Below the pieces are notes generated by a model. That model had not been told where the DNA came from and searched no databases. It saw only the letters and a program-made list of their open reading frames with translations. Position numbers and translations under genes: made by a program. A DNA stretch of 64,000 nt from Terriglobia bacterium (GTDB lineage Bacteria; Acidobacteriota; Terriglobia; JAIQFV01): positions 186,001 through 250,000 of the forward strand of contig JAIQFV010000003.1 of assembly GCA_020073085.1 (NCBI GenBank). Reading direction: 5' to 3'. Shown here one piece after another: positions 1-64,000 of this stretch. The first letter of the stretch is position 1; every line of letters starts with the position of its first letter.

Positions 1-1
1 A

Positions 2-199
2 CTCTTCTCGGACCGGTTCGAGGGACTGTCCCTAGGGACAGTCCCTTTTCTGACTGTCCCTAGGGACAGTCCCTTTTCTTACGGAGAAAATCTCACCGGC
101 ACCCAGTACATCGCCTTCCGAGAGCCCGATCCTGACGGGAATTCTTACCAGCCCGGTGCAGATCGAGAGGTCTTTGCGGGGTTGCAGATCCGTTTCTAA
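2..199 (+). CDS. 3' end of a probable TonB-dependent receptor (partial)
   Basis: The reading frame is open from the left edge and stops at TAA 197-199. The last ~40 residues run YGENLTGTQYIAF, REPDPDGNSYQPG, then end in VFAGLQIRF. A final beta-strand closing in an aromatic residue is the usual C-terminus of TonB-dependent/Oar-like outer-membrane receptors, which are numerous in acidobacteria. The rest of the protein lies outside the window, so the substrate cannot be guessed. About 19 codons upstream of YGENLT are made of a palindromic repeat that stays in frame. The receptor call rests only on the C-terminal pattern. Confidence 0.5.
   Translation, partial: LFSDRFEGLSLGTVPFLTVPRDSPFSYGENLTGTQYIAFREPDPDGNSYQPGADREVFAGLQIRF
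22..73. repeat. two palindromic GGGACTGTCCC repeats, inside the receptor frame
   Basis: Positions 22-45 form a perfect palindrome of GGGACTGTCCC, TA, GGGACAGTCCC. A second copy, lacking the first two G, occupies 52-73. Each is followed by CTTTTCT or TTTTCT. The same unit recurs at 329-365. This is a REP-like short palindromic element; no RAYT transposase gene is in the window. Confidence 0.85.
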
Positions 200-521
200 T
201 CCATAGATTACGCTGATTCACGCAGATGGGTATGGGGTCAGGCTACCTCGCGGATTAATCTCTGAATGCATGGGCCAGCCCAAAGAGGGAAGAAAGCGAG
301 AAACGTGACTTTTCTTGGACTGATGCGAGGGACTGTCCCTAGGGACAGTCCCTAGGGACAGTCCCTTTCTTTCGGAAGCCTAGAAACAGAATTGCCATTG
401 AACGATAGAGCTATGCTGCTTTAAAGGTGGCGACCCTTCCTGGAGCGCACGCCCCAGGCTATCCGCGTGCGGCGGGCCGCTCCGCGGCTTTGACAAGGAA
501 TCAGCCTCGAATTCGAGGGGA
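200..521. other. gene-free region with palindromic repeat
   Basis: No open frame here looks like a protein. The region holds the repeat at 329-365 and the stretch ATTACGCTGATTCACGCAG at 208-226, a motif type often dispersed between genes. The remainder is unrecognised. Confidence 0.5.
329..365. repeat. palindromic GGGACTGTCCC repeat, one and a half copies
   Basis: GGGACTGTCCC (329-339) is followed by TAGGGACAGTCCC twice in tandem (340-352, 353-365). It is the same unit as at 22-73, about 280 bp away and outside any gene. Confidence 0.85.
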
Positions 522-980
522 CTAGACCAAAACCTCGGCTTCTTCTAGCACCGTTTGCTTCGAATCGGGTTGAGGCTTATAAACGAGGATGTTACCGAGG
601 ACCGTGATGGCAATGCTTTCACGACGATTGTCTCCTGGCGTGCCATCAGGCCGGTGAAAACTCACCACGTGCTCGTTGTAGTACTCGCCCCCACTATCCT
701 TGCGGCGACAGAAGACCTCCACGGTAGACACCGAATCCTGCCTTCCATATTCCCGAGCCATCTGGATGATGCAGTCCGGTAAGGTTGTGGCGTCGGTGTC
801 GACAAGCAGAAAAGGCGGATCGATGGGATTCCTCCGTTCCCTGTCTTTATCCGTCGTTTTGATTTCCAGGAGTTTCTCTCCACCCGCGGCAGGCAGCTTC
901 GCGCGCAATGCATCACCCGCCTTCGATCGAAGTCTACGAACATCATCATCAGTTTTAGGAAAATTCATTGCTTTGATCAT
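522..980 (-). CDS. hypothetical protein, 152 aa
   Basis: I do not recognise this family. The protein is soluble, acidic and basic residues are mixed, and no signal peptide or membrane segment is visible. The N-terminus (NFPKTDDDVRRLRSKAGDAL) looks helical; the middle contains DTDATTLPDCIIQMAREYGR. A weak Shine-Dalgarno-like AAGGA lies about 9 nt before the ATG at 980; a second ATG four codons in is an alternative. It lies 160 bp downstream of the molybdenum hydroxylase operon, separated by a hairpin-rich element, so it is probably a separate transcription unit. Confidence 0.6.
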   Translation of the reverse strand: MIKAMNFPKTDDDVRRLRSKAGDALRAKLPAAGGEKLLEIKTTDKDRERRNPIDPPFLLVDTDATTLPDCIIQMAREYGRQDSVSTVEVFCRRKDSGGEYYNEHVVSFHRPDGTPGDNRRESIAITVLGNILVYKPQPDSKQTVLEEAEVLV

Positions 981-1027
981 AGGATTGAATCCTTAATGAA
1001 AACAATCTTGAAAGATTAAACCTCTGT

Positions 1028-1134
1028 TTTGGTAGCCCTGATCCGCCGCCTTTTTGGCGGATCGCGGGTTTTTTGCGATCCCCATGGAAAACCCCGTGAT
1101 GCCCGCCTCGGCGGACGGCATCACGGCTACCAAA
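1028..1134. repeat. 107-bp element with 10-bp terminal inverted repeats and internal hairpins
   Basis: TTTGGTAGCC (1028-1037) pairs with GGCTACCAAA (1125-1134). Inside are two further stems, one around GATCCGCC/GGCGGATC and one around GTGATGCC/GGCATCAC. It sits directly after the stop of the molybdopterin subunit gene. It may act as a transcription terminator for that minus-strand operon or be a small non-autonomous repeat element; the sequence alone does not decide. Confidence 0.65.
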
Positions 1135-1140
1135 GCTTGA

Positions 1141-3570
1141 TTATTTCTGTTTCTTCCCTCCAGTGAGAAACTTATAGGCGTCGGCCTTGCCGGCAAAGCA
1201 GAATCCCATGTACGCGCCTTTGACATCCTCGAACGGTATTCCGGCCAGCGCCAAAGCCAATCTCTCGGCCGTGATGGGCAGGGCCTTGAGTCTCAGCCCG
1301 ACGGCATCTTCGACCGCATTGGCCACCATTGCTGCTGCGGGAATCATCGTATGCTCGCCCACGCCTCTCGCTCCATAGGGGCCATCAGGCTGCGGGACCT
1401 CAACGATAATAGGAATGACCTCCTGCGGGATGTCCATTGAGGTTGGAATCTTGTAGTCGGTAAAGTTGGCGTTCAGGAGCTTGCCTTTTAGATCGTATCG
1501 CATGTCCTCGTAAAGGACCGTCGCTATTCCTTGAACCATCCCACCCATGATTTGGCTGTTGACAAGGTCTGGATTTACAGCTTTGCCGGCGTCAACCGCA
1601 AGTGTCGCCTTCAGAACCTTCATCTTGCCTGTTTCTTTGTCGACTTCGAGAGTCACCGCCGCGGCGCCGACGGTGTAATGGACGTTGGGATGGCCACCTT
1701 GGCTTGTTTCCGGATCGCTTAGAGCCGATGTGAATTCGGGCATGAAGATACCGCTGCCGAGAATGGGGCCTCCGATGAAGTTTCCTTTCGGCGTCTGGAT
1801 TCCGCTGATGACGAAATCTTTGAATGAGAGTGCAAACTCCGGATGAGTCCGGCACCGGACCTTCTCATCCTCGAGGTAGAGGTCGTCTTTGGCGAAGCCA
1901 TGCACCCGATTCACCACCTCGAACATCTTCACTCGCATGTCGATTGCAGCGGCCTTCACGGCATTGCCGCAACCCCAGGTGACGTGGGAACCGACGGTCT
2001 GCCACTCATAAGCGTTGCGATCGGTGTCGGGGGGCTCAACCCGGATTTTTGAAGGAGGCACGGTGAGGACCTCAGCCGCGATCTGCGCCATTACTGTCAG
2101 ATAGCCCTGGCCGATTTCCATCCCGGATACGCTGATGTTCACGCTCCCATCTTCATTGAATTTAATAAAAGCCGCAGAGGCCGCGTTGGGAGGCATCGCC
2201 GGCGCCTTCCAGAAACAGGCGAATCCTTTTCCGATTGATTTATTGGGATCCTTGGACACCTCTTTCTTCCCCCACCCAATCTCCCGGGCGACCTTGTCGA
2301 TCGCCTCCGCGAGTCCGCTGGGATTCATCTTCGCCCCGTAAGCCAGGGTGTCTCCTTCGCGGATCGCATTTCGTTTGCGAAATTCGACCGGATCCATGCC
2401 GATCTTCTTTGCGATTGCAGTGATATGGGATTCCAGCCCAAAATGGAACTCCGAGTAGCCAAACCCGCGATAGGGGCCGCCCGGCGGCAAATTGGTGTAC
2501 ACACAAACGGAATCGATCTTGACGTTCGGGATGCGGTACGGACCAGTCGCCGAAAGTCCTACGGCATTCACGACATTGGCGCCATATTCGACATAGGCCC
2601 CCGCGTCCCAGTGAAGGGTATGCTCAATGGCGGTCATGGTGCCGTCTTTCTTCACGCCCATCTTGATCCGGGCGATGACACCCTGGCGTTGGTAAGTGTT
2701 GTAGAACTCCTGGGCCCTTGACCAGCGAAGCTTTACCGGGTTTCCTTTCACCATGGCAGCCAGCGCCACGCCCATGATCTCCATCGAGACCCCTGCTTTG
2801 CCTCCGAAGCCGCCCCCGACGTAGGGGGTGACGACGCGGATATCCTTATGAGATATCCCCAGGGGAGCAAGGGCCTGCGCGAACACGTGACGCTGCGTGT
2901 AAGGAGATTGGGAGGCCGACCAGAGGGTCATCCGTCCTGACAAATCGTAGAGACCGACAATCGCATGGGGCTCAATAGCGCAATGGGCGTAGCGCGGAAC
3001 TGTATAAGTGTCCTCGAAGGTGACCTCGGCCTCCTGAAAGCCCTTCTCGAGATCCCCCTTCCGGGTTTTACGACGATGCGCGATATTAGTCCCCGCTTCG
3101 GGAAAGAACCAGGGACAGCGAGGATAGCTGCCCAAATCCTTGTGAACCAGCACGGCCTCTGGCTTCAGTGCCTTCTCGAGATCGAGAACCGGCTCGAGCT
3201 CCTTATAAACCACCTTCACCAGTTTGGCGGCGCGTTTTGCGGTCTGCGCATCGCGCGCAATGACAGCCGCCACCTGCTCCCCCACGAATCGCACGCGGTC
3301 AGTTGGGAAAATGTAACGGTCCTGCATGTACAGACCGAACCGGTAGGGAAAATCTTTCCCAGTGACGATACGGACTACGCCGGGTACCTTTTCGGCCTCG
3401 GAGGTCTCAATGCGCTTGATCAACGCGTGCGCGTATGGGCTTTCGACGATCTCCGCATGAAGAAGATTGGGTCCGAACTCCAGGTCATCCACAAACCTCG
3501 CGGCCCCGGTGATCTTGTCGAGTCCGTCAATCCGCTCGGTCGACTCTCCGACGTATTTAAGTTGTGTCAT
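1141..3570 (-). CDS. molybdenum hydroxylase, large molybdopterin-binding subunit
   Basis: This is the catalytic subunit of a xanthine dehydrogenase/aldehyde oxidase/CO dehydrogenase-type enzyme, which hydroxylates a substrate carbon using water at a Mo-pterin centre. The 809 residues match the usual ~770-810 of stand-alone large subunits. Family motifs visible are GGGFGGKAG (about residue 250), GPYRGFGY (about 365), and GARGVGEH near the C-terminus, whose Glu is the expected catalytic base. The GPYRGFGY loop is neither the AYRCSFR of form I CO dehydrogenase nor the AYRGAGR of form II, so CO is not the likely substrate. It starts with a 4-nt overlap on the FeS subunit gene. Substrate unknown; context suggests an N-heterocycle or amide. 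Confidence 0.93.
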   Translation of the reverse strand: MTQLKYVGESTERIDGLDKITGAARFVDDLEFGPNLLHAEIVESPYAHALIKRIETSEAEKVPGVVRIVTGKDFPYRFGLYMQDRYIFPTDRVRFVGEQVAAVIARDAQTAKRAAKLVKVVYKELEPVLDLEKALKPEAVLVHKDLGSYPRCPWFFPEAGTNIAHRRKTRKGDLEKGFQEAEVTFEDTYTVPRYAHCAIEPHAIVGLYDLSGRMTLWSASQSPYTQRHVFAQALAPLGISHKDIRVVTPYVGGGFGGKAGVSMEIMGVALAAMVKGNPVKLRWSRAQEFYNTYQRQGVIARIKMGVKKDGTMTAIEHTLHWDAGAYVEYGANVVNAVGLSATGPYRIPNVKIDSVCVYTNLPPGGPYRGFGYSEFHFGLESHITAIAKKIGMDPVEFRKRNAIREGDTLAYGAKMNPSGLAEAIDKVAREIGWGKKEVSKDPNKSIGKGFACFWKAPAMPPNAASAAFIKFNEDGSVNISVSGMEIGQGYLTVMAQIAAEVLTVPPSKIRVEPPDTDRNAYEWQTVGSHVTWGCGNAVKAAAIDMRVKMFEVVNRVHGFAKDDLYLEDEKVRCRTHPEFALSFKDFVISGIQTPKGNFIGGPILGSGIFMPEFTSALSDPETSQGGHPNVHYTVGAAAVTLEVDKETGKMKVLKATLAVDAGKAVNPDLVNSQIMGGMVQGIATVLYEDMRYDLKGKLLNANFTDYKIPTSMDIPQEVIPIIVEVPQPDGPYGARGVGEHTMIPAAAMVANAVEDAVGLRLKALPITAERLALALAGIPFEDVKGAYMGFCFAGKADAYKFLTGGKKQK

Positions 3571-4049
3571 AGGCTTTTCGGCGCTTTCTTTTGGACATCA
3601 ACAATTGCTTCAATGATTGACTGGTAACCTGTGCAACGGCAGAGATTACCGGAAAGAGCTTCTTTGATATCCCGTTCCGTCGGATGGGGATTTTCTCCAA
3701 GAAGTTCGGTGGCAGCCAGCACCACACCGGGAGCACAGAATCCGCATTGAAACGAATTGTGCTCGAGCATGACCTGTTGGACCGGCGTCAGTGACCCTTT
3801 GCTTAAGCCCTCGACGGTCACAATTTCATGGCCGTCTGCCTCGATCGCCAGGATAAGACAGCTTCGGACAGTCTTGCCGTCCAAAAGAATCGTGCAGGCG
3901 CCGCAGTCTCCCCGCTCGCAACCGATTTTCGGACTTTTCACGCCGAGATTTTCGCGAAGAACATCGAGCAGGATATCGTTGGGCTGCACCTCCAGGGTGC
4001 GCGTCTCATTGTTGAGCTCCAATGTGATTTGTTTTTTCATGAATTCCAC
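3567..4049 (-). CDS. molybdenum hydroxylase, [2Fe-2S] small subunit
   Basis: The 160-residue protein carries both [2Fe-2S] clusters of the xanthine dehydrogenase family. The N-terminal plant-ferredoxin-like cluster has CERGDCGACTILLDG (about residues 42-56). The C-terminal helical cluster has CGFCAPG (about 101) and CRCTGYQSI (about 135). It passes electrons from the Mo centre to the FAD subunit. The stop overlaps the start of the large subunit by 4 nt, indicating translational coupling. The ATG at 4049 is preceded by a spacer with a hairpin. Length and all eight cysteines agree with an intact subunit. Confidence 0.95.
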   Translation of the reverse strand: MEFMKKQITLELNNETRTLEVQPNDILLDVLRENLGVKSPKIGCERGDCGACTILLDGKTVRSCLILAIEADGHEIVTVEGLSKGSLTPVQQVMLEHNSFQCGFCAPGVVLAATELLGENPHPTERDIKEALSGNLCRCTGYQSIIEAIVDVQKKAPKSL

Positions 4050-4105
4050 CTAATACAAACGTTGGAAATAGAGTTACATGGGGCAATTGTGGAATCTTCG
4101 CGGTG

Positions 4106-4131
4106 GGGGTGTCCGCCCCGGCGGACGCCCC
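4106..4131. repeat. GC-rich hairpin between FeS and FAD subunit genes
   Basis: GGGGTGTCCGCC (4106-4117) pairs with GGCGGACGCCCC (4120-4131) with a two-base loop and one G-T pair. It lies in a 129-bp spacer inside an otherwise co-directional gene set. It may attenuate or stabilise the transcript, or be a dispersed repeat; a similar CCGTCCGCCCGGGCGGACGG palindrome occurs near 13,045. Confidence 0.6.
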
Positions 4132-4178
4132 TACCGGGAATCAAGTGCGATTTTGTGATATTTTCAATGGCGTTCGCA

Positions 4179-5069
4179 CTAGATCACGCTTGACCCGTAT
4201 TCGGGCCCATTGCCCTCCAGCCTCGACGTTGCCGCCCGCAGGCCTCGTCTCAACATGACACCGATCATGTGAGCCCGGTATTCGCGTGTCGCTCGAATGT
4301 CGGTAATCGGCGCGATTTCCTCCGGAATAAGCCGCATGACCTCTTCCAGAAGTGTGTCGGACAACGCTTTGCCCTCAAGGTGCGCCTCGATTTTAGGAGC
4401 ACGGATCGGACGCGGCGCCACAGACCCGAATGCGACTCGATAACTGTTTCCCGCCAGGGCAAGGACTGCCATGCTGGCCTGAGCGAGGTCGCCCCCCTCG
4501 TATCGCTTCAGTTTGACAAAGCATGCCGCGTGTTTCTTCTTCGGAAGGGGGATGGCCAGCCCGGTGACGATTTCGCCCCTCTTCAGGGCGGTATTCCGCG
4601 GCCCTGTGAACCAGTCGGCGATCGAAATCTTGCGCTTGCGCACAGGCCCCGTGACAAGGACAGAGGCATCGTAAATCAGGAGAATCGGCCCGCTGTCGCA
4701 GCAGGGAACTGCAGAGCAGATGTTGCCGACCATGGTCGCCCGGTTCCGAATACCGACCGAAGCCACCCATTCTGTCATTTCCCGAATGACCGGAAATCTC
4801 TTTTCAATGATGGGGGAGTGCCTCAAGTCGCTGAAGGTGACCAGGGCTCCGACGGAAAGGATGTTGTTCTTCAGTTCAATCTGATCGAGACCCGCGAGCC
4901 CTTTGAGATCGATGACAACCTCCGGCTTGACCGCATCCTCTGCTATCAGGGCGACAAGATCGGTTCCTCCCGCAAGAAGCTGGGCGCGGCTTCCATATCG
5001 AGCGAGCGTTTTGACCACCTCGATCAGCCGGTGTGGCTTTATGTATTCGAATTGATGCGCAATGGCCAT
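4179..5069 (-). CDS. molybdenum hydroxylase, FAD-binding medium subunit
   Basis: The 296-residue protein belongs to the CoxM/XdhB type. The N-terminal half is a PCMH-type FAD-binding domain with LLAGGTDLVAL (about residues 35-45) and TMVGNICSAVPCCDSGP (about 112-128). The C-terminal half is the CO dehydrogenase flavoprotein C-terminal fold. It accepts electrons from the FeS subunit and passes them to NAD+ or another acceptor. It is upstream of the other two subunit genes on the same strand, giving the order M-S-L. The spacer on its upstream side holds a 7-bp-period repeat array. Confidence 0.92.
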   Translation of the reverse strand: MAIAHQFEYIKPHRLIEVVKTLARYGSRAQLLAGGTDLVALIAEDAVKPEVVIDLKGLAGLDQIELKNNILSVGALVTFSDLRHSPIIEKRFPVIREMTEWVASVGIRNRATMVGNICSAVPCCDSGPILLIYDASVLVTGPVRKRKISIADWFTGPRNTALKRGEIVTGLAIPLPKKKHAACFVKLKRYEGGDLAQASMAVLALAGNSYRVAFGSVAPRPIRAPKIEAHLEGKALSDTLLEEVMRLIPEEIAPITDIRATREYRAHMIGVMLRRGLRAATSRLEGNGPEYGSSVI

Positions 5070-5107
5070 GATGAGATCCTTATTCTAATTGCTGAATACT
5101 TGCGAAC

Positions 5108-5358
5108 AGGTGTTAGGTAATAGGTGATAGGTGTTAGGGGCCAAGTGTCGGTTGACAGACAGGAGTCAAATCGAAGACCGGAGCCATTGAACAGGAACAT
5201 TGCAGGGCACTTGCTAAGATCTGTCAAAGGATTATGGAGAATGAACCGCGGTTCCCCGACAACCGAACGCCCTGAGCTCATATCTACCAGTTCGCCCCAT
5301 ACATCTACTACCCATAATCTATTACCTATCGCCTACCACCTATCACCTATTCCCTACT
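5108..5358. repeat. inverted pair of heptanucleotide repeat arrays
   Basis: The left arm (5108-5142) reads AGGTGTT, AGGTAAT, AGGTGAT, AGGTGTT, AGGGGCC, a strict 7-bp period. The right arm (5310-5358) reads ACCCATA, ATCTATT, ACCTATC, GCCTACC, ACCTATC, ACCTATT, CCCTACT, the complementary heptad. About 165 bp of unrecognised sequence separates the arms. The right arm overlaps the stop codon of the cyclase gene (5354-5356). The same architecture with another heptad occurs in the permease spacers. Confidence 0.85.
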
Positions 5359-6172
5359 TCGGCGGAAGCAGAGCCACGATGCGACACATCGCGGATTCCA
5401 TCTCGATTCCACGCAGTGGGAAACAACCAATCCAGACCCTCTGGTTGCTGACCTTGTCGATCTCGCCGCCCAGATTCTCGGCGTGGACCAATTTTTTCGG
5501 AAAAAGCTTGAGGTGCATGACCTGGTAATACTTCTCCGGCGGAAACATCTGATCCCAGGCCTTCCCATACTTCCCCTGGAGTTTCTTCTCGGCCTCGGCA
5601 AATCGCGCCGGGTGCCAGTTGCGGATGATCGTGTTCATCGGATGATCGGCGCTGCCGCAGTCCACGCCAATCCACTTTAACTTCATATCGAGCGCCCATT
5701 CATGGAATTTGGGGTCCGGGCCGGGGTGCTTCACGAAATAACGGATCTCGTCGGAGCCCTTCTGATCCCAGGCGTAGCGGTGGTAGCCGGTATTGATGAT
5801 GAGGATATCTCCCTTCTTGACCTTGACCTTTCGGGTGATCATTTCAGGAGAATAGAGGTCGTAGTCGCCAGCCTCTTTGGAGATGTCAGCGATGGCCCCG
5901 GGACCGATCCATTCATCAATCGGGACCTGGCCAATGGCTCGCCCGCTGGCGTGGAAGTGGATCTCCCCGTCCATGTGGGTGCCCACATGATTGCTGGTGG
6001 TGATGATCTGTCCGTTCGCGCCCTGTCCCATGTGGGCACCCGCAATGCGCTTGAAGTATTGGATGCCCAACGGCATGTAACTCGGCCACGGCGGGGTGTG
6101 AATGCTCAACCGCTGCGTCAGATCGTAAACCCGTACCTTGTCCATGAATTGCAGGAATTGCTCTGTGTTCAT
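5354..6172 (-). CDS. cyclase-family metal-dependent hydrolase
   Basis: The 272-residue protein shows the family signature SNHVGTHMDGEIHFH (about residues 60-75), the HxGTHxD metal site shared by kynurenine formamidase, isatin hydrolase and related amide- or lactam-opening enzymes. It is somewhat longer than bacterial KynB (~210). It lies between the Mo hydroxylase genes and the DUF1116/FdrA/DUF2877 set, 26 bp downstream of DUF1116. Opening a cyclic amide made by the hydroxylase fits this place, but that role is inferred from context. No tryptophan-pathway genes are nearby, so kynurenine is not favoured. Confidence 0.85.
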   Translation of the reverse strand: MNTEQFLQFMDKVRVYDLTQRLSIHTPPWPSYMPLGIQYFKRIAGAHMGQGANGQIITTSNHVGTHMDGEIHFHASGRAIGQVPIDEWIGPGAIADISKEAGDYDLYSPEMITRKVKVKKGDILIINTGYHRYAWDQKGSDEIRYFVKHPGPDPKFHEWALDMKLKWIGVDCGSADHPMNTIIRNWHPARFAEAEKKLQGKYGKAWDQMFPPEKYYQVMHLKLFPKKLVHAENLGGEIDKVSNQRVWIGCFPLRGIEMESAMCRIVALLPPK

Positions 6173-6197
6173 ATGACCTCGCTTAGTAATGCGTTAG

Positions 6198-7610
6198 TTA
6201 TTGATGCTTCAGTCTCCTGGCAAAACCTTCGAATGCCTTCTTGAATGGTTCGACGGGGGCCTTCAGCACGCCGGCCCCAACCTGGCCAATGCCGGCCTGC
6301 TTATGCGCCACGCCCGTGTCGATAAAGGGCAGAATATTGTTTTCGATCACCTTAACCACGTCGATCCCAGTTGGTGTCCCTCGAAAATTCAGGTACGGGA
6401 CTTGATAGGTATTGTTCTCGGCCGCGGTAATTTCATACATCTGGCGGGTGTAGTTCATCGCGTCATCCGTGTTGCCCCCGACAAACTGGACAATCGCGGG
6501 TGAGGCCGCGATCGCAAAGCCGCCCAGGCCGTTGGTTTCCGTAATGGCGCTGTCGCCGATATCCGGGTTGGCATCGGCCTTCGAATAGCCCGGAAAGAAC
6601 AGGGCATCCGGCACGTCGGCCGGGCCCGTGAACCATTCATCGCCTGTGCCGGAAATCTGAACGCCAAAGTCCGTCCCGTTTCGCGACATGACGGTCAGAA
6701 CGCTGCTGTTCTTGATTCCGCGCGCTGCATCCAACGTCGCCTTGGAAGCCGGCATGGAAAGATTCAAAAAGAAGTGGTCGTTATGGTTGATGAACTCCAG
6801 CACCTCGGCGGCTGTTGTCGCGTCATCACAGGTGGTCACGATCGCGGGCGCAATGGTGCGATAGAAGATGGAGGTGGCGGCCCGGTTCCGATTGTGCACC
6901 TCGTCTCCCATATGAAGGGCTTGCGCAATGATGTTCTTCAGGTCGATTTTACCCAGCCGGGTAATGGCTCTTTTCAGCGTCGGATAAAGCGTTTCCTCCA
7001 TCCAACGGAGTCTCTGGATCACGTCGTCGCTGTAAGCTCCATAGCGCAACACCTTGCCCAATCCTTCGTTCATGGTGCAATACGCAGAATTCCCATACCG
7101 CTCATTCTTAATAATGAATACCGGCATGGAGGGGGAGACGATGCCGGCCATCGGGCCGACGGCGCTATGTTCGTGGCATGGAGCAAACTCGATTTCACCC
7201 GAGGCTGCTAACCGCTCGGCTTCGTCCGGAGAGTCTGCCTTTCGTTCGTACAGCAGCGCCCCGACTGCGGCGCCGCGCATGGGCCCGCACATCCTGTCCC
7301 AAGAAATGGGCGGACCGGCGTGGAGCAGCATGTTGGATTTCATCCCGGGAATGACATCGATGGCCCGCTCCATTCCAATCAGCTGCGGCATGCCGTTGAG
7401 GATAATCTCGACGGCTTGCGCATTGGCCTCCTCGATGCGAGGACGCACGGCGTTCACCCGCTTCAGAAGGGCTGGATCCGTACTGATCGGCGGCCTCCAG
7501 TTGACCTGGACCGAAGGGGCATGCGCCTCATCCAGGGCTTGTTTGAATGACGAAAGGCCGATATTAATGACCTTGAGGTCGCTTCTGAACAGTTCAGTGA
7601 GAGAGGTCAC
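6198..7610 (-). CDS. DUF1116 family protein (AllG/YlbE-like)
   Basis: The 470-residue length and sequence fit the DUF1116 family, whose E. coli member YlbE (AllG) is one of three subunits of oxamate carbamoyltransferase in anaerobic allantoin use. Visible conserved stretches include GPPISWDRMCGPMRGAAVG, APCHEHSAVGPMAGI and DEVHNRN. The start overlaps the FdrA stop by 4 nt. The two other subunit families follow immediately upstream, so the trio is complete. The specificity may differ from oxamate: no allantoin genes and no carbamate kinase gene are in the window. Confidence 0.85.
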   Translation of the reverse strand: MTSLTELFRSDLKVINIGLSSFKQALDEAHAPSVQVNWRPPISTDPALLKRVNAVRPRIEEANAQAVEIILNGMPQLIGMERAIDVIPGMKSNMLLHAGPPISWDRMCGPMRGAAVGALLYERKADSPDEAERLAASGEIEFAPCHEHSAVGPMAGIVSPSMPVFIIKNERYGNSAYCTMNEGLGKVLRYGAYSDDVIQRLRWMEETLYPTLKRAITRLGKIDLKNIIAQALHMGDEVHNRNRAATSIFYRTIAPAIVTTCDDATTAAEVLEFINHNDHFFLNLSMPASKATLDAARGIKNSSVLTVMSRNGTDFGVQISGTGDEWFTGPADVPDALFFPGYSKADANPDIGDSAITETNGLGGFAIAASPAIVQFVGGNTDDAMNYTRQMYEITAAENNTYQVPYLNFRGTPTGIDVVKVIENNILPFIDTGVAHKQAGIGQVGAGVLKAPVEPFKKAFEGFARRLKHQ

Positions 7611-9139
7611 TTTTTTCCCCGGTACTGAATGATGGACCCCGCCAGCTTGCAGGCGGCCGCATTGGTGGGCATGATGATTGCGCCGGCTTTCTTGAGACGT
7701 TTCTCAACCTCGCTGCGGTTCTGAGGGTCCTGGTCGGTCCCAGTGACCGAACACACCACTGCAACCTTCTTGGAAACCTCCCTGATGATGGGGGATAGTT
7801 CGGCGGCGGGGTCGGGATGGGAGCCGTGGCCAAGGACAACGTCCAGGAGAATCACGGCGGTTTCCGGGTCTGCGGCCTCTTGCAGAATCCTCCGGTTCCT
7901 CAAAGAGTAATCGATCATAGGATGAGGTCGACCAACGGTGAATTCATCTTCGCCGAGATCAATCACGGAGTTCTTCTGGCTTTTCAAGGCATTCTTAAGT
8001 GGTTTGGAGGCGCCGGCCGGTGCGTTGGAATACACATCCGAAATCATGTCGCTGAAAAGAACCTGCGCTTCCGCGCAGAAGGTGCCGCCGCTGAAAAGCC
8101 CTCTTACGTATTTCTGGTTCTTCACCCTTTTTACGGCTTCGCCCCGGGCGGTCTTCAGGATCTTCTCGTCTCGCGCTTGAAGCTGTTTTTTGAGACTGTC
8201 AGTGTTTTCTCCCCGTGATGCTGCAACCGCGGTCAGGGCGGCCTCTTCAAGTGTCGAGGGTCCTCCGTCTTCGGTCCTCGCTCCGATCAGAAGGGTGATG
8301 ACAGGCTTGCGAATGCCTTTGATCGCCCGATTAATCGTCGCCAGAACCTCCTTGTCAGGAGGTTTCGAGATCAGCAGGATCACTCGGGTATTCGGATCAC
8401 GCGCCAGGGCCTTGATCGCCTCGACAAACATGATTCCGCCAACCTCTTTTTTCACTTCTCGCCCGCCCGTTCCGATGGCCTGCGACACGCCGGCCCCCGC
8501 AGTAGAGACGATGCAGCTCACCTCCTGAAGACCGGTCCCGGCGGCCGCAACAATTCCGATGTCGCCCCGGTTGACAACATTGGCGAATGCCAGGGGGACA
8601 CCATTCACAATGGCAGTGCCACAATCAGGGCCCATCACCAAAAGGCCCTTCTTCAAGGCGTACTTCTTAAGTTTCACTTCCTCTTCGAGCGGGACATTGT
8701 CCGAGAAGATCATGACGTGCAGCCCGTGTTCCAGCGCCCTCATCGCCTCATCAGCGGCGTAACGGCCCGCCACAGAGATGAGAGCCAGGTTAGCTCCGGG
8801 GAGCAATTCGAGCGCCCGCTCGAGGCTTACGGCATGAGATTCGCTACTGCTTCCTGTTTTTTGAACCGCTCGCTTCAGAAGACCGTCGACAGCCGCTAGC
8901 CCCATCTCCGCTGTTTTTTCGGAGGCTGCCTTTATCGCGATCAACAGGTCGGTATCACCCGCCCCGGTGAACTCGGAAGTCAGCAATCCGCTGGAGTCGA
9001 GGATCGCCTTGTTGGATTTGGTTCCCATCACCACGGCTGCATCTGAGATCCCGGGCAGGGCGGTGATTTCCTTGCCGCACCGCATCAGTGTGATGGAATC
9101 AAAATAGGCGCCTTTTCTGATCTGACCGACAACGATCAT
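7607..9139 (-). CDS. FdrA-family protein (AllF-like, succinyl-CoA-synthetase fold)
   Basis: The 510-residue protein resembles E. coli FdrA (AllF). It has tandem CoA-ligase-type modules, with MGPDCGTAIVNGVPLAFAN (about residues 168-186), GIVAAAGTGLQEV, and later IDYSLRNRRILQEAADPET with LDVVLGHGSHPDPA. The family is related to the alpha subunit of succinyl-CoA synthetase. With AllG and AllH families it forms a carbamoyltransferase in E. coli. It overlaps both neighbours by 4 nt, indicating a coupled complex. Whether it uses carbamoyl phosphate or a CoA thioester here is unknown. Confidence 0.85.
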   Translation of the reverse strand: MIVVGQIRKGAYFDSITLMRCGKEITALPGISDAAVVMGTKSNKAILDSSGLLTSEFTGAGDTDLLIAIKAASEKTAEMGLAAVDGLLKRAVQKTGSSSESHAVSLERALELLPGANLALISVAGRYAADEAMRALEHGLHVMIFSDNVPLEEEVKLKKYALKKGLLVMGPDCGTAIVNGVPLAFANVVNRGDIGIVAAAGTGLQEVSCIVSTAGAGVSQAIGTGGREVKKEVGGIMFVEAIKALARDPNTRVILLISKPPDKEVLATINRAIKGIRKPVITLLIGARTEDGGPSTLEEAALTAVAASRGENTDSLKKQLQARDEKILKTARGEAVKRVKNQKYVRGLFSGGTFCAEAQVLFSDMISDVYSNAPAGASKPLKNALKSQKNSVIDLGEDEFTVGRPHPMIDYSLRNRRILQEAADPETAVILLDVVLGHGSHPDPAAELSPIIREVSKKVAVVCSVTGTDQDPQNRSEVEKRLKKAGAIIMPTNAAACKLAGSIIQYRGKK

Positions 9140-10071
9140 GAGATGCCGGCCTCCGTTTCCACCACCACAGGTTGCGCCAAACTGTTGGAAGATGGTAACA
9201 AGCAGGATCTATCCATCTCTTTGGCCCTCTCTGCCCACTGCGACACCCTCCCGTCTTCCGCTTCAACAGTCATCAAGAATCCCGTTGCCACGTCAGCCCC
9301 TGAAGTACTACCCAGGGTAAACAACTTCTTGGCGGATGTTCGAACGGAATCCTCTCCGCCCTGAACCAGGGCCATGACCAGGTCCTTCATCTTCCCGAAG
9401 TACAGCCCCCGCCTCGCAAGGTCGAGAAAGGTGTTGGAGAACAGGTTGCTTCCTACAGCCGTTTTGAAGATCGTATCCTTGATCTTCTGGAAGTCCCACT
9501 CGTGCAATCTCTCCAAAAGGTCTAACCCGAATAGCAGACCTGCGATGAAATCATCGCCGCCCGGCGTCAGTCCCCATCCACATCCCTTCAAAGTGTCAAT
9601 ACCGCTCAGCAGATTTCCTTGGAAGACCCGATCAACCCCGCAGGCGATCTGGCCTGCCCACGACTTTTCAAACCCGGGCTTGAAATCCCCCCCGCACCTG
9701 CGGTCAATAAGAAATGCCAGACTTCGCGGGGGGGCAGCGACGGATATCTGTTCTCTCAAAACCGCCACATTGCGTTGGAAACGGGAGCTTTTCCATCGAT
9801 CGAATTTCAGGCGTGAATCATAGTACTGATTTCCGGTGAATTGGAATTGCTGGTTCCCGAAGGCGACGGCATGCGGACGGACATGGAGGTAAGAAGTATT
9901 ACGGGCGGTTCGAAGATCTTTGAGGACGATACTCAACGGTCCGGCGCCGATCGTTTCGTCGACCAGAAAAACCAGCCGCCTGCCATTCGTGAAATTGACA
10001 GCCCGATTGAACCGGGAGTGGAGCGCATAGTCCCCCGGCTCAACCTGGTCTCCAATCGATAGCAATATCAT
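9136..10071 (-). CDS. DUF2877 family protein (AllH/YlbF-like)
   Basis: The 311-residue protein carries the DUF2877 hallmark GWGLTPGGDDFIAGLLFG (about residues 166-183) and a downstream NLFSNTFLDLARRG segment. The E. coli homologue AllH (YlbF) is the third oxamate carbamoyltransferase subunit. The ATG at 10071 overlaps the DUF35 stop and its own stop overlaps the FdrA start. The order DUF2877-FdrA-DUF1116 differs from the E. coli order fdrA-ylbE-ylbF, which argues for an old, independent arrangement. Confidence 0.82.
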   Translation of the reverse strand: MILLSIGDQVEPGDYALHSRFNRAVNFTNGRRLVFLVDETIGAGPLSIVLKDLRTARNTSYLHVRPHAVAFGNQQFQFTGNQYYDSRLKFDRWKSSRFQRNVAVLREQISVAAPPRSLAFLIDRRCGGDFKPGFEKSWAGQIACGVDRVFQGNLLSGIDTLKGCGWGLTPGGDDFIAGLLFGLDLLERLHEWDFQKIKDTIFKTAVGSNLFSNTFLDLARRGLYFGKMKDLVMALVQGGEDSVRTSAKKLFTLGSTSGADVATGFLMTVEAEDGRVSQWAERAKEMDRSCLLPSSNSLAQPVVVETEAGIS

Positions 10072-10415
10072 GCCGAGTAAAACACCATTCCGTAGTTCTT
10101 GCTGTATTCAGACTCTCGCACCACTTCAATTTTTGCGCGGACTTCCATCCCGATCTTCGGATGTGGAATCTTGAGCTGGCCGGTCACGCGCATGCCGTTG
10201 TTCAACTCCACGATTCCAAGTCCGAGCTTGGCCACATTGAAATCAGGGGGGAGGGCATAAACGTTTGTGAAGGTCAGCAGCTTCCCCTCCTTGGGAAGGG
10301 GAACAGGGTCAAATTCATTATGCTCGTTCTTCCCGCATTTCTTGCACACCATGCGGTACGGATAATGAAGCTGCCCGCATTTCTTACACTGGTAGGCAAA
10401 TATCTCCAGGGCCAT
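10068..10415 (-). CDS. DUF35 Zn-ribbon/OB-fold protein, thiolase partner
   Basis: The 115-residue protein begins with a rubredoxin-like zinc ribbon, CKKCGQLHYP and CKKCGKNEH (about residues 10-30), followed by an OB-fold with LLTFTNVYALPP and GMRVTGQLKI. DUF35 proteins bridge thiolase and acyl-CoA partners in archaeal HMG-CoA synthesis and accompany thiolase-like proteins in bacterial steroid and aromatic degradation. Here the thiolase gene is only 2 bp upstream, so the two very likely form one complex. Confidence 0.88.
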   Translation of the reverse strand: MALEIFAYQCKKCGQLHYPYRMVCKKCGKNEHNEFDPVPLPKEGKLLTFTNVYALPPDFNVAKLGLGIVELNNGMRVTGQLKIPHPKIGMEVRAKIEVVRESEYSKNYGMVFYSA

Positions 10416-10417
10416 GA

Positions 10418-11593
10418 TCAGTCCTCCCTGATGAAAGTTAGGCAGACGACATTGTTGCCGAAACCGCCGAAGTTGCAGGTGAAGCCGATTTTGGCGTCCT
10501 TGACCTGGCGCTTTTCGGCCTCCCCGCGAAGTTGTAGCACGATCTCATGGGCCTGGCCGACCCCGGTTGCCCCCGTAGGGTGTCCTTTGGCCTTCAACCC
10601 TCCCGAGGGGTTGATGGGAATTTTTCCGCCGATTCGGGTTTCACCGCGCTCCAAGGCGAGGTGTCCTTCGCCTTTCTTGAAGAAGCCAACTTCTTCACTT
10701 TCCACAATCTCCAGGATCGTGAAGGCGTCATGCAGCTCCGCGACGTCGACATCCGCGGGGGTGACGCCTGCCATCTTGAACGCCTGGGATGCAGCACCTC
10801 GTACGGCCAGAAGGTCAGTCGGTTCCGCTCGTTCATGCACGCAATGCGTGTCGGTGGCCTGGCCAACACCGGCAAGCCGGATCATTGGCTTCTTCAACTT
10901 CTTCGCAACCTCAGCTGATGTCAGGATCACACAGGCCCCGCCATCCGAAACCGGGCAGCAGTCGTAAAACCTCAAAGGTTCAGAGACGTAAGGGTTGTTG
11001 GTCATGGCCTCGGGCGAGTCCAAGATCCCTTCAAGCGTGATCTTCTCGTGCAAGTGCGCGAAAAAGTTGAGTAGCGCGTTGTCATGATTCTTGACCGCCA
11101 CCATAGCTAGATGACGCTCCGTTACACCATACTTCTGCATATACAAGCGCGCGAACATGGCCGCCTGCGACGGCAGGGTGACTCCATAGATGTACTCGGC
11201 CAGGGGATGGCTTAAGGTCGCGACAAAATCCGTGTCTTCCAGGTTGTTGACCTCGCGGAGCCGTTCGGCCGAGGTCACCAAAACGACGTCATGAAGCCCC
11301 GAGGCTACCGCCATAAAACCCTGCTTGATGGCCGACGCCCCCGAGGCGGGTCCATTCTCGATGGTTTCCGCCCCTGCGGGAGTCAGGCTCAAGGTGTCGA
11401 CGACCGCGCTGGCAAGACCCGTCTGATGGTTCAGGCGGGCGCTTCCCATGTTGGCGACATAGACGTGGTCAACTTTCGAGAGACCAGCGTCTTTCAACGC
11501 CATCATCGCCGGGTATGCCGCAATTTCACTCAGGGGGTACTCCAGCCGGGTAAAGCTGGTGATTCCTATTCCAACAACGTAGACCTCGCGCAT
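10418..11593 (-). CDS. thiolase-family protein (SCP2-like acetyl-CoA acetyltransferase)
   Basis: The 391-residue protein begins MREVYVVGIGITSF, typical of SCP2/archaeal-type thiolases. Conserved C-terminal blocks are AELHDAFTILEI, the GGLKAKGHPTGATG loop with its catalytic His (about residue 340), and CNFGGFGNNVV. The usual nucleophile Cys near residue 85-90 is not obvious: the local stretch NGPASGASAIKQGF has Ser/Ala positions, so condensation or thiolysis activity should be treated with caution. I chose the start at 11593, which has AGGAAGG about 8 nt upstream; longer starts at 11599 or 11620 would overlap the upstream gene. Confidence 0.85.
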   Translation of the reverse strand: MREVYVVGIGITSFTRLEYPLSEIAAYPAMMALKDAGLSKVDHVYVANMGSARLNHQTGLASAVVDTLSLTPAGAETIENGPASGASAIKQGFMAVASGLHDVVLVTSAERLREVNNLEDTDFVATLSHPLAEYIYGVTLPSQAAMFARLYMQKYGVTERHLAMVAVKNHDNALLNFFAHLHEKITLEGILDSPEAMTNNPYVSEPLRFYDCCPVSDGGACVILTSAEVAKKLKKPMIRLAGVGQATDTHCVHERAEPTDLLAVRGAASQAFKMAGVTPADVDVAELHDAFTILEIVESEEVGFFKKGEGHLALERGETRIGGKIPINPSGGLKAKGHPTGATGVGQAHEIVLQLRGEAEKRQVKDAKIGFTCNFGGFGNNVVCLTFIRED

Positions 11594-11595
11594 GA

Positions 11596-12345
11596 TCATC
11601 CCTTCCTCTCTTGCTTCCAACGCTGGGACATCAGCGCGGTACCTGTGGAATCATAAAGCGAACGTGTGGCGGCAAGTAAATCGGTGGGTGGCGTGGGCGG
11701 ATCACTCGGGGGAAGGATGGCTGCCTTCGCCTTCTCCAGCAGAGGCGGTGGAACCGGACGCCTCCCGACCACCACCGTGTCCCGGGCCTGATCGAACAGC
11801 GCCTTGGTCAATGACCAGGAGGGAACACCCCCTAATTCATGCGCCATGTGGAACCGTTTTTCGAGGCCATACTCGATCATCCAACGGCGGAAACCGATCG
11901 GCGACTCGGCAACGACCAGGACCTCTTTCTGCCCGATAATATCAATGTGGTACTCCATTTTGGCGGCAAAGGCATGAGCGCCCACCCGAAGGCCACGCCT
12001 CAGCGCCACGGTGTGGTATGACATCCCCACGTCTTTAGTGAGCAGGCGGCCATTCACGACCGCCGCCAGTTCGCCGTCGATCTGGGCAACCAGCACGTAT
12101 TCGTCTTGAACGCGGTACCGATAATAGGCCAGCAATTCACTGTACAGGCGGACCGCGACAATATCGTAATAGTCTCTTTCTACATGGATTAAGGGTTCGA
12201 CGTAACGCAGGATATCCGGAATGTCTTCGCGGCCCACCTGACGGATCACCATCTCATCCCCGCTGGCCAATTTCATGTATTTAGGAGGAAACGGGGGGAT
12301 AGGGTTATCGATGGGACGAAGAATCTTTTCAACATCAGTAGACAT
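11596..12345 (-). CDS. GNAT-like protein, first gene of the catabolic operon
   Basis: The 249-residue protein begins MSTDVEKILRP. The centre (about residues 35-160) resembles a GNAT N-acetyltransferase: MVIRQVGREDIPDILRYVEP, then EYVLVAQIDGELAAVVNG and a helical segment. A proline-rich tail (PPPLLEKAKAAILPPSDPPT) follows. The start at 12345 has GAGAGGGG just upstream and a promoter-like pair 30-60 bp further; the longer frame from 12417 would run through that promoter. It is the promoter-proximal gene of the minus-strand operon. Its acceptor is unknown. Confidence 0.65.
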   Translation of the reverse strand: MSTDVEKILRPIDNPIPPFPPKYMKLASGDEMVIRQVGREDIPDILRYVEPLIHVERDYYDIVAVRLYSELLAYYRYRVQDEYVLVAQIDGELAAVVNGRLLTKDVGMSYHTVALRRGLRVGAHAFAAKMEYHIDIIGQKEVLVVAESPIGFRRWMIEYGLEKRFHMAHELGGVPSWSLTKALFDQARDTVVVGRRPVPPPLLEKAKAAILPPSDPPTPPTDLLAATRSLYDSTGTALMSQRWKQERKG

Positions 12346-12376
12346 AAAGCCCCTCTCAAAATACAAACTGGGAGAG

Positions 12377-12405
12377 AGTTTATCGTCCGCCCCGCGGCAG
12401 GTCAA
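12377..12405 (-). promoter_or_regulatory. putative sigma70-like promoter of the catabolic operon
   Basis: On the minus strand TTGACC (12405-12400) is followed after 17 bp by TAAACT (12382-12377), about 32 bp before the ATG at 12345. The -35 matches 5 of 6 and the -10 matches 4 of 6 consensus bases. Position and spacing are good; no experimental support. Confidence 0.5.
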
Positions 12406-13216
12406 TCCTATTTTCAATTGAATCTCATGAATTGGCCGGATGTTTTAGAAAAAACGGCCAAATAAATTGCCGGCCGGCGTACGCTCTCGCTTGCTGGTTT
12501 CTTAGGCGTATTACTGCGGGGCCAATCCCTTCTAATGGGGATCCAACTTTCACAAGGGGATCTCCGGTGCCATGGAGGAGGATGATCCACGCAGAGTCCG
12601 GACAGACCATAGAATTGTCTGGGAATACTTCCGTTCGCGTAACTTCTTCTGATATACCGTCATTTCTCCTTGAATCTGCTTCTTTCACAGTCTACACTTC
12701 ACATCGCCCCCAAGGTGGCTCTTTCGATCACAAGGAATGGCTGGCTGGTAGTAGTCCTGGGTTATCTTCGCGAGCCCGGGTGCTTGGCGGCTTGCATTGT
12801 CTTTAGTGATTTTCAGTTGCCAAGTATTAATGGGGGAGTCAATTTATCCGGCTGGGGCAAGGCGGTGTGATGAAGGGCTTCGAGAAGGCAATATCTTTGA
12901 ACATCCAGGCCGGTTCGGGAGCAGCTCCATTGTGGGACGAAAGTCCGAAGGCTATCCAGACCCGCGTGCCCAATCTGGAGGATTTGGAGCCCGCAACCCC
13001 CAAGGATTGTCCAAGGGACATCTTGACCCTCCCGGGATTAGGCCGTCCGCCCGGGCGGACGGGGTTTGTCATGATACTTGGGAAGAGATTTTTTGCGGGA
13101 AGTCGGTGGATTCAGAAGCATTGCAGCTTCAAAGAGTCATTTTTCGCAACCGGATTAGGCCGCAAAATATGCAGTGTTTGTGGTTTCACCCCCCCCAGTC
13201 TAATGCAGCTTAATAC
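12406..13216. other. gene-free boundary between operon and cassette array
   Basis: Several short frames exist on both strands but none looks like a protein. A 20-bp perfect palindrome, CCGTCCGCCCGGGCGGACGG, lies near 13,042-13,061. No integrase frame or recognisable attI is visible, although this is the side where an integron integrase would be expected from attC orientation. Confidence 0.55.
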
Positions 13217-13228
13217 TTAGGCATACCG

Positions 13229-13687
13229 ATGATCACGACGCTATTCCGAGATCGACTGCCACAAGGCCTTTCGTTTCCAGTAGGCACGGAGGCCCTAAGT
13301 CGGGGTGTACCTGCTCTCTCGACGCTGAATGCCGCGCTACTTCTTGTATGGCGGTCAACCTGGGCCTCTCAGCTTTACGATCCGAAATGGCAACATGGAC
13401 GCTACCCGGTACTCCACTTCGGTCCCAATCTTCCCCGGATGCGAATCAACGGCCAGAAGGTGCGAGAACGACCTGAAAACTGCGGTATCGTCATCGTCGA
13501 ATATGCAGTCCTGTCGGACCTACGCAAGCGAGTTCTCGACAACTTCATGGTGCACGGCGCCTTGCCCGTTTCGGCGCAGCTAGCAGCCATGAAGACTCCT
13601 TCATTTGGGCTCGTGTTTTCGAGCAGGACCAGCACACTTGAGGTGTATGCCCGGGGCGGCATACTGCAGCGGTCTCGGGATGCCTAA
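13229..13687 (+). CDS. possible cassette gene, hypothetical 152 aa
   Basis: I do not recognise this protein. The second half (VRERPENCGIVIVEYAVLSD, LRKRVLDNFMVHG) reads like a globular protein; the first third is less convincing. The frame begins 7 bp after a TTAGGC, the sequence expected at the start of an integron cassette. It ends with TAA inside GCCTAAC, an attC R'' core, as neighbouring cassette genes do. Frames on the minus strand overlap it, so coding status is uncertain. Confidence 0.4.
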   Translation: MITTLFRDRLPQGLSFPVGTEALSRGVPALSTLNAALLLVWRSTWASQLYDPKWQHGRYPVLHFGPNLPRMRINGQKVRERPENCGIVIVEYAVLSDLRKRVLDNFMVHGALPVSAQLAAMKTPSFGLVFSSRTSTLEVYARGGILQRSRDA

Positions 13688-13704
13688 CCCGCGCGTTCGA
13701 CCGA
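13682..13704 (+). other. truncated attC (R''-L'' half only)
   Basis: GCCTAACCCGCGCGTTCGAC has the left half of an attC, very similar to the left half of the site at 16308. No matching GTTAGGC follows within 150 bp; the sequence runs instead into the oxidoreductase gene. This suggests a deletion that removed the right half and fused two cassettes. Confidence 0.55.
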
Positions 13705-13782
13705 CCCGAGGAGCACATCGATGAAGTGCGCAGAATCCGGTGCTGCCACAGCAGCCAGGCGCCAGGTCCGCGGTGGCGCGAA

Positions 13783-14706
13783 ATGAAAGCGATCGTGTGC
13801 ACGGCCTACGGCCCACCCGAGGTCCTGCGGCTGGCTGAACTCCCGGTGCCTGAACCGCGACGCGGCCAGGTCCGGATCCGGATGTGCGCGACGGCCGTCA
13901 CCTTCAGCGACTGCTTCGTGCGAAGCCTCGCGATCAGGCAGCCGGTCATCCGGTTCGTGGCGAGACTCATGTTTGGCTATCGCCGGCCGCGGCGACAGGT
14001 GCTCGGCATCATCGTCGCCGGCGACATCGATCGGGTCGGCCCGGGAGTCACCGCCTTCAGGGAAGGGGACGCGGTCTTCGGCATGGACCGCTGGGGGGCG
14101 CGCGCGAGCGCCGAGTACAAATGCATGAAGGCGGACGGCCTCCTGGTGTCAAAGCCGGCGGACCTGACATACCGGGAAGCCGCGGCGATTCCATACGGCG
14201 GCCTCCTCGCCCTTCACTTTCTCCGGGAGGGCGGCATCGCCCCGGGGATGCGGGTTCTGATCGTCGGCGCATCGGGCGCCACCGGCACGGCCGCGGTGCA
14301 GTTGGCGAAACATTTCGGCGCCCGCGTGACCGGCGTCTGCAGCGCCCGCAACCTCGAGCTGGTGCAGTCGCTGGGAGCCGACGCCGTGATCGACTACACA
14401 AGTCAGGACTTCACGACGATGAACGATCGGTACGACCTGATCTTCGCCGCGGTTGGCGGTCGGTATCACCCGCCCCCCAAAGACATGTGCCGCAAGGTCT
14501 TGGCTCACGGCGGTGCCTACGTCACCGTGGACGGGTGGAATCCAAAGATGGCCCGGGAGAGTCTCGTGCAACTCCGGGACCTCGCGCAAGCCGGGACGCT
14601 CCGCCCCGTCATCGACCGGTGCTACCCGCTTGCCGAGATGGCGGAGGCGCACCGCTATGTAGAGACTCAGCGAAAAAGGGGAAACGTGGTGATCGACGTG
14701 ATCTGA
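13783..14706 (+). CDS. zinc-independent MDR-family NAD(P)H oxidoreductase (quinone reductase-like)
   Basis: The 307-residue protein from MKAIVCTAYGPPEVLRL is a medium-chain dehydrogenase/reductase. It has the GroES-like N-terminal domain, the Rossmann motif IVGASGATGTAAVQLAKHFG (about residues 166-185), and a C-terminal RPVIDRCYPLAEMAEAH block typical of quinone oxidoreductase/zinc-type alcohol dehydrogenase-like proteins. The catalytic zinc ligands are not evident. The start at 13783 was chosen because the longer frame has a non-family N-terminus. It is more GC-rich than the neighbours and is followed by a complete attC. At this length it is a large integron cassette. Confidence 0.88.
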   Translation: MKAIVCTAYGPPEVLRLAELPVPEPRRGQVRIRMCATAVTFSDCFVRSLAIRQPVIRFVARLMFGYRRPRRQVLGIIVAGDIDRVGPGVTAFREGDAVFGMDRWGARASAEYKCMKADGLLVSKPADLTYREAAAIPYGGLLALHFLREGGIAPGMRVLIVGASGATGTAAVQLAKHFGARVTGVCSARNLELVQSLGADAVIDYTSQDFTTMNDRYDLIFAAVGGRYHPPPKDMCRKVLAHGGAYVTVDGWNPKMARESLVQLRDLAQAGTLRPVIDRCYPLAEMAEAHRYVETQRKRGNVVIDVI

Positions 14707-14767
14707 TGAGGCGCTTGGAAAGAAGCTGTGTCACCTATCGCGGTTCTTGGGTGGGGGCCGACGCTCT

Positions 14768-14861
14768 GCCCAACCAGCCGCTGCAGCCGACGAGCGGCGG
14801 GAAGATCGGGGCAGAGTGAGAATCGGCTTCGCCGCTCGCGGTCGAGCGCCACACGTTGGGC
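14768..14861 (+). other. attC recombination site 1
   Basis: R'' GCCCAAC (14768-14774) is the exact complement of R' GTTGGGC (14855-14861). Inside, CCGCTGCAGCCGAC forms the L'' side, and GAGCGGCG pairs with CGCCGCTC to give a folded stem. Length is 94 bp. The next cassette begins at the TTGGGC. Confidence 0.85.
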
Positions 14862-14901
14862 AGCCCTGGTCGTGCCAGCATCCGGGTAAAAAGGAGGTCA
14901 C

Positions 14902-15375
14902 ATGAGCTTCAGCACTTGCCCCATCGCCACTGTGAACGCCCCGGTCGATCAAGTCTGGCGCCTTCTCGCTAACCCTATGCAGTATGACCTCTGGTGGGAA
15001 GTCCGGACTCGATCAATCGTCCCTGAAGGCCCGGCGCAGCCCGGCCAGCAAATCTTCGCGCAGACTTCGGCTCTCGGAAGACAGTGGGACGTTGTCCACT
15101 TGACCGTTCAAGCCATCGAGCCGGAGAAGCGGCAACTCGATCTGCTCACACGTTTACCTTTCGGTATTTCAATCCACAACCACATCACGTGTCAGCGCTT
15201 GGACAGCCGACACGCTCGGGTCAGCTTTGGTTGAAACTTCTCGATCTCACCTGGATGGTGGGCCTGGCTCCTCGAGCACTTTGCCAGCCGGCAACTGCAC
15301 CACAGCGTGGCCGACGCCTTGGCACGGCTCAAGAATGCGGCGGAACAGCTGTCTCAGGAAACCGGCGTGGCGTAA
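14902..15375 (+). pseudogene. SRPBCC-family protein interrupted by an in-frame TGA
   Basis: The frame from ATG 14902 (MSFSTCPIATVNAPVDQVWR) is a polyketide-cyclase/SRPBCC protein. It meets TGA at 15232-15234 after ARVSFG, then continues in the same frame with NFSISPGWWAWLLEHFASRQ to TAA at 15373-15375. The post-stop part matches the expected C-terminal helix of the fold (WWAWLLEHFASRQLHHSVAD), so the gene was once about 157 codons long. A single base change such as CGA or TGC to TGA explains it. AAGGAGGTC precedes the start. Without readthrough the product lacks its last helix. Confidence 0.8.
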
Positions 15376-15388
15376 CAAATCCAGTGCG

Positions 15389-15461
15389 GCCGAACCCGCG
15401 CTCGCGTGCCCTCCCCTTCGCGTTCGCTCAGGGTCGGCGCCGCTGAAGCGCACCGTTCGGC
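15389..15461 (+). other. attC recombination site 2
   Basis: R'' GCCGAAC (15389-15395) exactly complements R' GTTCGGC (15455-15461). The flanking GCGCT-CGCG and the complement of CGCTGAAGCGC give the L''/L' pair with unpaired bases. Length is 73 bp. A second R''-like GCGTAAC overlaps the preceding stop codon at 15370-15376. Confidence 0.75.
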
Positions 15462-15488
15462 CATTCAATAATCCGGACGCACAATCCG

Positions 15489-16313
15489 ATGTTCATTGCT
15501 GAAATTACATTTGCCTCCTCGCGTAGCAAAACCACCAATCGGGAGTCATTACGCGATGTTGCCGAGGAATACCTGGCTTGCCTCCTCAGAAATGGTCAGA
15601 TCTACGGCGAATATCTGATCGCATGGTCGAACGCGCAGCTTGTGTGCTTCACGTATCTGGCTCGTCCCAACTCCATCCAAAAGCAGTATCATTCAAAGTG
15701 GGGACTAACTGCGCTCAAGAAGGTCTTGGAGGAGTTCGGAGAGAATCCAGGCGTGCAAATGATCGAGGAGAATATTCCAAGGTCTTTTTCACCCTGGCGG
15801 CGTTCGTCAACTTTGTACCTCTTCACTCATGCACTCCATGTGGGGAGCCCGGTTCACTGCGGCGATTCAGGGTCAGCGGTCCCGGTATACGAACTCCCGA
15901 TCTCCGACCAAGATCGCGAAGAACTTTTTTCGTGGGCGGGTTTGTATGGGTATCTTGACAATATATGGTTGGAGTCAGATGTCCTGGAGATCCCGGCGTA
16001 TAAACAGCTTGTTGATCCTAGAAGCAAGGTTTCGGATGCTGGCCGTAAACTGTGTAGAAGAATTGAAGCAGCGACGGGAAAACCAACGTTCTACTATCTA
16101 ACTCGATACTGGGGACGAAGAATCGGAGAAGCGTCGCGAGTTTGTCCGCTCTGCGGTGGCAAGTGGCATGAAGCCAATAGCCGTGAAAAGGGAGATCGGT
16201 TTTACAACTTTCATTTTCGGTGCAAACGTTGTCGTCTAGTCTCGCGTCGTGCCGACACGGATGATGACGAGAGACGTGCTCGATATGGGGAGTACAGGCA
16301 CCATGCAACCTAA
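15489..16313 (+). CDS. DUF2310-like Zn-ribbon protein
   Basis: The 274-residue protein has an alpha/beta N-terminal part beginning MFIAEITFASSRSK and a C-terminal zinc ribbon, CPLCGGKW and CKRCRLVSRR (about residues 218-255). This layout and the YLTRYWGR stretch before the ribbon resemble DUF2310, annotated as Zn-ribbon-containing and possibly nucleic-acid binding. The family assignment is from memory of pattern only. The TAA stop (16311-16313) lies within the R'' core of the next attC, as is typical for an integron cassette gene. Confidence 0.7.
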   Translation: MFIAEITFASSRSKTTNRESLRDVAEEYLACLLRNGQIYGEYLIAWSNAQLVCFTYLARPNSIQKQYHSKWGLTALKKVLEEFGENPGVQMIEENIPRSFSPWRRSSTLYLFTHALHVGSPVHCGDSGSAVPVYELPISDQDREELFSWAGLYGYLDNIWLESDVLEIPAYKQLVDPRSKVSDAGRKLCRRIEAATGKPTFYYLTRYWGRRIGEASRVCPLCGGKWHEANSREKGDRFYNFHFRCKRCRLVSRRADTDDDERRARYGEYRHHAT

Positions 16314-16380
16314 CCCGCGCGTGCATCCGGCCGGCGCAAGCAGCAAAAGTGCGGGCCAGGTGACGCGCTGGTCGTTAGGC
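16308..16380 (+). other. attC recombination site 3
   Basis: R'' ACCTAAC (16308-16314) pairs with R' GTTAGGC (16374-16380) with one wobble. CCGCGCGTGCATCC and the complement of GGTGACGCGCTGG form the L''/L' arms. Length is 73 bp. Confidence 0.88.
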
Positions 16381-16403
16381 AACTGAATCGCTGGGTTCTT
16401 CTC

Positions 16404-16691
16404 ATGGGCACGACAGAGAACGACTTCATCTCGACGGGCCGCCGAATCGTCACGCGAGTGGCCATAGCTCTGGCAGCATATGTCTTCTGGTGGCACGTAT
16501 CCTTTTTCGTTATTTTCATTTCTCGCGGGGACTCCATCGACTTTGACCTCTATCTGGAGTACCTGCGCTTCATGTTCGGAACGGGCCTCGAGATACCAAC
16601 GTTCATCCAGCTCTTCGCGGTGTTCCTCACCGTGGTCAGCCTCATTGTTCTCTCTGCCATCCGCCCTCGCAAACATCATTCTCAGTCCTGA
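16404..16691 (+). CDS. small membrane protein, cassette gene
   Basis: The 95-residue product has two strongly hydrophobic stretches, VAIALAAYVFWWHVSFFVIF (about residues 19-38) and IQLFAVFLTVVSLIVLSAI (about 68-86). An acidic loop (RGDSIDFDLYLEYLRF) lies between them and a basic tail follows. No family is recognised. It lies wholly between two attC sites on the cassette strand. Small two-helix membrane proteins are frequent cassette products. Confidence 0.7.
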   Translation: MGTTENDFISTGRRIVTRVAIALAAYVFWWHVSFFVIFISRGDSIDFDLYLEYLRFMFGTGLEIPTFIQLFAVFLTVVSLIVLSAIRPRKHHSQS

Positions 16692-16775
16692 GGCGCAGCA
16701 GGCCCCTATCAACACGACCCACGTGTCTGGCACCTACGCTGCACTGTGCAGGCTCCGGTCGCCGTCCAGACAGGT

Positions 16776-16836
16776 GCCTAACCCCGTGTTGCATCGGACT
16801 CGCTTGTGCTCGCCGCTTGACGAGAGATCGTTAGGC
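16776..16836 (+). other. attC recombination site 4
   Basis: R'' GCCTAAC (16776-16782) is the exact complement of R' GTTAGGC (16830-16836). Length is 61 bp, within the usual 57-141 range. The internal arms are less regular than at site 3. Confidence 0.82.
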
Positions 16837-16893
16837 ACGCTCTCCATCGAAAGTCGTACCACGGCTCCCCCCTTGCACTGTGTTACCATTAAT

Positions 16894-16911
16894 GATACGT
16901 TTGACTGTATC
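16894..16911. promoter_or_regulatory. putative operator of the toxin-antitoxin cassette
   Basis: GATAC (16894-16898) and GTATC (16907-16911) form an inverted repeat with an 8-bp centre, 17 bp before the antitoxin ATG. A third GATAC follows at 16921, partly overlapping the ribosome-binding region. Phd-type antitoxins autorepress by binding such palindromes, so this is a likely autoregulatory site and means the cassette has its own promoter. Confidence 0.5.
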
Positions 16912-16927
16912 TCTGGAGGTGATACAA

Positions 16928-17203
16928 ATGAGCAAGGTGCCGCATATTATCCCGATCACCGATTTACGCCAGGAGGCTGCGCGTGTGCTCAAGCGTGTCC
17001 GGGAATCCAAGCAGCCCATCTTCATTACGCAGCGGGGTCGGGCCGCGGCAGTGATTCAGAGTACTGAGGCCTACGAGCGCGGTGAGCAGGACCGGGAACT
17101 GCTTCGGGCTTTGGCGAGGGGGGATAAGGAAATTGCAGCCGGAGGAGGACATGACCTCGAATCGGTCCTTGCGGAGGCCGATGCACTCCTCAAGGCAGAT
17201 TGA
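16928..17203 (+). CDS. type II antitoxin, Phd/YefM family
   Basis: The 91-residue protein begins MSKVPHIIPITDLRQEAARV. It has the Phd/YefM DNA-binding fold with the pattern ITDLRQ...VRESKQPIFITQRGRAAAV, then a C-terminal acidic helix (ESVLAEADALLKAD) expected to mask the toxin. The start at 16928 is set by a strong GGAGGTGA 7 nt upstream. The toxin start follows the stop by 3 bp. Such pairs are common in integron arrays, where they are thought to limit cassette loss. Confidence 0.88.
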   Translation: MSKVPHIIPITDLRQEAARVLKRVRESKQPIFITQRGRAAAVIQSTEAYERGEQDRELLRALARGDKEIAAGGGHDLESVLAEADALLKAD

Positions 17204-17206
17204 CCG

Positions 17207-17509
17207 GTGAAGCTACTTTTCACACCTACGGCGAGGGGCCAGTTTCTTGCAGCGCTGGATTTCATACGCCGGGACAATCCACCCGCCGCGCGGCGTTTCC
17301 GCCGACAGGCGGAGACCCGTCTGAGGCGACTGGTGAAGTTTCCCCATTCTGGAAGGGTCATTCCCGAGTTCCCTGATTTACCACAACGAGAGGTTATTGT
17401 GTCACCCTATCGTTTCTTTTATCATACGGTGGGGAGGACGGTTTGGATTGTTGCGGTTTGGCACAGCGCCCAGCTTCCCGAGAAGTCAACCAAGACGGGA
17501 GGCCCTTAA
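17207..17509 (+). CDS. type II toxin, RelE/ParE family
   Basis: The 100-residue protein has the ParE/RelE pattern: FTPTARGQFLAALDFIRRDN at the start, FPHSGRVIPEFP in the middle, and VWIVAVWHSAQLPE near the end. A GTG start is inferred 3 bp after the antitoxin stop. ParE-type proteins poison gyrase and RelE-type proteins cut ribosome-bound mRNA; the sequence looks closer to ParE but this is not firm. The TAA stop sits within the next attC core. Confidence 0.88.
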   Translation: MKLLFTPTARGQFLAALDFIRRDNPPAARRFRRQAETRLRRLVKFPHSGRVIPEFPDLPQREVIVSPYRFFYHTVGRTVWIVAVWHSAQLPEKSTKTGGP

Positions 17510-17578
17510 CCCGCTCGTGCAGCCGACTGGCGGGAGAAGGAAGAGCGCGCCGGGCGGGTGACGCGCCAGACGTTGGAC
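17504..17578 (+). other. attC recombination site 5
   Basis: R'' CCTTAAC (17504-17510) faces R' GTTGGAC (17572-17578); pairing is imperfect at two positions. The arms CCGCTCGTGCAGCCGACTGG and GGTGACGCGCCAGAC are very characteristic of integron attC sites. Length is 75 bp. Confidence 0.85.
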
Positions 17579-17595
17579 GGATTAGGAGAACTAAG

Positions 17596-17973
17596 ATGAC
17601 GAAGCAAACCCAGGGAGAGCAGATCACGCCTCGGTGGTACATGCGACCCGTGTTTTTCGTTGGCAACGTAGCGCGCGCGCTGCACTTCTATGAGGACCTG
17701 CTCGGCTTCAAGAAGTCCTGGCACGAAGGCGACGGTAAGGGCAAAGTCTGCCAAGTCAATCGTGCAGAGTGCGAAATCATTTTGTGCGAGGATGCCGGTC
17801 GCAAGGATAAAGCGCGTCTATTCGTGGAGCTGACCCCGGAAGGCATCGCGGAACTTCGCCGTGAGATCGTCGAGCACTCAATTCCGAGCAGGGAATCGTG
17901 GTGGGGCAATGACGTTATCCAGATCAATGATCCCGACGGCAATGAGTTGCTCTTCCCGCTGCCTGATAAATGA
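17596..17973 (+). CDS. VOC-superfamily protein (glyoxalase/bleomycin-resistance-like)
   Basis: The 125-residue protein has a single vicinal-oxygen-chelate module: RPVFFVGNVARALHFYEDLL with LGFKKSWHEGDG, and ending NDVIQINDPDGNELLFPLPD. Members are metal-dependent lyases, dioxygenases or drug-binding proteins; one module implies a dimer. A candidate ribosome site is TTAGGAGAA, 7 nt before ATG 17596, directly after the attC. VOC proteins are common integron cassette products. The substrate cannot be deduced. Confidence 0.88.
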   Translation: MTKQTQGEQITPRWYMRPVFFVGNVARALHFYEDLLGFKKSWHEGDGKGKVCQVNRAECEIILCEDAGRKDKARLFVELTPEGIAELRREIVEHSIPSRESWWGNDVIQINDPDGNELLFPLPDK

Positions 17974-18024
17974 AGCTTCGAAGGCGTACCACCAGGGCAT
18001 CCGCCCTGCTAATGCAGACTATCC

Positions 18025-18111
18025 GCCCAACAATGCGCTGCAGGCGACGAATTGCCGGGGTCACTGACATTCGTGGACAGGATATGCGGATCCATCCATT
18101 TAATGTTAGGC
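18025..18111 (+). other. attC recombination site 6 (degenerate)
   Basis: R'' GCCCAAC (18025-18031) with AATGCGCTGCAGGCGAC is a good left half. R' GTTAGGC (18105-18111) is a valid right core, but the right arm shows little complementarity to the left. It may be a hybrid or decayed site. Length is 87 bp. Confidence 0.6.
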
Positions 18112-18228
18112 CGATTGAGGCAGTCACAAGGGCGATAATGTTGGGGCGACGAGTTGCAGGAATTCACCATTGGACAAGCGGCGTGACGCGACTTCACACC
18201 GTCTCTCTAATCTCAAGGGGGCAGAGAA

Positions 18229-18426
18229 GTGAACATCAAGAGATTGCTCTTTGACTTTATAACCGTGTTCGCTGTAACCCTGATTCTTTCTGTCATTGTG
18301 ACTTTGTTTTGGAACCTTATCGTTCATGGAGCAAGCACTATAGACTGGGAGACATCGTTTCGTTTCGCAATCCTCTTCGGCATCATCTTGCCTTGGCTGG
18401 AAACACGAAGACGCCAGGATAAATAG
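18229..18426 (+). CDS. small membrane protein, 65 aa, cassette gene
   Basis: The product begins with basic residues (MNIKRLLFDF) and has two hydrophobic helices: FITVFAVTLILSVIVTLFW and, after HGASTIDWETSF, a second FAILFGIILPWL. It ends in a positively charged tail (ETRRRQDK). A GTG start at 18229 is preceded by AAGGGGG. The motif HGASTIDWETSFRFAI looks conserved rather than random, and I believe related small proteins occur in other cassette arrays. Function unknown. Confidence 0.7.
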   Translation: MNIKRLLFDFITVFAVTLILSVIVTLFWNLIVHGASTIDWETSFRFAILFGIILPWLETRRRQDK

Positions 18427-18473
18427 CAACGCTTTGCCCGCTCACCGCTGAATGCCTGTCGATTGGCGTAATC

Positions 18474-18845
18474 ATGAGCGTGCCACCACTTGTTACATTC
18501 ACCAAAGCGATGCTCGAGGAATACGAATTCCCCGGCACCGACGTGGCGGTGGTTTTTGTGCCCGAGGGTCAGACTCCTTCCGCCGAAGTGCAAGAGGTCC
18601 TCGACCGTTCATCCCAACAGCGGTGGTATCCCGTTCCGGGGGATCATAAGGCGAAGGTACCCTGGCTTTGTTCGGAAGGCCACGAGTCACTGTGTGAAAG
18701 GGAAATGAAGGGTTGGGACCACGAGCACTGCAATTTCTGTAATAGACACATCGACATTGGAGACGTGGGTTGGACCGCGGCAGCCGGAGGAGGCGGTGTT
18801 TGGCTTTTTTGCAGAGAGTGCTTCGAGCAGGTGAAAGAAGAATGA
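18474..18845 (+). CDS. hypothetical protein with Cys4-type motif, 123 aa
   Basis: The protein has an N-terminal alpha/beta segment (MSVPPLVTFTKAMLEEYEF) and a C-terminal CNFCNRHIDIGD followed by FCRECFEQ, four cysteines suitable for zinc. No family is recognised. It lies on the cassette strand after a degenerate junction at about 18,426-18,466 (AGCAAC to ATTGGCG) that may be a decayed attC. The ATG is in CGTAATCATGAGC without an obvious Shine-Dalgarno site. Confidence 0.6.
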   Translation: MSVPPLVTFTKAMLEEYEFPGTDVAVVFVPEGQTPSAEVQEVLDRSSQQRWYPVPGDHKAKVPWLCSEGHESLCEREMKGWDHEHCNFCNRHIDIGDVGWTAAAGGGGVWLFCRECFEQVKEE

Positions 18846-18894
18846 TGGCAGACCAGGGCATGCGGCGGCGCCTTGCTTCCGAGAGGAGATGAAC

Positions 18895-19509
18895 GTGAGC
18901 AGCGAAGAGCACTGGGAACGGGTCTGGGCGCGCAAACGGCCGGATGAGGTAGGATGGTTTGAGGCCGAACCCGCCACGTGACTTGAGTTCATGGGCGCAG
19001 TTGCGCTGACGCACGACAGTGAGATCGTAGATGTAGGGGCCGGTGCTTCCACGTTGGTCGACGAGCTGCTTGACCGCGGCTTCGACCGGCTGACCGTGGT
19101 CGACATGGCCGAATCTTCCCTCAACATCTCCAAGGCGCGCCTGGGGCCGCGGGCCGACCATGTGAGATGGCTCAAGGCAGACGCGCGGACATTGCATCTT
19201 CCGTACCCGGTCGATTTGTGGCACGACCGGGCCGCGTTTCACTTCCTCACGGAGCCCGCTGATCAGGAGGCGTATTTGTCGTGCTTGCGGGAGGCCGTCG
19301 GTCCAGGAGGACATGTCATCTTCGCGACCTTCAGCCCCCAGGGTCCGCAGGAGTGCAGCGGCCTTCCGGTGGAGCGATACGACGCCGAGAAATTGTCGCA
19401 CCGGCTTGGCTCCGGATTCCGGCCTCTGCGGTCTCTGGAGAAAGCGCACACGACGCCCTGGGGTTCCTTGCAGCAGTTCACGTACTGCTTGTTTCGGCGG
19501 ACCGAATGA
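18895..19509 (+). pseudogene. class I SAM methyltransferase interrupted by an in-frame TGA
   Basis: From GTG 18895 the frame reads VSSEEHWERVWARKRPDEVG, WFEAEPAT, then TGA at 18979-18981, then LEFMGAVALTHDSEIVDVGA without a frame change. EHWERVW...VGWFE is the standard N-terminus of this methyltransferase group, and VDVGAGASTLVDELL is motif I. The stop replaces a residue that is usually Ser or Thr. Translation could restart at ATG 18991, giving a 172-residue protein without the N-terminal cap. GAGAGGAG precedes the GTG. This is the second TGA-broken gene in the array. Confidence 0.78.
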
Positions 19510-19529
19510 GCCAAGGGCGCGTTAGCCTC

Positions 19530-19973
19530 TTACCATAACCGGGGAAGCGGTTCTCCGACCTCCAGCAAGGTTTTCAGACTCGAGAGCACTTTTGGCCAGC
19601 CCTCCGTGATCCCTCGAAGCATTTCGGAGTCGGGCTCAAGACGCTCGTGTGTCACGGTCAGGCGCACGACATGACGAAAGGGTTCGATTTCGAAGGTGAC
19701 CTTCGAGTGTCTTTCCTCTCGTCCCTCATCGGCAGGAAAGGCCCATGTCAAGACCAGGCGTCGAGGCGGAGAGCTTTCCACAACCTTTCCGACTAAGTCG
19801 AGAGGTCCTTCCTTGCTCGACTGCCGATGCTCCCATTTGGAGCCCGCTTTCCAGTCAGACACGTTAACATGCTGCCAGTACTTCACGGTCATCCTGGAAT
19901 CAATGAGCGCGCGCCAGAGCTTCTCCGGTGTCGTTGAAATGTAGGTCACGTAGACAAACTCAGGCTTTTCCAT
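19530..19973 (-). CDS. SRPBCC-family protein (AHSA1-like), partner of ArsR
   Basis: The 147-residue protein starts MEKPEFVYVTYISTTPEKLW and contains WEHRQSSKEGPLDLVGKVVE and LTVTHERLEP, typical of the activator-of-Hsp90-like START-related fold. The start at 19973 has a strong GGAAGGAG. It follows the ArsR stop by 1 bp. ArsR-SRPBCC pairs are widespread; the SRPBCC partner is thought to bind a small hydrophobic ligand. It is on the opposite strand to the cassettes and marks the right edge of the array. Confidence 0.88.
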   Translation of the reverse strand: MEKPEFVYVTYISTTPEKLWRALIDSRMTVKYWQHVNVSDWKAGSKWEHRQSSKEGPLDLVGKVVESSPPRRLVLTWAFPADEGREERHSKVTFEIEPFRHVVRLTVTHERLEPDSEMLRGITEGWPKVLSSLKTLLEVGEPLPRLW

Positions 19974-19974
19974 G

Positions 19975-20283
19975 TCAATCTCCTTCCGCTCTTCTTTTGA
20001 GGTCACGTAAAACGTCCAAGTGGTGCCGGTGGAATTTCTCGATCCAACGCTCGTAGATCGCGTGAATCGGCACGGGGTTGAGATAGTGCAGCTTTTCGCG
20101 CCCGCGGCGAATCGTTGCCACGAGGTTGGCGTCCTCCAGACGTCCGAGGTGCTGCGTGACCGCCTGGCGGGTCATATCGAGGTTTCCACAGAGTTCCCCT
20201 AAGGTCTGCCCGCTATGTTTTCGCAAAGCATCGAGCAGCCGCCTTCTCGTCGGATCGGCGAGGGCCTTGAACACCTTGTTCAT
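19975..20283 (-). CDS. ArsR-family transcriptional regulator
   Basis: The 102-residue winged-helix protein starts MNKVFKALADPTRRRLLDAL and has the recognition region LGELCGNLDMTRQAVTQHLG (about residues 31-50) and VATIRRGREKLHYLNPVPIH. No metal-binding cysteine pair is seen, so metal sensing is unlikely. The start at 20283 is chosen for its GGAAGG site. A perfect palindrome lies just upstream. Confidence 0.92.
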   Translation of the reverse strand: MNKVFKALADPTRRRLLDALRKHSGQTLGELCGNLDMTRQAVTQHLGRLEDANLVATIRRGREKLHYLNPVPIHAIYERWIEKFHRHHLDVLRDLKRRAEGD

Positions 20284-20301
20284 GTCCACACCTTCCAGTA
20301 T

Positions 20302-20321
20302 ATGCAAGTAAATACTTGCAT
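20302..20321. promoter_or_regulatory. perfect palindromic operator upstream of arsR
   Basis: ATGCAAGTA and TACTTGCAT flank a 2-bp centre (AA), 18 bp before the arsR start. It is the natural candidate for ArsR autoregulation of the arsR-SRPBCC pair. Confidence 0.7.
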
Positions 20322-20481
20322 GTCAAGAGAGAGGCGGGAGGGCTGACATATCCTTAAGCTGACGTGGATGCGACCATCTGGTAGAGTAAGGGACATCCTT
20401 AATGGGGGGAAATGGCGGATATGAATGGATAGCGCATTCAACTCGATCGGCCTGTCACCGTGCAACAGAAGGGAGGAATCC

Positions 20482-20964
20482 ATGTGGGGAGAGCAAACAG
20501 TGGTGTCCGGTGTGGCAGCCCTGCTGTTCCTCATGAGCAGCCCGGCCCTGCCCGCCTGGTCCGCGGGGAGCTTGGGGGAGCCTGACGAGCGCCTGATGGT
20601 CGAGCGCATCGCGCGGGATTATTTTGAGGGTTGGTACACGGCTGATCCGGAGAGGATGGCACGCGCCCTCCATCCGGACATGGTCAAACGATATGTTGAT
20701 GCCCTGCCGGGTGGAAGGCAGGTGGTTCACAGCGCCACCCGTGACCTGATGATTGAGATGACACGCGCGGGCGGAGGGGCGAAGGTGCCTGCTGGCGACC
20801 GCAACATCGCCGTTCAAGTGCTGGAGGTCTCGGGAGACATTGCGGTCGCGCGGGCCTCGTCCTCCGAGTACTATGAATATTTGAGCCTGGCAAAGTGCAA
20901 TGGCAAGTGGGTCATCGTGAACATCCTGTGGCGGTTCCAGGCCTCCGGCTCGCACCCTCGATAG
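20482..20964 (+). CDS. secreted NTF2-like protein (putative lumazine-binding/SnoaL-like)
   Basis: The 160-residue protein from MWGEQTVVSGVAALLFLMSS has a signal peptide ending near PAWSAG. The mature part has the NTF2-fold pattern ERIARDYFEGWYTADPERMA, ALHPDMVKRYV, and a C-terminal strand KWVIVNILWRF, as in putative lumazine-binding/DUF4440-like proteins. GGGAGGAAT sits 5 nt before the chosen ATG; the longer frame from 20425 lacks a signal. It is divergent from arsR. Ligand or enzyme activity is unknown. Confidence 0.8.
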   Translation: MWGEQTVVSGVAALLFLMSSPALPAWSAGSLGEPDERLMVERIARDYFEGWYTADPERMARALHPDMVKRYVDALPGGRQVVHSATRDLMIEMTRAGGGAKVPAGDRNIAVQVLEVSGDIAVARASSSEYYEYLSLAKCNGKWVIVNILWRFQASGSHPR

Positions 20965-21058
20965 GGGAGAGGGCGATTCGATCGGGGTTCGTCTCACAAT
21001 TCACAGAACTCGGTCTTTGTGTATTAAAACCGGACGTCAATGATCCCTATAGAAAGCA

Positions 21059-21568
21059 ATGAAGAAACTTACTCCTGTTTTGTTGATCGCCCTCGTTCAC
21101 GCTGTTTTTCTTTGCGGAATTGTTTTTGGCGCTTCGGTTGAAAAGCGGGCGGATAAGGTGTTGATTGAGAAGAAAGCGCGCAAGCTTACGCTATTGCAAG
21201 GCACTGCTGTTATTCAGACGTACCGCATCGCTTTGGGATCTCACCCCATCGGCCCCAAACAGTGTCAGGGTGATCAACGTACTCCCGAGGGACATTACAT
21301 CATCGACGCACGAAAAAAGAACAGCCATTACCATTGGTCACTTCACGTTTCTTACCCAAACGAAACGGATCGAGCCGTTGCCAGGAAACGCAGATGTAAT
21401 CCCGGGGGAGACATTTTCATTCATGGATTGCCCAATGGCTACGGGTGGTTGGGAAAGGCGCACACGGCTCACGACTGGACGCTGGGATGCGTCGCAGTGA
21501 CCGATGAGGAAATCGAAGAGATCTGGCGGCTGGTCCCGAAAGGAACACCCGTTGAAATTAAACCCTAG
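21059..21568 (+). CDS. L,D-transpeptidase (YkuD family)
   Basis: The 169-residue protein has a signal peptide (MKKLTPVLLIALVHAVFLCG) and a YkuD catalytic domain. The conserved His is in DIFIHGLPNGYG and the nucleophile Cys in DWTLGCVAVTDEE (about residue 148). The N-terminal VLIEKKARKLTLLQGTAVIQ is the usual first strand pair. Such enzymes form 3-3 peptidoglycan cross-links or attach proteins to the wall in the periplasm. It is a small, single-domain member without LysM. Confidence 0.9.
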   Translation: MKKLTPVLLIALVHAVFLCGIVFGASVEKRADKVLIEKKARKLTLLQGTAVIQTYRIALGSHPIGPKQCQGDQRTPEGHYIIDARKKNSHYHWSLHVSYPNETDRAVARKRRCNPGGDIFIHGLPNGYGWLGKAHTAHDWTLGCVAVTDEEIEEIWRLVPKGTPVEIKP

Positions 21569-21701
21569 CAGGAGCCATCTGCCCCGCATGGCCACCGGCA
21601 ACGGGGAGAATGCACAGCCGCTTCTGAGTGTTTCACCGATTGGAATCCAGGCTGAAAAGGTCTCAAAACGCCGCTTAGGCGGCGCACTCCAAAGTGTCTG
21701 G

Positions 21702-24359
21702 TTACTCGTACCTTAAGGCCCTAATGGGATCCACCTTCATGGCTCTACGAGCGGGAATGTAGCCTGCCAACAGAGATCCCACGCACATCACAAGAATGCA
21801 GAGGGTAATGGTCACAGCGTCTGTCGTTTGAACTCCGAACAGCATGTTTGATATCAATCGGGAGGCCGCCAGGGCCACTGGAATGCCGATCCCAATTCCC
21901 AGGGAGATGAGCACTAATATTTCACGCAGGATCAGCCAGAACATGTCTTCCGGCCGCGCGCCGAGTGCAACGCGGACGCCAAGTTCCTTCGTCCTGTGCG
22001 TGACAGCGTGTGACATGGTGCCATACAAGCCGATCGAGGCCAGTCCGAGCGCGAGAGCGCCAAAGAAACTCAACAGGGTCGCAAGGGATCGCTCATCGCC
22101 GAGGAACTCGTCCATCTCTGCCGATTCCGTCTCGATGTCGGCCAGCGGAAGGTCAGCTTCGACGGACTGGACCTGGTGGCGGATCGCGGGAACAAGGTCA
22201 GCCCGTCGAACGGGGGCGCGAAGCACCAGGTTCATTTGTCCCAGCATCTCTGCCGGTGACTGTGTGTAAGGAATAAAAACGGCATCTGACGCCCGGTCAC
22301 CTGCCGGGTGGTGTTTGATATCCTTTACGACGCCGACAATTTGAATTCTAGAACTGGATTGGGGACCGTCAAACCCAATCCGCCGCCCAAGAGGGTTCCC
22401 GTCCGGGAAGAATTTCCGTGCCATGGACTCGCTGATGACGGCAACCGGGGAAGCTGTTTCTGAATCAGCCGTCGTGAATTCCCTGCCAAGAAGCAATGGG
22501 ATTCCCATGGTCTCGAAAAAGCGGGGGCCAACCGGGTCGCAATAGACCTTGCTCACCTCATTGAGGTCTGACGACCGACCCGACACCCAAAGCTTTCGAT
22601 ACCACTGCCCGAAGACCATTCGGAACCGCGACACGCTGGCCGATTCGACCCCTGGCATCGCATTCATCTTTTCAAGCAATCCGCGATAGAGATTCAATTC
22701 TCGGGTGTGATCGTAACCGATGAGCGCAGGGAAGGCCCACATCATCATGACTTTGTTCCCCTCGTATCCGGTGTCCACGGCATAGAGCTGGCGGATGCTT
22801 CGAATCAATAGACCCGCCGCCACCAGAAGGACCAGGGAAAGAACAACCTGCGTGACGACCAGCGATTTCGCAGCGACGTGACGGATCGGGCGAGCTCTTG
22901 CTGCTCCGTTAATTCCTTTCAGAGCCGAATTAACCTCCACCCGATTTGCCGCAAGAGCAGGCATTAATCCAATCAGGATCCCGGTCAACAGGGAGACCGC
23001 TGCGGTAAAGAGAAAGATTCTTATATCGAGCGCAGGTTCAAAGGGAACGAAATCCTTTCTATTGAGAAGGACAGCAAGCAAACCGTTGGTGGCCCAGCTC
23101 GCCAGTAGCAGTCCAAGCACGCCCCCGAGCGCCGCCAGTAAAAGATTTTCGGTCAGCAACTGGCGAATCAAGCGGCCACGGCTTGCCCCGAGCGCTAGTC
23201 GCACAGCTATTTCCTTTTGGCGCACCGTTCCCCGCGCCAGGAGCAGGTTGGCTACGTTCACGCCGGTGATCAGCAAAACGATCCCAACAACAGCAATCAG
23301 AATACGAAGCTCTCGTGCAAAGCTGTCCTGCGGATCTGCCGTGCCCCGTTGACCGGGCTTGAGCTCGATTCTGCTCGCGCTAATTCTTCCCGCTGTCGCT
23401 GCCGAGATAGAAGATCCGGCGGCCTGCCTGAGGACTTGCTGATAAAGGACGTTCAATTCCGCCCGGGCCTGTTCTGGATGAACCCCTGTCTTCAATCGCC
23501 CGATAATCTCGAATGTATCGTGGTCCTTCAATGCAAGCTGAGGCTGCATGAACATAGGAAGGATGATATCCAGGCCTTCAATCCGTCGACCCAATCCATG
23601 AAACCTCTTCGGGGTGACTCCAATCACCGTGAATGGAATTTTCCCCAGGTAGATGGTCTTCCCGATGACGGACGGGTCGCGGCCAAACCGCCGCTCCCAG
23701 AAGCCAAAAGTGATGACCGTGACCGGTCTTTTCCCGGGCTGGTCGTCGTCAAGACCGAAGGTTCGGCCCAGCATTGCTTCGACTCCAAGGACATCGAAGA
23801 ATCCTCCAGAAACGAAATCTCCCCAGACCAGTTCCGGCTGGCCATTCACGGTGATGCTGACCCGTGAGTCGTCGCGTGCAAACATTCCAGCGAAGGAATG
23901 GCTCCGATTGCGAAATTGCTCGAAGGTGGAAATGGGAAAGTCGTTTTCCATCCCGCCCTGCGGTACGGTGCGATTGACCAGGACGAGATGTTGCGGATCC
24001 TTCACGGGAAGCGCCCTCAAGAGGAGAGCGTCCACGAGACTGTAAATTGCGGTATTCGCCCCGATGCCCAACGCCAGGGTCAGCACGGCCACACTGGTGA
24101 AGCTGGGATTCTTGGTGAGGAGGCGGGCGCCAAAGTGGAGATCTTGAAGCACATTCTCGATCCATCTCCATCCCCACTGGCCGCGTGTTACTTCCCGCAC
24201 CAGATCCACATTTCCGAATTCACGATGTGCAGCGTGACGGGCTTCCTCAGGGGATTCCCCGCGTTCGATACGATCTTTCGTCGCCCTCTGCAGGTGAGCA
24301 TCGATTTCCTGCCTGAAATGTTCATCTCGCCGGCTTCGAGGCCAGAACGCGAACCTCAT
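21702..24359 (-). CDS. ADOP-type orphan ABC permease 1
   Basis: The 885-residue protein is an acidobacterial duplicated orphan permease. The order is a prefix domain (residues 1-60: [32 protein letters not shown]), TM1 [20 protein letters not shown], a MacB-like periplasmic domain, a first FtsX block with [20 protein letters not shown], a second periplasmic domain, and a second FtsX block with RVALGARPEDMF. It ends ARRAMKVDPIRALRYE. No ATPase gene is near, as is usual for this family. It is the last gene of the tandem set and has the longest open frame of the six. Confidence 0.92.
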   Translation of the reverse strand: MRFAFWPRSRRDEHFRQEIDAHLQRATKDRIERGESPEEARHAAHREFGNVDLVREVTRGQWGWRWIENVLQDLHFGARLLTKNPSFTSVAVLTLALGIGANTAIYSLVDALLLRALPVKDPQHLVLVNRTVPQGGMENDFPISTFEQFRNRSHSFAGMFARDDSRVSITVNGQPELVWGDFVSGGFFDVLGVEAMLGRTFGLDDDQPGKRPVTVITFGFWERRFGRDPSVIGKTIYLGKIPFTVIGVTPKRFHGLGRRIEGLDIILPMFMQPQLALKDHDTFEIIGRLKTGVHPEQARAELNVLYQQVLRQAAGSSISAATAGRISASRIELKPGQRGTADPQDSFARELRILIAVVGIVLLITGVNVANLLLARGTVRQKEIAVRLALGASRGRLIRQLLTENLLLAALGGVLGLLLASWATNGLLAVLLNRKDFVPFEPALDIRIFLFTAAVSLLTGILIGLMPALAANRVEVNSALKGINGAARARPIRHVAAKSLVVTQVVLSLVLLVAAGLLIRSIRQLYAVDTGYEGNKVMMMWAFPALIGYDHTRELNLYRGLLEKMNAMPGVESASVSRFRMVFGQWYRKLWVSGRSSDLNEVSKVYCDPVGPRFFETMGIPLLLGREFTTADSETASPVAVISESMARKFFPDGNPLGRRIGFDGPQSSSRIQIVGVVKDIKHHPAGDRASDAVFIPYTQSPAEMLGQMNLVLRAPVRRADLVPAIRHQVQSVEADLPLADIETESAEMDEFLGDERSLATLLSFFGALALGLASIGLYGTMSHAVTHRTKELGVRVALGARPEDMFWLILREILVLISLGIGIGIPVALAASRLISNMLFGVQTTDAVTITLCILVMCVGSLLAGYIPARRAMKVDPIRALRYE

Positions 24360-24397
24360 GAGCCACTCTCCTTGAGTAGGGACCAGTAAATTAATTT

Positions 24398-24444
24398 GGA
24401 GGTCGGAGGTCGGATGTCAGGGTGTTTCTCTGACTTCTGACTTC
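24398..24444. repeat. heptad arrays in permease spacer 1
   Basis: GGAGGTC, GGAGGTC, GGATGTC (24398-24418) face TGACTTC, TGACTTC (24431-24444). The period is 7 bp and the arms are inverted relative to each other. Confidence 0.85.
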
Positions 24445-24472
24445 GTCTCCATCACGCCCCACTCCTCGCATC

Positions 24473-27091
24473 TCACTCATACCGCAAGGCCACCAGGGGA
24501 TCGACACGCGTGGCGCGACGTGCCGGGAGGTAGGAGGCCACCAGCGCGATGATCATCAAGAGGAAAGCGACCCCGCCAAAGGTCGCCGGATCGGTGGGAC
24601 TGAGGCCAAACAGCAGCCCTGCCATCAAGCGCGTCAGGGCAAAAGCGGCGGCCAGGCCGATCCCCGTTCCAATGGCCGCTAGCACCAACCCCTGTCCGAC
24701 GATGAGGCGAAAGACGTCACCTTCTTGCGCCCCGAGGGCCATCCGTATGCCGATTTCCTGTACACGCTGTCTGACGGCATAGGATTGGACTCCGTAGATG
24801 CCGACCGCCGCGAGCATCAGGGCCAGGCCCGCGAAAGATGCGAGGAGAAACATGCTGAGCCGCCGCTGAAGGAGTGATTGGTTGACAATATCGTCCATGG
24901 TAGCCACGTTGATGATGGGCTCATCCGGGTCCACCTCGTGCACCGCGCGGCTCACTGCCGAAAGCAGGCTGGTCGGTTGCGAGTAGGTGCGCACCGCAAG
25001 AACCATGCGCGTGGTCTCGGGGTTTTGGGCCATCGGGTGGTAGACCGTCTCAACGGATCTTGTCAGCTCCAGTCCATTCAGCTTCACATCGCCCACCACG
25101 CCGACCACTTCGCGGAGGACTCCCGGATAAAAGGTGAGGGTCACGTGCTTCCCGATCGCGTTCTGATGCGGCCAAAAACGCTTGGCAAACGATTCGCTGA
25201 CCAGGAGGACTCGCTGGGAGTCTGCATTGTCCCCGTCTGTGAAGTCGCGACCTTCAAGGAGCGGAATCCGCAGGGCCCGAAGATAGCCCGGCGTGATCAG
25301 GCGGACCGCGACCTCAGGCTGGTCCGCCATCGGCACCACCGGTTGGCCTTCGACGGCAACCGGTTGCGTCGATCCGCCCTGCAGCGGTGGGCTGTCGATC
25401 TGTCCGGCGGATTCGACCCCGGGCAACCCGTGGACGCGCTCGAGAACCGCGTTGAAAAAAGCGGATTGCTGCGACATCTTTGGGTACTTCGTTTCCGAAA
25501 TAGCGAGCGGCACGGTCAGAACATTATGAGGGTTGAACCCCGGATTGACGCTTTTGAGCAGCCACAGCGTACGAATCATCAACCCTGCTCCGATGAGGAG
25601 CACCAGCGACAGCGCAATTTGGGAGACGACGAGCACGCCCCGCGTCCTGCCGCCGGAGACGGCATCGGTCCTTCCAAGTCCTTCCTTCAGGGAATCACTT
25701 AGGTTTGTTTTCATCAGGTGCCAGGCCGGCATCAGGCCGGAGAGGATTCCGGTCAGGATCGAAATCCCCAGGGTGAAGGTCAGGACCCATTTGTCCAAGC
25801 CGATTTCCACGCTGAGAGGCAACTGGCCACTAAGAAACGATGCGATCCCCGCGACTCCAAAGCGAGCAAGGCCGAGTGCGAGGGCCCCCCCCAGCAGCGA
25901 CAATAGCACCATTTCGGAAAGAACCTGCCGCAACACGCGCGCGCGACCGGCCCCCAGGGCGGTGCGGATAGCGATCTCCTTCCGGCGCCCCAGGGCCTTG
26001 GCCAGGGTCAGGTTTGCCACATTGGTGCATGCAATCAACAGCACAAAGGCCACGGCGCCCAGCAGCACGATCAAGGCAGGCCGCACATCTCCCACCAATT
26101 GATCACGGAGGGGCAAGACCACCGCGCCCCATCCCGCATTGTCAGCCGGATAGTCTTGCGCCAGGCGGTTTGAAATGGTGTCCATCTCCGCCTGGGCCTT
26201 TTTCACATCCACCCCGACTTTCAACCGCGCCATCACGAGGTAGTTGTGAATGCCGCGGATGGCGCGGTCCTTGTCAGACCAAGCCATGGGGACCCAAAGC
26301 TGTGATTGAAACGGAAATTCAAACTGAGGAGGCATGACGCCAATCACCGCGTAACTCTTGTTATCGAGCCGGAGCGTTTGCCCCAGGGCATTCGGGTTTC
26401 CTCCAAAATGGCTTTGCCAGAAGGCATGGCTGACCACCACGACATTCCCGTGCCCCGGCTGGTCATCGTCGGAAACAAAACTACGGCCCCGGTCGGGCAA
26501 GACCCCCAAGAGGGTGAAGAAATCGGCGGCGACATTTGAACCTGCCACCGATTCCGGCTCACCCCGGCCCGTCAGGGTAAACCGCCCCAAGCCCAGCGCC
26601 GCCATTCGCTCGAACACATGATTCTGTTTCTGCCAGTCGAGATAGTTCGCCGGGGATACAGAAAAGGTGGGGGTCCCGGGAAAGCTCTTTTGGGGCGGCA
26701 CGTGCCAGACCAGGAAGAGCCGCCCGGGATCGCGGAACGGCAGGGGACGAAGCAACACGGCATTGACAACGCTGAAAATCGCGGAATTGGCGCCGATCCC
26801 CAATGCCAGGACGAGGAGGGCAACCGCCGTAAAGCCCGGGTTTTTCCCAAGCATCCGCAGGGCGAATCGAAGGTCCTGAAAAAGGTTCTCCAGCCAACGC
26901 CAGCCCCACTGGCCCCGGGTTATCTCGCGCACCAGATCCACATTGCCGAAATCCCGGTGGACAGCGTGTCGCGCCTGCTCGGGTGCATCACCCCGCTCGA
27001 GGCGGTCTCGCCCCGCCATCTGCAAGTGGCTTTCAATTTCCACCTTGAGATCCTCTTCTCGACGTCTACGTCGCCAGAGGGTGAATTTCAT
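24473..27091 (-). CDS. ADOP-type orphan ABC permease 2
   Basis: This 872-residue paralogue starts [20 protein letters not shown], with the prefix helix pair through [20 protein letters not shown], then TM1 [20 protein letters not shown]. The first FtsX block has [20 protein letters not shown] and the C-terminal block has [14 protein letters not shown]. It ends [16 protein letters not shown]. The first periplasmic domain carries [20 protein letters not shown], different from its neighbours, so ligand contacts have diverged. It is separated from permease 1 by 113 bp containing repeats. Confidence 0.92.
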
Positions 27092-27140
27092 GGCGCCATC
27101 TCCTTCTTCGTGGAATCGAACATGCCCGATCCTGAATCCG

Positions 27141-27256
27141 ATGTCAGAGGTTGGACGTCAGAAATCGGAAAAGAACTGAAAACTAGCGGCCAGAAGCCAG
27201 ACCATCAGAATTTCTGTCCTCTTCTGACTTCCGACCTCCGGGTTCTGACCTCACTT
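27141..27256. repeat. heptad arrays in permease spacer 2
   Basis: The left arm (27141-27168) reads ATGTCAG, AGGTTGG, ACGTCAG, AAATCGG; the right arm (27222-27256) reads TTCTGAC, TTCCGAC, CTCCGGG, TTCTGAC, CTCACTT. About 50 bp including CCAGAAGCCAGA lie between. Confidence 0.78.
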
Positions 27257-27280
27257 TCATTTTGCTCAATCTTCCGTCAG

Positions 27281-29914
27281 TTACTCATACCGCAGCGCCA
27301 CCATCGGGTCGACTCGCATGGCCCGGCGCGCCGGAAGGGAACAGGCCAGCAAGGCCACCAGACCGAGAACGATGGCCACGAAGAGGTAGGTCAGTGGATC
27401 GTTGGGGCGGACCGCGTAAAGAATGCTCGACAGGAAGCGCGTAAGAACCAACGCTGCTCCGGCGCCCAGTCCCACGCCTGCCAACGTTAGCGTCAATCCA
27501 CGTCGCACGACCAACCAGAACACGTCGTACCTCCCGGCCCCGAGAGCCATGCGGATGCCGATCTCCTGAGTCCTCTGGCTGACCGCGTAAGAAGTGACGC
27601 CATAGATCCCCACTGCCGCCAGCGCCAGGGCCACAAGCGCAAAGATCCCCAACAGCACAAAAGCAAGGCGTTGGGCCGAAACAACCCCCGACACGATATC
27701 GTCCATAGTCTTGACATCGAAGATGGGCTGATCTTTGTCCACCGACCAGATGGCGCTCTTGATGGCAGGCAAAATCGTTCCGGGCTTTGCGTTCGTCCGG
27801 ACCACTATGCTCATGGTCTGGTCAGGGCTCTGCAGGTAGGGAAAGTAAATCGTTGGACGTGGTTCCTGGTCGAAACCTGTGTCCCGAACCGCTCCGACGA
27901 CGCCAACGATTTCCCGCCCGGGTCGAGTCCCATCGGGAATTTGCAGATGCCGGCCAATGGGATCCTGGTTGGGGAAGAAATGGCGGGCGAGAGTCTCGTC
28001 AATCGCTACGACCCGGGGGCCATCTGCATTGTCATGATCGGTGAAAGCCCGGCCCCGAAGCAGCGGGATGCCCATCGTTCCAAAATAGCTGGGGCTGACG
28101 TCCCTGAAATCCGCTGCGAATTGCTCTCCAGCGGGTGGGGGGGGCGCCTCTTTAATCACGAAAAACCACCTGTCCTGCTCCTGCTCGCTCAGAGGGACGA
28201 TCTCGGTGAGCGCGGCCGAGTGGACTGCGGGGAGAGCTTCAACATTCTCCAGGAACCGCTGGAAGATGACGGCCCGTTGCCGCGGCTCCCGGTATTTCGA
28301 ATCCTTTGCGTCCAATGAGAGCTTGATTCGCAGGGTCAACAGGTGCTCAGGGTTAAAACCCGGATTGGCCTTCAGCAAGCGCCAAAAGCTGTTGATCATT
28401 AGAGCCGCTCCGATCACCAGCACGAACGCGAGGGCAGCCTCGAGAATCACCAGTGTGGCGTGCGTCCGATGGCCTCGCGGGCCGGCAAGAGTGCCCCTGC
28501 CTCTCTCCTTGAGCGTTTCGTTGAGACTCCACCGGGAACTCTGAAATGCGGGAATCAACCCGAAAACGATCCCTGTAAGCAGAGAAGCCAGCACCGTGAA
28601 ACCGACCACCGTTCCGTCCATGTGAACCTTGGGCAACAAGACTGAGTCTGCGGCATGGGGAACCGGAATGCGGGATGGCACCACTTTTATCAACAAGTCG
28701 GTGCCCCAAAGCGCCAGAAGCAAGCCCGCGGCACCCCCCACGAGTGCCAGCAATATGCTCTCCGCCAGAAACTGGCGGACCAGCTGGAGGTGCCCGGCGC
28801 CCAGGGCCTTTCGGATAGCCACCTCCCGCTGGCGCGTGACGGTCCGCGCTGACATCAAATTAGCGACGTTGACGCAGGCAATAAGCAGCACGAAACCCAC
28901 GGCGCCCAGAAGGAGCAGCAACGCCGGGCGGATGTATTCCACCCGGGCCGCCTCGATCGGAACCAGGACCGTGCCCCATCCTTTGCGATTCGGCCGCTCC
29001 CTCCCGATTCGCTCCGCGATTGTACCCATCTCTGCGGAGGCTTGCTCTAGCGTAACTCCGGGTTTCAGACGGCCCAAGACTCCGAGGTTGGAGTCCGCCC
29101 GCTTCACCCAGCCGGTATCAAAGGGAACCACAACGTCGACGGGACGAAAAGCAGCCAGGGAAGCCGGCAGCACCCCGATGATGGTGTACGACTCGCCGTT
29201 CAAGGTCATCCCTCTTCCGATGACAGCGGGATCCGAACCAAAGCCGCGCTGCCAGTAGGCGTAGGAGAGGAGGACGAGATTGTGGCGGGCTGCGGATTCC
29301 TCCGGACGGAAAGTCCGGCCAAGAACAGGCTGGAAGCCAAAGAAGTCGCCGAAATTAGTCGTCACGCGCAACCCGGCCACTTGCTCAGGTTCTCCCTCGC
29401 CCGTGACCGTGCCGGTGCCGTGCTCGAACAGGAACAAGTCATCGAAGGACTTGTTCTGCTCCTTCCAGTCCAGGTAATCCAGGCCCGATGGCCCCACGCG
29501 GGGCCAGCCCTGTTGAAGGTTATTGACCCAAATAACCACAATACGGTTTGCAGCTCTTAGGGGTAAGGGCTGAAGAAGCGTGCTATTCACGACGCTGAAA
29601 ATGGCTGTGTTGGCTCCGATTGCAAGCGCCAGCGTCAGCAACGCGACGGCCGAGAAGGCAGGATTCTTGCGCAGCATGCGTGCGCCGAAACGGACATCCT
29701 GAAGCAGATTCTCCAGCCACCGCCATCCCCATTGCTGACGTGTCACCTCACGCACCAGTTCCACATTGCCGAATTCCCGGCGCGCGGCGTGTCGCGCTTC
29801 ATCGGGCAACTCGCCGCGCTCGGCACGATCCCGCGCGGCCATTTGCAGGTGACTCTCAATTTCATTCTTGAGGCCTTCTCCTCGTTGTCGGTGCCGCCAG
29901 GACGGGAATTTCAT
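27281..29914 (-). CDS. ADOP-type orphan ABC permease 3
   Basis: This 877-residue paralogue starts MKFPSWRHRQRGEGLKNEIE. TM1 is VALLTLALAIGANTAIFSVV; the first FtsX block has ACVNVANLMSARTVTRQREV; the C-terminal block has RMALGAGRYDVFWLVVRRGL. It ends ARRAMRVDPMVALRYE. The first periplasmic domain has WVNNLQQGWPRVGPSGLDY. Start and stop agree with the other members, so the gene looks intact. Confidence 0.92.
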   Translation of the reverse strand: MKFPSWRHRQRGEGLKNEIESHLQMAARDRAERGELPDEARHAARREFGNVELVREVTRQQWGWRWLENLLQDVRFGARMLRKNPAFSAVALLTLALAIGANTAIFSVVNSTLLQPLPLRAANRIVVIWVNNLQQGWPRVGPSGLDYLDWKEQNKSFDDLFLFEHGTGTVTGEGEPEQVAGLRVTTNFGDFFGFQPVLGRTFRPEESAARHNLVLLSYAYWQRGFGSDPAVIGRGMTLNGESYTIIGVLPASLAAFRPVDVVVPFDTGWVKRADSNLGVLGRLKPGVTLEQASAEMGTIAERIGRERPNRKGWGTVLVPIEAARVEYIRPALLLLLGAVGFVLLIACVNVANLMSARTVTRQREVAIRKALGAGHLQLVRQFLAESILLALVGGAAGLLLALWGTDLLIKVVPSRIPVPHAADSVLLPKVHMDGTVVGFTVLASLLTGIVFGLIPAFQSSRWSLNETLKERGRGTLAGPRGHRTHATLVILEAALAFVLVIGAALMINSFWRLLKANPGFNPEHLLTLRIKLSLDAKDSKYREPRQRAVIFQRFLENVEALPAVHSAALTEIVPLSEQEQDRWFFVIKEAPPPPAGEQFAADFRDVSPSYFGTMGIPLLRGRAFTDHDNADGPRVVAIDETLARHFFPNQDPIGRHLQIPDGTRPGREIVGVVGAVRDTGFDQEPRPTIYFPYLQSPDQTMSIVVRTNAKPGTILPAIKSAIWSVDKDQPIFDVKTMDDIVSGVVSAQRLAFVLLGIFALVALALAAVGIYGVTSYAVSQRTQEIGIRMALGAGRYDVFWLVVRRGLTLTLAGVGLGAGAALVLTRFLSSILYAVRPNDPLTYLFVAIVLGLVALLACSLPARRAMRVDPMVALRYE

Positions 29915-29963
29915 GAGTCCATCTCCGTTTCCCTCAAGCCAAAAATGGTAGTCCTGAGTTGGT

Positions 29964-30108
29964 AGTCAGATGTCGGAAGTCCGAAGTCAGAAGAGACGCC
30001 GATGGAAGCAGCCAACACCCAAAACAGGTCTGATCAGCAGATCTGTTAGTCTGGCTTCTTGCTTCTGGCATCACTTGCGGTTTGAGGTCCGACTTCCGAT
30101 TTCCGACC
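29964..30108. repeat. heptad arrays in permease spacer 3
   Basis: The left arm (29964-29991) reads AGTCAGA, TGTCGGA, AGTCCGA, AGTCAGA; the right arm (30088-30108) reads TCCGACT, TCCGATT, TCCGACC. The 96-bp centre contains CAGATCTG and GTCTGGCTTCTTGCTTCTGG, which recur in spacer 4. Confidence 0.87.
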
Positions 30109-30138
30109 TCACCCTCGATACTTTCCACTTCTCACTAA

Positions 30139-32754
30139 TCACTCATACCGCAACGCCACCACCGGATCCACTCGCATGGCGCGCCATGCCGGCAGGAAGG
30201 AAGCCGCCAGCGCGACCAACGTGAGCAGAGCCGCCACGGCGAAGAAGGTAACGGGGTCGGTCGCTGAGATCCCAAACAAAAGGCTCGCCATGAGCGGTGT
30301 CGCCTCAAGCGCGCCCGCCATACCGATGCACACCCCGACGAGGGTCAACCGTGTGGCTTGTCCAAGCACGAGCCTCAGTACAGCACCTCGCTGAGCGCCA
30401 AGGGTCTTCCGGATCCCCATTTCATGCGTGCGTTCGGCCACGCTGCCGGAGAGCACGCCGTAGATGCCGGCCGCCGCGAGCACCAGGGCCGCGAGCGCGA
30501 ACACCTCGAACAGGATCAACGCGAAGCGCCGCTCCGCCGCCGACGCGGCCAGCAGATCTTCCATCGTCGCAACACGCACAATCGGCTGGTCCTTGTCCAC
30601 CGACCAGATCGCCTTTCTCATGGCAGGGGCGAGTGACGCAGCGCCTCCCTGTGCCCGGACCACAAGCGACATCATCTCATCTGCGAACCACGACTGGTTC
30701 ATCGTGATGTACACTGCATCCGGATTGCTCAACGCCACAGAGGCCTGCTTCACGTTCCCTACGACTCCAACAATGATGTACCACGGCCGATTCACGGGCC
30801 CGACATGAAGACGCTGGCCAATGGGGTCTTGACCGGGGAATTCGCTCTTTGCCAGGGATTCGCTGATCAGAACGGCGGGCGGCGCGTCGGCTCCATCATG
30901 CGCGTCGAGCAGGCGGCCGCGGCGGAGTGCGATGCCCATGGTCACGAAATACCCCGGGGTCACCACATATCGAAATACGTCGTAAGCGCCCTTGTCCTTC
31001 TCGAACTGCGCCCCATACTCGCCATATTGATCGCCACTCAGCGGCAATAGACTGGTGAACGCTGCCGACGCGACGCCGGGAACGTTGCGGACCGCTTCCA
31101 GGGCCTGCTCGAAGAACCGGCGCCTGGCGCTGTGGTCGTCGAACCGGTGGCCGGACGTCTGCACCTGCATAGTGAGCAGGTGTGGCGAATCGAAGCCCAC
31201 AGGAACTGCAAACAGGCGCTGGAGGCTGCGGAGAAGCAATCCTGTGCTGACCAGCAACACGAGGGCCAGCGCGACCTCCGCAACGACGAGTGCGCCGCGT
31301 AGGCGCCCCGGTCCGCCGGCAAGGCGCCGTGAGGCCTGCTGGAGGTCCCGGTGAGGATCGCTGTGCGCCGCGTGAAGCGCCGGGATCAATCCAAAGGCCA
31401 GTGCGATCAAAGTGGTGACGCCCAATCCGAAGGCGAACACCGTGCCATCGAGACCGATCGCGGCGACGCGCGGCAGCTCAGATGGACTGAGCGCCACGAG
31501 AGCGCGCACGCTGAGCATCGCCACGGCCGTGCCGGCCACGCCGCCCATTGCCGCGAGGAGCAGGCTCTCGGTGAGCAGTTGCCGGATCAGCCGGCTATGC
31601 CCCGCGCCGAGCGCGGCGCGCAGCGCAAATTCGCCCCGGCGTTGCACCCCGCGCGCAAGCAGAAGGTTTGTCACGTTCACACAGGCGATCAGGAGCACCA
31701 GGATCACCGCCCCAAAAATGGTGAAGAGGGCCGGTTTCACCCCGCGGGTGATTTCGTCCTGCAAGGAATTGGCGATGAACCCTAACCTGAGGGACGCCCA
31801 ACGCGGCCTGGGAAACTCCGCCACCGGGTGGTGCGCAATCGATTCGAGATCCCGTCTGGCCTGGTCGATTCCGAAGCCTGGACGCAGCCGCCCCACCATA
31901 CGCAGGTGATGACCCCACTCTGCGGTGTCGAAACTAGCGATATTCTCGGCGTCGTAGTGCATGGGCGACCAGATTTCTGTCGAGGGACCCAGGACATTCT
32001 CGAACGCGTGTGGCATCACGCCGATGACGGTATAGAGGTCCCCGTCCAGGGTGATCTGGCGCCCGATGATGGCGCGATCGCCGGCAAAGCGCCTCCGCCA
32101 CAGTGCGTCGCTGAGCATCACTACCTTGGGGCCCTTGAGCACATCGTCGGAGGCCTGGAAGTCCCGCCCCAGGACGGGCGACACTTCCAGCACCCGGAAG
32201 TAACTTGCGCTCACGCTTTGCCCGTTGAATCGTTCCGGTAGGTCTAACCCAGTCATGGTCGGCCGCCAGGGCTCGAATACGCCGATCGCGTCGAAGGAAC
32301 GGCTCCGTGCCGCCAGTTCGCGGTAGGTGTGAAACGTTACGTCGGAGCGCTTGTCCTGGAAGATGTCCCAGATCATCAAGATCCGACTGGCGTCAGGGTA
32401 CGGGAGCGGCTCGAACAGGATCGGGTTCAAAGCGCTGAAAATCGCCGTCGTGGCGCCGATTCCAAGTGCCAGCGTGAGCACGGCGACGGCGGTGAAGCCG
32501 GGGTTCTTCCAGAGCATCCGCACGCCATAGCCGGTATCGCGAAGGAAGCCATCGAACCAGTTCCATCTCCACTGCTGCCGGGTGACTTCTCGCACCAGAT
32601 CGACGTTCCCGAACTCCCGATGGACCGCATGCTGCGCCTTGTCGGGAGTTTCACCTCGCTCGACCCGTTCTTTACGCGCCATCTGCAAGTGGATCTCAAT
32701 TTCATGCTGGAGGTCGTCTTCTCGCTGTCCACGTCGCCAGAAAGGAAATTTCAT
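30139..32754 (-). CDS. ADOP-type orphan ABC permease 4
   Basis: This 871-residue paralogue starts [22 protein letters not shown]1 is [20 protein letters not shown]; the first FtsX block has [20 protein letters not shown]; the C-terminal block has [20 protein letters not shown]. It ends [16 protein letters not shown]. Its periplasmic domain ([18 protein letters not shown]) and its more GC-rich codon choice set it apart from permeases 3 and 5, suggesting it joined the tandem set from elsewhere rather than by a recent local duplication. Confidence 0.92.
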
Positions 32755-32797
32755 CGTTCCATCTCCGTTTCAATCCCCCTAAGAATTCCTGGTCCTG

Positions 32798-32969
32798 AAG
32801 TCGAGGTTTGAGGTCGGGATTGCCAATTCAGAACCGATTCACAACAAACGAGCAAGACCAAAAACAACTCAGATCGGCAGATCTGTCAGTCTGGCTTCTG
32901 GCCTCTGGCATCACCTGAGCGTTGACTTTCGACCTCCGACTTCCGACCTCTGACTTCTGACTTCTGACT
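32798..32969. repeat. heptad arrays in permease spacer 4 (longest)
   Basis: The right arm is seven consecutive heptads (32921-32969): GTTGACT, TTCGACC, TCCGACT, TCCGACC, then TCTGACT three times. The left arm (32798-32818) is AAGTCGA, GGTTTGA, GGTCGGG. The centre carries CAGATCTGTCAGTCTGGCTT-like sequence shared with spacer 3. Confidence 0.87.
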
Positions 32970-32997
32970 TCATCCTGTCATCCCTGGCACTCGCGAG

Positions 32998-35631
32998 TTA
33001 CTCATACCGGAGCGCCACCACGGGATCCACTCTTGAGGCACGCCGGGCAGGGGAGTAACACGCTGCTACCGCCACCAGCATAAGGAGGACTGCAACGCCG
33101 GTGAAGGTCCAGGGGTCGGTCGCTTTTGTCTCGTACAGCAGGCCCCTCATCAATCGAGTCAACGCCAGCGCCCCCAGCATGCCAAGTAGCACACCCGTCC
33201 CCGCGAGCCGGACACCGCGGACGATAACCAGGCGCAGCAAGCTCCCCGGCTTTGCACCAAGCGCCGACCGGATCCCCATTTCATGTGTCCTCTGCGTGAC
33301 CGAGTAGGCGACGACGCCATAAACACCGATGGTTGCGATGAACAGGGCGATGCCACCGAAGAGGGCGAGCAGGGTCGTGCGAAACCGCCAATCGCCCAAG
33401 GACCCCGCAACAACGTCCTCCATCGTCGTGACATTAAAAAGCGGCAAGGCGGCATCCACCCGCTTTAATGCGCTCCGAATGGAAGGAACAAACGCGGCCG
33501 GATCACCTGCCGTTCGGACCAGAAAAAATGCAGTGTCCGATTGCGGCGCTTGGGCATATGGGATGTACATGGTGGCCTCGGGGCCCTCGGCCAGCGAGCC
33601 TTCGCGGATATCTTCGACGACCCCAATAATTTCCCGTGGGGCGGGTTCGGTCCAGGCGGGTCCCATAGGCCTGCCGATCCGGATTTGACGTCCGATGGGA
33701 TCAATGTCGGGCCAAAAGGCATCGGCCATCGACCGGTTTACGATGGCGACAGCCCGCGATGCACGATTATCAGTGTCGTTGAAGCTTCGCCCATGCAGCA
33801 GCGCAATTTGGAGGGCTGAGAAGTAACCCGGGCTGATGATGCGGTACTCGGCATCCAGGGCAGTTTCCGGTGGGATTGAACGCGTCCCTCCGACGATGTT
33901 AAAGAGCAAGTCCGGCCCGCCTTTGAGAGGCACGACGTTTGCAAGGCCGACCTGCTTGGCGCCGGGCAGTGCCGCAAATTCCTGTGTTGCTTGCGCGAAT
34001 ACCTGCGATCGCCGGTCCGGTGAATCATACTTTTTCGAGGGAAGGGCCACTTGGAATGTCAACAGATGGCTTGAGTCGAATCCAGGCTGGACGCGAAGCA
34101 GCCGGGCAAAGCTTTCTATCAGCAGTGCAGCTCCCATCAGAAGAACCAGCGCGAGAGCCAATTCGGCTACAACCAGCGCCGAGCGGAGCCACCATGCGCC
34201 CACTGAACTGGACTGCCGGGCCATCTCCTTGAGCGAAATGTTCAAATCCTGGCGCGAAGCGGCGAGCGCCGGTACCAGGCCGAAGACAGTACCCGCCAGG
34301 ACGCTGACCAGCAAGGAGGTGACAAGCACCGGGAAATCGATCCGGACCGCACCCACCCGCAGAAGGCCGGCGGGAACGAGCCGAGCAATGAAATCAAAAC
34401 AGAGATAACAGACCATCACCCCGATTGATCCGCCCAGCAGCGCCAGCAGGAGGCTCTCCGTCAAGAGTTGACGGATGATTCGCCCACGGCCGGCCCCAAT
34501 GGCCCCACGGATAGCCATTTCTCTCTTTCGGACGGCCGCGCGGGCCAGGAGCAGATTGGCGACATTAGCGCATACGATAAGCAGCAGAAATACAACTGCA
34601 CCCAGCAAAAGGAGGGGGGCGGAACCCGCCCGATGCGAAACAAAGTCGCGCAGTCTCACCAGGTGTGCTTGCTCGTTCGACCCGATCATTTTCGGGTATT
34701 GTCGGGACAAATCCGCCAGCGGAGGCGTGAGTGCTGCTTCGGCCTGAGCCGTTGTAACTCCAGGTCTCAAGAGCCCTACACACAAGACCTCGTTGCTCGG
34801 GTTATCGCTCACCCTGGGGAGATGAACCGGAAACCACACTTGCACGTCTCGCGCGCCCGGAATGGGCAATTCGAAACCCCGCGGGAGAATACCCACCACG
34901 ATGAAGAGTTCACCGTCGAACGTCAGCGCGCGACCCAGCACCTTCGGGTCCGCGCCAAAATGGCCCTGCCAGAAGCCCTCTCCCAACATCAGCACGTGGG
35001 GTCCGCCCGGTCTCCCTTCCTCAGGGAGAAAGGCGCGTCCCAGGGCCGGCTGGACGCCGAGGGCAGGGAAGAACTCCGTGGAGACCGACAGGCTCTTGAT
35101 TTGTAGCGGCTCACCGGCGCCGGTGAGGGTTTCCGGCCCGGACCAACGAATAAGGGCGAGATGTTCGAAGACGTTTTGTCGGTCCTGCCATTCGAGAAAA
35201 ATCGGAAGGGAAATCGAGGATCCCCCAATTCGGTTTCCGGTCCGGCCGACCTGGTAGATTCGACCAGCGTCCGGAAAGGGGAGCGATCTGAGAAAAACTG
35301 CATTGACGATGCTGAAGACCGCCGTGTTCGCCCCAATACCCAGCGCCAAGGTCAACACCGCGATCAGAGCAAAAACGGGATTCCGTCGCAACATCCGGGC
35401 GCCGTAGCGGATGTCCTGTACCAGATGTTCCAGCCATCGCCCGCCCCAATGCTGCCGGGTCACCTCGCACACCAGGTCCACATTGCCAAATTCCCGATGG
35501 ACCGCATGTCGCGCTGCATCGAGAGCCTCGCCCCGCTCCGCGTGCTCGCTGGCCGCCATGGCGAGGTGGCTTTCAATTTCTTGGTTGAGATCTTCTTCCC
35601 GTTGTCGACGCCGCCAGAAAGCAAAGTTCAT
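32998..35631 (-). CDS. ADOP-type orphan ABC permease 5
   Basis: This 877-residue paralogue starts [22 protein letters not shown]1 is [20 protein letters not shown]; the first FtsX block has [20 protein letters not shown]; the C-terminal block has [20 protein letters not shown]. It ends [16 protein letters not shown]. The prefix has [14 protein letters not shown], with Cys and His where the others have Arg and Gln/Trp. Otherwise all expected blocks are present. Confidence 0.92.
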
Positions 35632-35681
35632 GATTTCGTCCCCGCCTTTAATCGAGTTAAGAACGAGAAATCCCGAATCCA

Positions 35682-35723
35682 GGTCCGGAAGTCCGACTTC
35701 AGACCTCCGACTTCACACTTCAT
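35682..35723. repeat. heptad array in permease spacer 5
   Basis: GGTCCGG, AAGTCCG, ACTTCAG, ACCTCCG, ACTTCAC, ACTTCAT run continuously, so here the two arm types abut instead of flanking a centre. Confidence 0.75.
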
Positions 35724-35749
35724 TTTCGTTATTTCTCACTTCACGCGAC

Positions 35750-38362
35750 CTACTCAACCCGCAGCGCCGCCATGGGATCGACCCGCGTTGCTCGCCGCGC
35801 CGGGATGTAACTGGCCAGCATCGCCATCGCGACCAGCAGGATAGCGACGCCAATAAAAACTGCGGGATCAGTGGCACTTACCCCAAACAGCAAGCTCGAC
35901 ATCATCCGAGTCAAGGCAAAAGCTGCCATCAGACCGATCCCCGCCCCGCCCAACGCTAACATCACACCTTCACCTACGATCAGTTTCAACACATCACTCC
36001 CTCTTGCTCCCAGGACCATCCGGATCCCCATCTCATGGGTGCGTTGAGACGCGGAGTAGAGGACCACCCCATATATCCCGACCGAAGCCAGGAGCAGACC
36101 GACCCCTGCGAAAATGCCGAGTAGTAGAGTCAAGGTACGGAGCGGCCACAGGCCGCCGAATACGCGGCGTTCCATGCGTTGGACATTGAACACGGGAAGC
36201 TCTGCGTCGAGTTCCCCGACCACGGTCCGGACGCCGGCAGCGGCCCGGTTCGGCCTGTCGGGAGTGCGCACCGCAAGCGTCATTGCCCGCCCCGGGTATT
36301 GCGCCATTGGAACATAGAGGTCGAGTCCCGCCCGGATGCCCACACCTTGGGCGTACAGTCCCGGTTGGCTGGTGTCCCCAACCATACCGACAACTGTCAG
36401 CAGGGTGTCCGGTCGGTTCGCGCTGCTGAGCTTCAACTGTTGACCCACCGAATTTCCCTGAGGCCAAAATTCCCGGGCCACGAGTTCGCTGATGATGATC
36501 ACGCCGGGGCTTGTGGCTCTATCTTGCTCCGAAAAAAACCGCCCACCTCGCAGTGGTATGTCCATTACACGGAAGTAATCAGGGCTGACACTCAGAAACC
36601 TTACTGGCGGTCCATCCCCCGCTATCACCGGCTCCTGTCCAGGAAGATTGACCCGATCCCCGAGTCCGTGGACCGATGCAAAGAGGGCCAGAGACTCAAC
36701 GCCCGGAAGCCTCTGCATCCGTTCGAGCAGGTGATCCTGAAATGCATTCACCTGAAGGGGGCTTGGATACTGCCCTGTTGGCAGGTCGACCTGCATCGTT
36801 ACAACATCCGTCGGGTTCAACCCCACATTCACAGCCTGCAATCGCAAAAAACTCCGGATCAGCACCCCCGCACCACACATCAGCACCAGCGCGAAACCAA
36901 TTTGGGAAACGACCAGGACGCTGCGGAAGCGGCGCGCGCGCGGGCCGCCCGAGGGCATGCCGCCTTCTTTCAATTGTTTGTTGGCGTTCATGCCGGAGGC
37001 ATCAAGGGCCGGCAGCAGGCCGACCAGAAGTCCGGTGATCGCCACGACCAGGAAAGTCAGGACGAGTACTCGGGCGTCGATTTTAAACTTCAACCAGAAG
37101 GGAATCTGCACGGGGATGGAAGCAAAGATTAAGTCCGAGGCCCAAAGAGCGGTCACCACACCCAGGATCCCACCGAGCAGAGAGAGCATGAAGCTTTCGG
37201 TCAGCAACTGACGGATCAAGCGCAGTCGGCCGGCGCCAACTGCGATGCGGATGGCCATTTCCCTCTGCCGTGTCACGCCCCGGGCAATCAATAAATTGGC
37301 CACATTCGCGCAGACGATCAACAGGACGAAGCCCATGGCCCCCAGAAGCAGAGGCATTGACGATCCGAACTCCTTGCGCTCCTCTTCGAGCCGAGCGATA
37401 TCCACTGCTATTCCAGAATTGGTCTGAGGAAAGGCAAGGGCCAGATTCTGTGCCCGGATATCGATTTCGGTCTGAGCTTGCTCTAAGGAGACTCCCGGTT
37501 TAAGTCGCCCGATGACCTCGTAGGCACGGGCCCTGCGATCGGTCAGAGCGGTGCCGGCATACTCGCTCATAGGAATCCAGAAATCGGCGAACTCATAGAA
37601 CTTGAATTCAGCCGGCATCACACCAACCACGGTGAACGCCTGGGCGTTCAGCCTGACGGTCCGTCCTATGATGGTCCGATCGGCGCCGAAACGGCGTTGC
37701 CAGAGGTCATGTCCGAGGACCACGACGCGGGCGCCCCCGGCGCTGTCTTCTTCGGGGAAAATGCCCCGGCCCAGTTCAGGAGCAACCCCGAGGAGCGGGA
37801 AGAGACTGGCGGAGACCGCTGCCCCTTGGACTCGTTCGGGCCGGTCACTGAAAGATAGATTGAAACTGTCTTCAACATAGGCAGCCATATCTTCAAACGC
37901 ACGATTTGAATTCCGCCAGTCGGAGAAATCCGGAAGCGAATTGCTCATCCAGGCGGAGCCGGCCCTCAAGTTGCGACTGTGGAGCGTAACCAGTCCGGCA
38001 GGATTGCGGTAGGGAAGCGGCCGGAAGAGGAAGCCATTCACGATGCTGACGATCGTAGTCACCGCCCCAATGCCCAGCCCCAGGGTCACCACCGCCACGG
38101 CCGTGAATCCGGGGCTCTTCCACAGCATCCGCGCGCCAAAACGAATGTCCTGGAACAGGTGTTCCAGCCATCGTCGGCCCCACTGGTGCAACGTCACATC
38201 ACGCACCAGATCGATATTGCCCAACTCCCGGCGGACGGAGTGGCGCGCTTCCTCAGGCGCATCCCCAAGCTCGCTTCGCTCCTGCTCCGCCATTTGCGGG
38301 TGACGGTCCAATTCCTCTTGGATGTCCTCGTTTCGCCGGCGATTTCGCCCAAAGAATCTCAT
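35750..38362 (-). CDS. ADOP-type orphan ABC permease 6, coupled to PadR
   Basis: The 870-residue protein starts MRFFGRNRRRNEDIQEELDR. A longer frame from 38644 exists but runs through the padR gene; ATG 38362 overlaps the padR stop by 4 nt and is the obvious start. TM1 is VAVVTLGLGIGAVTTIVSIV; the first FtsX block has [20 protein letters not shown]; the C-terminal block has RMVLGARGSDVLKLIVGEGV. It ends [16 protein letters not shown]. Being coupled to padR makes it the first gene of the tandem set and the likely direct PadR target. Confidence 0.92.
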   Translation of the reverse strand: MRFFGRNRRRNEDIQEELDRHPQMAEQERSELGDAPEEARHSVRRELGNIDLVRDVTLHQWGRRWLEHLFQDIRFGARMLWKSPGFTAVAVVTLGLGIGAVTTIVSIVNGFLFRPLPYRNPAGLVTLHSRNLRAGSAWMSNSLPDFSDWRNSNRAFEDMAAYVEDSFNLSFSDRPERVQGAAVSASLFPLLGVAPELGRGIFPEEDSAGGARVVVLGHDLWQRRFGADRTIIGRTVRLNAQAFTVVGVMPAEFKFYEFADFWIPMSEYAGTALTDRRARAYEVIGRLKPGVSLEQAQTEIDIRAQNLALAFPQTNSGIAVDIARLEEERKEFGSSMPLLLGAMGFVLLIVCANVANLLIARGVTRQREMAIRIAVGAGRLRLIRQLLTESFMLSLLGGILGVVTALWASDLIFASIPVQIPFWLKFKIDARVLVLTFLVVAITGLLVGLLPALDASGMNANKQLKEGGMPSGGPRARRFRSVLVVSQIGFALVLMCGAGVLIRSFLRLQAVNVGLNPTDVVTMQVDLPTGQYPSPLQVNAFQDHLLERMQRLPGVESLALFASVHGLGDRVNLPGQEPVIAGDGPPVRFLSVSPDYFRVMDIPLRGGRFFSEQDRATSPGVIIISELVAREFWPQGNSVGQQLKLSSANRPDTLLTVVGMVGDTSQPGLYAQGVGIRAGLDLYVPMAQYPGRAMTLAVRTPDRPNRAAAGVRTVVGELDAELPVFNVQRMERRVFGGLWPLRTLTLLLGIFAGVGLLLASVGIYGVVLYSASQRTHEMGIRMVLGARGSDVLKLIVGEGVMLALGGAGIGLMAAFALTRMMSSLLFGVSATDPAVFIGVAILLVAMAMLASYIPARRATRVDPMAALRVE

Positions 38363-38718
38363 GCCTTGCTCTCTCCCTTTGCCGGACTGAGAATCCCCGC
38401 AATCGCGTCCTGCAGTTGCTCCCATCGGGAGCGCTCGGCAAGCAGCTGCTTTTTCCCCTTCAGGGTGAGGTGATAGACCCGGACCCGTTGTCTGTTTTCC
38501 GAAACCTCCCACTCCGCGGCAATCCATTTTTGACGTTCCAAACGATGCAGCGCCGGGTAGAGTGAACCCGTGTCGACGCGCAGGACCTCGCCCGAGTTGG
38601 CCCGAATGGCCTGACTGATCCCGTAGCCGTGCTGCGGTCCCCACTGCAGGGTCTGCAGGATGAGCAGGTCGAGCGTCCCTTGCAGTAACTCGATTCTATT
38701 TTGATAACGTACCTTCAT
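38359..38718 (-). CDS. PadR-family transcriptional regulator (acidobacterial type)
   Basis: The 119-residue protein has the PadR winged helix: IELLQGTLDLLILQTLQWGP, GYGISQAIRANSGEVLRVDT, GSLYPALHRLERQKWIAAEW, then the helical tail ending QLQDAIAGILSPAKGESKA. It matches the short PadR type that accompanies ADOP permease genes. It overlaps permease 6 by 4 nt. PadR proteins usually repress their own operon until a small ligand binds; the inducer is unknown. Confidence 0.93.
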   Translation of the reverse strand: MKVRYQNRIELLQGTLDLLILQTLQWGPQHGYGISQAIRANSGEVLRVDTGSLYPALHRLERQKWIAAEWEVSENRQRVRVYHLTLKGKKQLLAERSRWEQLQDAIAGILSPAKGESKA

Positions 38719-38731
38719 GTTTCCCCCGGAT

Positions 38732-38744
38732 GTAGGCGTCCTAC
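38732..38744. promoter_or_regulatory. candidate PadR operator
   Basis: GTAGG and CCTAC flank a 3-bp centre (CGT), 14 bp before the padR start at 38718. Location fits autorepression. The half-sites are short, so the call is tentative. Confidence 0.4.
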
Positions 38745-39253
38745 TACCATGGCTGTAGATTGTCTATACCCCTCGAGGCAAGCAACTCGAATGCCAGTTT
38801 CCAAAGTGTTCGATCTCCTTGTCGGATATGCCGTTTAGGAGGATGTACTCTACCGGCATCCGCGATTGGATTGACCGGTTGCGGGACGAGGCGTCGCAGA
38901 ACCGGACACTTTATGAAAGGCGGAACTGGGGGAGGGATCCACAACGGGGTGTCGTAAGCACAAGATAAAAGATTGAGGTGGAGTAGAGTACGCGGTCGGG
39001 TGTATATTCCTAGTCAATACGGAGGGGTGGGGATCCCAGGGTTCAGTGGGGAGTCGTTATTTGGAGCCAGGGATTCCAGGAGCTGTTTCGTCCTCCTCGC
39101 CGTGTTTCCAAGCTTCTTTTCGGCTCCAAGGACGGAAGGAGACTTCCGGAGTTGCTCCCTTGGGAGCTTAACACGCAGATCGCAGGGGAGACCCCCCATT
39201 CAAGTGGTCCCAGCATTTCATACATTCTTATTTTGTCTAAGGAGATCATCGGC
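38745..39253. other. gene-free spacer before malic enzyme
   Basis: It carries the divergent promoters of padR (minus) and the malic enzyme gene (plus). Short frames on both strands show no protein-like features. GGAGAT lies 8 nt before the malic enzyme ATG. No repeat of the other families is seen. Confidence 0.5.
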
Positions 39254-40966
39254 ATGAATATAAGCATCAAGATCGATCCAGCGACAGGGCAGAAGTACAT
39301 GGCGGTTTCGGAGAGAGGGAGGGCCCTGCTCCTCAACCCGCTGACCAACAAAGGGACCGCCTTCACCAGCCGGGAACGAGACGAGCTCGACCTCCATGGC
39401 CTCGTTCCCCCGGCGGTCTGTACTATCAAACAGCAACTGGAGAGGACCTACGAGAATTACTTGGCCAAAACGACTAACCTGGAGAGGTTTATTTATCTCT
39501 CCAGCCTTCAAGACCGAAACGAAACGCTCTTCTACAGGTTGGTCCTCGATCATATCGATGAGATGATGCCGGTCGTCTACACTCCGGTGGTCGGGGAAGC
39601 CTGCCAGAAGTACTCTCACATCTATCGTCGGGGCCGCGGGCTCTACATGAATTACGACCAGAAGGATATCCTCGAGAAACTCTTGATCAACTCCGGAATC
39701 TCGAATCCTTCGATTATCGTCGTCACGGATGGCGAAAGGATTCTAGGTTTGGGGGATCAGGGAGCCGGGGGCATGGGTATTCCCATCGGCAAACTGTGCC
39801 TCTACACCCTGTGCGCGGGGATTTCTCCACACAGCACTCTGCCGATTACCCTGGATGTGGGAACAGACAACGAGGACCGGCTGAAGGACCCCCTCTACCT
39901 CGGGCTCCGGCAGAAAAGGGTACGCGGGGAACCCTACCAGGCCTTCATCGACGCTTTTGTGGCCGCCGTTCAAAAGGTCTTCCCGCGAACGCTTCTCCAA
40001 TGGGAGGATTTTCTCAAAGCGAACGCACTTCACCAGCTGAAACGCTTCCGGGACAAGCTGTGCAGCTTTAATGACGATATCCAGGGCACCGCCGGCGTCA
40101 TTGTTGCAGGCTTGTTCAGCGCATTGCGCATCACGGGGAAGCCCATGCGAGAACAGCGCGTCGTGTTTGCCGGTGCGGGGGCTTCGGCGCAGGGCATCTC
40201 GGACCTGATCGTGTCGGCCATGATGGAAGATGGGCTCTCCCGTGGCGAGGCCGTCAAGCGCATCTGGACAGTCGACAGCGCCGGTTTGGTGACCAAGGCT
40301 CGTCCCAAGCTGGAGGATTTCAAGGCGACTTATGCCAGAGCCGTGGATGAAATCGCCACTTACAAATGTCAGGATCGGTCGAAGATCACTCTTTTGGAAA
40401 CGGTTGAGAATGTCAAGCCGACCATTTTGTTGGGAACCTCAGGAACCGCGGGCACGTTTACCCAGGAAGTTGTCGAGCTCATGGCAAAGATCAACGATCG
40501 ACCCATCATTTTTCCGCTCTCTAATCCCACTTCCAAGTCGGAGTGTACCGGGGGTGACGCAATTCAGTGGTCGGATGGTCGCGCGATCGTGGCAACCGGC
40601 AGCCCCTTCGCCCCGGTGACCCATAATGGAAAGCGCTATCGCATCGGCCAGGGGAACAATGCATTCATTTTTCCGGGGGTTGGCCTGGGAATCAGTGCGG
40701 GTGGCGCAACCCGTGTCAACGAAAGGATGTTTCTTGAAGCCGCCCGTGCCCTCGCCGCCAAAGTCACGCCGCAGGACCTCAACGAATCCGCCGTTTACCC
40801 CGAGCTTTCCAGGATTCGAGAATGCTCGCTCTCGGTGGCTTGTGCGACGGCCCGGCAGGCAGTGAAGGAAGGTTACGCGAATGAGGAGATCCTCGAAGGA
40901 TTGGAGGAAAATCTTCATCAGGCCATGTGGGAGCCCAAGTACTTGCCGATGCGATATGAGAAGTAG
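39254..40966 (+). CDS. maeA: NAD(P)-dependent malic enzyme
   Basis: The 570-residue protein converts malate to pyruvate, CO2 and reduced nicotinamide cofactor in the cytoplasm. It has the large-form layout of E. coli MaeA and eukaryotic enzymes. VYTPVVGEACQKYSHIYRR is the active-site Tyr region (about residue 110), DQGAGGMGIPIGKL holds metal ligands, FNDDIQGTAGV carries the Asp pair, GAGASAQGISDLI is the Rossmann loop, and SNPTSKSECT follows. The start at 39254 has GGAGAT upstream; the longer frame from 39152 adds a non-family extension. It stands alone between repeat-rich spacers. Confidence 0.95.
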   Translation: MNISIKIDPATGQKYMAVSERGRALLLNPLTNKGTAFTSRERDELDLHGLVPPAVCTIKQQLERTYENYLAKTTNLERFIYLSSLQDRNETLFYRLVLDHIDEMMPVVYTPVVGEACQKYSHIYRRGRGLYMNYDQKDILEKLLINSGISNPSIIVVTDGERILGLGDQGAGGMGIPIGKLCLYTLCAGISPHSTLPITLDVGTDNEDRLKDPLYLGLRQKRVRGEPYQAFIDAFVAAVQKVFPRTLLQWEDFLKANALHQLKRFRDKLCSFNDDIQGTAGVIVAGLFSALRITGKPMREQRVVFAGAGASAQGISDLIVSAMMEDGLSRGEAVKRIWTVDSAGLVTKARPKLEDFKATYARAVDEIATYKCQDRSKITLLETVENVKPTILLGTSGTAGTFTQEVVELMAKINDRPIIFPLSNPTSKSECTGGDAIQWSDGRAIVATGSPFAPVTHNGKRYRIGQGNNAFIFPGVGLGISAGGATRVNERMFLEAARALAAKVTPQDLNESAVYPELSRIRECSLSVACATARQAVKEGYANEEILEGLEENLHQAMWEPKYLPMRYEK

Positions 40967-41045
40967 TTTGAGATCCTGGGACTATTGCGATAGGCCCACG
41001 CGAATCCGCAAAGGATGAGGTTCGAGGGTTCCGACTGACCTTTCG

Positions 41046-41158
41046 GGGTGCCGCAGACATGCGCTTTTGGCATGCCTGCGTCGGAAGATGAAAGGTCCGA
41101 ATCCTTTTTGTCGAGGCTTGCTCCGCAGACACGCAGAACACGCACGTCTGCGCCACCC
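41046..41158. repeat. dispersed inverted-repeat element, copy 1
   Basis: GGGTGCCGCAGACATGCGC opens the element and CGCACGTCTGCGCCACCC closes it, imperfect inverted ends around about 75 bp. An inner GGCATGCC-type stem is present. It lies in the 273-bp spacer between the convergent malic enzyme and radical SAM genes. Copies 2-4 are at 47,678, 53,480 and 53,681. Confidence 0.8.
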
Positions 41159-41239
41159 GGCCCACTTCCAAGCGGTACAAATAAAACCGACAGCGCAAAA
41201 TCAATATGACTCCCGGCGGCGAACGTCGGCGGGACTCCT

Positions 41240-42658
41240 TCAAGGGCGACTGGGGCCACGGGGCTTCCATGTAAGCATTTGAACCATCCGGCGCAACGGG
41301 GTCAAATACAACGCTGTAAATTGAGGGTTTCCCAGATCCTTGAACACTGCCCAGAGGCGCCTGGGCGTGAGGTAGAAATAGAGATAAGCTTTCATGCGCA
41401 ACCATACCAGCTTCCTGTAGCCAAGCCCTCCCGCCCTGAAATGAGGGGTGTAGGTATCCGAGTTTTCGGAGGCCAATTCCACCAGCTCGCCCTTTTCTGA
41501 GAGCTGTCTTGCCAGTTCGGTGCCCGGGTAAGGCGTTGGAAAAGAGAAGAAAGCCGTATCCAGGTCTTTTGTGCGGCGCGCATATCGAATGGTCCGGTGG
41601 ATCTCTTCAGCATCTTCATCCGGAAAACCAATCATGAAGAATCCCTGGGTCTGCATATGGCAATGTTTTGCGATTCTGAGAAACCGGTCTACATCAGGAA
41701 TTGCCAGGTGTTTTCTCGTTGACTCCTGAAGGCGCTGGCTTGCACATTCAATTCCGACTCCCACGGTATGCACGCCGGCGGCCGCCATCAACCCCATCAA
41801 ATCCTCGTCCATGAACTCCGCCCTGAGTCCATTGGGAAAGGAGAAGCCCGCCTTCAAACCGGACTTGAGGACGAGCCGGAATATTTCGCGGGCGCGATCC
41901 ATGTCAAAGTTGAAGATGTCGTCGTGGACGAGGAACTCGTCGACGCCGTACCTCGAGTTGAGAAGAAGAATCTCCTTGAGGACGTTTCCTGGCGATCTCG
42001 CGCGAAAGCGCTTGCCAAACAGATTGTGACAGTAGGTACACCGATAGGGGCATCCCCGACTCGTCAGAATTTGGATCGGTCGGGAACCGGGGCGTACACA
42101 CTCCGAGAGCATCATCCGGATATAGGGTTCCAAATCCAGCAAATGATAAGCGGGGAGGGGATGCTCATCCATGGGGGGCAGGGGCTCTTGCGGCGGGTTT
42201 CGAATGAAGCCGGCTTTGTGTCTATACACTAACGCAGGCACTGAGCCCAAGTCAGCGCCACATTCCAGCGCACGGGCGAGTGCAGCGAGGCTCTTCTCCC
42301 CTTCGCCGCGGATGGCGAAGTCGGCGCTCGTTTGTTCGATTGCGTCTTCCGGGCATCCCGAGGCGTGCGGCCCCCCGAGCACAATTCGACTCTCCGGCGA
42401 GAAGGAACGGAGGTGTGGAATCACTTCCTGCACGCCGGCAAATTGCGCCGTGAGCGCCCCGATCCCGATCAGGGGGTAGTCATTTTGTCCAAGCGCTCTC
42501 TTCAAGCTTTCAATCGGTGCCGGGGTCAGTGGAAGGTCCAGTATGGTAGGCTCATGGCCGCTCTCCTCGAGCGAGGCCGCAAGGCATGCAAGCCCGATAG
42601 GAAAATTGGGGGCTATCCTCTTTGATCGGTAGGGTGGCCGAAGGAGCAATACTCGCAT
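41240..42658 (-). CDS. B12-binding-domain radical SAM protein
   Basis: The 472-residue protein has an N-terminal cobalamin-binding Rossmann-like domain (MRVLLLRPPYRSK, GPHASGCPEDAIEQ, residues 1-160). The radical SAM core follows with the cluster motif CPYRCTYC (about residues 202-209) and GFFMIGFPDEDAEEI, then a basic C-terminal region (LWAVFKDLGNPQFTALYLTP). Such enzymes methylate or rearrange unactivated carbons or act in lipid and natural product assembly. It is divergent from the glycosyltransferase operon across 456 bp, which suggests but does not prove a shared pathway. Confidence 0.9.
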   Translation of the reverse strand: MRVLLLRPPYRSKRIAPNFPIGLACLAASLEESGHEPTILDLPLTPAPIESLKRALGQNDYPLIGIGALTAQFAGVQEVIPHLRSFSPESRIVLGGPHASGCPEDAIEQTSADFAIRGEGEKSLAALARALECGADLGSVPALVYRHKAGFIRNPPQEPLPPMDEHPLPAYHLLDLEPYIRMMLSECVRPGSRPIQILTSRGCPYRCTYCHNLFGKRFRARSPGNVLKEILLLNSRYGVDEFLVHDDIFNFDMDRAREIFRLVLKSGLKAGFSFPNGLRAEFMDEDLMGLMAAAGVHTVGVGIECASQRLQESTRKHLAIPDVDRFLRIAKHCHMQTQGFFMIGFPDEDAEEIHRTIRYARRTKDLDTAFFSFPTPYPGTELARQLSEKGELVELASENSDTYTPHFRAGGLGYRKLVWLRMKAYLYFYLTPRRLWAVFKDLGNPQFTALYLTPLRRMVQMLTWKPRGPSRP

Positions 42659-43114
42659 ATTTTCGCTATCGGTGAACCGGGACCTCGGTTGGAGATCTCA
42701 TTTGAGGATTGCCGAAAGAGTCGCATGAGGTTGGTCCATTCATGATTCACTCCCGGCTTGCTCCAGAATCCTGGGCCTTCCCATCCCGATTCTTCAATTC
42801 TTCAACGAACCTATCCCTGGCCATGATTCTCGCATGGACCTCAATCGAGCCTTATCTTAGCATGGAATGTCGCATTGCCCGGCGACCTACCTGCGCCTGC
42901 TTTCATGGGTAGGTGTTGTTTGGGGTTGTTTCCGCATTCTCTGAAAGATATACTCTGTGTGGGTAGTTCAAGGTGTGGCGGGAGCACGACTGCTGATGCC
43001 GCCCTGTCGCCCTTAAATTTTACTCTGAGCTCACACGGCCCCCGTTGCCACTGTACAGGTCGCAAACCTTCCTATCAATCCCGTCGTGTGAGCCGATTGC
43101 ATTCAGGTGAAACT
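42659..43114. other. divergent promoter region
   Basis: This 456-bp spacer separates the minus-strand radical SAM gene from the plus-strand glycosyltransferase operon. An open frame from 42875 runs into the glycosyltransferase but its first 80 codons are Cys/Ser/His-rich and not family-like. No repeat or hairpin stood out. Confidence 0.5.
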
Positions 43115-44116
43115 GTGCCATCACTTTCCATCTTGATCCCTTTTTATGACGATCTCCAGGAAGCCATTGAACTTGCCCAGTTGACCCGTTCTCAGGTGAA
43201 AACGGCAGAACAGATCCAATCCATCCTCATTGGATTGGATCCATCACGCCAAGCAGACCTCTCCGTCGGACTGCCCCGGGCAGCCAATATCGAGGTGATA
43301 TTTTGTGACTCCTATCAAGGCTTCCCCAAAGCCAAAGATGCAGGATTGCGAGCCAGCTCAGGAGAAATGGTTTTCTTTCTTTACCCCGGCATCGAGCCTC
43401 AGCCCGGGGCCATAGATCACCTTTTGACCCAACTTCAAGCTCATCCCGATTGGGGGGCTGTGACGGGTTGTTGGCGCAATGGGCGCGGTCTTGTTGAGAA
43501 GGGCTACAACGTCCGCCGGTTCCCCACATTTCGCGCGCTCCTTTGGGATGTCCTTTTCATTAACAAACTATTTCCGCGGAACCGCACGACGCGTCATTAC
43601 AAGATGCACGACTTCGACTATTCGAGCGTTTGCCAGGCCGACCATTCTAATGACAGCGTCTTCATGGCCCGGCGGCGGTTGTTGATTGATCTGGGAGGGT
43701 TCGGGGAATTCTACCGGTTCGGATGGTTTGACCAGGTGGAGGTTTGCCGCAAACTCAATCAAGACGGGCATCCAGTCTACTTCGATCCGGGCGCCATGTT
43801 CGTTTCAACCAACCGTCCGACCCTTGTCAACCGCCTGTTGGCTGACCACTATTCTGACTTCTATTCTGATCAGGAGCGCTACGTGCGAAGGGAATTTGGC
43901 TTTTGGAGGGCCAAGATATTCAGGGTCTCACTCGCCGTGGGAATGGTCCTTCGCCTCACCTTTGTCCGGGTGTTCCCTTTGCAGCTGCGTTCCTGGCTGC
44001 TCAAACGCTTCCACAGCTATGTGGGGGATCAGTACCTCCAGGGGATGAGCCAATCGTACGTCTCCCTGCTCCGGACCCTGATTCAGGCGGGTCCCACCAA
44101 AGAGAGGACAGATTGA
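43115..44116 (+). CDS. family 2-like glycosyltransferase
   Basis: The 333-residue protein from a GTG start reads (M)PSLSILIPFYDDLQEAIEL. It has the GT-A fold pattern: VIFCDSYQGFPKAKDAGLRA, then FFLYPGIEPQPGAIDHLL, FMARRRLLIDLGGFGE and a basic C-terminal region. Where most family members have an Asp-containing DXD triplet, this one has LYPG, so sugar-nucleotide binding may be unusual. AGGTGA precedes the GTG by 3 nt; longer frames lack a family N-terminus. It opens a four-gene operon with overlapping stops and starts. Confidence 0.82.
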   Translation: MPSLSILIPFYDDLQEAIELAQLTRSQVKTAEQIQSILIGLDPSRQADLSVGLPRAANIEVIFCDSYQGFPKAKDAGLRASSGEMVFFLYPGIEPQPGAIDHLLTQLQAHPDWGAVTGCWRNGRGLVEKGYNVRRFPTFRALLWDVLFINKLFPRNRTTRHYKMHDFDYSSVCQADHSNDSVFMARRRLLIDLGGFGEFYRFGWFDQVEVCRKLNQDGHPVYFDPGAMFVSTNRPTLVNRLLADHYSDFYSDQERYVRREFGFWRAKIFRVSLAVGMVLRLTFVRVFPLQLRSWLLKRFHSYVGDQYLQGMSQSYVSLLRTLIQAGPTKERTD

Positions 44117-45111
44117 AGATTGTCTCCGCACTGTATCAATTGGCCGATTTCGTCCGACGACGCATTGAATGCCGCGTCGCCCCACGGGAATGGATGGTGG
44201 AGACCACGAATCGATGCAATCTGGCCTGTGCCACGTGTCCCCGACAAGCGGTCAACGTTCCTGCGCAAGACATGAGTCTTGAGTTCTTTGAAGACGTCCT
44301 CGATCGTCATCCGGACGTCGAAGCCGTTTGGCCTTATGGTCTGGGAGAACCGCTGCTCAACCCGCAGATTTTTGGTTTTATCCGACATGCCAAACGACTC
44401 GGTAAGATCGTCTCCCTCTCCAGCAACGGCACCCTGTTGGATTCTCAGCGCGCAGAGCAGCTTCTCGATTCGGGATTGGACTACATCGTTCTTCCGGTCT
44501 ACGGTGCCACATCCGAGAAGCCGGAGGACAAACCTTATCCTTCGAGGTTCCGGGATCTCGAGACCCGCATCGAGGCCTTCCTGAAACGGAAACTGGCCCG
44601 TGGCTCGCGCCTGCATGTGACCATCCAGACGATTGAGCAACGAAATGACCCTTTGAAGATTCGACAGTTCCGGCAACGATGGAAACAAATGGGAGTCGAT
44701 AGCATCCGCGTCAAGGACGACCTCTCGGGACAGGCGTCCCGCAGCGCGGGTCCATCGCGGCACAAGCCCGATGCAACCCGACCCTGTTTTTTTCTGTGGA
44801 GAGGTCCCCTCTTTGTACAAGCCGGGGGGACGATCATTCCCTGCCCTTACTACCATGGGGCAGGGCCCTTTGGCGACCTTCGCCGGCAGACCGCCCTCGA
44901 AGCGTGGAATTCCAAACCCATGCAACAACTCCGGGAGGCACACTTGAATGGAGATTTATCTCAATACCCAGCTTGCGCGAATTGTCCGCGCCACCAGCCT
45001 CACCGGCTGCTGGCCTCACTCGGTTTTTTTGTCACGACCCGGCACATCCGTAGAATATTTCCAAAGTTGGAAGATGTTCAGCGGCGGTTGGGCTGGAAGC
45101 TATTTGAATGA
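44113..45111 (+). CDS. radical SAM/SPASM domain protein
   Basis: The protein has the cluster motif CNLACATC (about residues 37-44), PYGLGEPLLNPQIFGFIR, LSSNGTLLDS, and a C-terminal SPASM-like region with CFFLW, CPYYHGAGPFGDLR and CANCPR for auxiliary clusters. I propose a TTG start at 44113 overlapping the glycosyltransferase stop (TTGA), giving 332 residues; ATG 44192 would cut away conserved N-terminal sequence. Members modify peptides, sugars or lipids. With three glycoconjugate-type neighbours, a sugar or lipid substrate is more likely than a peptide, and no precursor peptide gene is seen. Confidence 0.85.
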   Translation: MKIVSALYQLADFVRRRIECRVAPREWMVETTNRCNLACATCPRQAVNVPAQDMSLEFFEDVLDRHPDVEAVWPYGLGEPLLNPQIFGFIRHAKRLGKIVSLSSNGTLLDSQRAEQLLDSGLDYIVLPVYGATSEKPEDKPYPSRFRDLETRIEAFLKRKLARGSRLHVTIQTIEQRNDPLKIRQFRQRWKQMGVDSIRVKDDLSGQASRSAGPSRHKPDATRPCFFLWRGPLFVQAGGTIIPCPYYHGAGPFGDLRRQTALEAWNSKPMQQLREAHLNGDLSQYPACANCPRHQPHRLLASLGFFVTTRHIRRIFPKLEDVQRRLGWKLFE

Positions 45112-45905
45112 CGCAACGAATTAATGTCTATCGAGTAAAGAAATGGCGGAGTCGATTGGGACCCCGACTCTGCCCCTACGACAACCGCCTCTTCCTAGGG
45201 CGGTGGTTTTTTTATCAGAGATTTCAGCGGGCCCTCAATTGCTGTCCTGATTCCCCTCAATCCCGCGTGATGGATTTCGGGTGCTGGGAAGGCCATTTCC
45301 TTCCCAGCTTACTGGCGAATTACCATCAGGTTTGGGGGGTGGACAATGACAGGGCCTCGGTAGTAGAAGAGATCCCGGGAACATGGACGATCCTTCAGTG
45401 CGCGCGCAGCCTTTGCTCGGAGGAGAGTCCATCCACCTCGCATCTTCGCCTCGTCAAAGCAGACGGCCAATCATTGCCTGTTCGCGGGGGGTTTTTCGAT
45501 ATTGTTTTCTGCCTGGATACCCTGCCCTATGTTCGGAAGAATTCGCGTGCCCAGGTGATCATCGAACTTCGCCGTGTGTTGAAACCGGGCGGCACAATCA
45601 TCATCAGCTTGCCTGTCGAAATGGGAGCGAGCCTGGTGCTGCGCGAGTTGCTGCGGAGGCTTTCAGGCAGTTTTCAGCAAAATTATAAGACGTCCGATCT
45701 GCTCCGTGCCATCCTCTTCTCACCCCGGCAGCAGCCGGATGAAAATGAAGCGGCAAGCCTGGTCGGTTACGATTACCGGGAGGATATTGATGCCATCGAG
45801 TCGCAATTCATTATTCGGCGGAGGGAGTTCCTGCCGTGGAACTGGCTGAAGTGGTTGTCTCCCACCATTCTCCTGGTCTGCGAAACGAGACCGGACCGGG
45901 CATGA
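45108..45905 (+). CDS. SAM-dependent methyltransferase
   Basis: The 265-residue protein has a class I methyltransferase core: motif I as VMDFGCWEGHFLPSLL (about residues 53-68, with Cys-Trp replacing the usual Gly pattern), GGFFDIVFCLDTLPYV (motif II region), and ELRRVLKPGGTIIISLP (post-II). It overlaps the radical SAM stop by ATGA and is itself overlapped by the next gene. It most likely methylates a sugar or lipid intermediate of the operon's product. Confidence 0.87.
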   Translation: MTQRINVYRVKKWRSRLGPRLCPYDNRLFLGRWFFYQRFQRALNCCPDSPQSRVMDFGCWEGHFLPSLLANYHQVWGVDNDRASVVEEIPGTWTILQCARSLCSEESPSTSHLRLVKADGQSLPVRGGFFDIVFCLDTLPYVRKNSRAQVIIELRRVLKPGGTIIISLPVEMGASLVLRELLRRLSGSFQQNYKTSDLLRAILFSPRQQPDENEAASLVGYDYREDIDAIESQFIIRRREFLPWNWLKWLSPTILLVCETRPDRA

Positions 45906-47614
45906 GCAATCGGTCTCGCCGCGATCTGACCCTCCTGGGGGCATTGGTCCTGGCAGAGACCTTGCCGTTTGTCAACCGTGCCATACACCTGGATGAAAAC
46001 ACCTACCTCGCGATTGCCCGTCACGTTTCGCACAACTTCTGGTTTCCTGAGGACTTTGCCAGCCTCTGGTTTGGCATTCCCTCTCTGAACTTCGCGCCCC
46101 ACACTCATCCGCCAGGTCTTCCGTATTTCCTCGATCTGATGATGCAATTATTCCAGGGGGAGACCGTGTGGTTAATGCGTCTGGGCTTCTTGATTTTCCC
46201 ATTGGCTTATGCCTTCACGGGGTATCTCCTGGCTTGCCGATTTACCCGGCGCCCTCTGGCCGCAGCCGCGCTCATGATGGCCACACCAGCCGTCCTGGTC
46301 TTTTCATCCACGTTGATGCCGGACCTTCCCATGACCACCTTTTGGCTCTTGTCCGCCCTGAGCTTCGTGTGCGGTCTTGATGAGGGAAAACCCTGGAAAG
46401 TCATACTGACTGGCGTTCTTTTGTCGCTGGGCACATCGGTCAGCTACCAGGCAGTCTTTATGAGTTTATTGTTGCTCCTTTACGCAGTGGTGACTCAGAA
46501 GGGCGGGGGCATCCGCAAAATTCCCTGGTTCTGGATTTTGAGCAGCCTGGGTCTGCCTTGGATGGCTTTGACTGTATTTTGGTGCGCAGGGTATCTTCAC
46601 TACGGATTCTGGCCGGCCAGGGTGAGCATCAAGTACCTGGCGACCGCCCACGTATTTGGCGTCGACTATTTTCAGCAGAAGCTGCTCGGAATGATATCGA
46701 CCTTGGGCGGAACCCTTTTGATTTGCTTCTCCATCTTTCTCGTGTTTGTCAAAAGAGAAAGATGGAAAGGACTGATAGTGGTCTTAGGATTGGCGCTGGC
46801 AGCCTGTGCGTGGATGCCGCAAAGTTATTCCGCGTTCGAAAGAGGGGAGTACATCATCTTTGCCCTCGGCGGGCTGTCGTTGATTGGACTGGTCATGCGC
46901 TTTCTATGGTCCGCGATCAAAGGGACATTTGCGGGGGACCGAGTGTCAGCAAGTCATATTTTCCTGGGTTGCTGGGTCTTGGGGGTGATCGTATACACCA
47001 TTCTTCTGTTTGAATTCTCAGCTGCACGTTACATTGTTGCGATCGCACCGGCAGTGTCCATTATCTTTGTGATCGAAGTGGAGCGCCTCTTCCATCGCGC
47101 CGAAGTCCGCCGGACTATCCTGGGCGCGACATTCATCGTCACGTGGGGGCTGGCCCTTGCGGTTGCCTATGCTGATTATCAGTTTGTGAACTCCTATCGC
47201 GATTTTTCAAAATGGTTTTCGCACAAATATGCACCGGCTCAAGGGACGTTCTGGGTCGGGACTGAAGCGGGGTTGCGTTTCTACATGGAGCTTGAAGGCG
47301 GCCGGACCCTGGTGAATGCCTTCAGCCCTACGAATCCGGAATGCCTCCCGGGAGTGAAGTGGGGGGAAGATCATTTTGGGCGTCCCCGCTCAAACGACTT
47401 GCTGGTGCGCCCGGAAAGCTTCCTCCGATACCCCCTCTCGTCTGATTTGGAGCTGTCGGAAATGATCGATTCAAGGACCTTGACCTCCCGTCTTCCGATC
47501 CGAACTTACGGCCCCTTATCCCACGCGGGTTTGCATGGAACTAATGTGGGCTTGCTTCCATTCGCATTCTCGAGTGCTCCATTGGACAGAATCGAAGTTT
47601 ATCGATGCAGATGA
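45902..47614 (+). CDS. multi-pass membrane glycosyltransferase (GT39/ArnT-like)
   Basis: The 570-residue protein has about 12 hydrophobic segments in residues 1-430. The first extracytoplasmic loop contains RAIHLDENTYLAIARHV, the acidic pair typical of polyprenyl-phosphate-sugar transferases, followed by FAPHTHPPGLPYFLDLMM. The ~140-residue C-terminal region is hydrophilic and likely periplasmic. Such enzymes move a sugar from a lipid carrier onto a lipid, protein or polymer outside the membrane. The start at 45902 overlaps the methyltransferase stop; an earlier ATG at 45836 would overlap it by 70 bp. Confidence 0.88.
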   Translation: MSNRSRRDLTLLGALVLAETLPFVNRAIHLDENTYLAIARHVSHNFWFPEDFASLWFGIPSLNFAPHTHPPGLPYFLDLMMQLFQGETVWLMRLGFLIFPLAYAFTGYLLACRFTRRPLAAAALMMATPAVLVFSSTLMPDLPMTTFWLLSALSFVCGLDEGKPWKVILTGVLLSLGTSVSYQAVFMSLLLLLYAVVTQKGGGIRKIPWFWILSSLGLPWMALTVFWCAGYLHYGFWPARVSIKYLATAHVFGVDYFQQKLLGMISTLGGTLLICFSIFLVFVKRERWKGLIVVLGLALAACAWMPQSYSAFERGEYIIFALGGLSLIGLVMRFLWSAIKGTFAGDRVSASHIFLGCWVLGVIVYTILLFEFSAARYIVAIAPAVSIIFVIEVERLFHRAEVRRTILGATFIVTWGLALAVAYADYQFVNSYRDFSKWFSHKYAPAQGTFWVGTEAGLRFYMELEGGRTLVNAFSPTNPECLPGVKWGEDHFGRPRSNDLLVRPESFLRYPLSSDLELSEMIDSRTLTSRLPIRTYGPLSHAGLHGTNVGLLPFAFSSAPLDRIEVYRCR

Positions 47615-47677
47615 TCCCTGTCAGGATATTGCTTTCATCGATACGACGGGGAAGGGGAGCAAATCGTCCAGGGCCCG

Positions 47678-47790
47678 GGGTGCCGCCTGCATGCGCTCTT
47701 TGCATGCGGGCGATGGGAACCAGGACGCGCGGGTACTTATCCGGAAATGCTCCTTCGCAGACGTGAAAGAAACGCATGTCTGCGGCACCC
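47678..47790. repeat. dispersed inverted-repeat element, copy 2
   Basis: Ends are GGGTGCCGCCTGCATGCGC and AACGCATGTCTGCGGCACCC. Length is 113 bp, like copy 1. It fills the spacer between the GT39 gene and the amidohydrolase gene. Confidence 0.82.
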
Positions 47791-47838
47791 TCGCCCGCGG
47801 GAGCAGAATGCTGGTATGATTTGCAACGGAGAAAATCT

Positions 47839-49218
47839 ATGAAAATTCGAATCTTTACCGCCCTGGCGTTTAGTCTCGCCATGGTGGGATTGACTCTGGG
47901 GGAGGCCAATCCGGCCTCTGTGGTCAAATCCGCTTTGGTGAAAGCGGGACGAGTGCTCGATGTGAAGTCAGGCCAGTACCTCCTCAATCAGGGGATCCTT
48001 ATTGAAGGGGGAATCATCCGGAAGATCGGGGCATTGGACACCTTCCTGGGGGGCGTGCCTGACAACACCGTCGTCATTGACCTCAGTCATGCCACCATCC
48101 TCCCAGGCCTGATCGACTGTCACGCCCACCTGCTTGATGCCATGGATCCGACCATCAATGGCGCTGATGAGCTGACGCTCACGATCACAAAATTCGCTCC
48201 GACCAAGCGGGTACTGCTTGGCGCCGCGATGGCACGGGAGGAGCTCGAAGGGGGTTTCACCACGGTGCGCGTCGTGGGTCATTCGGGAATCGACGGTGAC
48301 GTGTCGCTGCGCGATGCCATACGCAACGGCTGGGTGCCCGGGCCGCGGATCGTGGCTTCGGCCCGCAAGATTACCCCCTACGGCGGGCAGGCCCAGGTCA
48401 TGCCCTTTCAGTCCGGGGTGGCCCAAGCCATTGTCGACCAGGAGTACCTGCCGGTGAGTAATCCGGAGGAGGGGCGTCGCGCGGTTCTCGAGAACCTGCG
48501 CGTCGGAGCGGACTTGATCAAGGTGGTGGTGGACGAGGGGGCCCGCGTGCTCAATGATGAGACGATGAAGGCCATCGTCACAGAAGCTCATCGTGTCGGT
48601 GTGCGGGTCGCGGCCCACGCCACCTCCCCGTCGGGAATTCAGGTGGCGATAGACGCAGGCGTCGATTCCATTGAACACGCCGATGAGGCCTCGGCGGAGC
48701 AATTCCAGACCATGCGGGACAAGGGCATTTACTTGGTTCCAACACTATGGCCGCGCGACATGCTCGTCGTGGCGAGATCGACCACAAACCCGCCGCCCGG
48801 TACACGCCCTGACCCGGAAGCGACGAAAGACCAGATCGTCGCCGAGCAACGCGCCAAGTTAGACCTGGCAAGAAAGGTCGGAGTCAAGATGGCGTTCGGC
48901 TCTGACGAGTGGTACGCCTGGCCCGACAAGACTCGCGGACAAGCGACGCGGCGCCTCCTGGAGGCGTTGCAAACCTACGGGATGCCCCCGGCAGATGCGC
49001 TGCGCGCCGCCACCGTGAACGCCGCCGACCTGCTCAACATCGGACACCTCCTGGGGTCTCTCGAGCCAGGAAAATACGCCGACCTGATCGCCCTCGAGGG
49101 AGATCCGCTCACGAATTTGGTCGATTTGGAGAAGGTGAGATACGTCATGAAGGGCGGCGTGGTTGTCCGCGACGATTTCCACCCCGTATCGAATCGCAAA
49201 ACAGATAGTGGTAGATGA
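47839..49218 (+). CDS. secreted metal-dependent amidohydrolase
   Basis: The 459-residue protein has a signal peptide (MKIRIFTALAFSLAMVGLTL, cleavage near GEANP). The amidohydrolase barrel ligands are complete: IDCHAHLLD (HxH), DLIKVVVDEG (Lys), VAAHATSPSG (His), DSIEHADEAS (His) and MAFGSDEWYAW (Asp). This is the imidazolonepropionase/prolidase-like group that acts on cyclic amides or dipeptides. The last 74 bp overlap the convergent tetR gene. The start at 47839 has GGAG about 8 nt upstream. Confidence 0.9.
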   Translation: MKIRIFTALAFSLAMVGLTLGEANPASVVKSALVKAGRVLDVKSGQYLLNQGILIEGGIIRKIGALDTFLGGVPDNTVVIDLSHATILPGLIDCHAHLLDAMDPTINGADELTLTITKFAPTKRVLLGAAMAREELEGGFTTVRVVGHSGIDGDVSLRDAIRNGWVPGPRIVASARKITPYGGQAQVMPFQSGVAQAIVDQEYLPVSNPEEGRRAVLENLRVGADLIKVVVDEGARVLNDETMKAIVTEAHRVGVRVAAHATSPSGIQVAIDAGVDSIEHADEASAEQFQTMRDKGIYLVPTLWPRDMLVVARSTTNPPPGTRPDPEATKDQIVAEQRAKLDLARKVGVKMAFGSDEWYAWPDKTRGQATRRLLEALQTYGMPPADALRAATVNAADLLNIGHLLGSLEPGKYADLIALEGDPLTNLVDLEKVRYVMKGGVVVRDDFHPVSNRKTDSGR

Positions 49219-49828
49219 CGTCGGCCGCCACTTTGACCTCTCGGTTGAACTCGCGAGGTGTCAGGCGCGAGCCGCGGGCCAGGAGGGACCAGAAGTGGCG
49301 GTCCATCATTCGGGCGAAGGTGGGCAGATCTCGCCGTGGCAGTGCATTGGGGAGTTTTTGGAGCTGTCGGAAGACCCCGAGCACCCGGGCTTGGGTCCAC
49401 GATTCGATTTGTTGCTGCATTGTGCTGAGTTTTCTGTCGGTGAGAACGGCCTCCTGCCACGCTCGAACGACGCCAAAATAGACCACATCAACGCGAAACG
49501 CGGCGGCCAAGAACTGGCGCAGGCCCATCTGCGGATCGGTGCCGCCGCCCGGGCGCAGGTCAAGACGGTTCAATCGCCCCATCAGTTCATTCATGAGGAC
49601 GATCAGAAACTGTTGCTTTGAGGAAAAATACTGATAAAACGCGCCGGCGGCGGCCCCGGCCCGGGTTGTGATTCCCTCGATGGAAGTCGCCTCATATCCC
49701 TTCTGCCCAAATAGAACCCGGCCTGCTTCGAGCAGTTTGCGTCGCTTCTCAACGCTCCGTGCCTGCTGCGGGGGGGCGGTGGCTTTCGCTCTCGCTCGGA
49801 GGGCAGGAACCGGCGGCATTCGCCTCAT
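49145..49828 (-). CDS. TetR-family transcriptional regulator
   Basis: The 227-residue protein has an extended basic N-terminus, then the TetR helix-turn-helix GQKGYEATSIEGITTRAGAA and AGAFYQYFSSKQQFLIVL (about residues 41-75), followed by a helical ligand-binding domain. ATG 49828 overlaps the stop of the DUF5367 gene (ATGA). Its 3' end lies inside the convergent amidohydrolase gene, so antisense transcription could couple the two. It probably controls the DUF5367 gene and itself. Confidence 0.9.
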   Translation of the reverse strand: MRRMPPVPALRARAKATAPPQQARSVEKRRKLLEAGRVLFGQKGYEATSIEGITTRAGAAAGAFYQYFSSKQQFLIVLMNELMGRLNRLDLRPGGGTDPQMGLRQFLAAAFRVDVVYFGVVRAWQEAVLTDRKLSTMQQQIESWTQARVLGVFRQLQKLPNALPRRDLPTFARMMDRHFWSLLARGSRLTPREFNREVKVAADVIYHYLFCDSIRGGNRRGQPRRPS

Positions 49829-50187
49829 CGTTTCACCCACGACCCTGCAACAGCGCCGGCACAACAAATCAACATCCAGCCGCCAAATACCCCTGCGGCG
49901 GCGGGGTCAATATTGGGAAAGACCGTGGGAAAAAAGGCACACGAGAACGGGTCCAGCAACAAGGTCGGGAGGATGAGAAGGGAGGCCGCCTGGCGCCAGG
50001 AATCCCTTGCCAGTCCGAGGCGCTCAAAGATCCTGCGAGCGGCCACGCCCATCAAAACAAAGCTGACCAGGTAAAGAAGGACCGCCTCGAGAGGCTGGTT
50101 CGGGTGCAGAAGACGTTGCCCGGCCAAGCGAATGCCGATGCTCCCCACCATCCAGAGGATAAATCCGAGTTGAAGGATGCGTGCCAT
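49825..50187 (-). CDS. DUF5367-like small membrane protein
   Basis: The 120-residue protein has four hydrophobic segments: ILQLGFILWMVGSIGI, AVLLYLVSFVLMGVAAR, AASLLILPTLLLDPF and AGVFGGWMLICCAGAVAG. This size and layout, including a tetR gene directly downstream, fit DUF5367. The start at 50187 leaves a putative operator just upstream; a longer frame would translate through it. The function of the family is unknown; a role in export or stress is possible. Confidence 0.75.
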   Translation of the reverse strand: MARILQLGFILWMVGSIGIRLAGQRLLHPNQPLEAVLLYLVSFVLMGVAARRIFERLGLARDSWRQAASLLILPTLLLDPFSCAFFPTVFPNIDPAAAGVFGGWMLICCAGAVAGSWVKR

Positions 50188-50214
50188 ATATGAACCTGAA
50201 TTCATATTCATATA

Positions 50215-50232
50215 TTGACATGCATGTGTCAA
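50215..50232. promoter_or_regulatory. candidate TetR operator
   Basis: TTGACA and TGTCAA flank a 6-bp centre, 28 bp before the DUF5367 start. The intervening AT-rich stretch (ATATATGAATATGAAT on the minus strand) could hold the -10 region. Confidence 0.45.
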
Positions 50233-50407
50233 GGAAAATCCACATTGTCACCGAAGGGTCTGCCCCTATCCGCTCCATCAATCCCAGTGGCCCATGGCCC
50301 CCTGATATGGACAAGAACCGGACACGGCGGTCGGTACGCGCAATCACAAAAGGACGCCCCGCCGATCGTTGTGGCGGAATTCCGGGTTGCGGAATTACAA
50401 TCAACCT

Positions 50408-50887
50408 ATGCCTAAAGATAATTTAAAAAGAATGATGAAGCTGGCTGAGAAGTTTTTCGACACAAAGAACGATCCGACTCAAATTTCCATCACCCCGGCC
50501 AGCATCGACAAACTCAGGAAGATTCATCCCGACACCCTGACGGAAAAGAATGACAAGAACGGACCCATTGCCTGGTTTATCGTCATCCCCACGACCAAGG
50601 CCTTGATGAAAGGGTTCGTGGGAAGAAAGATCACCGAGCAGGAACTCCTCGACCACACCCCGTTGGGGAGGAGTTATGATGCCCTCTACTTATGCTCCGC
50701 CCTCGTATTGCCGGAATATCGAGGAAGGGGAGTGGCCCGGGGGTTGATTTCCAAGACCATTAAGTCCATCCAGAAAGACCACTCGATCCAGTACCTCTTC
50801 TACTGGGCGTTCAGCGCCGAGGGAAAGCGTTTGGCCACACGGATCGCCGAGGATTTCGACCTCCCCCTCTACAAAAGACCGGCGTGA
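50408..50887 (+). CDS. GNAT-like acetyltransferase
   Basis: The 159-residue protein from MPKDNLKRMMKLAEKFFDTK has the acetyl-CoA binding loop LPEYRGRGVARGLISKTIKS (about residues 107-126), preceded by the strand YDALYLCSALV. The front part (SITPASIDKLRKIHPDTLTE) is family-specific and unrecognised. It is on the same strand as senA, 120 bp upstream. No direct link to selenoneine synthesis is known, so co-function is uncertain. Confidence 0.75.
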   Translation: MPKDNLKRMMKLAEKFFDTKNDPTQISITPASIDKLRKIHPDTLTEKNDKNGPIAWFIVIPTTKALMKGFVGRKITEQELLDHTPLGRSYDALYLCSALVLPEYRGRGVARGLISKTIKSIQKDHSIQYLFYWAFSAEGKRLATRIAEDFDLPLYKRPA

Positions 50888-51007
50888 CAGCGAGGATTTC
50901 TCCGAGGTCTTCTCCGGCCGTGAGGGGCGAGCATTCCACCTCAAAGATCCATAATCTCCGGACTCAGGCTTGGTTCCTGGCATCTTCAGTTGTATTATGC
51001 TTCTCTC

Positions 51008-52393
51008 ATGATCACTCCATCGACCGAGCCCTCTTTGACTGGGCTTCTCAACGATTTGCAGGAAGCCCGCGAACGAACGCTCGAACTCATCGAGGACCTG
51101 ACCGATGAACAGATGATCGGCCCGCGCCTCGCGATCGTCAATCCATTGCGCTGGGAGATTGGCCATGTGGGATGGTTCCAGGAGTACTGGATCCTGCGCC
51201 ATTACCGCAGACAGATGCCAATCGGGGCCGACCGTGACCGCCTCTACGATTCTGCGGCGGTCGCCCACGACACACGATGGGATTTGCTGCTTCCTTCAAA
51301 GGCAGAGACGGTTGCCTATATTCAGCAAATTCTCAAACGCGTCGTGGAGGGGGAGGGGCGGGGCCCTCTCGGAGAGCCTGACAGGTACAATGAAGCGTAT
51401 TTCATTCGCTTGGCTCTTCTTCACGAGTACATGCACGCCGAAGCGATCACCTATACCCGACAGACATTAGGGTACCCTCCTCCTCGGATCCGCATCACCG
51501 GGAGGTCGAGCTCCGAGGGCGAGAAGGATCAACTTTCCACGACAGGAATGGAGAGACCCACCGATGATTCCGGACCGGATCTTGGAGACGCTGAGATTCC
51601 TGGGGGGACTTTTCATCTCGGCAGCACGCCCGACATGCCATTTGTATTTGATAACGAGCAGTGGGCACATCCCGTCACGGTGAAGGCATTCCGTATGGCG
51701 CGGGGGGCGGTAACGAACCGGGAATTTGCAGCCTTTGTCGAGGACGAGGGCTACAAACGACGCGAGTTTTGGACCGACGCGGGATGGATATGGCGCGAGA
51801 CGGCTGGAGCTGAACATCCGGTCTACTGGCAGAATCAAGGAGGCGGCCGATGGCTGCGCCGCAACTTTGATGCTTGGGTTTCACTCGAACCCCGCTTGCC
51901 AGTCCTTCACGTCAACTGGCACGAAGCGGATGCCTATTGCCGCTGGGCCCGACGTCGCCTGCCCACCGAGGCGGAATGGGAGTTCGCAGCCGGCGCTGAG
52001 AGAGGGCAGGGCAATCGCCCCATAGAGTCGAAGCTAGAGTATCCTTGGGGTGAAGGGCCTGCGAACGCGGATCGCGCCAACCTCGAGTGGCGGCGGATGG
52101 GCTGTCTCCCGGTCGATGCCCTGCCGGCGGGAGAGAACGCCTTCGGGTGCCGCCAGATGATCGGCAATGTCTGGGAATGGACAGCGACTGACTTTGGGCC
52201 TTATCCGGGATTCTCCCCGGGACCTTACAAGGAATACTCCGCACCCTGGTTCGGAGACCACAAGGTGTTGCGCGGCGGGTGCTGGGTCACGCGCCCCGCT
52301 CTGATTCGGAACCAGTACCGGAACTTTTACCAACCCCACCGCCGGGACGTCTGGGCGGGCTTCCGCACTTGTGCCTTGACGGACAGGACATGA
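51008..52393 (+). CDS. senA: selenoneine synthase SenA-like (EgtB homologue)
   Basis: The 461-residue protein has an N-terminal DinB-like domain with the three iron-ligand His (EIGHVGWFQEYW and LLHEYMHAEA, about residues 51 and 136-140) and a C-terminal formylglycine-generating-enzyme-like domain (IPGGTFHLGS, EAEWEFAAG, GNVWEWTATDF, VLRGGCWVTR). This is the EgtB/OvoA/SenA architecture: iron-dependent oxidative C-S or C-Se bond formation on hercynine. The next gene, overlapping by 4 nt, encodes SenB, which is the diagnostic partner of SenA. EgtB cannot be excluded from this sequence alone, but the pairing strongly favours SenA. Confidence 0.85.
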   Translation: MITPSTEPSLTGLLNDLQEARERTLELIEDLTDEQMIGPRLAIVNPLRWEIGHVGWFQEYWILRHYRRQMPIGADRDRLYDSAAVAHDTRWDLLLPSKAETVAYIQQILKRVVEGEGRGPLGEPDRYNEAYFIRLALLHEYMHAEAITYTRQTLGYPPPRIRITGRSSSEGEKDQLSTTGMERPTDDSGPDLGDAEIPGGTFHLGSTPDMPFVFDNEQWAHPVTVKAFRMARGAVTNREFAAFVEDEGYKRREFWTDAGWIWRETAGAEHPVYWQNQGGGRWLRRNFDAWVSLEPRLPVLHVNWHEADAYCRWARRRLPTEAEWEFAAGAERGQGNRPIESKLEYPWGEGPANADRANLEWRRMGCLPVDALPAGENAFGCRQMIGNVWEWTATDFGPYPGFSPGPYKEYSAPWFGDHKVLRGGCWVTRPALIRNQYRNFYQPHRRDVWAGFRTCALTDRT

Positions 52394-53358
52394 GAATCGG
52401 GATTATCACTCCGTCGCCTCCCCAATCTCACTCCGGCAACCGGATTACCGCGGTTCGGTGGGCTTCCATCTTAAGAGGGCTGGGACATCAGGTACGGATC
52501 GCGGAAGCTTATGCAGGGGAGCCTTACGAGATGCTGATTGCGTTGCATGCCCGGCGCAGTTACTCCTCCGCGCGGTATTTTCACCGTGCCCATCGGGACC
52601 GCCCCTTAGTGGTCGCCCTGACGGGCACGGATCTATACCATGACCTCCCCCGAAGCCGGACTGCACAGATGTCTCTGGAACTCGCCACCCGCATCGTCGC
52701 CCTTCAGCCCCAGGCACGGATGGAGCTGCAACCGCGGCTCCGGGAGAAGCTCCGCGTCATTTATCAGTCTGTCTCGCCAACGGGGAGAAAATCGAGCGGT
52801 TCTCTTGTCAGTGATTCGGTCCGCAATTTCAATGTCTGCGTAATCGCCCATCTTCGTGCTATCAAGGATCCCTTCAGGGCGGCGCTCGCCGCGCGGCGGC
52901 TCCCATCTTCGTCCCGCCTCCGGGTACTCCACCTGGGTGCCGCGATGACCGTCGCCATGAGACGCCGCGCGCTCAGGGAGACCAGAATTAATCCGCGGTA
53001 CCGTTGGCTGGAGGACCGGCCGCGCCGGTACGTCGAACGGACCCTGGCACGGTGTGCAGTCTGTGTGCTTTCTTCGAAGGCCGAGGGCGGAGCGAATGTC
53101 CTGGGAGAGGCCATCGTCTCCGGGGTCCCCGTGCTGGCCTCACGGATACCCGGCTCGGTGGGCATCCTGGGTGAAGATTACGCGGGCTATTTCAGCGTGG
53201 GTAACACAAAGGAGCTGACCCGACTCTTCATCCACGCTGAAACGGATGGGAAGTTTCTCGCGGAACTTCGATCCCGATGCGCGAAACTTGCGCCGCTATT
53301 TTCTCCGGCCCGCGAACGGGAGGCCTGGAGGCGTCTGTTAAAGGAGCTGGGCAGATGA
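52390..53358 (+). CDS. senB: selenosugar synthase SenB-like glycosyltransferase
   Basis: The 322-residue protein begins MRIGIITPSPPQSHSGNRIT and has LIALHARRSY, VVALTGTDLYHDLPRS, RVIYQS, NFNVCVIAHLRAIKDPFRAA, LSSKAEGGANVLGEAIVSGV and PVLASRIPGSVGILGEDYAG. These blocks match my memory of SenB, the glycosyltransferase-fold enzyme that joins selenophosphate and a UDP-sugar to a selenosugar. ATG 52390 overlaps the senA stop. senC, the selenophosphate synthetase often found with the pair, does not follow; the next 400 bp are a tandem repeat. Confidence 0.87.
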   Translation: MRIGIITPSPPQSHSGNRITAVRWASILRGLGHQVRIAEAYAGEPYEMLIALHARRSYSSARYFHRAHRDRPLVVALTGTDLYHDLPRSRTAQMSLELATRIVALQPQARMELQPRLREKLRVIYQSVSPTGRKSSGSLVSDSVRNFNVCVIAHLRAIKDPFRAALAARRLPSSSRLRVLHLGAAMTVAMRRRALRETRINPRYRWLEDRPRRYVERTLARCAVCVLSSKAEGGANVLGEAIVSGVPVLASRIPGSVGILGEDYAGYFSVGNTKELTRLFIHAETDGKFLAELRSRCAKLAPLFSPAREREAWRRLLKELGR

Positions 53359-53401
53359 GAAAGCAGCCGAAGTTTGGGCCTGGAAGCCTCCCGCTTCATC
53401 C

Positions 53402-53800
53402 TTTGGGCTGCGCATTCGACAGCCGGAAAGCGCTCGATCCCCGTTGGATAGAAGGACGGGTCCGGTTGGCCATCCCTCGGGGTGCCGCAGGCATGTGCTT
53501 TTGACATGCCGGCGCTGGAACCAATGAGCCCGGAGCTCCTTTCCCGGGAGCCTTCCGTCGCCGACATGCAAACAGCGCATATCGGCGGCACCCGGCTTCA
53601 TTCTTTGGATTGGACATTTCGCAGCTGAAAACGCTCGATCCCCGTTGGATAGAAGGACGGGTCCGGTTGGCCATCCCTCGGGGTGCCGCAGGCATGTGCT
53701 TTTGACATGCCGGCGCTGGAACCCATGAGCCCGGAGCTCCTTTCCCGGGAGCCTTCCGTCGCCGACATGCAAACAGCGCATATCGGCGGCACCCGGCCCT
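53402..53800. repeat. 201-bp tandem duplication carrying two inverted-repeat elements (copies 3 and 4)
   Basis: A unit of about 200 bp occurs twice in a row. Each contains an element with ends GGGTGCCGCAGGCATGTGC and GCGCATATCGGCGGCACCC, at 53,480-53,593 and 53,681-53,794, exactly 201 bp apart. The inner sequence (such as CGATCCCCGTTGGATAGAAG and GAGCCCGGAGCTCC) is almost identical between units, so the duplication is recent. Minus-strand frames of 165 residues through this region are repeat artefacts. Confidence 0.9.
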
Positions 53801-53825
53801 AATTCGTCTATTGGAACACATCCCC

Positions 53826-55784
53826 ATGAAGACACCCCTTTGGACGCCCTCGGAAGAGCGCAAACGCAACGCGAATATCACGGCGTTCATTCATCAGGTC
53901 AACGAAAAATGCTCCCTTGAGATTCGAAACTATCCCGAGCTCTATCGGTGGTCTGTTGAGAATATTCCCGCCTTTTGGGAGATGGTATGGGACTACGCAG
54001 GGATCAAGGCCTCGCACGGGTACGATGTGGTCGTTGACGATCTCGACAGATTCCCCGGCGCTCGATGGTTTCCTGGGGCACGCCTCAATTTTTCAGAAAA
54101 TCTTTTGCGGTATTGCGATGACCGAGCCGCGCTGATTTTCAAAGGGGAAAACGAAACCTCGCGTACGATGACGTACGCTCAGCTTTACACCGAGGTCGCG
54201 GGCGCGGCCAAAGCGCTGCGTGAGGTCGGGGTAGTCCCCGGTGATCGTGTAGTCGCCTACATGCCCAATCTGATTGAAACCGTGGTCGCGATGCTCGCGG
54301 CGACATCGCTGGGCGCCGTGTGGGCCGCTTGCGCGACTGACATCGGGCCGCACGCCGCGCTCGACCGACTCGGCCAAGTCGACCCAAAGGTGTTGTTCAC
54401 GGCCGACGGTTATTTCCACAAGGGCCAATGGTTCGATACCCGAGCCAACGCGGCCCGGCTTGCCCAAGACATTCCATCACTTAAAAGGGTCGTGGTGGTG
54501 CAATGCTCAACCGGCAATCCTACCTTCCGCAGGATTCCTCAGGCTGTCCGTTATGACAATTTTATCTCTCCTCAGGGAGGCCCCATCCAATTTGAGCAAC
54601 TCCCTTTTGACCATCCCGTTTACATCATGTTTTCCTCGGGCACCACGGGAAAACCCAAGTGCATCGTGCAGGGGGCCGGGGTGCTCATCAATCATCTCAA
54701 AGAGCACCGGCTCCATACCGATCTGAAGCGGGACGACCGGATGTTTTACATCACGACGTGCAGCTGGATGATGTGGAACTGGGTGGTGAGCGGCCTGGCC
54801 ACGGGCGGTACGCTCATCCTTTACCATGGCAATCCATTCTATCCGAATCCCGGGGCGATGTGGAAAATGGTCCAGGACGAGCGCATTTCCATCTTCGGAT
54901 GCAGCGCAACCTACATCAATTACCTGAGGAGTCAGGGGATAAAACCTGGCGAAGAATACGATCTTTCGTCCCTGAAGGAAATATCACAAACCGGCTCCAG
55001 CCTTTCAGCAGAGGGCTTCGAGTACGTTTACCGCTCCATCAAACAGGACCTGTATTTCAATTCGATTTCCGGGGGTACCGACATCAACGGCTGCTTCGCC
55101 TCCGGCAATCCGATCAGCCCGGTGTATGCCGGCGAACTGCAGGGTCCCGCCCTCGCGATGAAAATTAATGCCTACGACGAAGCGGCCAATCCGGTTCGCG
55201 ATCGCCAGGGAGAGCTGGTGTGCGAAGCACCGTCGCCCTCCATGCCGCTCTCCTTCTGGAACGATCCCGATCAGGAGAAATACCGGGGGGCATATTTTAA
55301 TTTCTTTCCCAAACACAACGTCTGGCGGCACGGGGATTACATCCAAATCCACAGCGATACCGGCGGCATCACCTTCTACGGGCGGTCCGACTCGACGCTG
55401 AAGCCTTCCGGCGTCCGCATTGGCACGGCAGAAATCTATACCGCGATGGAGGGATTCGAAGAGATAACCGATTCGCTGGCCGTCGGACAACACTGGGAAG
55501 GGGACCAGCGTGTCGTTTTGTTCGTCAAGATGAAGCCGGGCGTCTTGCTCAGTGAAGCGCTTCAAAGCAGGATCAAGGAAGAAATCAAAGTGAATGCCTC
55601 GCTTCGGCATGTCCCGGCGCTGATTGTCGAAGTCCCAGACATTCCGTACACCTTCAACATGAAAAAGGTCGAGAGCGCGGTGGCTCACATCGTCAACGGC
55701 AATCCGGTGACCAACCGCGACGTCCTCCGCAATCCCGAATCACTGGAGGCTTTTGAAAAGATACTGCCGAAGTTGAAGCACTGA
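53826..55784 (+). CDS. acetoacetyl-CoA synthetase
   Basis: The 652-residue protein starts MKTPLWTPSEERKRNANITA, the family's standard opening, and has an ANL-superfamily AMP-forming ligase core. The P-loop-like motif is YIMFSSGTTGKPKCIVQGAG (about residues 265-284). Later come ITTCSWMMWNWVVSG, SISGGTDINGCFASGNPI, the hinge region RHGDYIQIH...FYGRSDSTLKPSGVRIGTAE, and a C-terminal FNMKKVESAVAHIVNG with the catalytic Lys. It activates acetoacetate to acetoacetyl-CoA for ketone use or polymer turnover. It stands alone. Confidence 0.95.
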   Translation: MKTPLWTPSEERKRNANITAFIHQVNEKCSLEIRNYPELYRWSVENIPAFWEMVWDYAGIKASHGYDVVVDDLDRFPGARWFPGARLNFSENLLRYCDDRAALIFKGENETSRTMTYAQLYTEVAGAAKALREVGVVPGDRVVAYMPNLIETVVAMLAATSLGAVWAACATDIGPHAALDRLGQVDPKVLFTADGYFHKGQWFDTRANAARLAQDIPSLKRVVVVQCSTGNPTFRRIPQAVRYDNFISPQGGPIQFEQLPFDHPVYIMFSSGTTGKPKCIVQGAGVLINHLKEHRLHTDLKRDDRMFYITTCSWMMWNWVVSGLATGGTLILYHGNPFYPNPGAMWKMVQDERISIFGCSATYINYLRSQGIKPGEEYDLSSLKEISQTGSSLSAEGFEYVYRSIKQDLYFNSISGGTDINGCFASGNPISPVYAGELQGPALAMKINAYDEAANPVRDRQGELVCEAPSPSMPLSFWNDPDQEKYRGAYFNFFPKHNVWRHGDYIQIHSDTGGITFYGRSDSTLKPSGVRIGTAEIYTAMEGFEEITDSLAVGQHWEGDQRVVLFVKMKPGVLLSEALQSRIKEEIKVNASLRHVPALIVEVPDIPYTFNMKKVESAVAHIVNGNPVTNRDVLRNPESLEAFEKILPKLKH

Positions 55785-57168
55785 GTGGCTCGCGGATTAA
55801 ACGTGGATTCCGAAATTGAGGACTCTGAAAGAAGACGGGCAAGGAGACCGATATGACCCGGAGCGCGCGCAGAATATTGTCCAATCTGTGTTCTGTGCCG
55901 TATGCAGGGCAAGGGAGGTCAAAGGAATTAAGAAGGGAGACCGATTAGGCCCGGAGGGCCAGTGCGCCGCGGCGCATAGCCCCGCCTGAAGCCCCGAGTT
56001 CTTTGCGGGGCAAGGGCGGGGTATGCCGGCCCTACAAAAATCACCCAAGAGGCCCGTAGGGCCGACAGAAAAGTGAATTGGCATCCTCCAATTTGTCAGT
56101 CGTTAAACAAATCCGGACAAGGCAGGACGTCTCCACAGCTGAGAGACGATATAGAGCCCATCTATTCGGACTGCCATCTTGCTCCATATAATTAAGGGAT
56201 CTTGGACTCCGCCAATTTCGTGTGATCCTCAAGCGCGTGAAGCATTGTTAGTCCCCTGAAAGCCGGAGCGAGCTCCCACACCCCCACGGGGCATTGATGC
56301 ACATGGCTCTATTAATGATTCACGGAATTCAGCCCGCCTCACCGTGCACTCCGCTTCTTCCTGCTGTAGACCACCCTCCCGCCATTCCAATCTCCCCTCC
56401 TCACGTGAGCGTTATATTAGAATTTTCAATCGGTGAGCCTATTTCAGTTGTTTTACCGCTTTAAAAGGTAGAGGCAAATAGATCGTGCCGCTGTTTTGAG
56501 AGCTTTTCCAGTAGAAATGGATGATGAGAGCATGGCCTTGATAGAACGGGACGAGGGTGGACAGATGCTCCTTCCTTCATGACCGGGAGCCTGGTTTAAG
56601 TCTTGGAGACTCCTCAAGATTAAATTTACGGTCGGAGGGAAGGAGGTCCTGTGGTCCGAAGAATTCTGGTCGCTCTTCTGCTCGCGTGGTTTGGTCCCGT
56701 TGAACGTGCGCACATTGTACACATCCTGGAACGGACCCGTACGCGTTGGTAGCGCCCGTCCGGACTGTGCGCGAGGGGTCGGTTTTCCCTGCAGCTGTCG
56801 GATCATTGTTATGAAGGTGCGACACCCAGAACAACTCCCCGTCCGCTGAGGTCCCTTTTTCAATCCATTTCGGACCCGCTCGTGTTGGTCCGCCTCTTTC
56901 AGGGCCGTCAGGCAAACGAGATGATGACCAGGCTCATATGGAACTGAATTTTGAAATCTGAAGAAAAGGAGAGGATTACAGTCTACAGGAGGCGAGACTT
57001 CAAATGTCTCCGGGGGCAATTGCGTAAAAAGAATTGAGCGGCCAGGTCTTCAATCGAGGGCCGTGGGGAGCTGGCTGCGGGGAGCGAAACAATAAGGCGC
57101 CTTCCGGCGTGAATGGGGAGCTCAGGTTGACCCCACCGCGCCGTCTTGTTGCTTCGGAGGAGGCCGAC
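55785..57168. other. 1.4-kb gene-poor region
   Basis: GC-rich direct and inverted motifs occur at 55,830-56,070 (two GGAGACCGAT-ATG/TAGGCCCGG-type repeats, GGCCCGGAGGGCC, CCCGTAGGGCC), an intergenic repeat not seen elsewhere in the window. Minus-strand frames of 188 and 112 residues (56,453-57,019 and 56,577-56,915) overlap each other and look random in composition. One stretch (ADGELFWVSHLHNND) is faintly cytochrome-like but lacks a haem motif. I call no gene here. Confidence 0.5.
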
Positions 57169-57822
57169 ATGAAAACCGAAAGGACGTTGCCTTCGGACCT
57201 CACTGCAGTGCTCAACCAAGTGGAAGGGGGAGAAAGAATTCTAGCTCTTCGACCGAAGCAGACCGTCTTCTCCCAGGGGGATCGGGCCAATGCCATTTTT
57301 TTCATTCAAAAGGGCGAAGTGGAGCTCACCGTTGTCTCCAGGCAGGGAAGGGAAGCGGTACTCGGCCTTCTTGACGCCGGCAACTTCGTCGGGGAGGAAT
57401 GCCTGGCGGGTCAGCCGTTCCGGATGGAGACCGCCACCACCCTGATCGAGTCTTCCCTTGTGAAAATTGACCGGAAAATCATGATCGATGTCCTCAAGCA
57501 GCAACCCGCCTTCTCACGATTCTTCATCTCCTATCTGCTTTCGAGCAATGTTCGATCCAAAGAGGACCTGGAGGACCAACTGTTCAATTGCAGCGAGAAG
57601 CGTCTGGCCCGGGTACTGCTCAAACTGGCCCACTTTGGCGAGGACAATCAGAATGAGGCCACTCTTCCGGAAGTCAATCAACAGATGCTGGCGGAGAAGG
57701 TAGGCACCACGCGCCAAAGGGTCAATTTCTTCATGAACAAATTCAGGAAGCTGGGGTTCATTGAATATGGCGGTCGCCTGCAAGTGCACCGTTCACTTTT
57801 CACGGTCCTGCTCCGTGATTGA
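57169..57822 (+). CDS. Crp/Fnr-family transcriptional regulator
   Basis: The 217-residue protein has a cyclic-nucleotide-binding-type barrel: QTVFSQGDRANAIFFIQKGE, GREAVLGLLDAGNFVGEECL and GQPFRMETATTLIESSL (residues 20-110). The dimer helix and a Crp-type winged helix follow, with QMLAEKVGTTRQRVNFFMNK (about 168-187) and a final YGGRLQVHRSLFTVLL. No N-terminal cysteine cluster as in Fnr is present. GGAGGAGG lies 6 nt before the chosen ATG at 57169. Its targets are unknown. Confidence 0.92.
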   Translation: MKTERTLPSDLTAVLNQVEGGERILALRPKQTVFSQGDRANAIFFIQKGEVELTVVSRQGREAVLGLLDAGNFVGEECLAGQPFRMETATTLIESSLVKIDRKIMIDVLKQQPAFSRFFISYLLSSNVRSKEDLEDQLFNCSEKRLARVLLKLAHFGEDNQNEATLPEVNQQMLAEKVGTTRQRVNFFMNKFRKLGFIEYGGRLQVHRSLFTVLLRD

Positions 57823-58256
57823 GTCCTTCCGATAATCCTCACGTCAAGGCGCGCCTGCGCGGGCAGGATCCTGTGTCCCTGTCCCATTCAGGACAGACGA
57901 AAGTAATTTTGAGATGTACTCTTTTCTCAGTGGTCGGTACGACCGCGAGTCTCAGGGTTGGATGCTCGCGGCCTGATGTTCAGATGAATGTTTTGAATGT
58001 TACTAATGAGAATACAGTGGGGGCAGATTTATTCCTCCTTCATTCTTGTTGTTTCCTGACCACAATGAGGCGCTCACACACTTAGTCGGTTGCTCTTTCG
58101 ATTCTATTGTTCCACATCTGGAGGCCGGGGCGCCTTGAACAACAAGTGAAACGGACAAGCCGGAACAGATAATTTTCGAACCAGTCACGGTCCTGTCGAA
58201 GAATAGATCTTTCCCCCAGGAACACTTTCAGAAACCTCACCCAAAGGAGTTGAACC
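57823..58256. other. gene-free spacer
   Basis: A 434-bp region without a protein-like frame. An inverted GGCGCGCC-type sequence lies at about 57,849-57,856. AAAGGAG just before the next ATG is a strong ribosome-binding site. Confidence 0.45.
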
Positions 58257-58601
58257 ATGCCACTAACGTATACGCTCGTTCGTGATTGCTTGAACAATGT
58301 CGAGGACAACGCCGGCCGCTGGCAGATTGAAGGGGGAAAGGTGTTTGAGAAAAAGGAACACGTGGCCAACTACTCGAGCGTGAAGCGAGTGAGCTGTGGC
58401 ACGCAGGAGCAGAACACCGCGATGTTGTGGATCACCTTATTTTTCCTCAAGGGAAAGCCGCCGGAGAACATGACTTTGCACGGCGCCCACGACTTCAACA
58501 GTGGCGGCGAAATCGGCAGCGTCAGCGCGGCGTCGGCGAGCTTTGCTTCACGCATCGGCAAACAGTTTTCGCGCGTCGTGAACACGCTGACGATCTCATA
58601 A
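58257..58601 (+). CDS. hypothetical protein, 114 aa
   Basis: I do not recognise this protein. It is soluble and short, with a single Cys pair spaced widely (VRDCLNNVEDN and VKRVSCGTQEQ), a hydrophobic core strand (AMLWITLFFLKGKP) and a Ser/Ala-rich C-terminus (GSVSAASASFASRIGKQFSR). A strong AAAGGAG 8 nt before the ATG supports expression. A 9-bp hairpin follows the stop by 20 bp. It may form a unit with the next gene. Confidence 0.65.
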   Translation: MPLTYTLVRDCLNNVEDNAGRWQIEGGKVFEKKEHVANYSSVKRVSCGTQEQNTAMLWITLFFLKGKPPENMTLHGAHDFNSGGEIGSVSAASASFASRIGKQFSRVVNTLTIS

Positions 58602-58620
58602 CCCGGAACAAAGGTCATAG

Positions 58621-58651
58621 GGTCAGATGGGTTGGAGGATGATCTGACCCA
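58621..58651 (+). terminator. hairpin after the 114-aa gene
   Basis: GGGTCAGAT (58621-58629) pairs with ATCTGACCC (58643-58651), 13-nt loop. No U-tract follows, so if it terminates it is not a classical intrinsic terminator; an mRNA-stabilising or regulatory stem is equally possible. Confidence 0.4.
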
Positions 58652-58789
58652 ATTATCGCATGGCACAAAGCATAAGTCAGGTTGGAGGAAAAATGACGGC
58701 GCGCGAACACCCTCATAAGTCGGCAGCACGTCCTGGCATGCTCGGGGGAATATCCGAATTTGATTTCTCGTCGGGCGGGAGTGACTGAC

Positions 58790-59665
58790 ATGACAGAAAA
58801 AGAAGGTATTCTGCAGCTGGATTTGCATGACGTTTATCAGGAACCCTTACAGGAGAATGTCGACATTTTGCTCCGCCACCAAGTGCTCACTGATAACCCT
58901 GTTCTTAGAGGACTGGATGGATCGAAACGTCTAGAGATTAAGAAACTGTATGCAGTGCCTCAGGGTCTCTATAGTCTGGAAGTCAACACCCTGGGGTACC
59001 TGCCAGTCATTCAATTCGTGAACGTTGCAGCTGCACCGGGCAGCAGCGTTGCCATGACGCTTCCGGTAAATCCAAGGAAAGTCCAGCGCATCGACTGGTG
59101 TCCTTACGCAGAGTTGGAAAACGGCGCCCGAGCTGTGCTCGAAGCCAGTGGAAAGGTTTTAGGGTTTGAAGGAAAGAGCGGCGAGGATCTCTACGACGCA
59201 TTCGATGAGATCCGTAAAGCAGGCTTGCTTAACATTTTCGCCAAGACGGGCAAAACCCTGCTTGCGGACGGCACATTGGTTCTCTCCTATATTCAGCGCC
59301 TGAACGAATTGCGGGGCGACCGCTTCTATGCGGTGGTGACCAAGCAGCTGCGCGAAAACACCAAGAACAGTGTTGCCGCCGGTTTATTCGAAGTGGCCTC
59401 TGAAGCTCTCCACAGGCCTCCGGACGGATTCACCGGTGCCGGTAGCTTCAAGAGTCTGGATCGCTACGGCAACCTGCAACTGAGCTTCTTCTCAAACGGA
59501 ACTGACTGGGTGGCCGACGTTGATATCGACAATGCTCGTGGCCTGGAACATGTGTTTCAAGTGCTGGGCAATTTCCTTGCAAATCGTCCTACCCATCCGT
59601 ACGACATTCACGAGATCCTGCTTGGTTACCAAAACATTGATCCAGGCTACCGTTTGTTCGTCTAG
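58790..59665 (+). CDS. hypothetical protein, 291 aa
   Basis: Unrecognised as a whole. Residues 1-85 (DLHDVYQEPLQENVDILLRH, LYAVPQGLYSLEVNTLGYLP, FVNVAAAPGSSVAMTLPVNP) look like a beta-sandwich of carboxypeptidase-regulatory/transthyretin type. The rest is a mixed domain with FEGKSGEDLYDAFDEIRKAG and DRFYAVVTKQLRENTKNSV. No signal peptide or membrane segment. ATG 58790 is chosen; the 10 codons upstream look non-coding. It is followed by a ~275-bp repeat shared with the end of the 605-residue gene. Confidence 0.7.
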   Translation: MTEKEGILQLDLHDVYQEPLQENVDILLRHQVLTDNPVLRGLDGSKRLEIKKLYAVPQGLYSLEVNTLGYLPVIQFVNVAAAPGSSVAMTLPVNPRKVQRIDWCPYAELENGARAVLEASGKVLGFEGKSGEDLYDAFDEIRKAGLLNIFAKTGKTLLADGTLVLSYIQRLNELRGDRFYAVVTKQLRENTKNSVAAGLFEVASEALHRPPDGFTGAGSFKSLDRYGNLQLSFFSNGTDWVADVDIDNARGLEHVFQVLGNFLANRPTHPYDIHEILLGYQNIDPGYRLFV

Positions 59666-59714
59666 GATGCGCTCGGCTCGCCACTTTCGGACAGTAAAGG
59701 CACGAGAAAGGTAG

Positions 59715-59990
59715 AAAAAAGGGGGGGCTGACTTTTTCAATTCTCATTTCAGTGACATGAGACAACTCAGACAAGCAGGAGCAGACACCCTTCGTTTTTG
59801 GTTTTTGGAGTTCCGGGAGGGGAAAGTGTCCATATTTCCGTGTAGTTCCGGAAGACAGGGCTATATCACCTTATCGTGCACCATCCGAAGATTGGAAGGC
59901 AGGATTTGCAGAAGTGAGGAGCTGGTGGCCGTCCTGCCTCGAGCCCAATCACAAATCTGAATTTGGAAATGTCTGAGCCCAGGGACTTAT
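59715..59990 (+). repeat. ~275-bp repeat, copy A
   Basis: Shared blocks with copy B (62,090-62,360), in order: AAGGGGG, CATTT/CATTC before GTGACATGAG, CAACTCA, CAGACA, CCCT.CGTT, CTCCGG/TTCCGG with AGGGGA, TGTCC, CTATATCACC, AAGTGAGG.GCTGG, and AATTTGGAAATGT/AATTGGAAATGT. Identity looks moderate, with small indels. No frame is conserved across it, so it is likely non-coding. Confidence 0.7.
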
Positions 59991-60186
59991 TGAACCGCTT
60001 GAAAATGAATTTGGACTTGGCCGCCCTATTGGTCCAGGCGAGTTCCAAATCGTGGAGCGTGGAAGCCTGAGCCGAAAATTAGAGGGAAGAAAAACACAAA
60101 TGGCGAGTGTGCGTGATTCGCCTACTGATTGGAATTCTCGAAAGTCGCACCATGCCCCCATTTGTAGTCAAAAGAGGTGTCTTCAC

Positions 60187-62004
60187 ATGTATAAGAATGC
60201 GCTCAGTGTAGCTCTGCTTGCCATTCTTTTGCTCGTCCTCGGGCTCCCGCTTCGAGGTGAAGATGAGACGAACGTCCTTACGAACGATTCTGTCCTCCAG
60301 ATGTTTCGCTGGAAAATGAAGCCTGCTGAAATCGTGGCTCTTATTGACCGCAGCGGTGAGAACACGATATTCACTCTAACCCCGGAGAGCATTCAGATGC
60401 TCGCGAAAGCTGGTGCGACGCCACTTGTGCTCGACGCCATGTACAGGGCGACAATGAAAGCATCTCAGCACATCGGATTGTCGTCGGCTATTTCGCAAAC
60501 ACCGTCCTCTCCGAAAGCTATTACAACGACGCCCCAGCCTCCACCGCAACCTCAGGCTGCACCCCCATCTCCACAGCCGCCCTCACCCGCGGTCCCGACC
60601 ATTTCAGGAGCCGTGCCCGCGGCGGGAGCTCCAGTCGTCAGTTTAGAGGCTTCAGTTCAGCCGAGAGCCCCTGTGCCTTTACGGCCTTCCTCTACGGGAT
60701 CTGACGACGAGCGTCTCACTAGGGCAAAGATCCCTCTTGTTCGTGCACAACCGCCGCATCCTCAGCAGCCGAAGAGCGCCCTTTTGGTGTATCAGCTTGA
60801 CTGGAACAATGGTATTGCCTCGCCGGGTACCATATATGAATCAGGCGACTCGCTCCTCCGCCTAACCAACGCAAACACGATCTTGTACACGTATCAATTC
60901 GAGGTAAATGAGATCAAAGGGAGCGGCGACGATCTCTCTCAGTGGGCCAAACTAATCACGGATACTACGAAGCTCCTCCCAAGCGGCGTCCCTCGTGAGG
61001 CGTATGCTCCTGAGAAGTGTCAGCTGAAAAAGCTCTTGAGAGAAACGAATAGGAAACTAACAGACATCCGCACTAAGATACAGCAGATGGTTCCGGACAG
61101 ACTTTCTGGCGGCAACTATAAGAGCATTCCCCTCGACACATCGGAAAAAGCTTGGGCGGATATCCGACCCAAGTACGATGGGTTCGAAGAGGATGTGACC
61201 GCTATTCAACATGAGTTGAGTAAAGAAGCCTGTTCCAAAGAATCCGACCTGTCACTAGCAGTAGAGCTCGTTTTGGATGAATTTCCACCTATGCGAGACC
61301 GTGTAGATGAGATTCAAAAGAAGGCCGATGCGCCCTGGCAGGATTTGTCGCACCGGCTCGACCGGACAAGTGGATACGACACAACCGTCGCGGAGCTCTA
61401 CAATAACGCCGCTACCGAGGCCAAATCCAAAGTGTTTCACTTGGAACGTGGATTCAACATTCTCACCTTGTCAGGCGGCTTTCTGGTCACAAAGCTGCAG
61501 GCAAGAAGTTACTCCTCAGTGGCCCAGCCGGTTGCGCCACCTGCTGGCTCGCCGCCCAACACGCTCCCTGGCTCGCAAAACGTGCTGTCAGTTAACGGGC
61601 TGGGTAGTGGCATGCGTCCGGCACTTGTGGCGCTGTTTAACTACCACGATCCCTTCTCGTGGCCACTCAACCGGCCGAACTTCGGTTTGGCTCTTTCCGC
61701 GGGTCCGGTCATTGACGTCGCGAACGGACAAGCTGACACCACAAGGTTTGGTGTGTTTGTGGGCGGGTCCGTACACCTCTGGCAGCGGCTGTTCGTGACC
61801 GCCGGCGTGCACTTTGGTGAGTTTTCTGATTTTCCTCAAGGATTTCAGAAGCCCGGCGACCCAATTCCATCCAATGCTGGCACACCAACAGGTGTGAATC
61901 GTTGGACCGGTCGTTTTGCTTTGGGAATTACCTTTCAGGGTAAAGACTTGAGCGGTCTGGTGCAAAAGAGCAGTCAGCCCACGAGCTCCGTGCAGAAACA
62001 GTGA
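60187..62004 (+). CDS. secreted protein with Pro-rich linker, 605 aa, function unknown
   Basis: The protein has a signal peptide (MYKNALSVALLAILLLVLGL). A small helical domain, TNDSVLQMFRWKMKPAEIVA and LTPESIQMLAKAGATPLVLD (residues 35-95), is a motif I associate with acidobacterial envelope proteins. A proline-rich linker follows (PPQPQAAPPSPQPPSPAVP, about 110-200). The large C-terminal region has helices (KLLRETNRKLTDIRTKIQQM), and its last 130 residues read like membrane beta-strands (GLALSAGPVIDVANG, GVFVGGSVHLWQRLFVTAGV). An outer-membrane or surface location is inferred. ATG 60187 is chosen because the signal begins there. Confidence 0.75.
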   Translation: MYKNALSVALLAILLLVLGLPLRGEDETNVLTNDSVLQMFRWKMKPAEIVALIDRSGENTIFTLTPESIQMLAKAGATPLVLDAMYRATMKASQHIGLSSAISQTPSSPKAITTTPQPPPQPQAAPPSPQPPSPAVPTISGAVPAAGAPVVSLEASVQPRAPVPLRPSSTGSDDERLTRAKIPLVRAQPPHPQQPKSALLVYQLDWNNGIASPGTIYESGDSLLRLTNANTILYTYQFEVNEIKGSGDDLSQWAKLITDTTKLLPSGVPREAYAPEKCQLKKLLRETNRKLTDIRTKIQQMVPDRLSGGNYKSIPLDTSEKAWADIRPKYDGFEEDVTAIQHELSKEACSKESDLSLAVELVLDEFPPMRDRVDEIQKKADAPWQDLSHRLDRTSGYDTTVAELYNNAATEAKSKVFHLERGFNILTLSGGFLVTKLQARSYSSVAQPVAPPAGSPPNTLPGSQNVLSVNGLGSGMRPALVALFNYHDPFSWPLNRPNFGLALSAGPVIDVANGQADTTRFGVFVGGSVHLWQRLFVTAGVHFGEFSDFPQGFQKPGDPIPSNAGTPTGVNRWTGRFALGITFQGKDLSGLVQKSSQPTSSVQKQ

Positions 62005-62089
62005 AGAAAATTTCACAAGTGGTCAGCCAGGAAGAAACTGTCGCTATGAGATTGGTTAGTCGCCGCGCCGGGCAGGGAAAGCGTCCGAA

Positions 62090-62360
62090 AAATAAGGGGG
62101 ATCAGCCCTTTCGAATTTCCATTCTGTGGTGACATGAGCAACTCACGAAACCGGGACCAGACAGCCCTCGTTATTGGCTCTTGCGATCTCCGGTAGGGGA
62201 GAATGTCCTTGCTTCAATGAAGCCCAAGACCGCTTGACTATATCACCGTGTTTGTTGCGACCCGACGATGAAGGGATGGATCTAGAAAAGTGAGGGGCTG
62301 GCACCCATCCTTCCTCAAGCTTAATCCACGATTGGAAATTGGAAATGTGTGACCCCAGGA
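62090..62360 (+). repeat. ~275-bp repeat, copy B
   Basis: This diverged copy of 59,715-59,990 lies in the same orientation after the 605-residue gene. The 554-bp spacer holding it (62,005-62,558) contains no protein-like frame. Copies A and B each follow a plus-strand unrecognised gene. Confidence 0.7.
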
Positions 62361-62558
62361 GGTTATCATAAAAAGTCCTGCGGCAAGCCGGGCGCTCATG
62401 GAATTATCCGGACAACAGCCTGGAAAGAGCCGACTCCAAAAATTCACCCAGTCCTCTCCGGTTCGCACAGCCGCACACATCACCAGAAACGTGATGGGGG
62501 CGCCAACCCGTCAACACCGACATCCTCAATGCTTTTTTCCTTCCAGTCTTAGCCCAAA

Positions 62559-62922
62559 CTACTCGTCGAGCAAGAATTTGCCGAGGCCTATGATTGCCAG
62601 AGTGGCCCTGACCGGCATTCCGTACCAGGGCTCGCCAGCCTGGAGACCACTGTACGCGACCCAGAGCCACCCCAACACTGAAAGCGCCGAGGCCAACTCA
62701 GTCCAGAATCCAGACTCCACCGAAAACGCAGGGACCGACAAAGCGACGACACGGCCAAAGACGCCCGGGGTAGAAGATGAAGATCTTTGTTCCCTCAGCT
62801 TGTTTCAGGACAAAAGGTAGGACGAATGAAAGCCCAATACCTATGCGGAGGGCAAGCAGGCCCACGTCGATTTTTCGGTCACCAGTGTTCCAGGTCGCCT
62901 CCGACTCCCCAGGAAAGGTCAT
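62559..62922 (-). pseudogene. DoxX-family protein, frameshifted
   Basis: The 5' part from ATG 62922 (MTFPGESEATWNTGDRKIDV, GLLALRIGIGLSFVLPFVLK, IFIFYPG) is a DoxX-like membrane protein. At about 62,765-62,785, in a run CGCCCGGGG, the frame shifts. The remainder (VVALSVPAFSVESGFWTELA, SALSVLGWLWVAYSGLQAGE, ATLAIIGLGKFLLDE) continues in the next frame to TAG 62559-62561. The start overlaps the upstream DoxX stop (ATGA). A one-base indel is enough, either real or a sequencing error in a GC run. Confidence 0.72.
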
Positions 62923-63389
62923 TTCGATGGCACCCTCTCTTCCATTCTTGCTGCGGTCCTTGATTGAAGCAGATGGTCTATAGAGAATTTGCCGGGACCG
63001 GTCAGGAGCAGGGTCGCGAACATCACGCAGTAGAAAGCTGCAATCAGCCATGCTTGCTCGCCCATCCTCAAGCTGCAGGCCGCGGCCACGCCGAATCCGA
63101 AGGCCAGCGCCGCCGCCACATATCGAGTCACCACTCCAGCCGCCAGTAAAAAAGCCCCGATAGATTCGTTGAGCGTCTGTAAATAGGCCACCAGGACAGG
63201 AGCGGGTAATCCCACCTTTCGGTTGAAATCAACAAACTGCCATTGGCCCGTATGAAGGTAGGCCGATGTGTCCCGGAGCTTCGTCAGTCCGAAGAGGAGC
63301 AGCAGCGAGAGCCCGGCTGCAAGGCGCAGGAACAGCAGGCCGGCATCAATGCCAAGGGTTCCGGACTTAGGCGTGTTAGTGGTTGACAT
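62919..63389 (-). CDS. DoxX-family membrane protein
   Basis: The 156-residue protein has four hydrophobic helices: IDAGLLFLRLAAGLSLLLLF with the typical LTKLRD, LVAYLQTLNESIGAFLLAAG, YVAAALAFGFGVAAACSLRM and AWLIAAFYCVMFATLLLTGP, then FSIDHLLQ. DoxX relatives occur in oxidoreductase complexes at the inner membrane; this one's partner is unknown. The start at 63389 follows from the conserved length. It is translationally coupled to a second, broken DoxX gene. Confidence 0.88.
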   Translation of the reverse strand: MSTTNTPKSGTLGIDAGLLFLRLAAGLSLLLLFGLTKLRDTSAYLHTGQWQFVDFNRKVGLPAPVLVAYLQTLNESIGAFLLAAGVVTRYVAAALAFGFGVAAACSLRMGEQAWLIAAFYCVMFATLLLTGPGKFSIDHLLQSRTAARMEERVPSK

Positions 63390-63533
63390 AGGTAGATTCG
63401 CCGGCGAAATCACTGCTGGCATCCGGAGATTGTGTAGTCATGGGAGATCGGATTAAGCGCAAAGACTGCAATGGAGGCGCGAAGGACGCAAAAAAGCCCT
63501 TTCCCTGGCGTTTGCCTGCCTGAATCCAAGAGC

Positions 63534-63560
63534 CCCCGCCGAGAAAAACGCTCGGCGGGG
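63534..63560 (-). terminator. strong GC hairpin between aminopeptidase and DoxX genes
   Basis: CCCCGCCGAG (63534-63543) pairs perfectly with CTCGGCGGGG (63551-63560), 7-nt loop. It lies after the minus-strand aminopeptidase gene and before doxX. No U-tract follows on the minus strand, so the terminator role is tentative. Confidence 0.5.
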
Positions 63561-63628
63561 TCACCAAAGCTTTGCGCAGGTCAACAACATAACGTGCCTG
63601 TCCATTTCTCCCGGCGCGTCGAAGAGAA

Positions 63629-63688
63629 GGGACAGACACCGGGCTTGCAGAATTGTGCGGAGTTTGACAACGTAAAGGTGTCTGTCCC
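63629..63688. repeat. inverted repeat GGGACAGACACC
   Basis: GGGACAGACACC (63629-63640) and GGTGTCTGTCCC (63677-63688) are perfect 12-bp inverted copies around 36 bp, followed by TAG. The GGGACAG/CTGTCCCTAG core is shared with the palindromes at the left end of the window, suggesting a related REP-type family. The whole spacer 63,390-63,697 holds only this and the GC hairpin. Confidence 0.8.
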
Positions 63689-63697
63689 TAGTGAAGA

Positions 63698-64000
63698 TTA
63701 CCTTCCGCTGTCACTGCGGGCCCCCAACCAGGAGGCCAACTGCTCGGACTGCAGCGATTTCAGATCGATACAATTGTTGATCTGCTCCAGCGACTGTCTC
63801 AATGTACGCTCGCCGGCCGCGACTTTATGGGCTGAGAAGAATTCGACAACCTCATCCCGCAGCTTGGCATCGCAGAATGCGCCCGTGCTGCCCTCCACCT
63901 GAGCACTCGCAAACGGGCCCCCGGCTTTTTCGACCTCGTCCCAGTGTGTCCTGACAAAATTCCACGCTATCCTTTGCCGCGCCGGCTTGCCCATGACGGC
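63698..64000 (-). CDS. C-terminus of an M1-family aminopeptidase (partial)
   Basis: The frame is open to the right edge and stops at TAA 63698-63700. RQRIAWNFVRTHWDEVEKAG, GSTGAFCDAKLRDEVVEFFS, ERTLRQSLEQINNCIDLKSL and LASWLGARS match the end of the ERAP1-like C-terminal helical domain of puromycin-sensitive-type M1 aminopeptidases. The catalytic HExxH part is outside the window. An internal ATG near the edge is not the real start. Confidence 0.85.
   Translation of the reverse strand, partial: AVMGKPARQRIAWNFVRTHWDEVEKAGGPFASAQVEGSTGAFCDAKLRDEVVEFFSAHKVAAGERTLRQSLEQINNCIDLKSLQSEQLASWLGARSDSGR

Follow-up and report, generated by a model that had tools for sequence, protein, structure and literature searches.

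An inverted heptad element between cyclase and molybdenum hydroxylase genes in a Terriglobia genome and its putative relation to IVP/S23 proteins

Two inverted arrays of heptanucleotides at positions 5108 to 5356 of the window (the whole 64,000-nucleotide stretch analyzed) most probably represent a gene-less version of an element in which the arms are putative DNA binding sites of the 23S rRNA IVP/S23 protein family, a reading derived from sequence comparison to which we assign a probability of roughly 0.65. Comparable pairs of arrays occur throughout the genome, and in many phyla they bracket genes of this four-helix-bundle family. Within these loci the heptad varies with the protein, and with one residue of it in particular. 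When the window was taken alone the arms were weak (TRF scores of 41-48), and the case for the element at 5108-5356 depends upon the genome-wide family.

Structure and setting of the element

The left arm (5108-5138, plus strand) comprises 4.4 heptads of the TAGGTGA family with the AG sense running inwards, the successive units being AGGTGTT, AGGTAAT, AGGTGAT and AGGTGTT followed by a final AGG. The right arm (5296-5356, minus strand) is the left arm inverted and holds approximately eight heptads, which read on the minus strand as TAGGGAA, TAGGTGA, TAGGTGG, TAGGCGA, TAGGTAA, TAGATTA, TGGGTAG and TAGATGT and are best kept at 5319-5356. The inverted arrays described in the earlier note, with AGGTGNT-type heptads on the left, were thus confirmed, while the spacer between them (5139-5295) measured 157 bp and not the 165 bp claimed. 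It is gene-less and dissimilar to the spacers of other elements. No IVP match was found in it by comparison with IVP genes, and a degenerate IVP gene as its content was rejected on this ground.

Both neighboring genes are transcribed on the minus strand. Upstream lies a putative cyclase (5354-6172, PF04199), and the right arm does cover its stop codon as the earlier note had stated, since the TAG (5354-5356, minus strand) comes from the first heptad of that arm. Downstream is the FAD subunit of a molybdenum hydroxylase (4179-5069, minus strand; PF00941, PF03450), the start codon of which lies 38 bp past the left arm. The arrays lie where the two operon halves meet, with the cyclase on one side and the hydroxylase FAD subunit on the other, in agreement with the earlier description.

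A genome-wide family of heptad arrays

The 5.79-Mb genome was searched with a TAGGTRN triple-heptad pattern, TAGGTRNTAGGTRNTAGG, with the reversed pattern as control. A total of 80 matches at approximately 32 sites was obtained, against none for the reversed pattern; the genome-wide frequency by which the earlier note had proposed to judge the arrays thus speaks in their favor. An unbiased sample, 400 kb of contig C1 examined for strict self-match segments at each lag, gave 13, 14 and 10 segments at lags 7, 14 and 21, respectively, no more than four at any single lag outside the multiples of 7, and none in Markov sequence. The earlier note was right about the inverted 7-bp arrays and their non-coding period.

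Approximately ten heptad families form inverted pairs around spacers of about 130 bp, mostly amid co-directional genes. Besides the TAGGTGA family, the units include TCAGCGA, GTCAGAA, AAGTCCA, CAGTGGT, TCAGGTG and AAATTCC, typically as inverted pairs, with the AG-rich strand running inwards from the left arm. Across 22 paired gene-less elements from this genome and its sister species the median spacer was 128 bp (quartiles 115-148), and none of the 22 was placed between divergent genes. Many arms start no farther than about 10 bp from a stop codon. Apart from those of orthologues, the spacers of gene-less elements share no sequence with each other or with IVP genes. Further inverted GTCAGAA/TCTGACT arrays are present in the window amid co-directional genes at 24398-24444, 29964-30107 and 32890-32971. 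Inverted arrays of a 9-base unit (the TCTGTTCAG family) were observed at C1:12037-12695 and C1:38639-39056 of this genome (G000) and constitute an analogous element class with a different period; the second of these sites is occupied by a heptad element in the sister species G001.

Heptad arms flank IVP/S23 genes

The genome contains 13 matches to TIGR02436 (23S_rRNA_IVP, the S23 four-helix-bundle family, PF05635). Seven of its ten full-length IVP genes lie between inverted heptad arrays, and two full-length genes are without arrays. In a sample of 174 IVP loci from Acidobacteriota, Chloroflexota, Planctomycetota, Nitrospirota, Bacteroidota and others, the flanks displayed a period-7 signal at lags 7, 14 and 21 only (lag 7, z = 21-26), and 100 of the loci carried arrays on both sides; control windows far from IVP genes held an array in 15 of 247 cases. 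The two arms of a locus match each other as inverted copies: the mean correlation of the left unit with the inverted right unit was 0.86 within a locus. Between loci it was 0.39, and for units compared in direct orientation 0.34.

The element at 5108-5356 shares its unit with an IVP gene of the sister species (L129), which has TAGGTGA-type arms. The orthologue at the same site in this genome (L035, G000:C9:96893-97213), which is the nearest candidate protein that the genome encodes, has TCAGGTG arms, and the two proteins are 70% identical. With differing arms and differing proteins at one site, both the arms and the protein have changed together. A further relative of L129 is found in a different phylum: the IVP protein of L205 (Chloroflexota, Oscillochloris) is 64% identical to that of the acidobacteriotal L129, and the flanking arrays of both open with TCAGGTATCAGGGGTCAGG although the loci are non-syntenic. 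Such shared likeness of protein and array suggests transfer of the gene along with its arms. No IVP relatives were found among phage records.

Heptad sequence follows protein sequence

The unit of IVP elements is close to YAGNNNN, and the more alike two proteins are, the more alike are their heptads (Mantel r = 0.449, p = 0.0005). When each protein was paired with its nearest counterpart in another genome and syntenic pairs were excluded, the heptads had a similarity of 0.61; the remaining IVP elements in the counterpart's genome scored 0.40 (p = 3e-5). This comparison speaks against base composition as an explanation. Restricted to within-genome comparisons, the correlation was r = 0.43 (p = 0.065).

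Base 4 of the heptad can be predicted from residue 46, which directly follows the NIAEG motif. Histidine and tyrosine accompany G (12/12 and 5/5), cysteine and arginine accompany C (8/8 and 4/5), and glutamine accompanies T at 46 of 65 loci; the glutamine loci are mixed, and L129 itself combines glutamine with G. When bases were simulated along the protein tree for comparison, the residue-46 column reached z = 6.4 and ranked second of 98 columns, and the joint H/Y and C/R counts were reached in none of 300 tree simulations. In a stricter test, which asked for residue and base changes on the same tree branches, five were counted against 2.9 expected, a difference without significance (p = 0.14).

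The rule was also applied to 19 plasmid loci (18 cyanobacterial, one gemmatimonad) that had played no part in finding it. All histidine or tyrosine loci with a clear heptad unit have G at base 4, the sole cysteine locus with an array has C, and phenylalanine loci have A or T with the exception of L354, which has G and violates the code. Three tyrosine loci with the unit AAGGCAG are ambiguous, and the heptad anchor is uncertain wherever a unit contains two AGs; L356 duplicates L339, and two loci are array-less. That the heptad changes in step with one IVP residue suggests that the IVP-family protein reads the repeat.

Fixed sites with changing content in a sister species

G001 belongs to the same genus, with 89% identity in the FAD subunit, and appears to be Terriglobia bacterium SRVP_39 (Acidobacteriota), whose record contains an identical IVP protein. 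The element at 5108-5356 is present there at the same place; the left arm is identical at 31 of 31 bases, and the spacer is about 60% alike with its orientation unchanged. In G001 (L085 after 2660) the right flank of the element enters other, mobile-element-like sequence and not the cyclase gene.

Over 180 kb compared between the two species, nearly all elements occupied common sites and their content differed. At one site, 9-base repeats make up a 416-bp element in one species, and the other species has a 69-bp TCAGC element there; another element has CAGTTGT-type arms in one species and CAGTGRC-type arms in the other, changed on both sides; and one array pair has collapsed in one species. 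One spacer is inverted between the species (C1:53162-53280 versus C15:53152-53248; reverse score 75, forward score 16), and C1:170704 is probably a second, weaker case. Fixed sites with moving content fit sequence exchange between arms. Within the 180 kb neither a clean empty site nor a target duplication turned up, and only collapsed arrays were seen; nearly all elements sat at common sites, so that the comparison gave no sign of recent transposition. Likewise, no empty site of an IVP element was found: those of L129 and L035 are orthologous and both occupied, and the flank of L031 had no G001 match. The intergenic segment between the FeS and FAD genes of the window (4060-4182) aligns with G001 also in the opposite orientation; it may be a further inverted spacer, organized around a GC-rich palindrome instead of heptads.

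Relationship to known repeat systems

One close likeness is to the intervening sequences (IVSs) of 23S rRNA that carry an S23/IVP ORF in Leptospira and Coxiella, whose ends are likewise complementary and enclose either a spacer or an S23/IVP gene. In the Coxiella IVS, tandem heptamers GACAGAT (equivalent to CAGATGA) of variable copy number lie upstream of the ORF (PMC4990558). The element at 5108-5356 has the complementary terminal stem of an IVS, and the S23/IVP ORF, optional in IVSs, is missing from it and present in related elements such as L129. It differs in being intergenic and ORF-less with arrays on both arms. No rRNA gene was found at its locus or at 17 related loci, and an rRNA location was rejected.

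Inverted heptads have also been described apart from rRNA. Xanthomonas GGGAATC heptads form approximately 70 convergent inverted pairs per genome, intergenic and near the 3' end of the upstream ORF (PMC4692102). Period, convergent pairing and 3'-end placement are common to these and to the elements of this genome, whereas the unit is another one; the Xanthomonas pairs were read as G-quadruplexes with no link drawn to IVP proteins (PMC4692102). A solved IVP protein, XCC0516 (2gsc), comes from the same Xanthomonas species. In Geobacter metallireducens, classes 1-3 are tandem heptads or octads in opposite-strand pairs at variable distance (PMC2700814). They were read as regulator sites and their units differ from those here, except that class 3 (MTYCTGA) resembles the GTCAGAA/TCTGACT arrays of this genome and window. 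The STRR heptads of cyanobacteria and TAACTGA of Beggiatoaceae are dispersed heptad arrays (PMC4679880). They were characterized as direct repeats, and TAACTGA was interpreted as a translational signal in the vicinity of start codons.

On cyanobacterial plasmids, IVP genes lie inside heptad arms. Four-helix-bundle (IVP) genes with flanking repeat arrays were observed in L340 (1468-1836), L344 (1474-1833) and L341 (1468-1824). Plasmid genes annotated as 'four helix bundle' often occur within operons; two cyanobacteria have the IVP gene between cas6 and cas4, and a third has it within a cmr operon. The presence of IVP genes at cas loci was noted earlier (PMC3936711), and insertion of IVP elements at cas6/cas4 and cmr may explain why they were reported as cas-associated.

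By analogy, many short non-autonomous copies beside a few with a protein gene recall the palindromic REP/RAYT (REPIN) system. The genome encodes 19 Y1_Tnp genes; heptad arrays were absent from the seven Y1 transposase loci inspected, and a REP/RAYT origin was rejected. Partial matches to reverse transcriptase (RVT_1) numbered five. The gene-less elements also resemble MITEs in having terminal inverted repeats, no coding content and many copies, yet their spacers, unlike those of typical MITEs, are mutually unrelated except between orthologues, and a MITE with a conserved core was rejected.

Inverted heptad pairs (Xanthomonas, Geobacter) and heptamers in one IVS (Coxiella) are already known. 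No paper tying heptad arms to IVP proteins was found in the literature searched, and the heptad/IVP system to which the 5108-5356 element belongs appears to be undescribed.

Proposed mechanism and alternative explanations

The element class is best described as small, intergenic units laid out as an AG-sense heptad array, a spacer and an inverted heptad array. In fuller members a single gene for a 23S_rRNA_IVP/S23/Avd-like four-helix bundle takes the place of the spacer of about 130 bp. The heptads most probably act as tandem DNA binding sites for IVP-family proteins, with each protein unit or step of an oligomer taking one heptad, and we propose that an oligomer seated on the heptads of both arms would draw the element ends together. 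Mutual sequence exchange would keep the arms matched: a crossover between them would turn the spacer around, and conversion would alter both arms jointly. Copies without a gene, the one at 5108-5356 included, are most likely derivatives that lack autonomy and now persist at fixed sites, mostly amid co-directional genes where they would do least harm. The arm-bound oligomer may serve transposition, retro-copying, arm exchange or regulation, and past mobility of the elements is inferred along with DNA binding, end pairing and arm conversion. To our knowledge, IVP proteins have no known catalytic activity. The solved relatives 2gsc and 2rld have five chains per entry, and the Xanthomonas structure was published as an assembly of five four-helix bundles, going by the title of a reference cited in PMC3936711. 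The Avd protein of diversity-generating retroelements is a homologue (PMC10053308). Three heptads make 21 bp, which amounts to two turns of the helix and would bring every third unit to the same side; this is arithmetic and not evidence.

An alternative, which extends the stem suggested in the earlier note, is that the arms act in the operon transcript, folding into a long stem that brings about termination, stabilization or RNase III cutting and separates expression of cyclase and hydroxylase. A stable fold is indeed predicted for the minus-strand RNA (MFE -94.2 kcal/mol, z = -2.5), the element stands amid co-directional genes directly after a stop codon, and RNase III is known to cut the stems of rRNA IVSs (PMC4990558). 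Selection on the transcript would lead one to expect G.U mismatches in excess of A.C, whereas the two were equally frequent in the sense direction at 104 IVP loci (192 versus 191) and similar in twelve gene-less co-directional elements (30 versus 37). The matching of the arms is hence, as far as this test tells, a property of the DNA, and RNA-structure selection was rejected as unsupported, although a stem of the kind pictured in the earlier note is possible. Moreover, spacers can be inverted between species while the arms stay matched at the DNA level, the heptads covary with a protein residue, and elements amid convergent genes have the same form. We therefore regard a role in the transcript as unlikely. 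A functionless, protein-free by-product of mutation, arising from slippage and template switching at a small palindrome near gene ends, would suit the joint change of arms at fixed sites, the rapid turnover of unit order and the collapse of arrays in one species; it leaves the period of 7 across phyla, the IVP genes inside the arms and the unit that follows the protein without explanation, and appears quite improbable.

Several classes of paired opposite-strand tandem heptads led to the proposal of a conventional global regulator in Geobacter metallireducens (PMC2700814). Its sites would be expected in promoter regions, for which the present elements have no preference (0/22 paired elements amid divergent genes), and the many unit families per genome each match their own IVP protein, so that such a regulator is very improbable here. 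The G-quadruplex reading proposed for the Xanthomonas GGGAATC and Nostoc GGGGATT arrays concerns arrays with the same period, the same inverted pairing and the same placement at 3' ends (PMC4692102). It is nevertheless scarcely credible here, since units such as TAGGTGA and TAGGTAA lack a tract of at least three Gs and many other families, among them TCAGCGA, AAGTCCA and AAATTCC, are unable to form a quadruplex.

Returning to the reading of heptads as IVP binding sites, a wider form of it is evenly poised between being right and wrong: S23/IVP proteins, familiar chiefly from rRNA IVSs, would be sequence-specific readers of tandem YAGNNNN heptads in nucleic acid, with residue 46 setting base 4, and the elements a multi-phylum class including rRNA IVSs, the cyanobacterial plasmid copies within cas operons and probably the Xanthomonas heptads. 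Heptad arms around IVP genes and the residue covariation join three long-open questions, namely the over-representation of heptads in bacteria, the purpose of rRNA IVSs and the function of S23/IVP (Avd-like) proteins.

Two other repeats were observed in the window. Palindromic 13-mers, AGGGACAGTCCCT, are tandemly repeated at 21-79 and 328-366, and a 201-bp unit is present in 1.9 tandem copies with 98% matches at 53426-53797.
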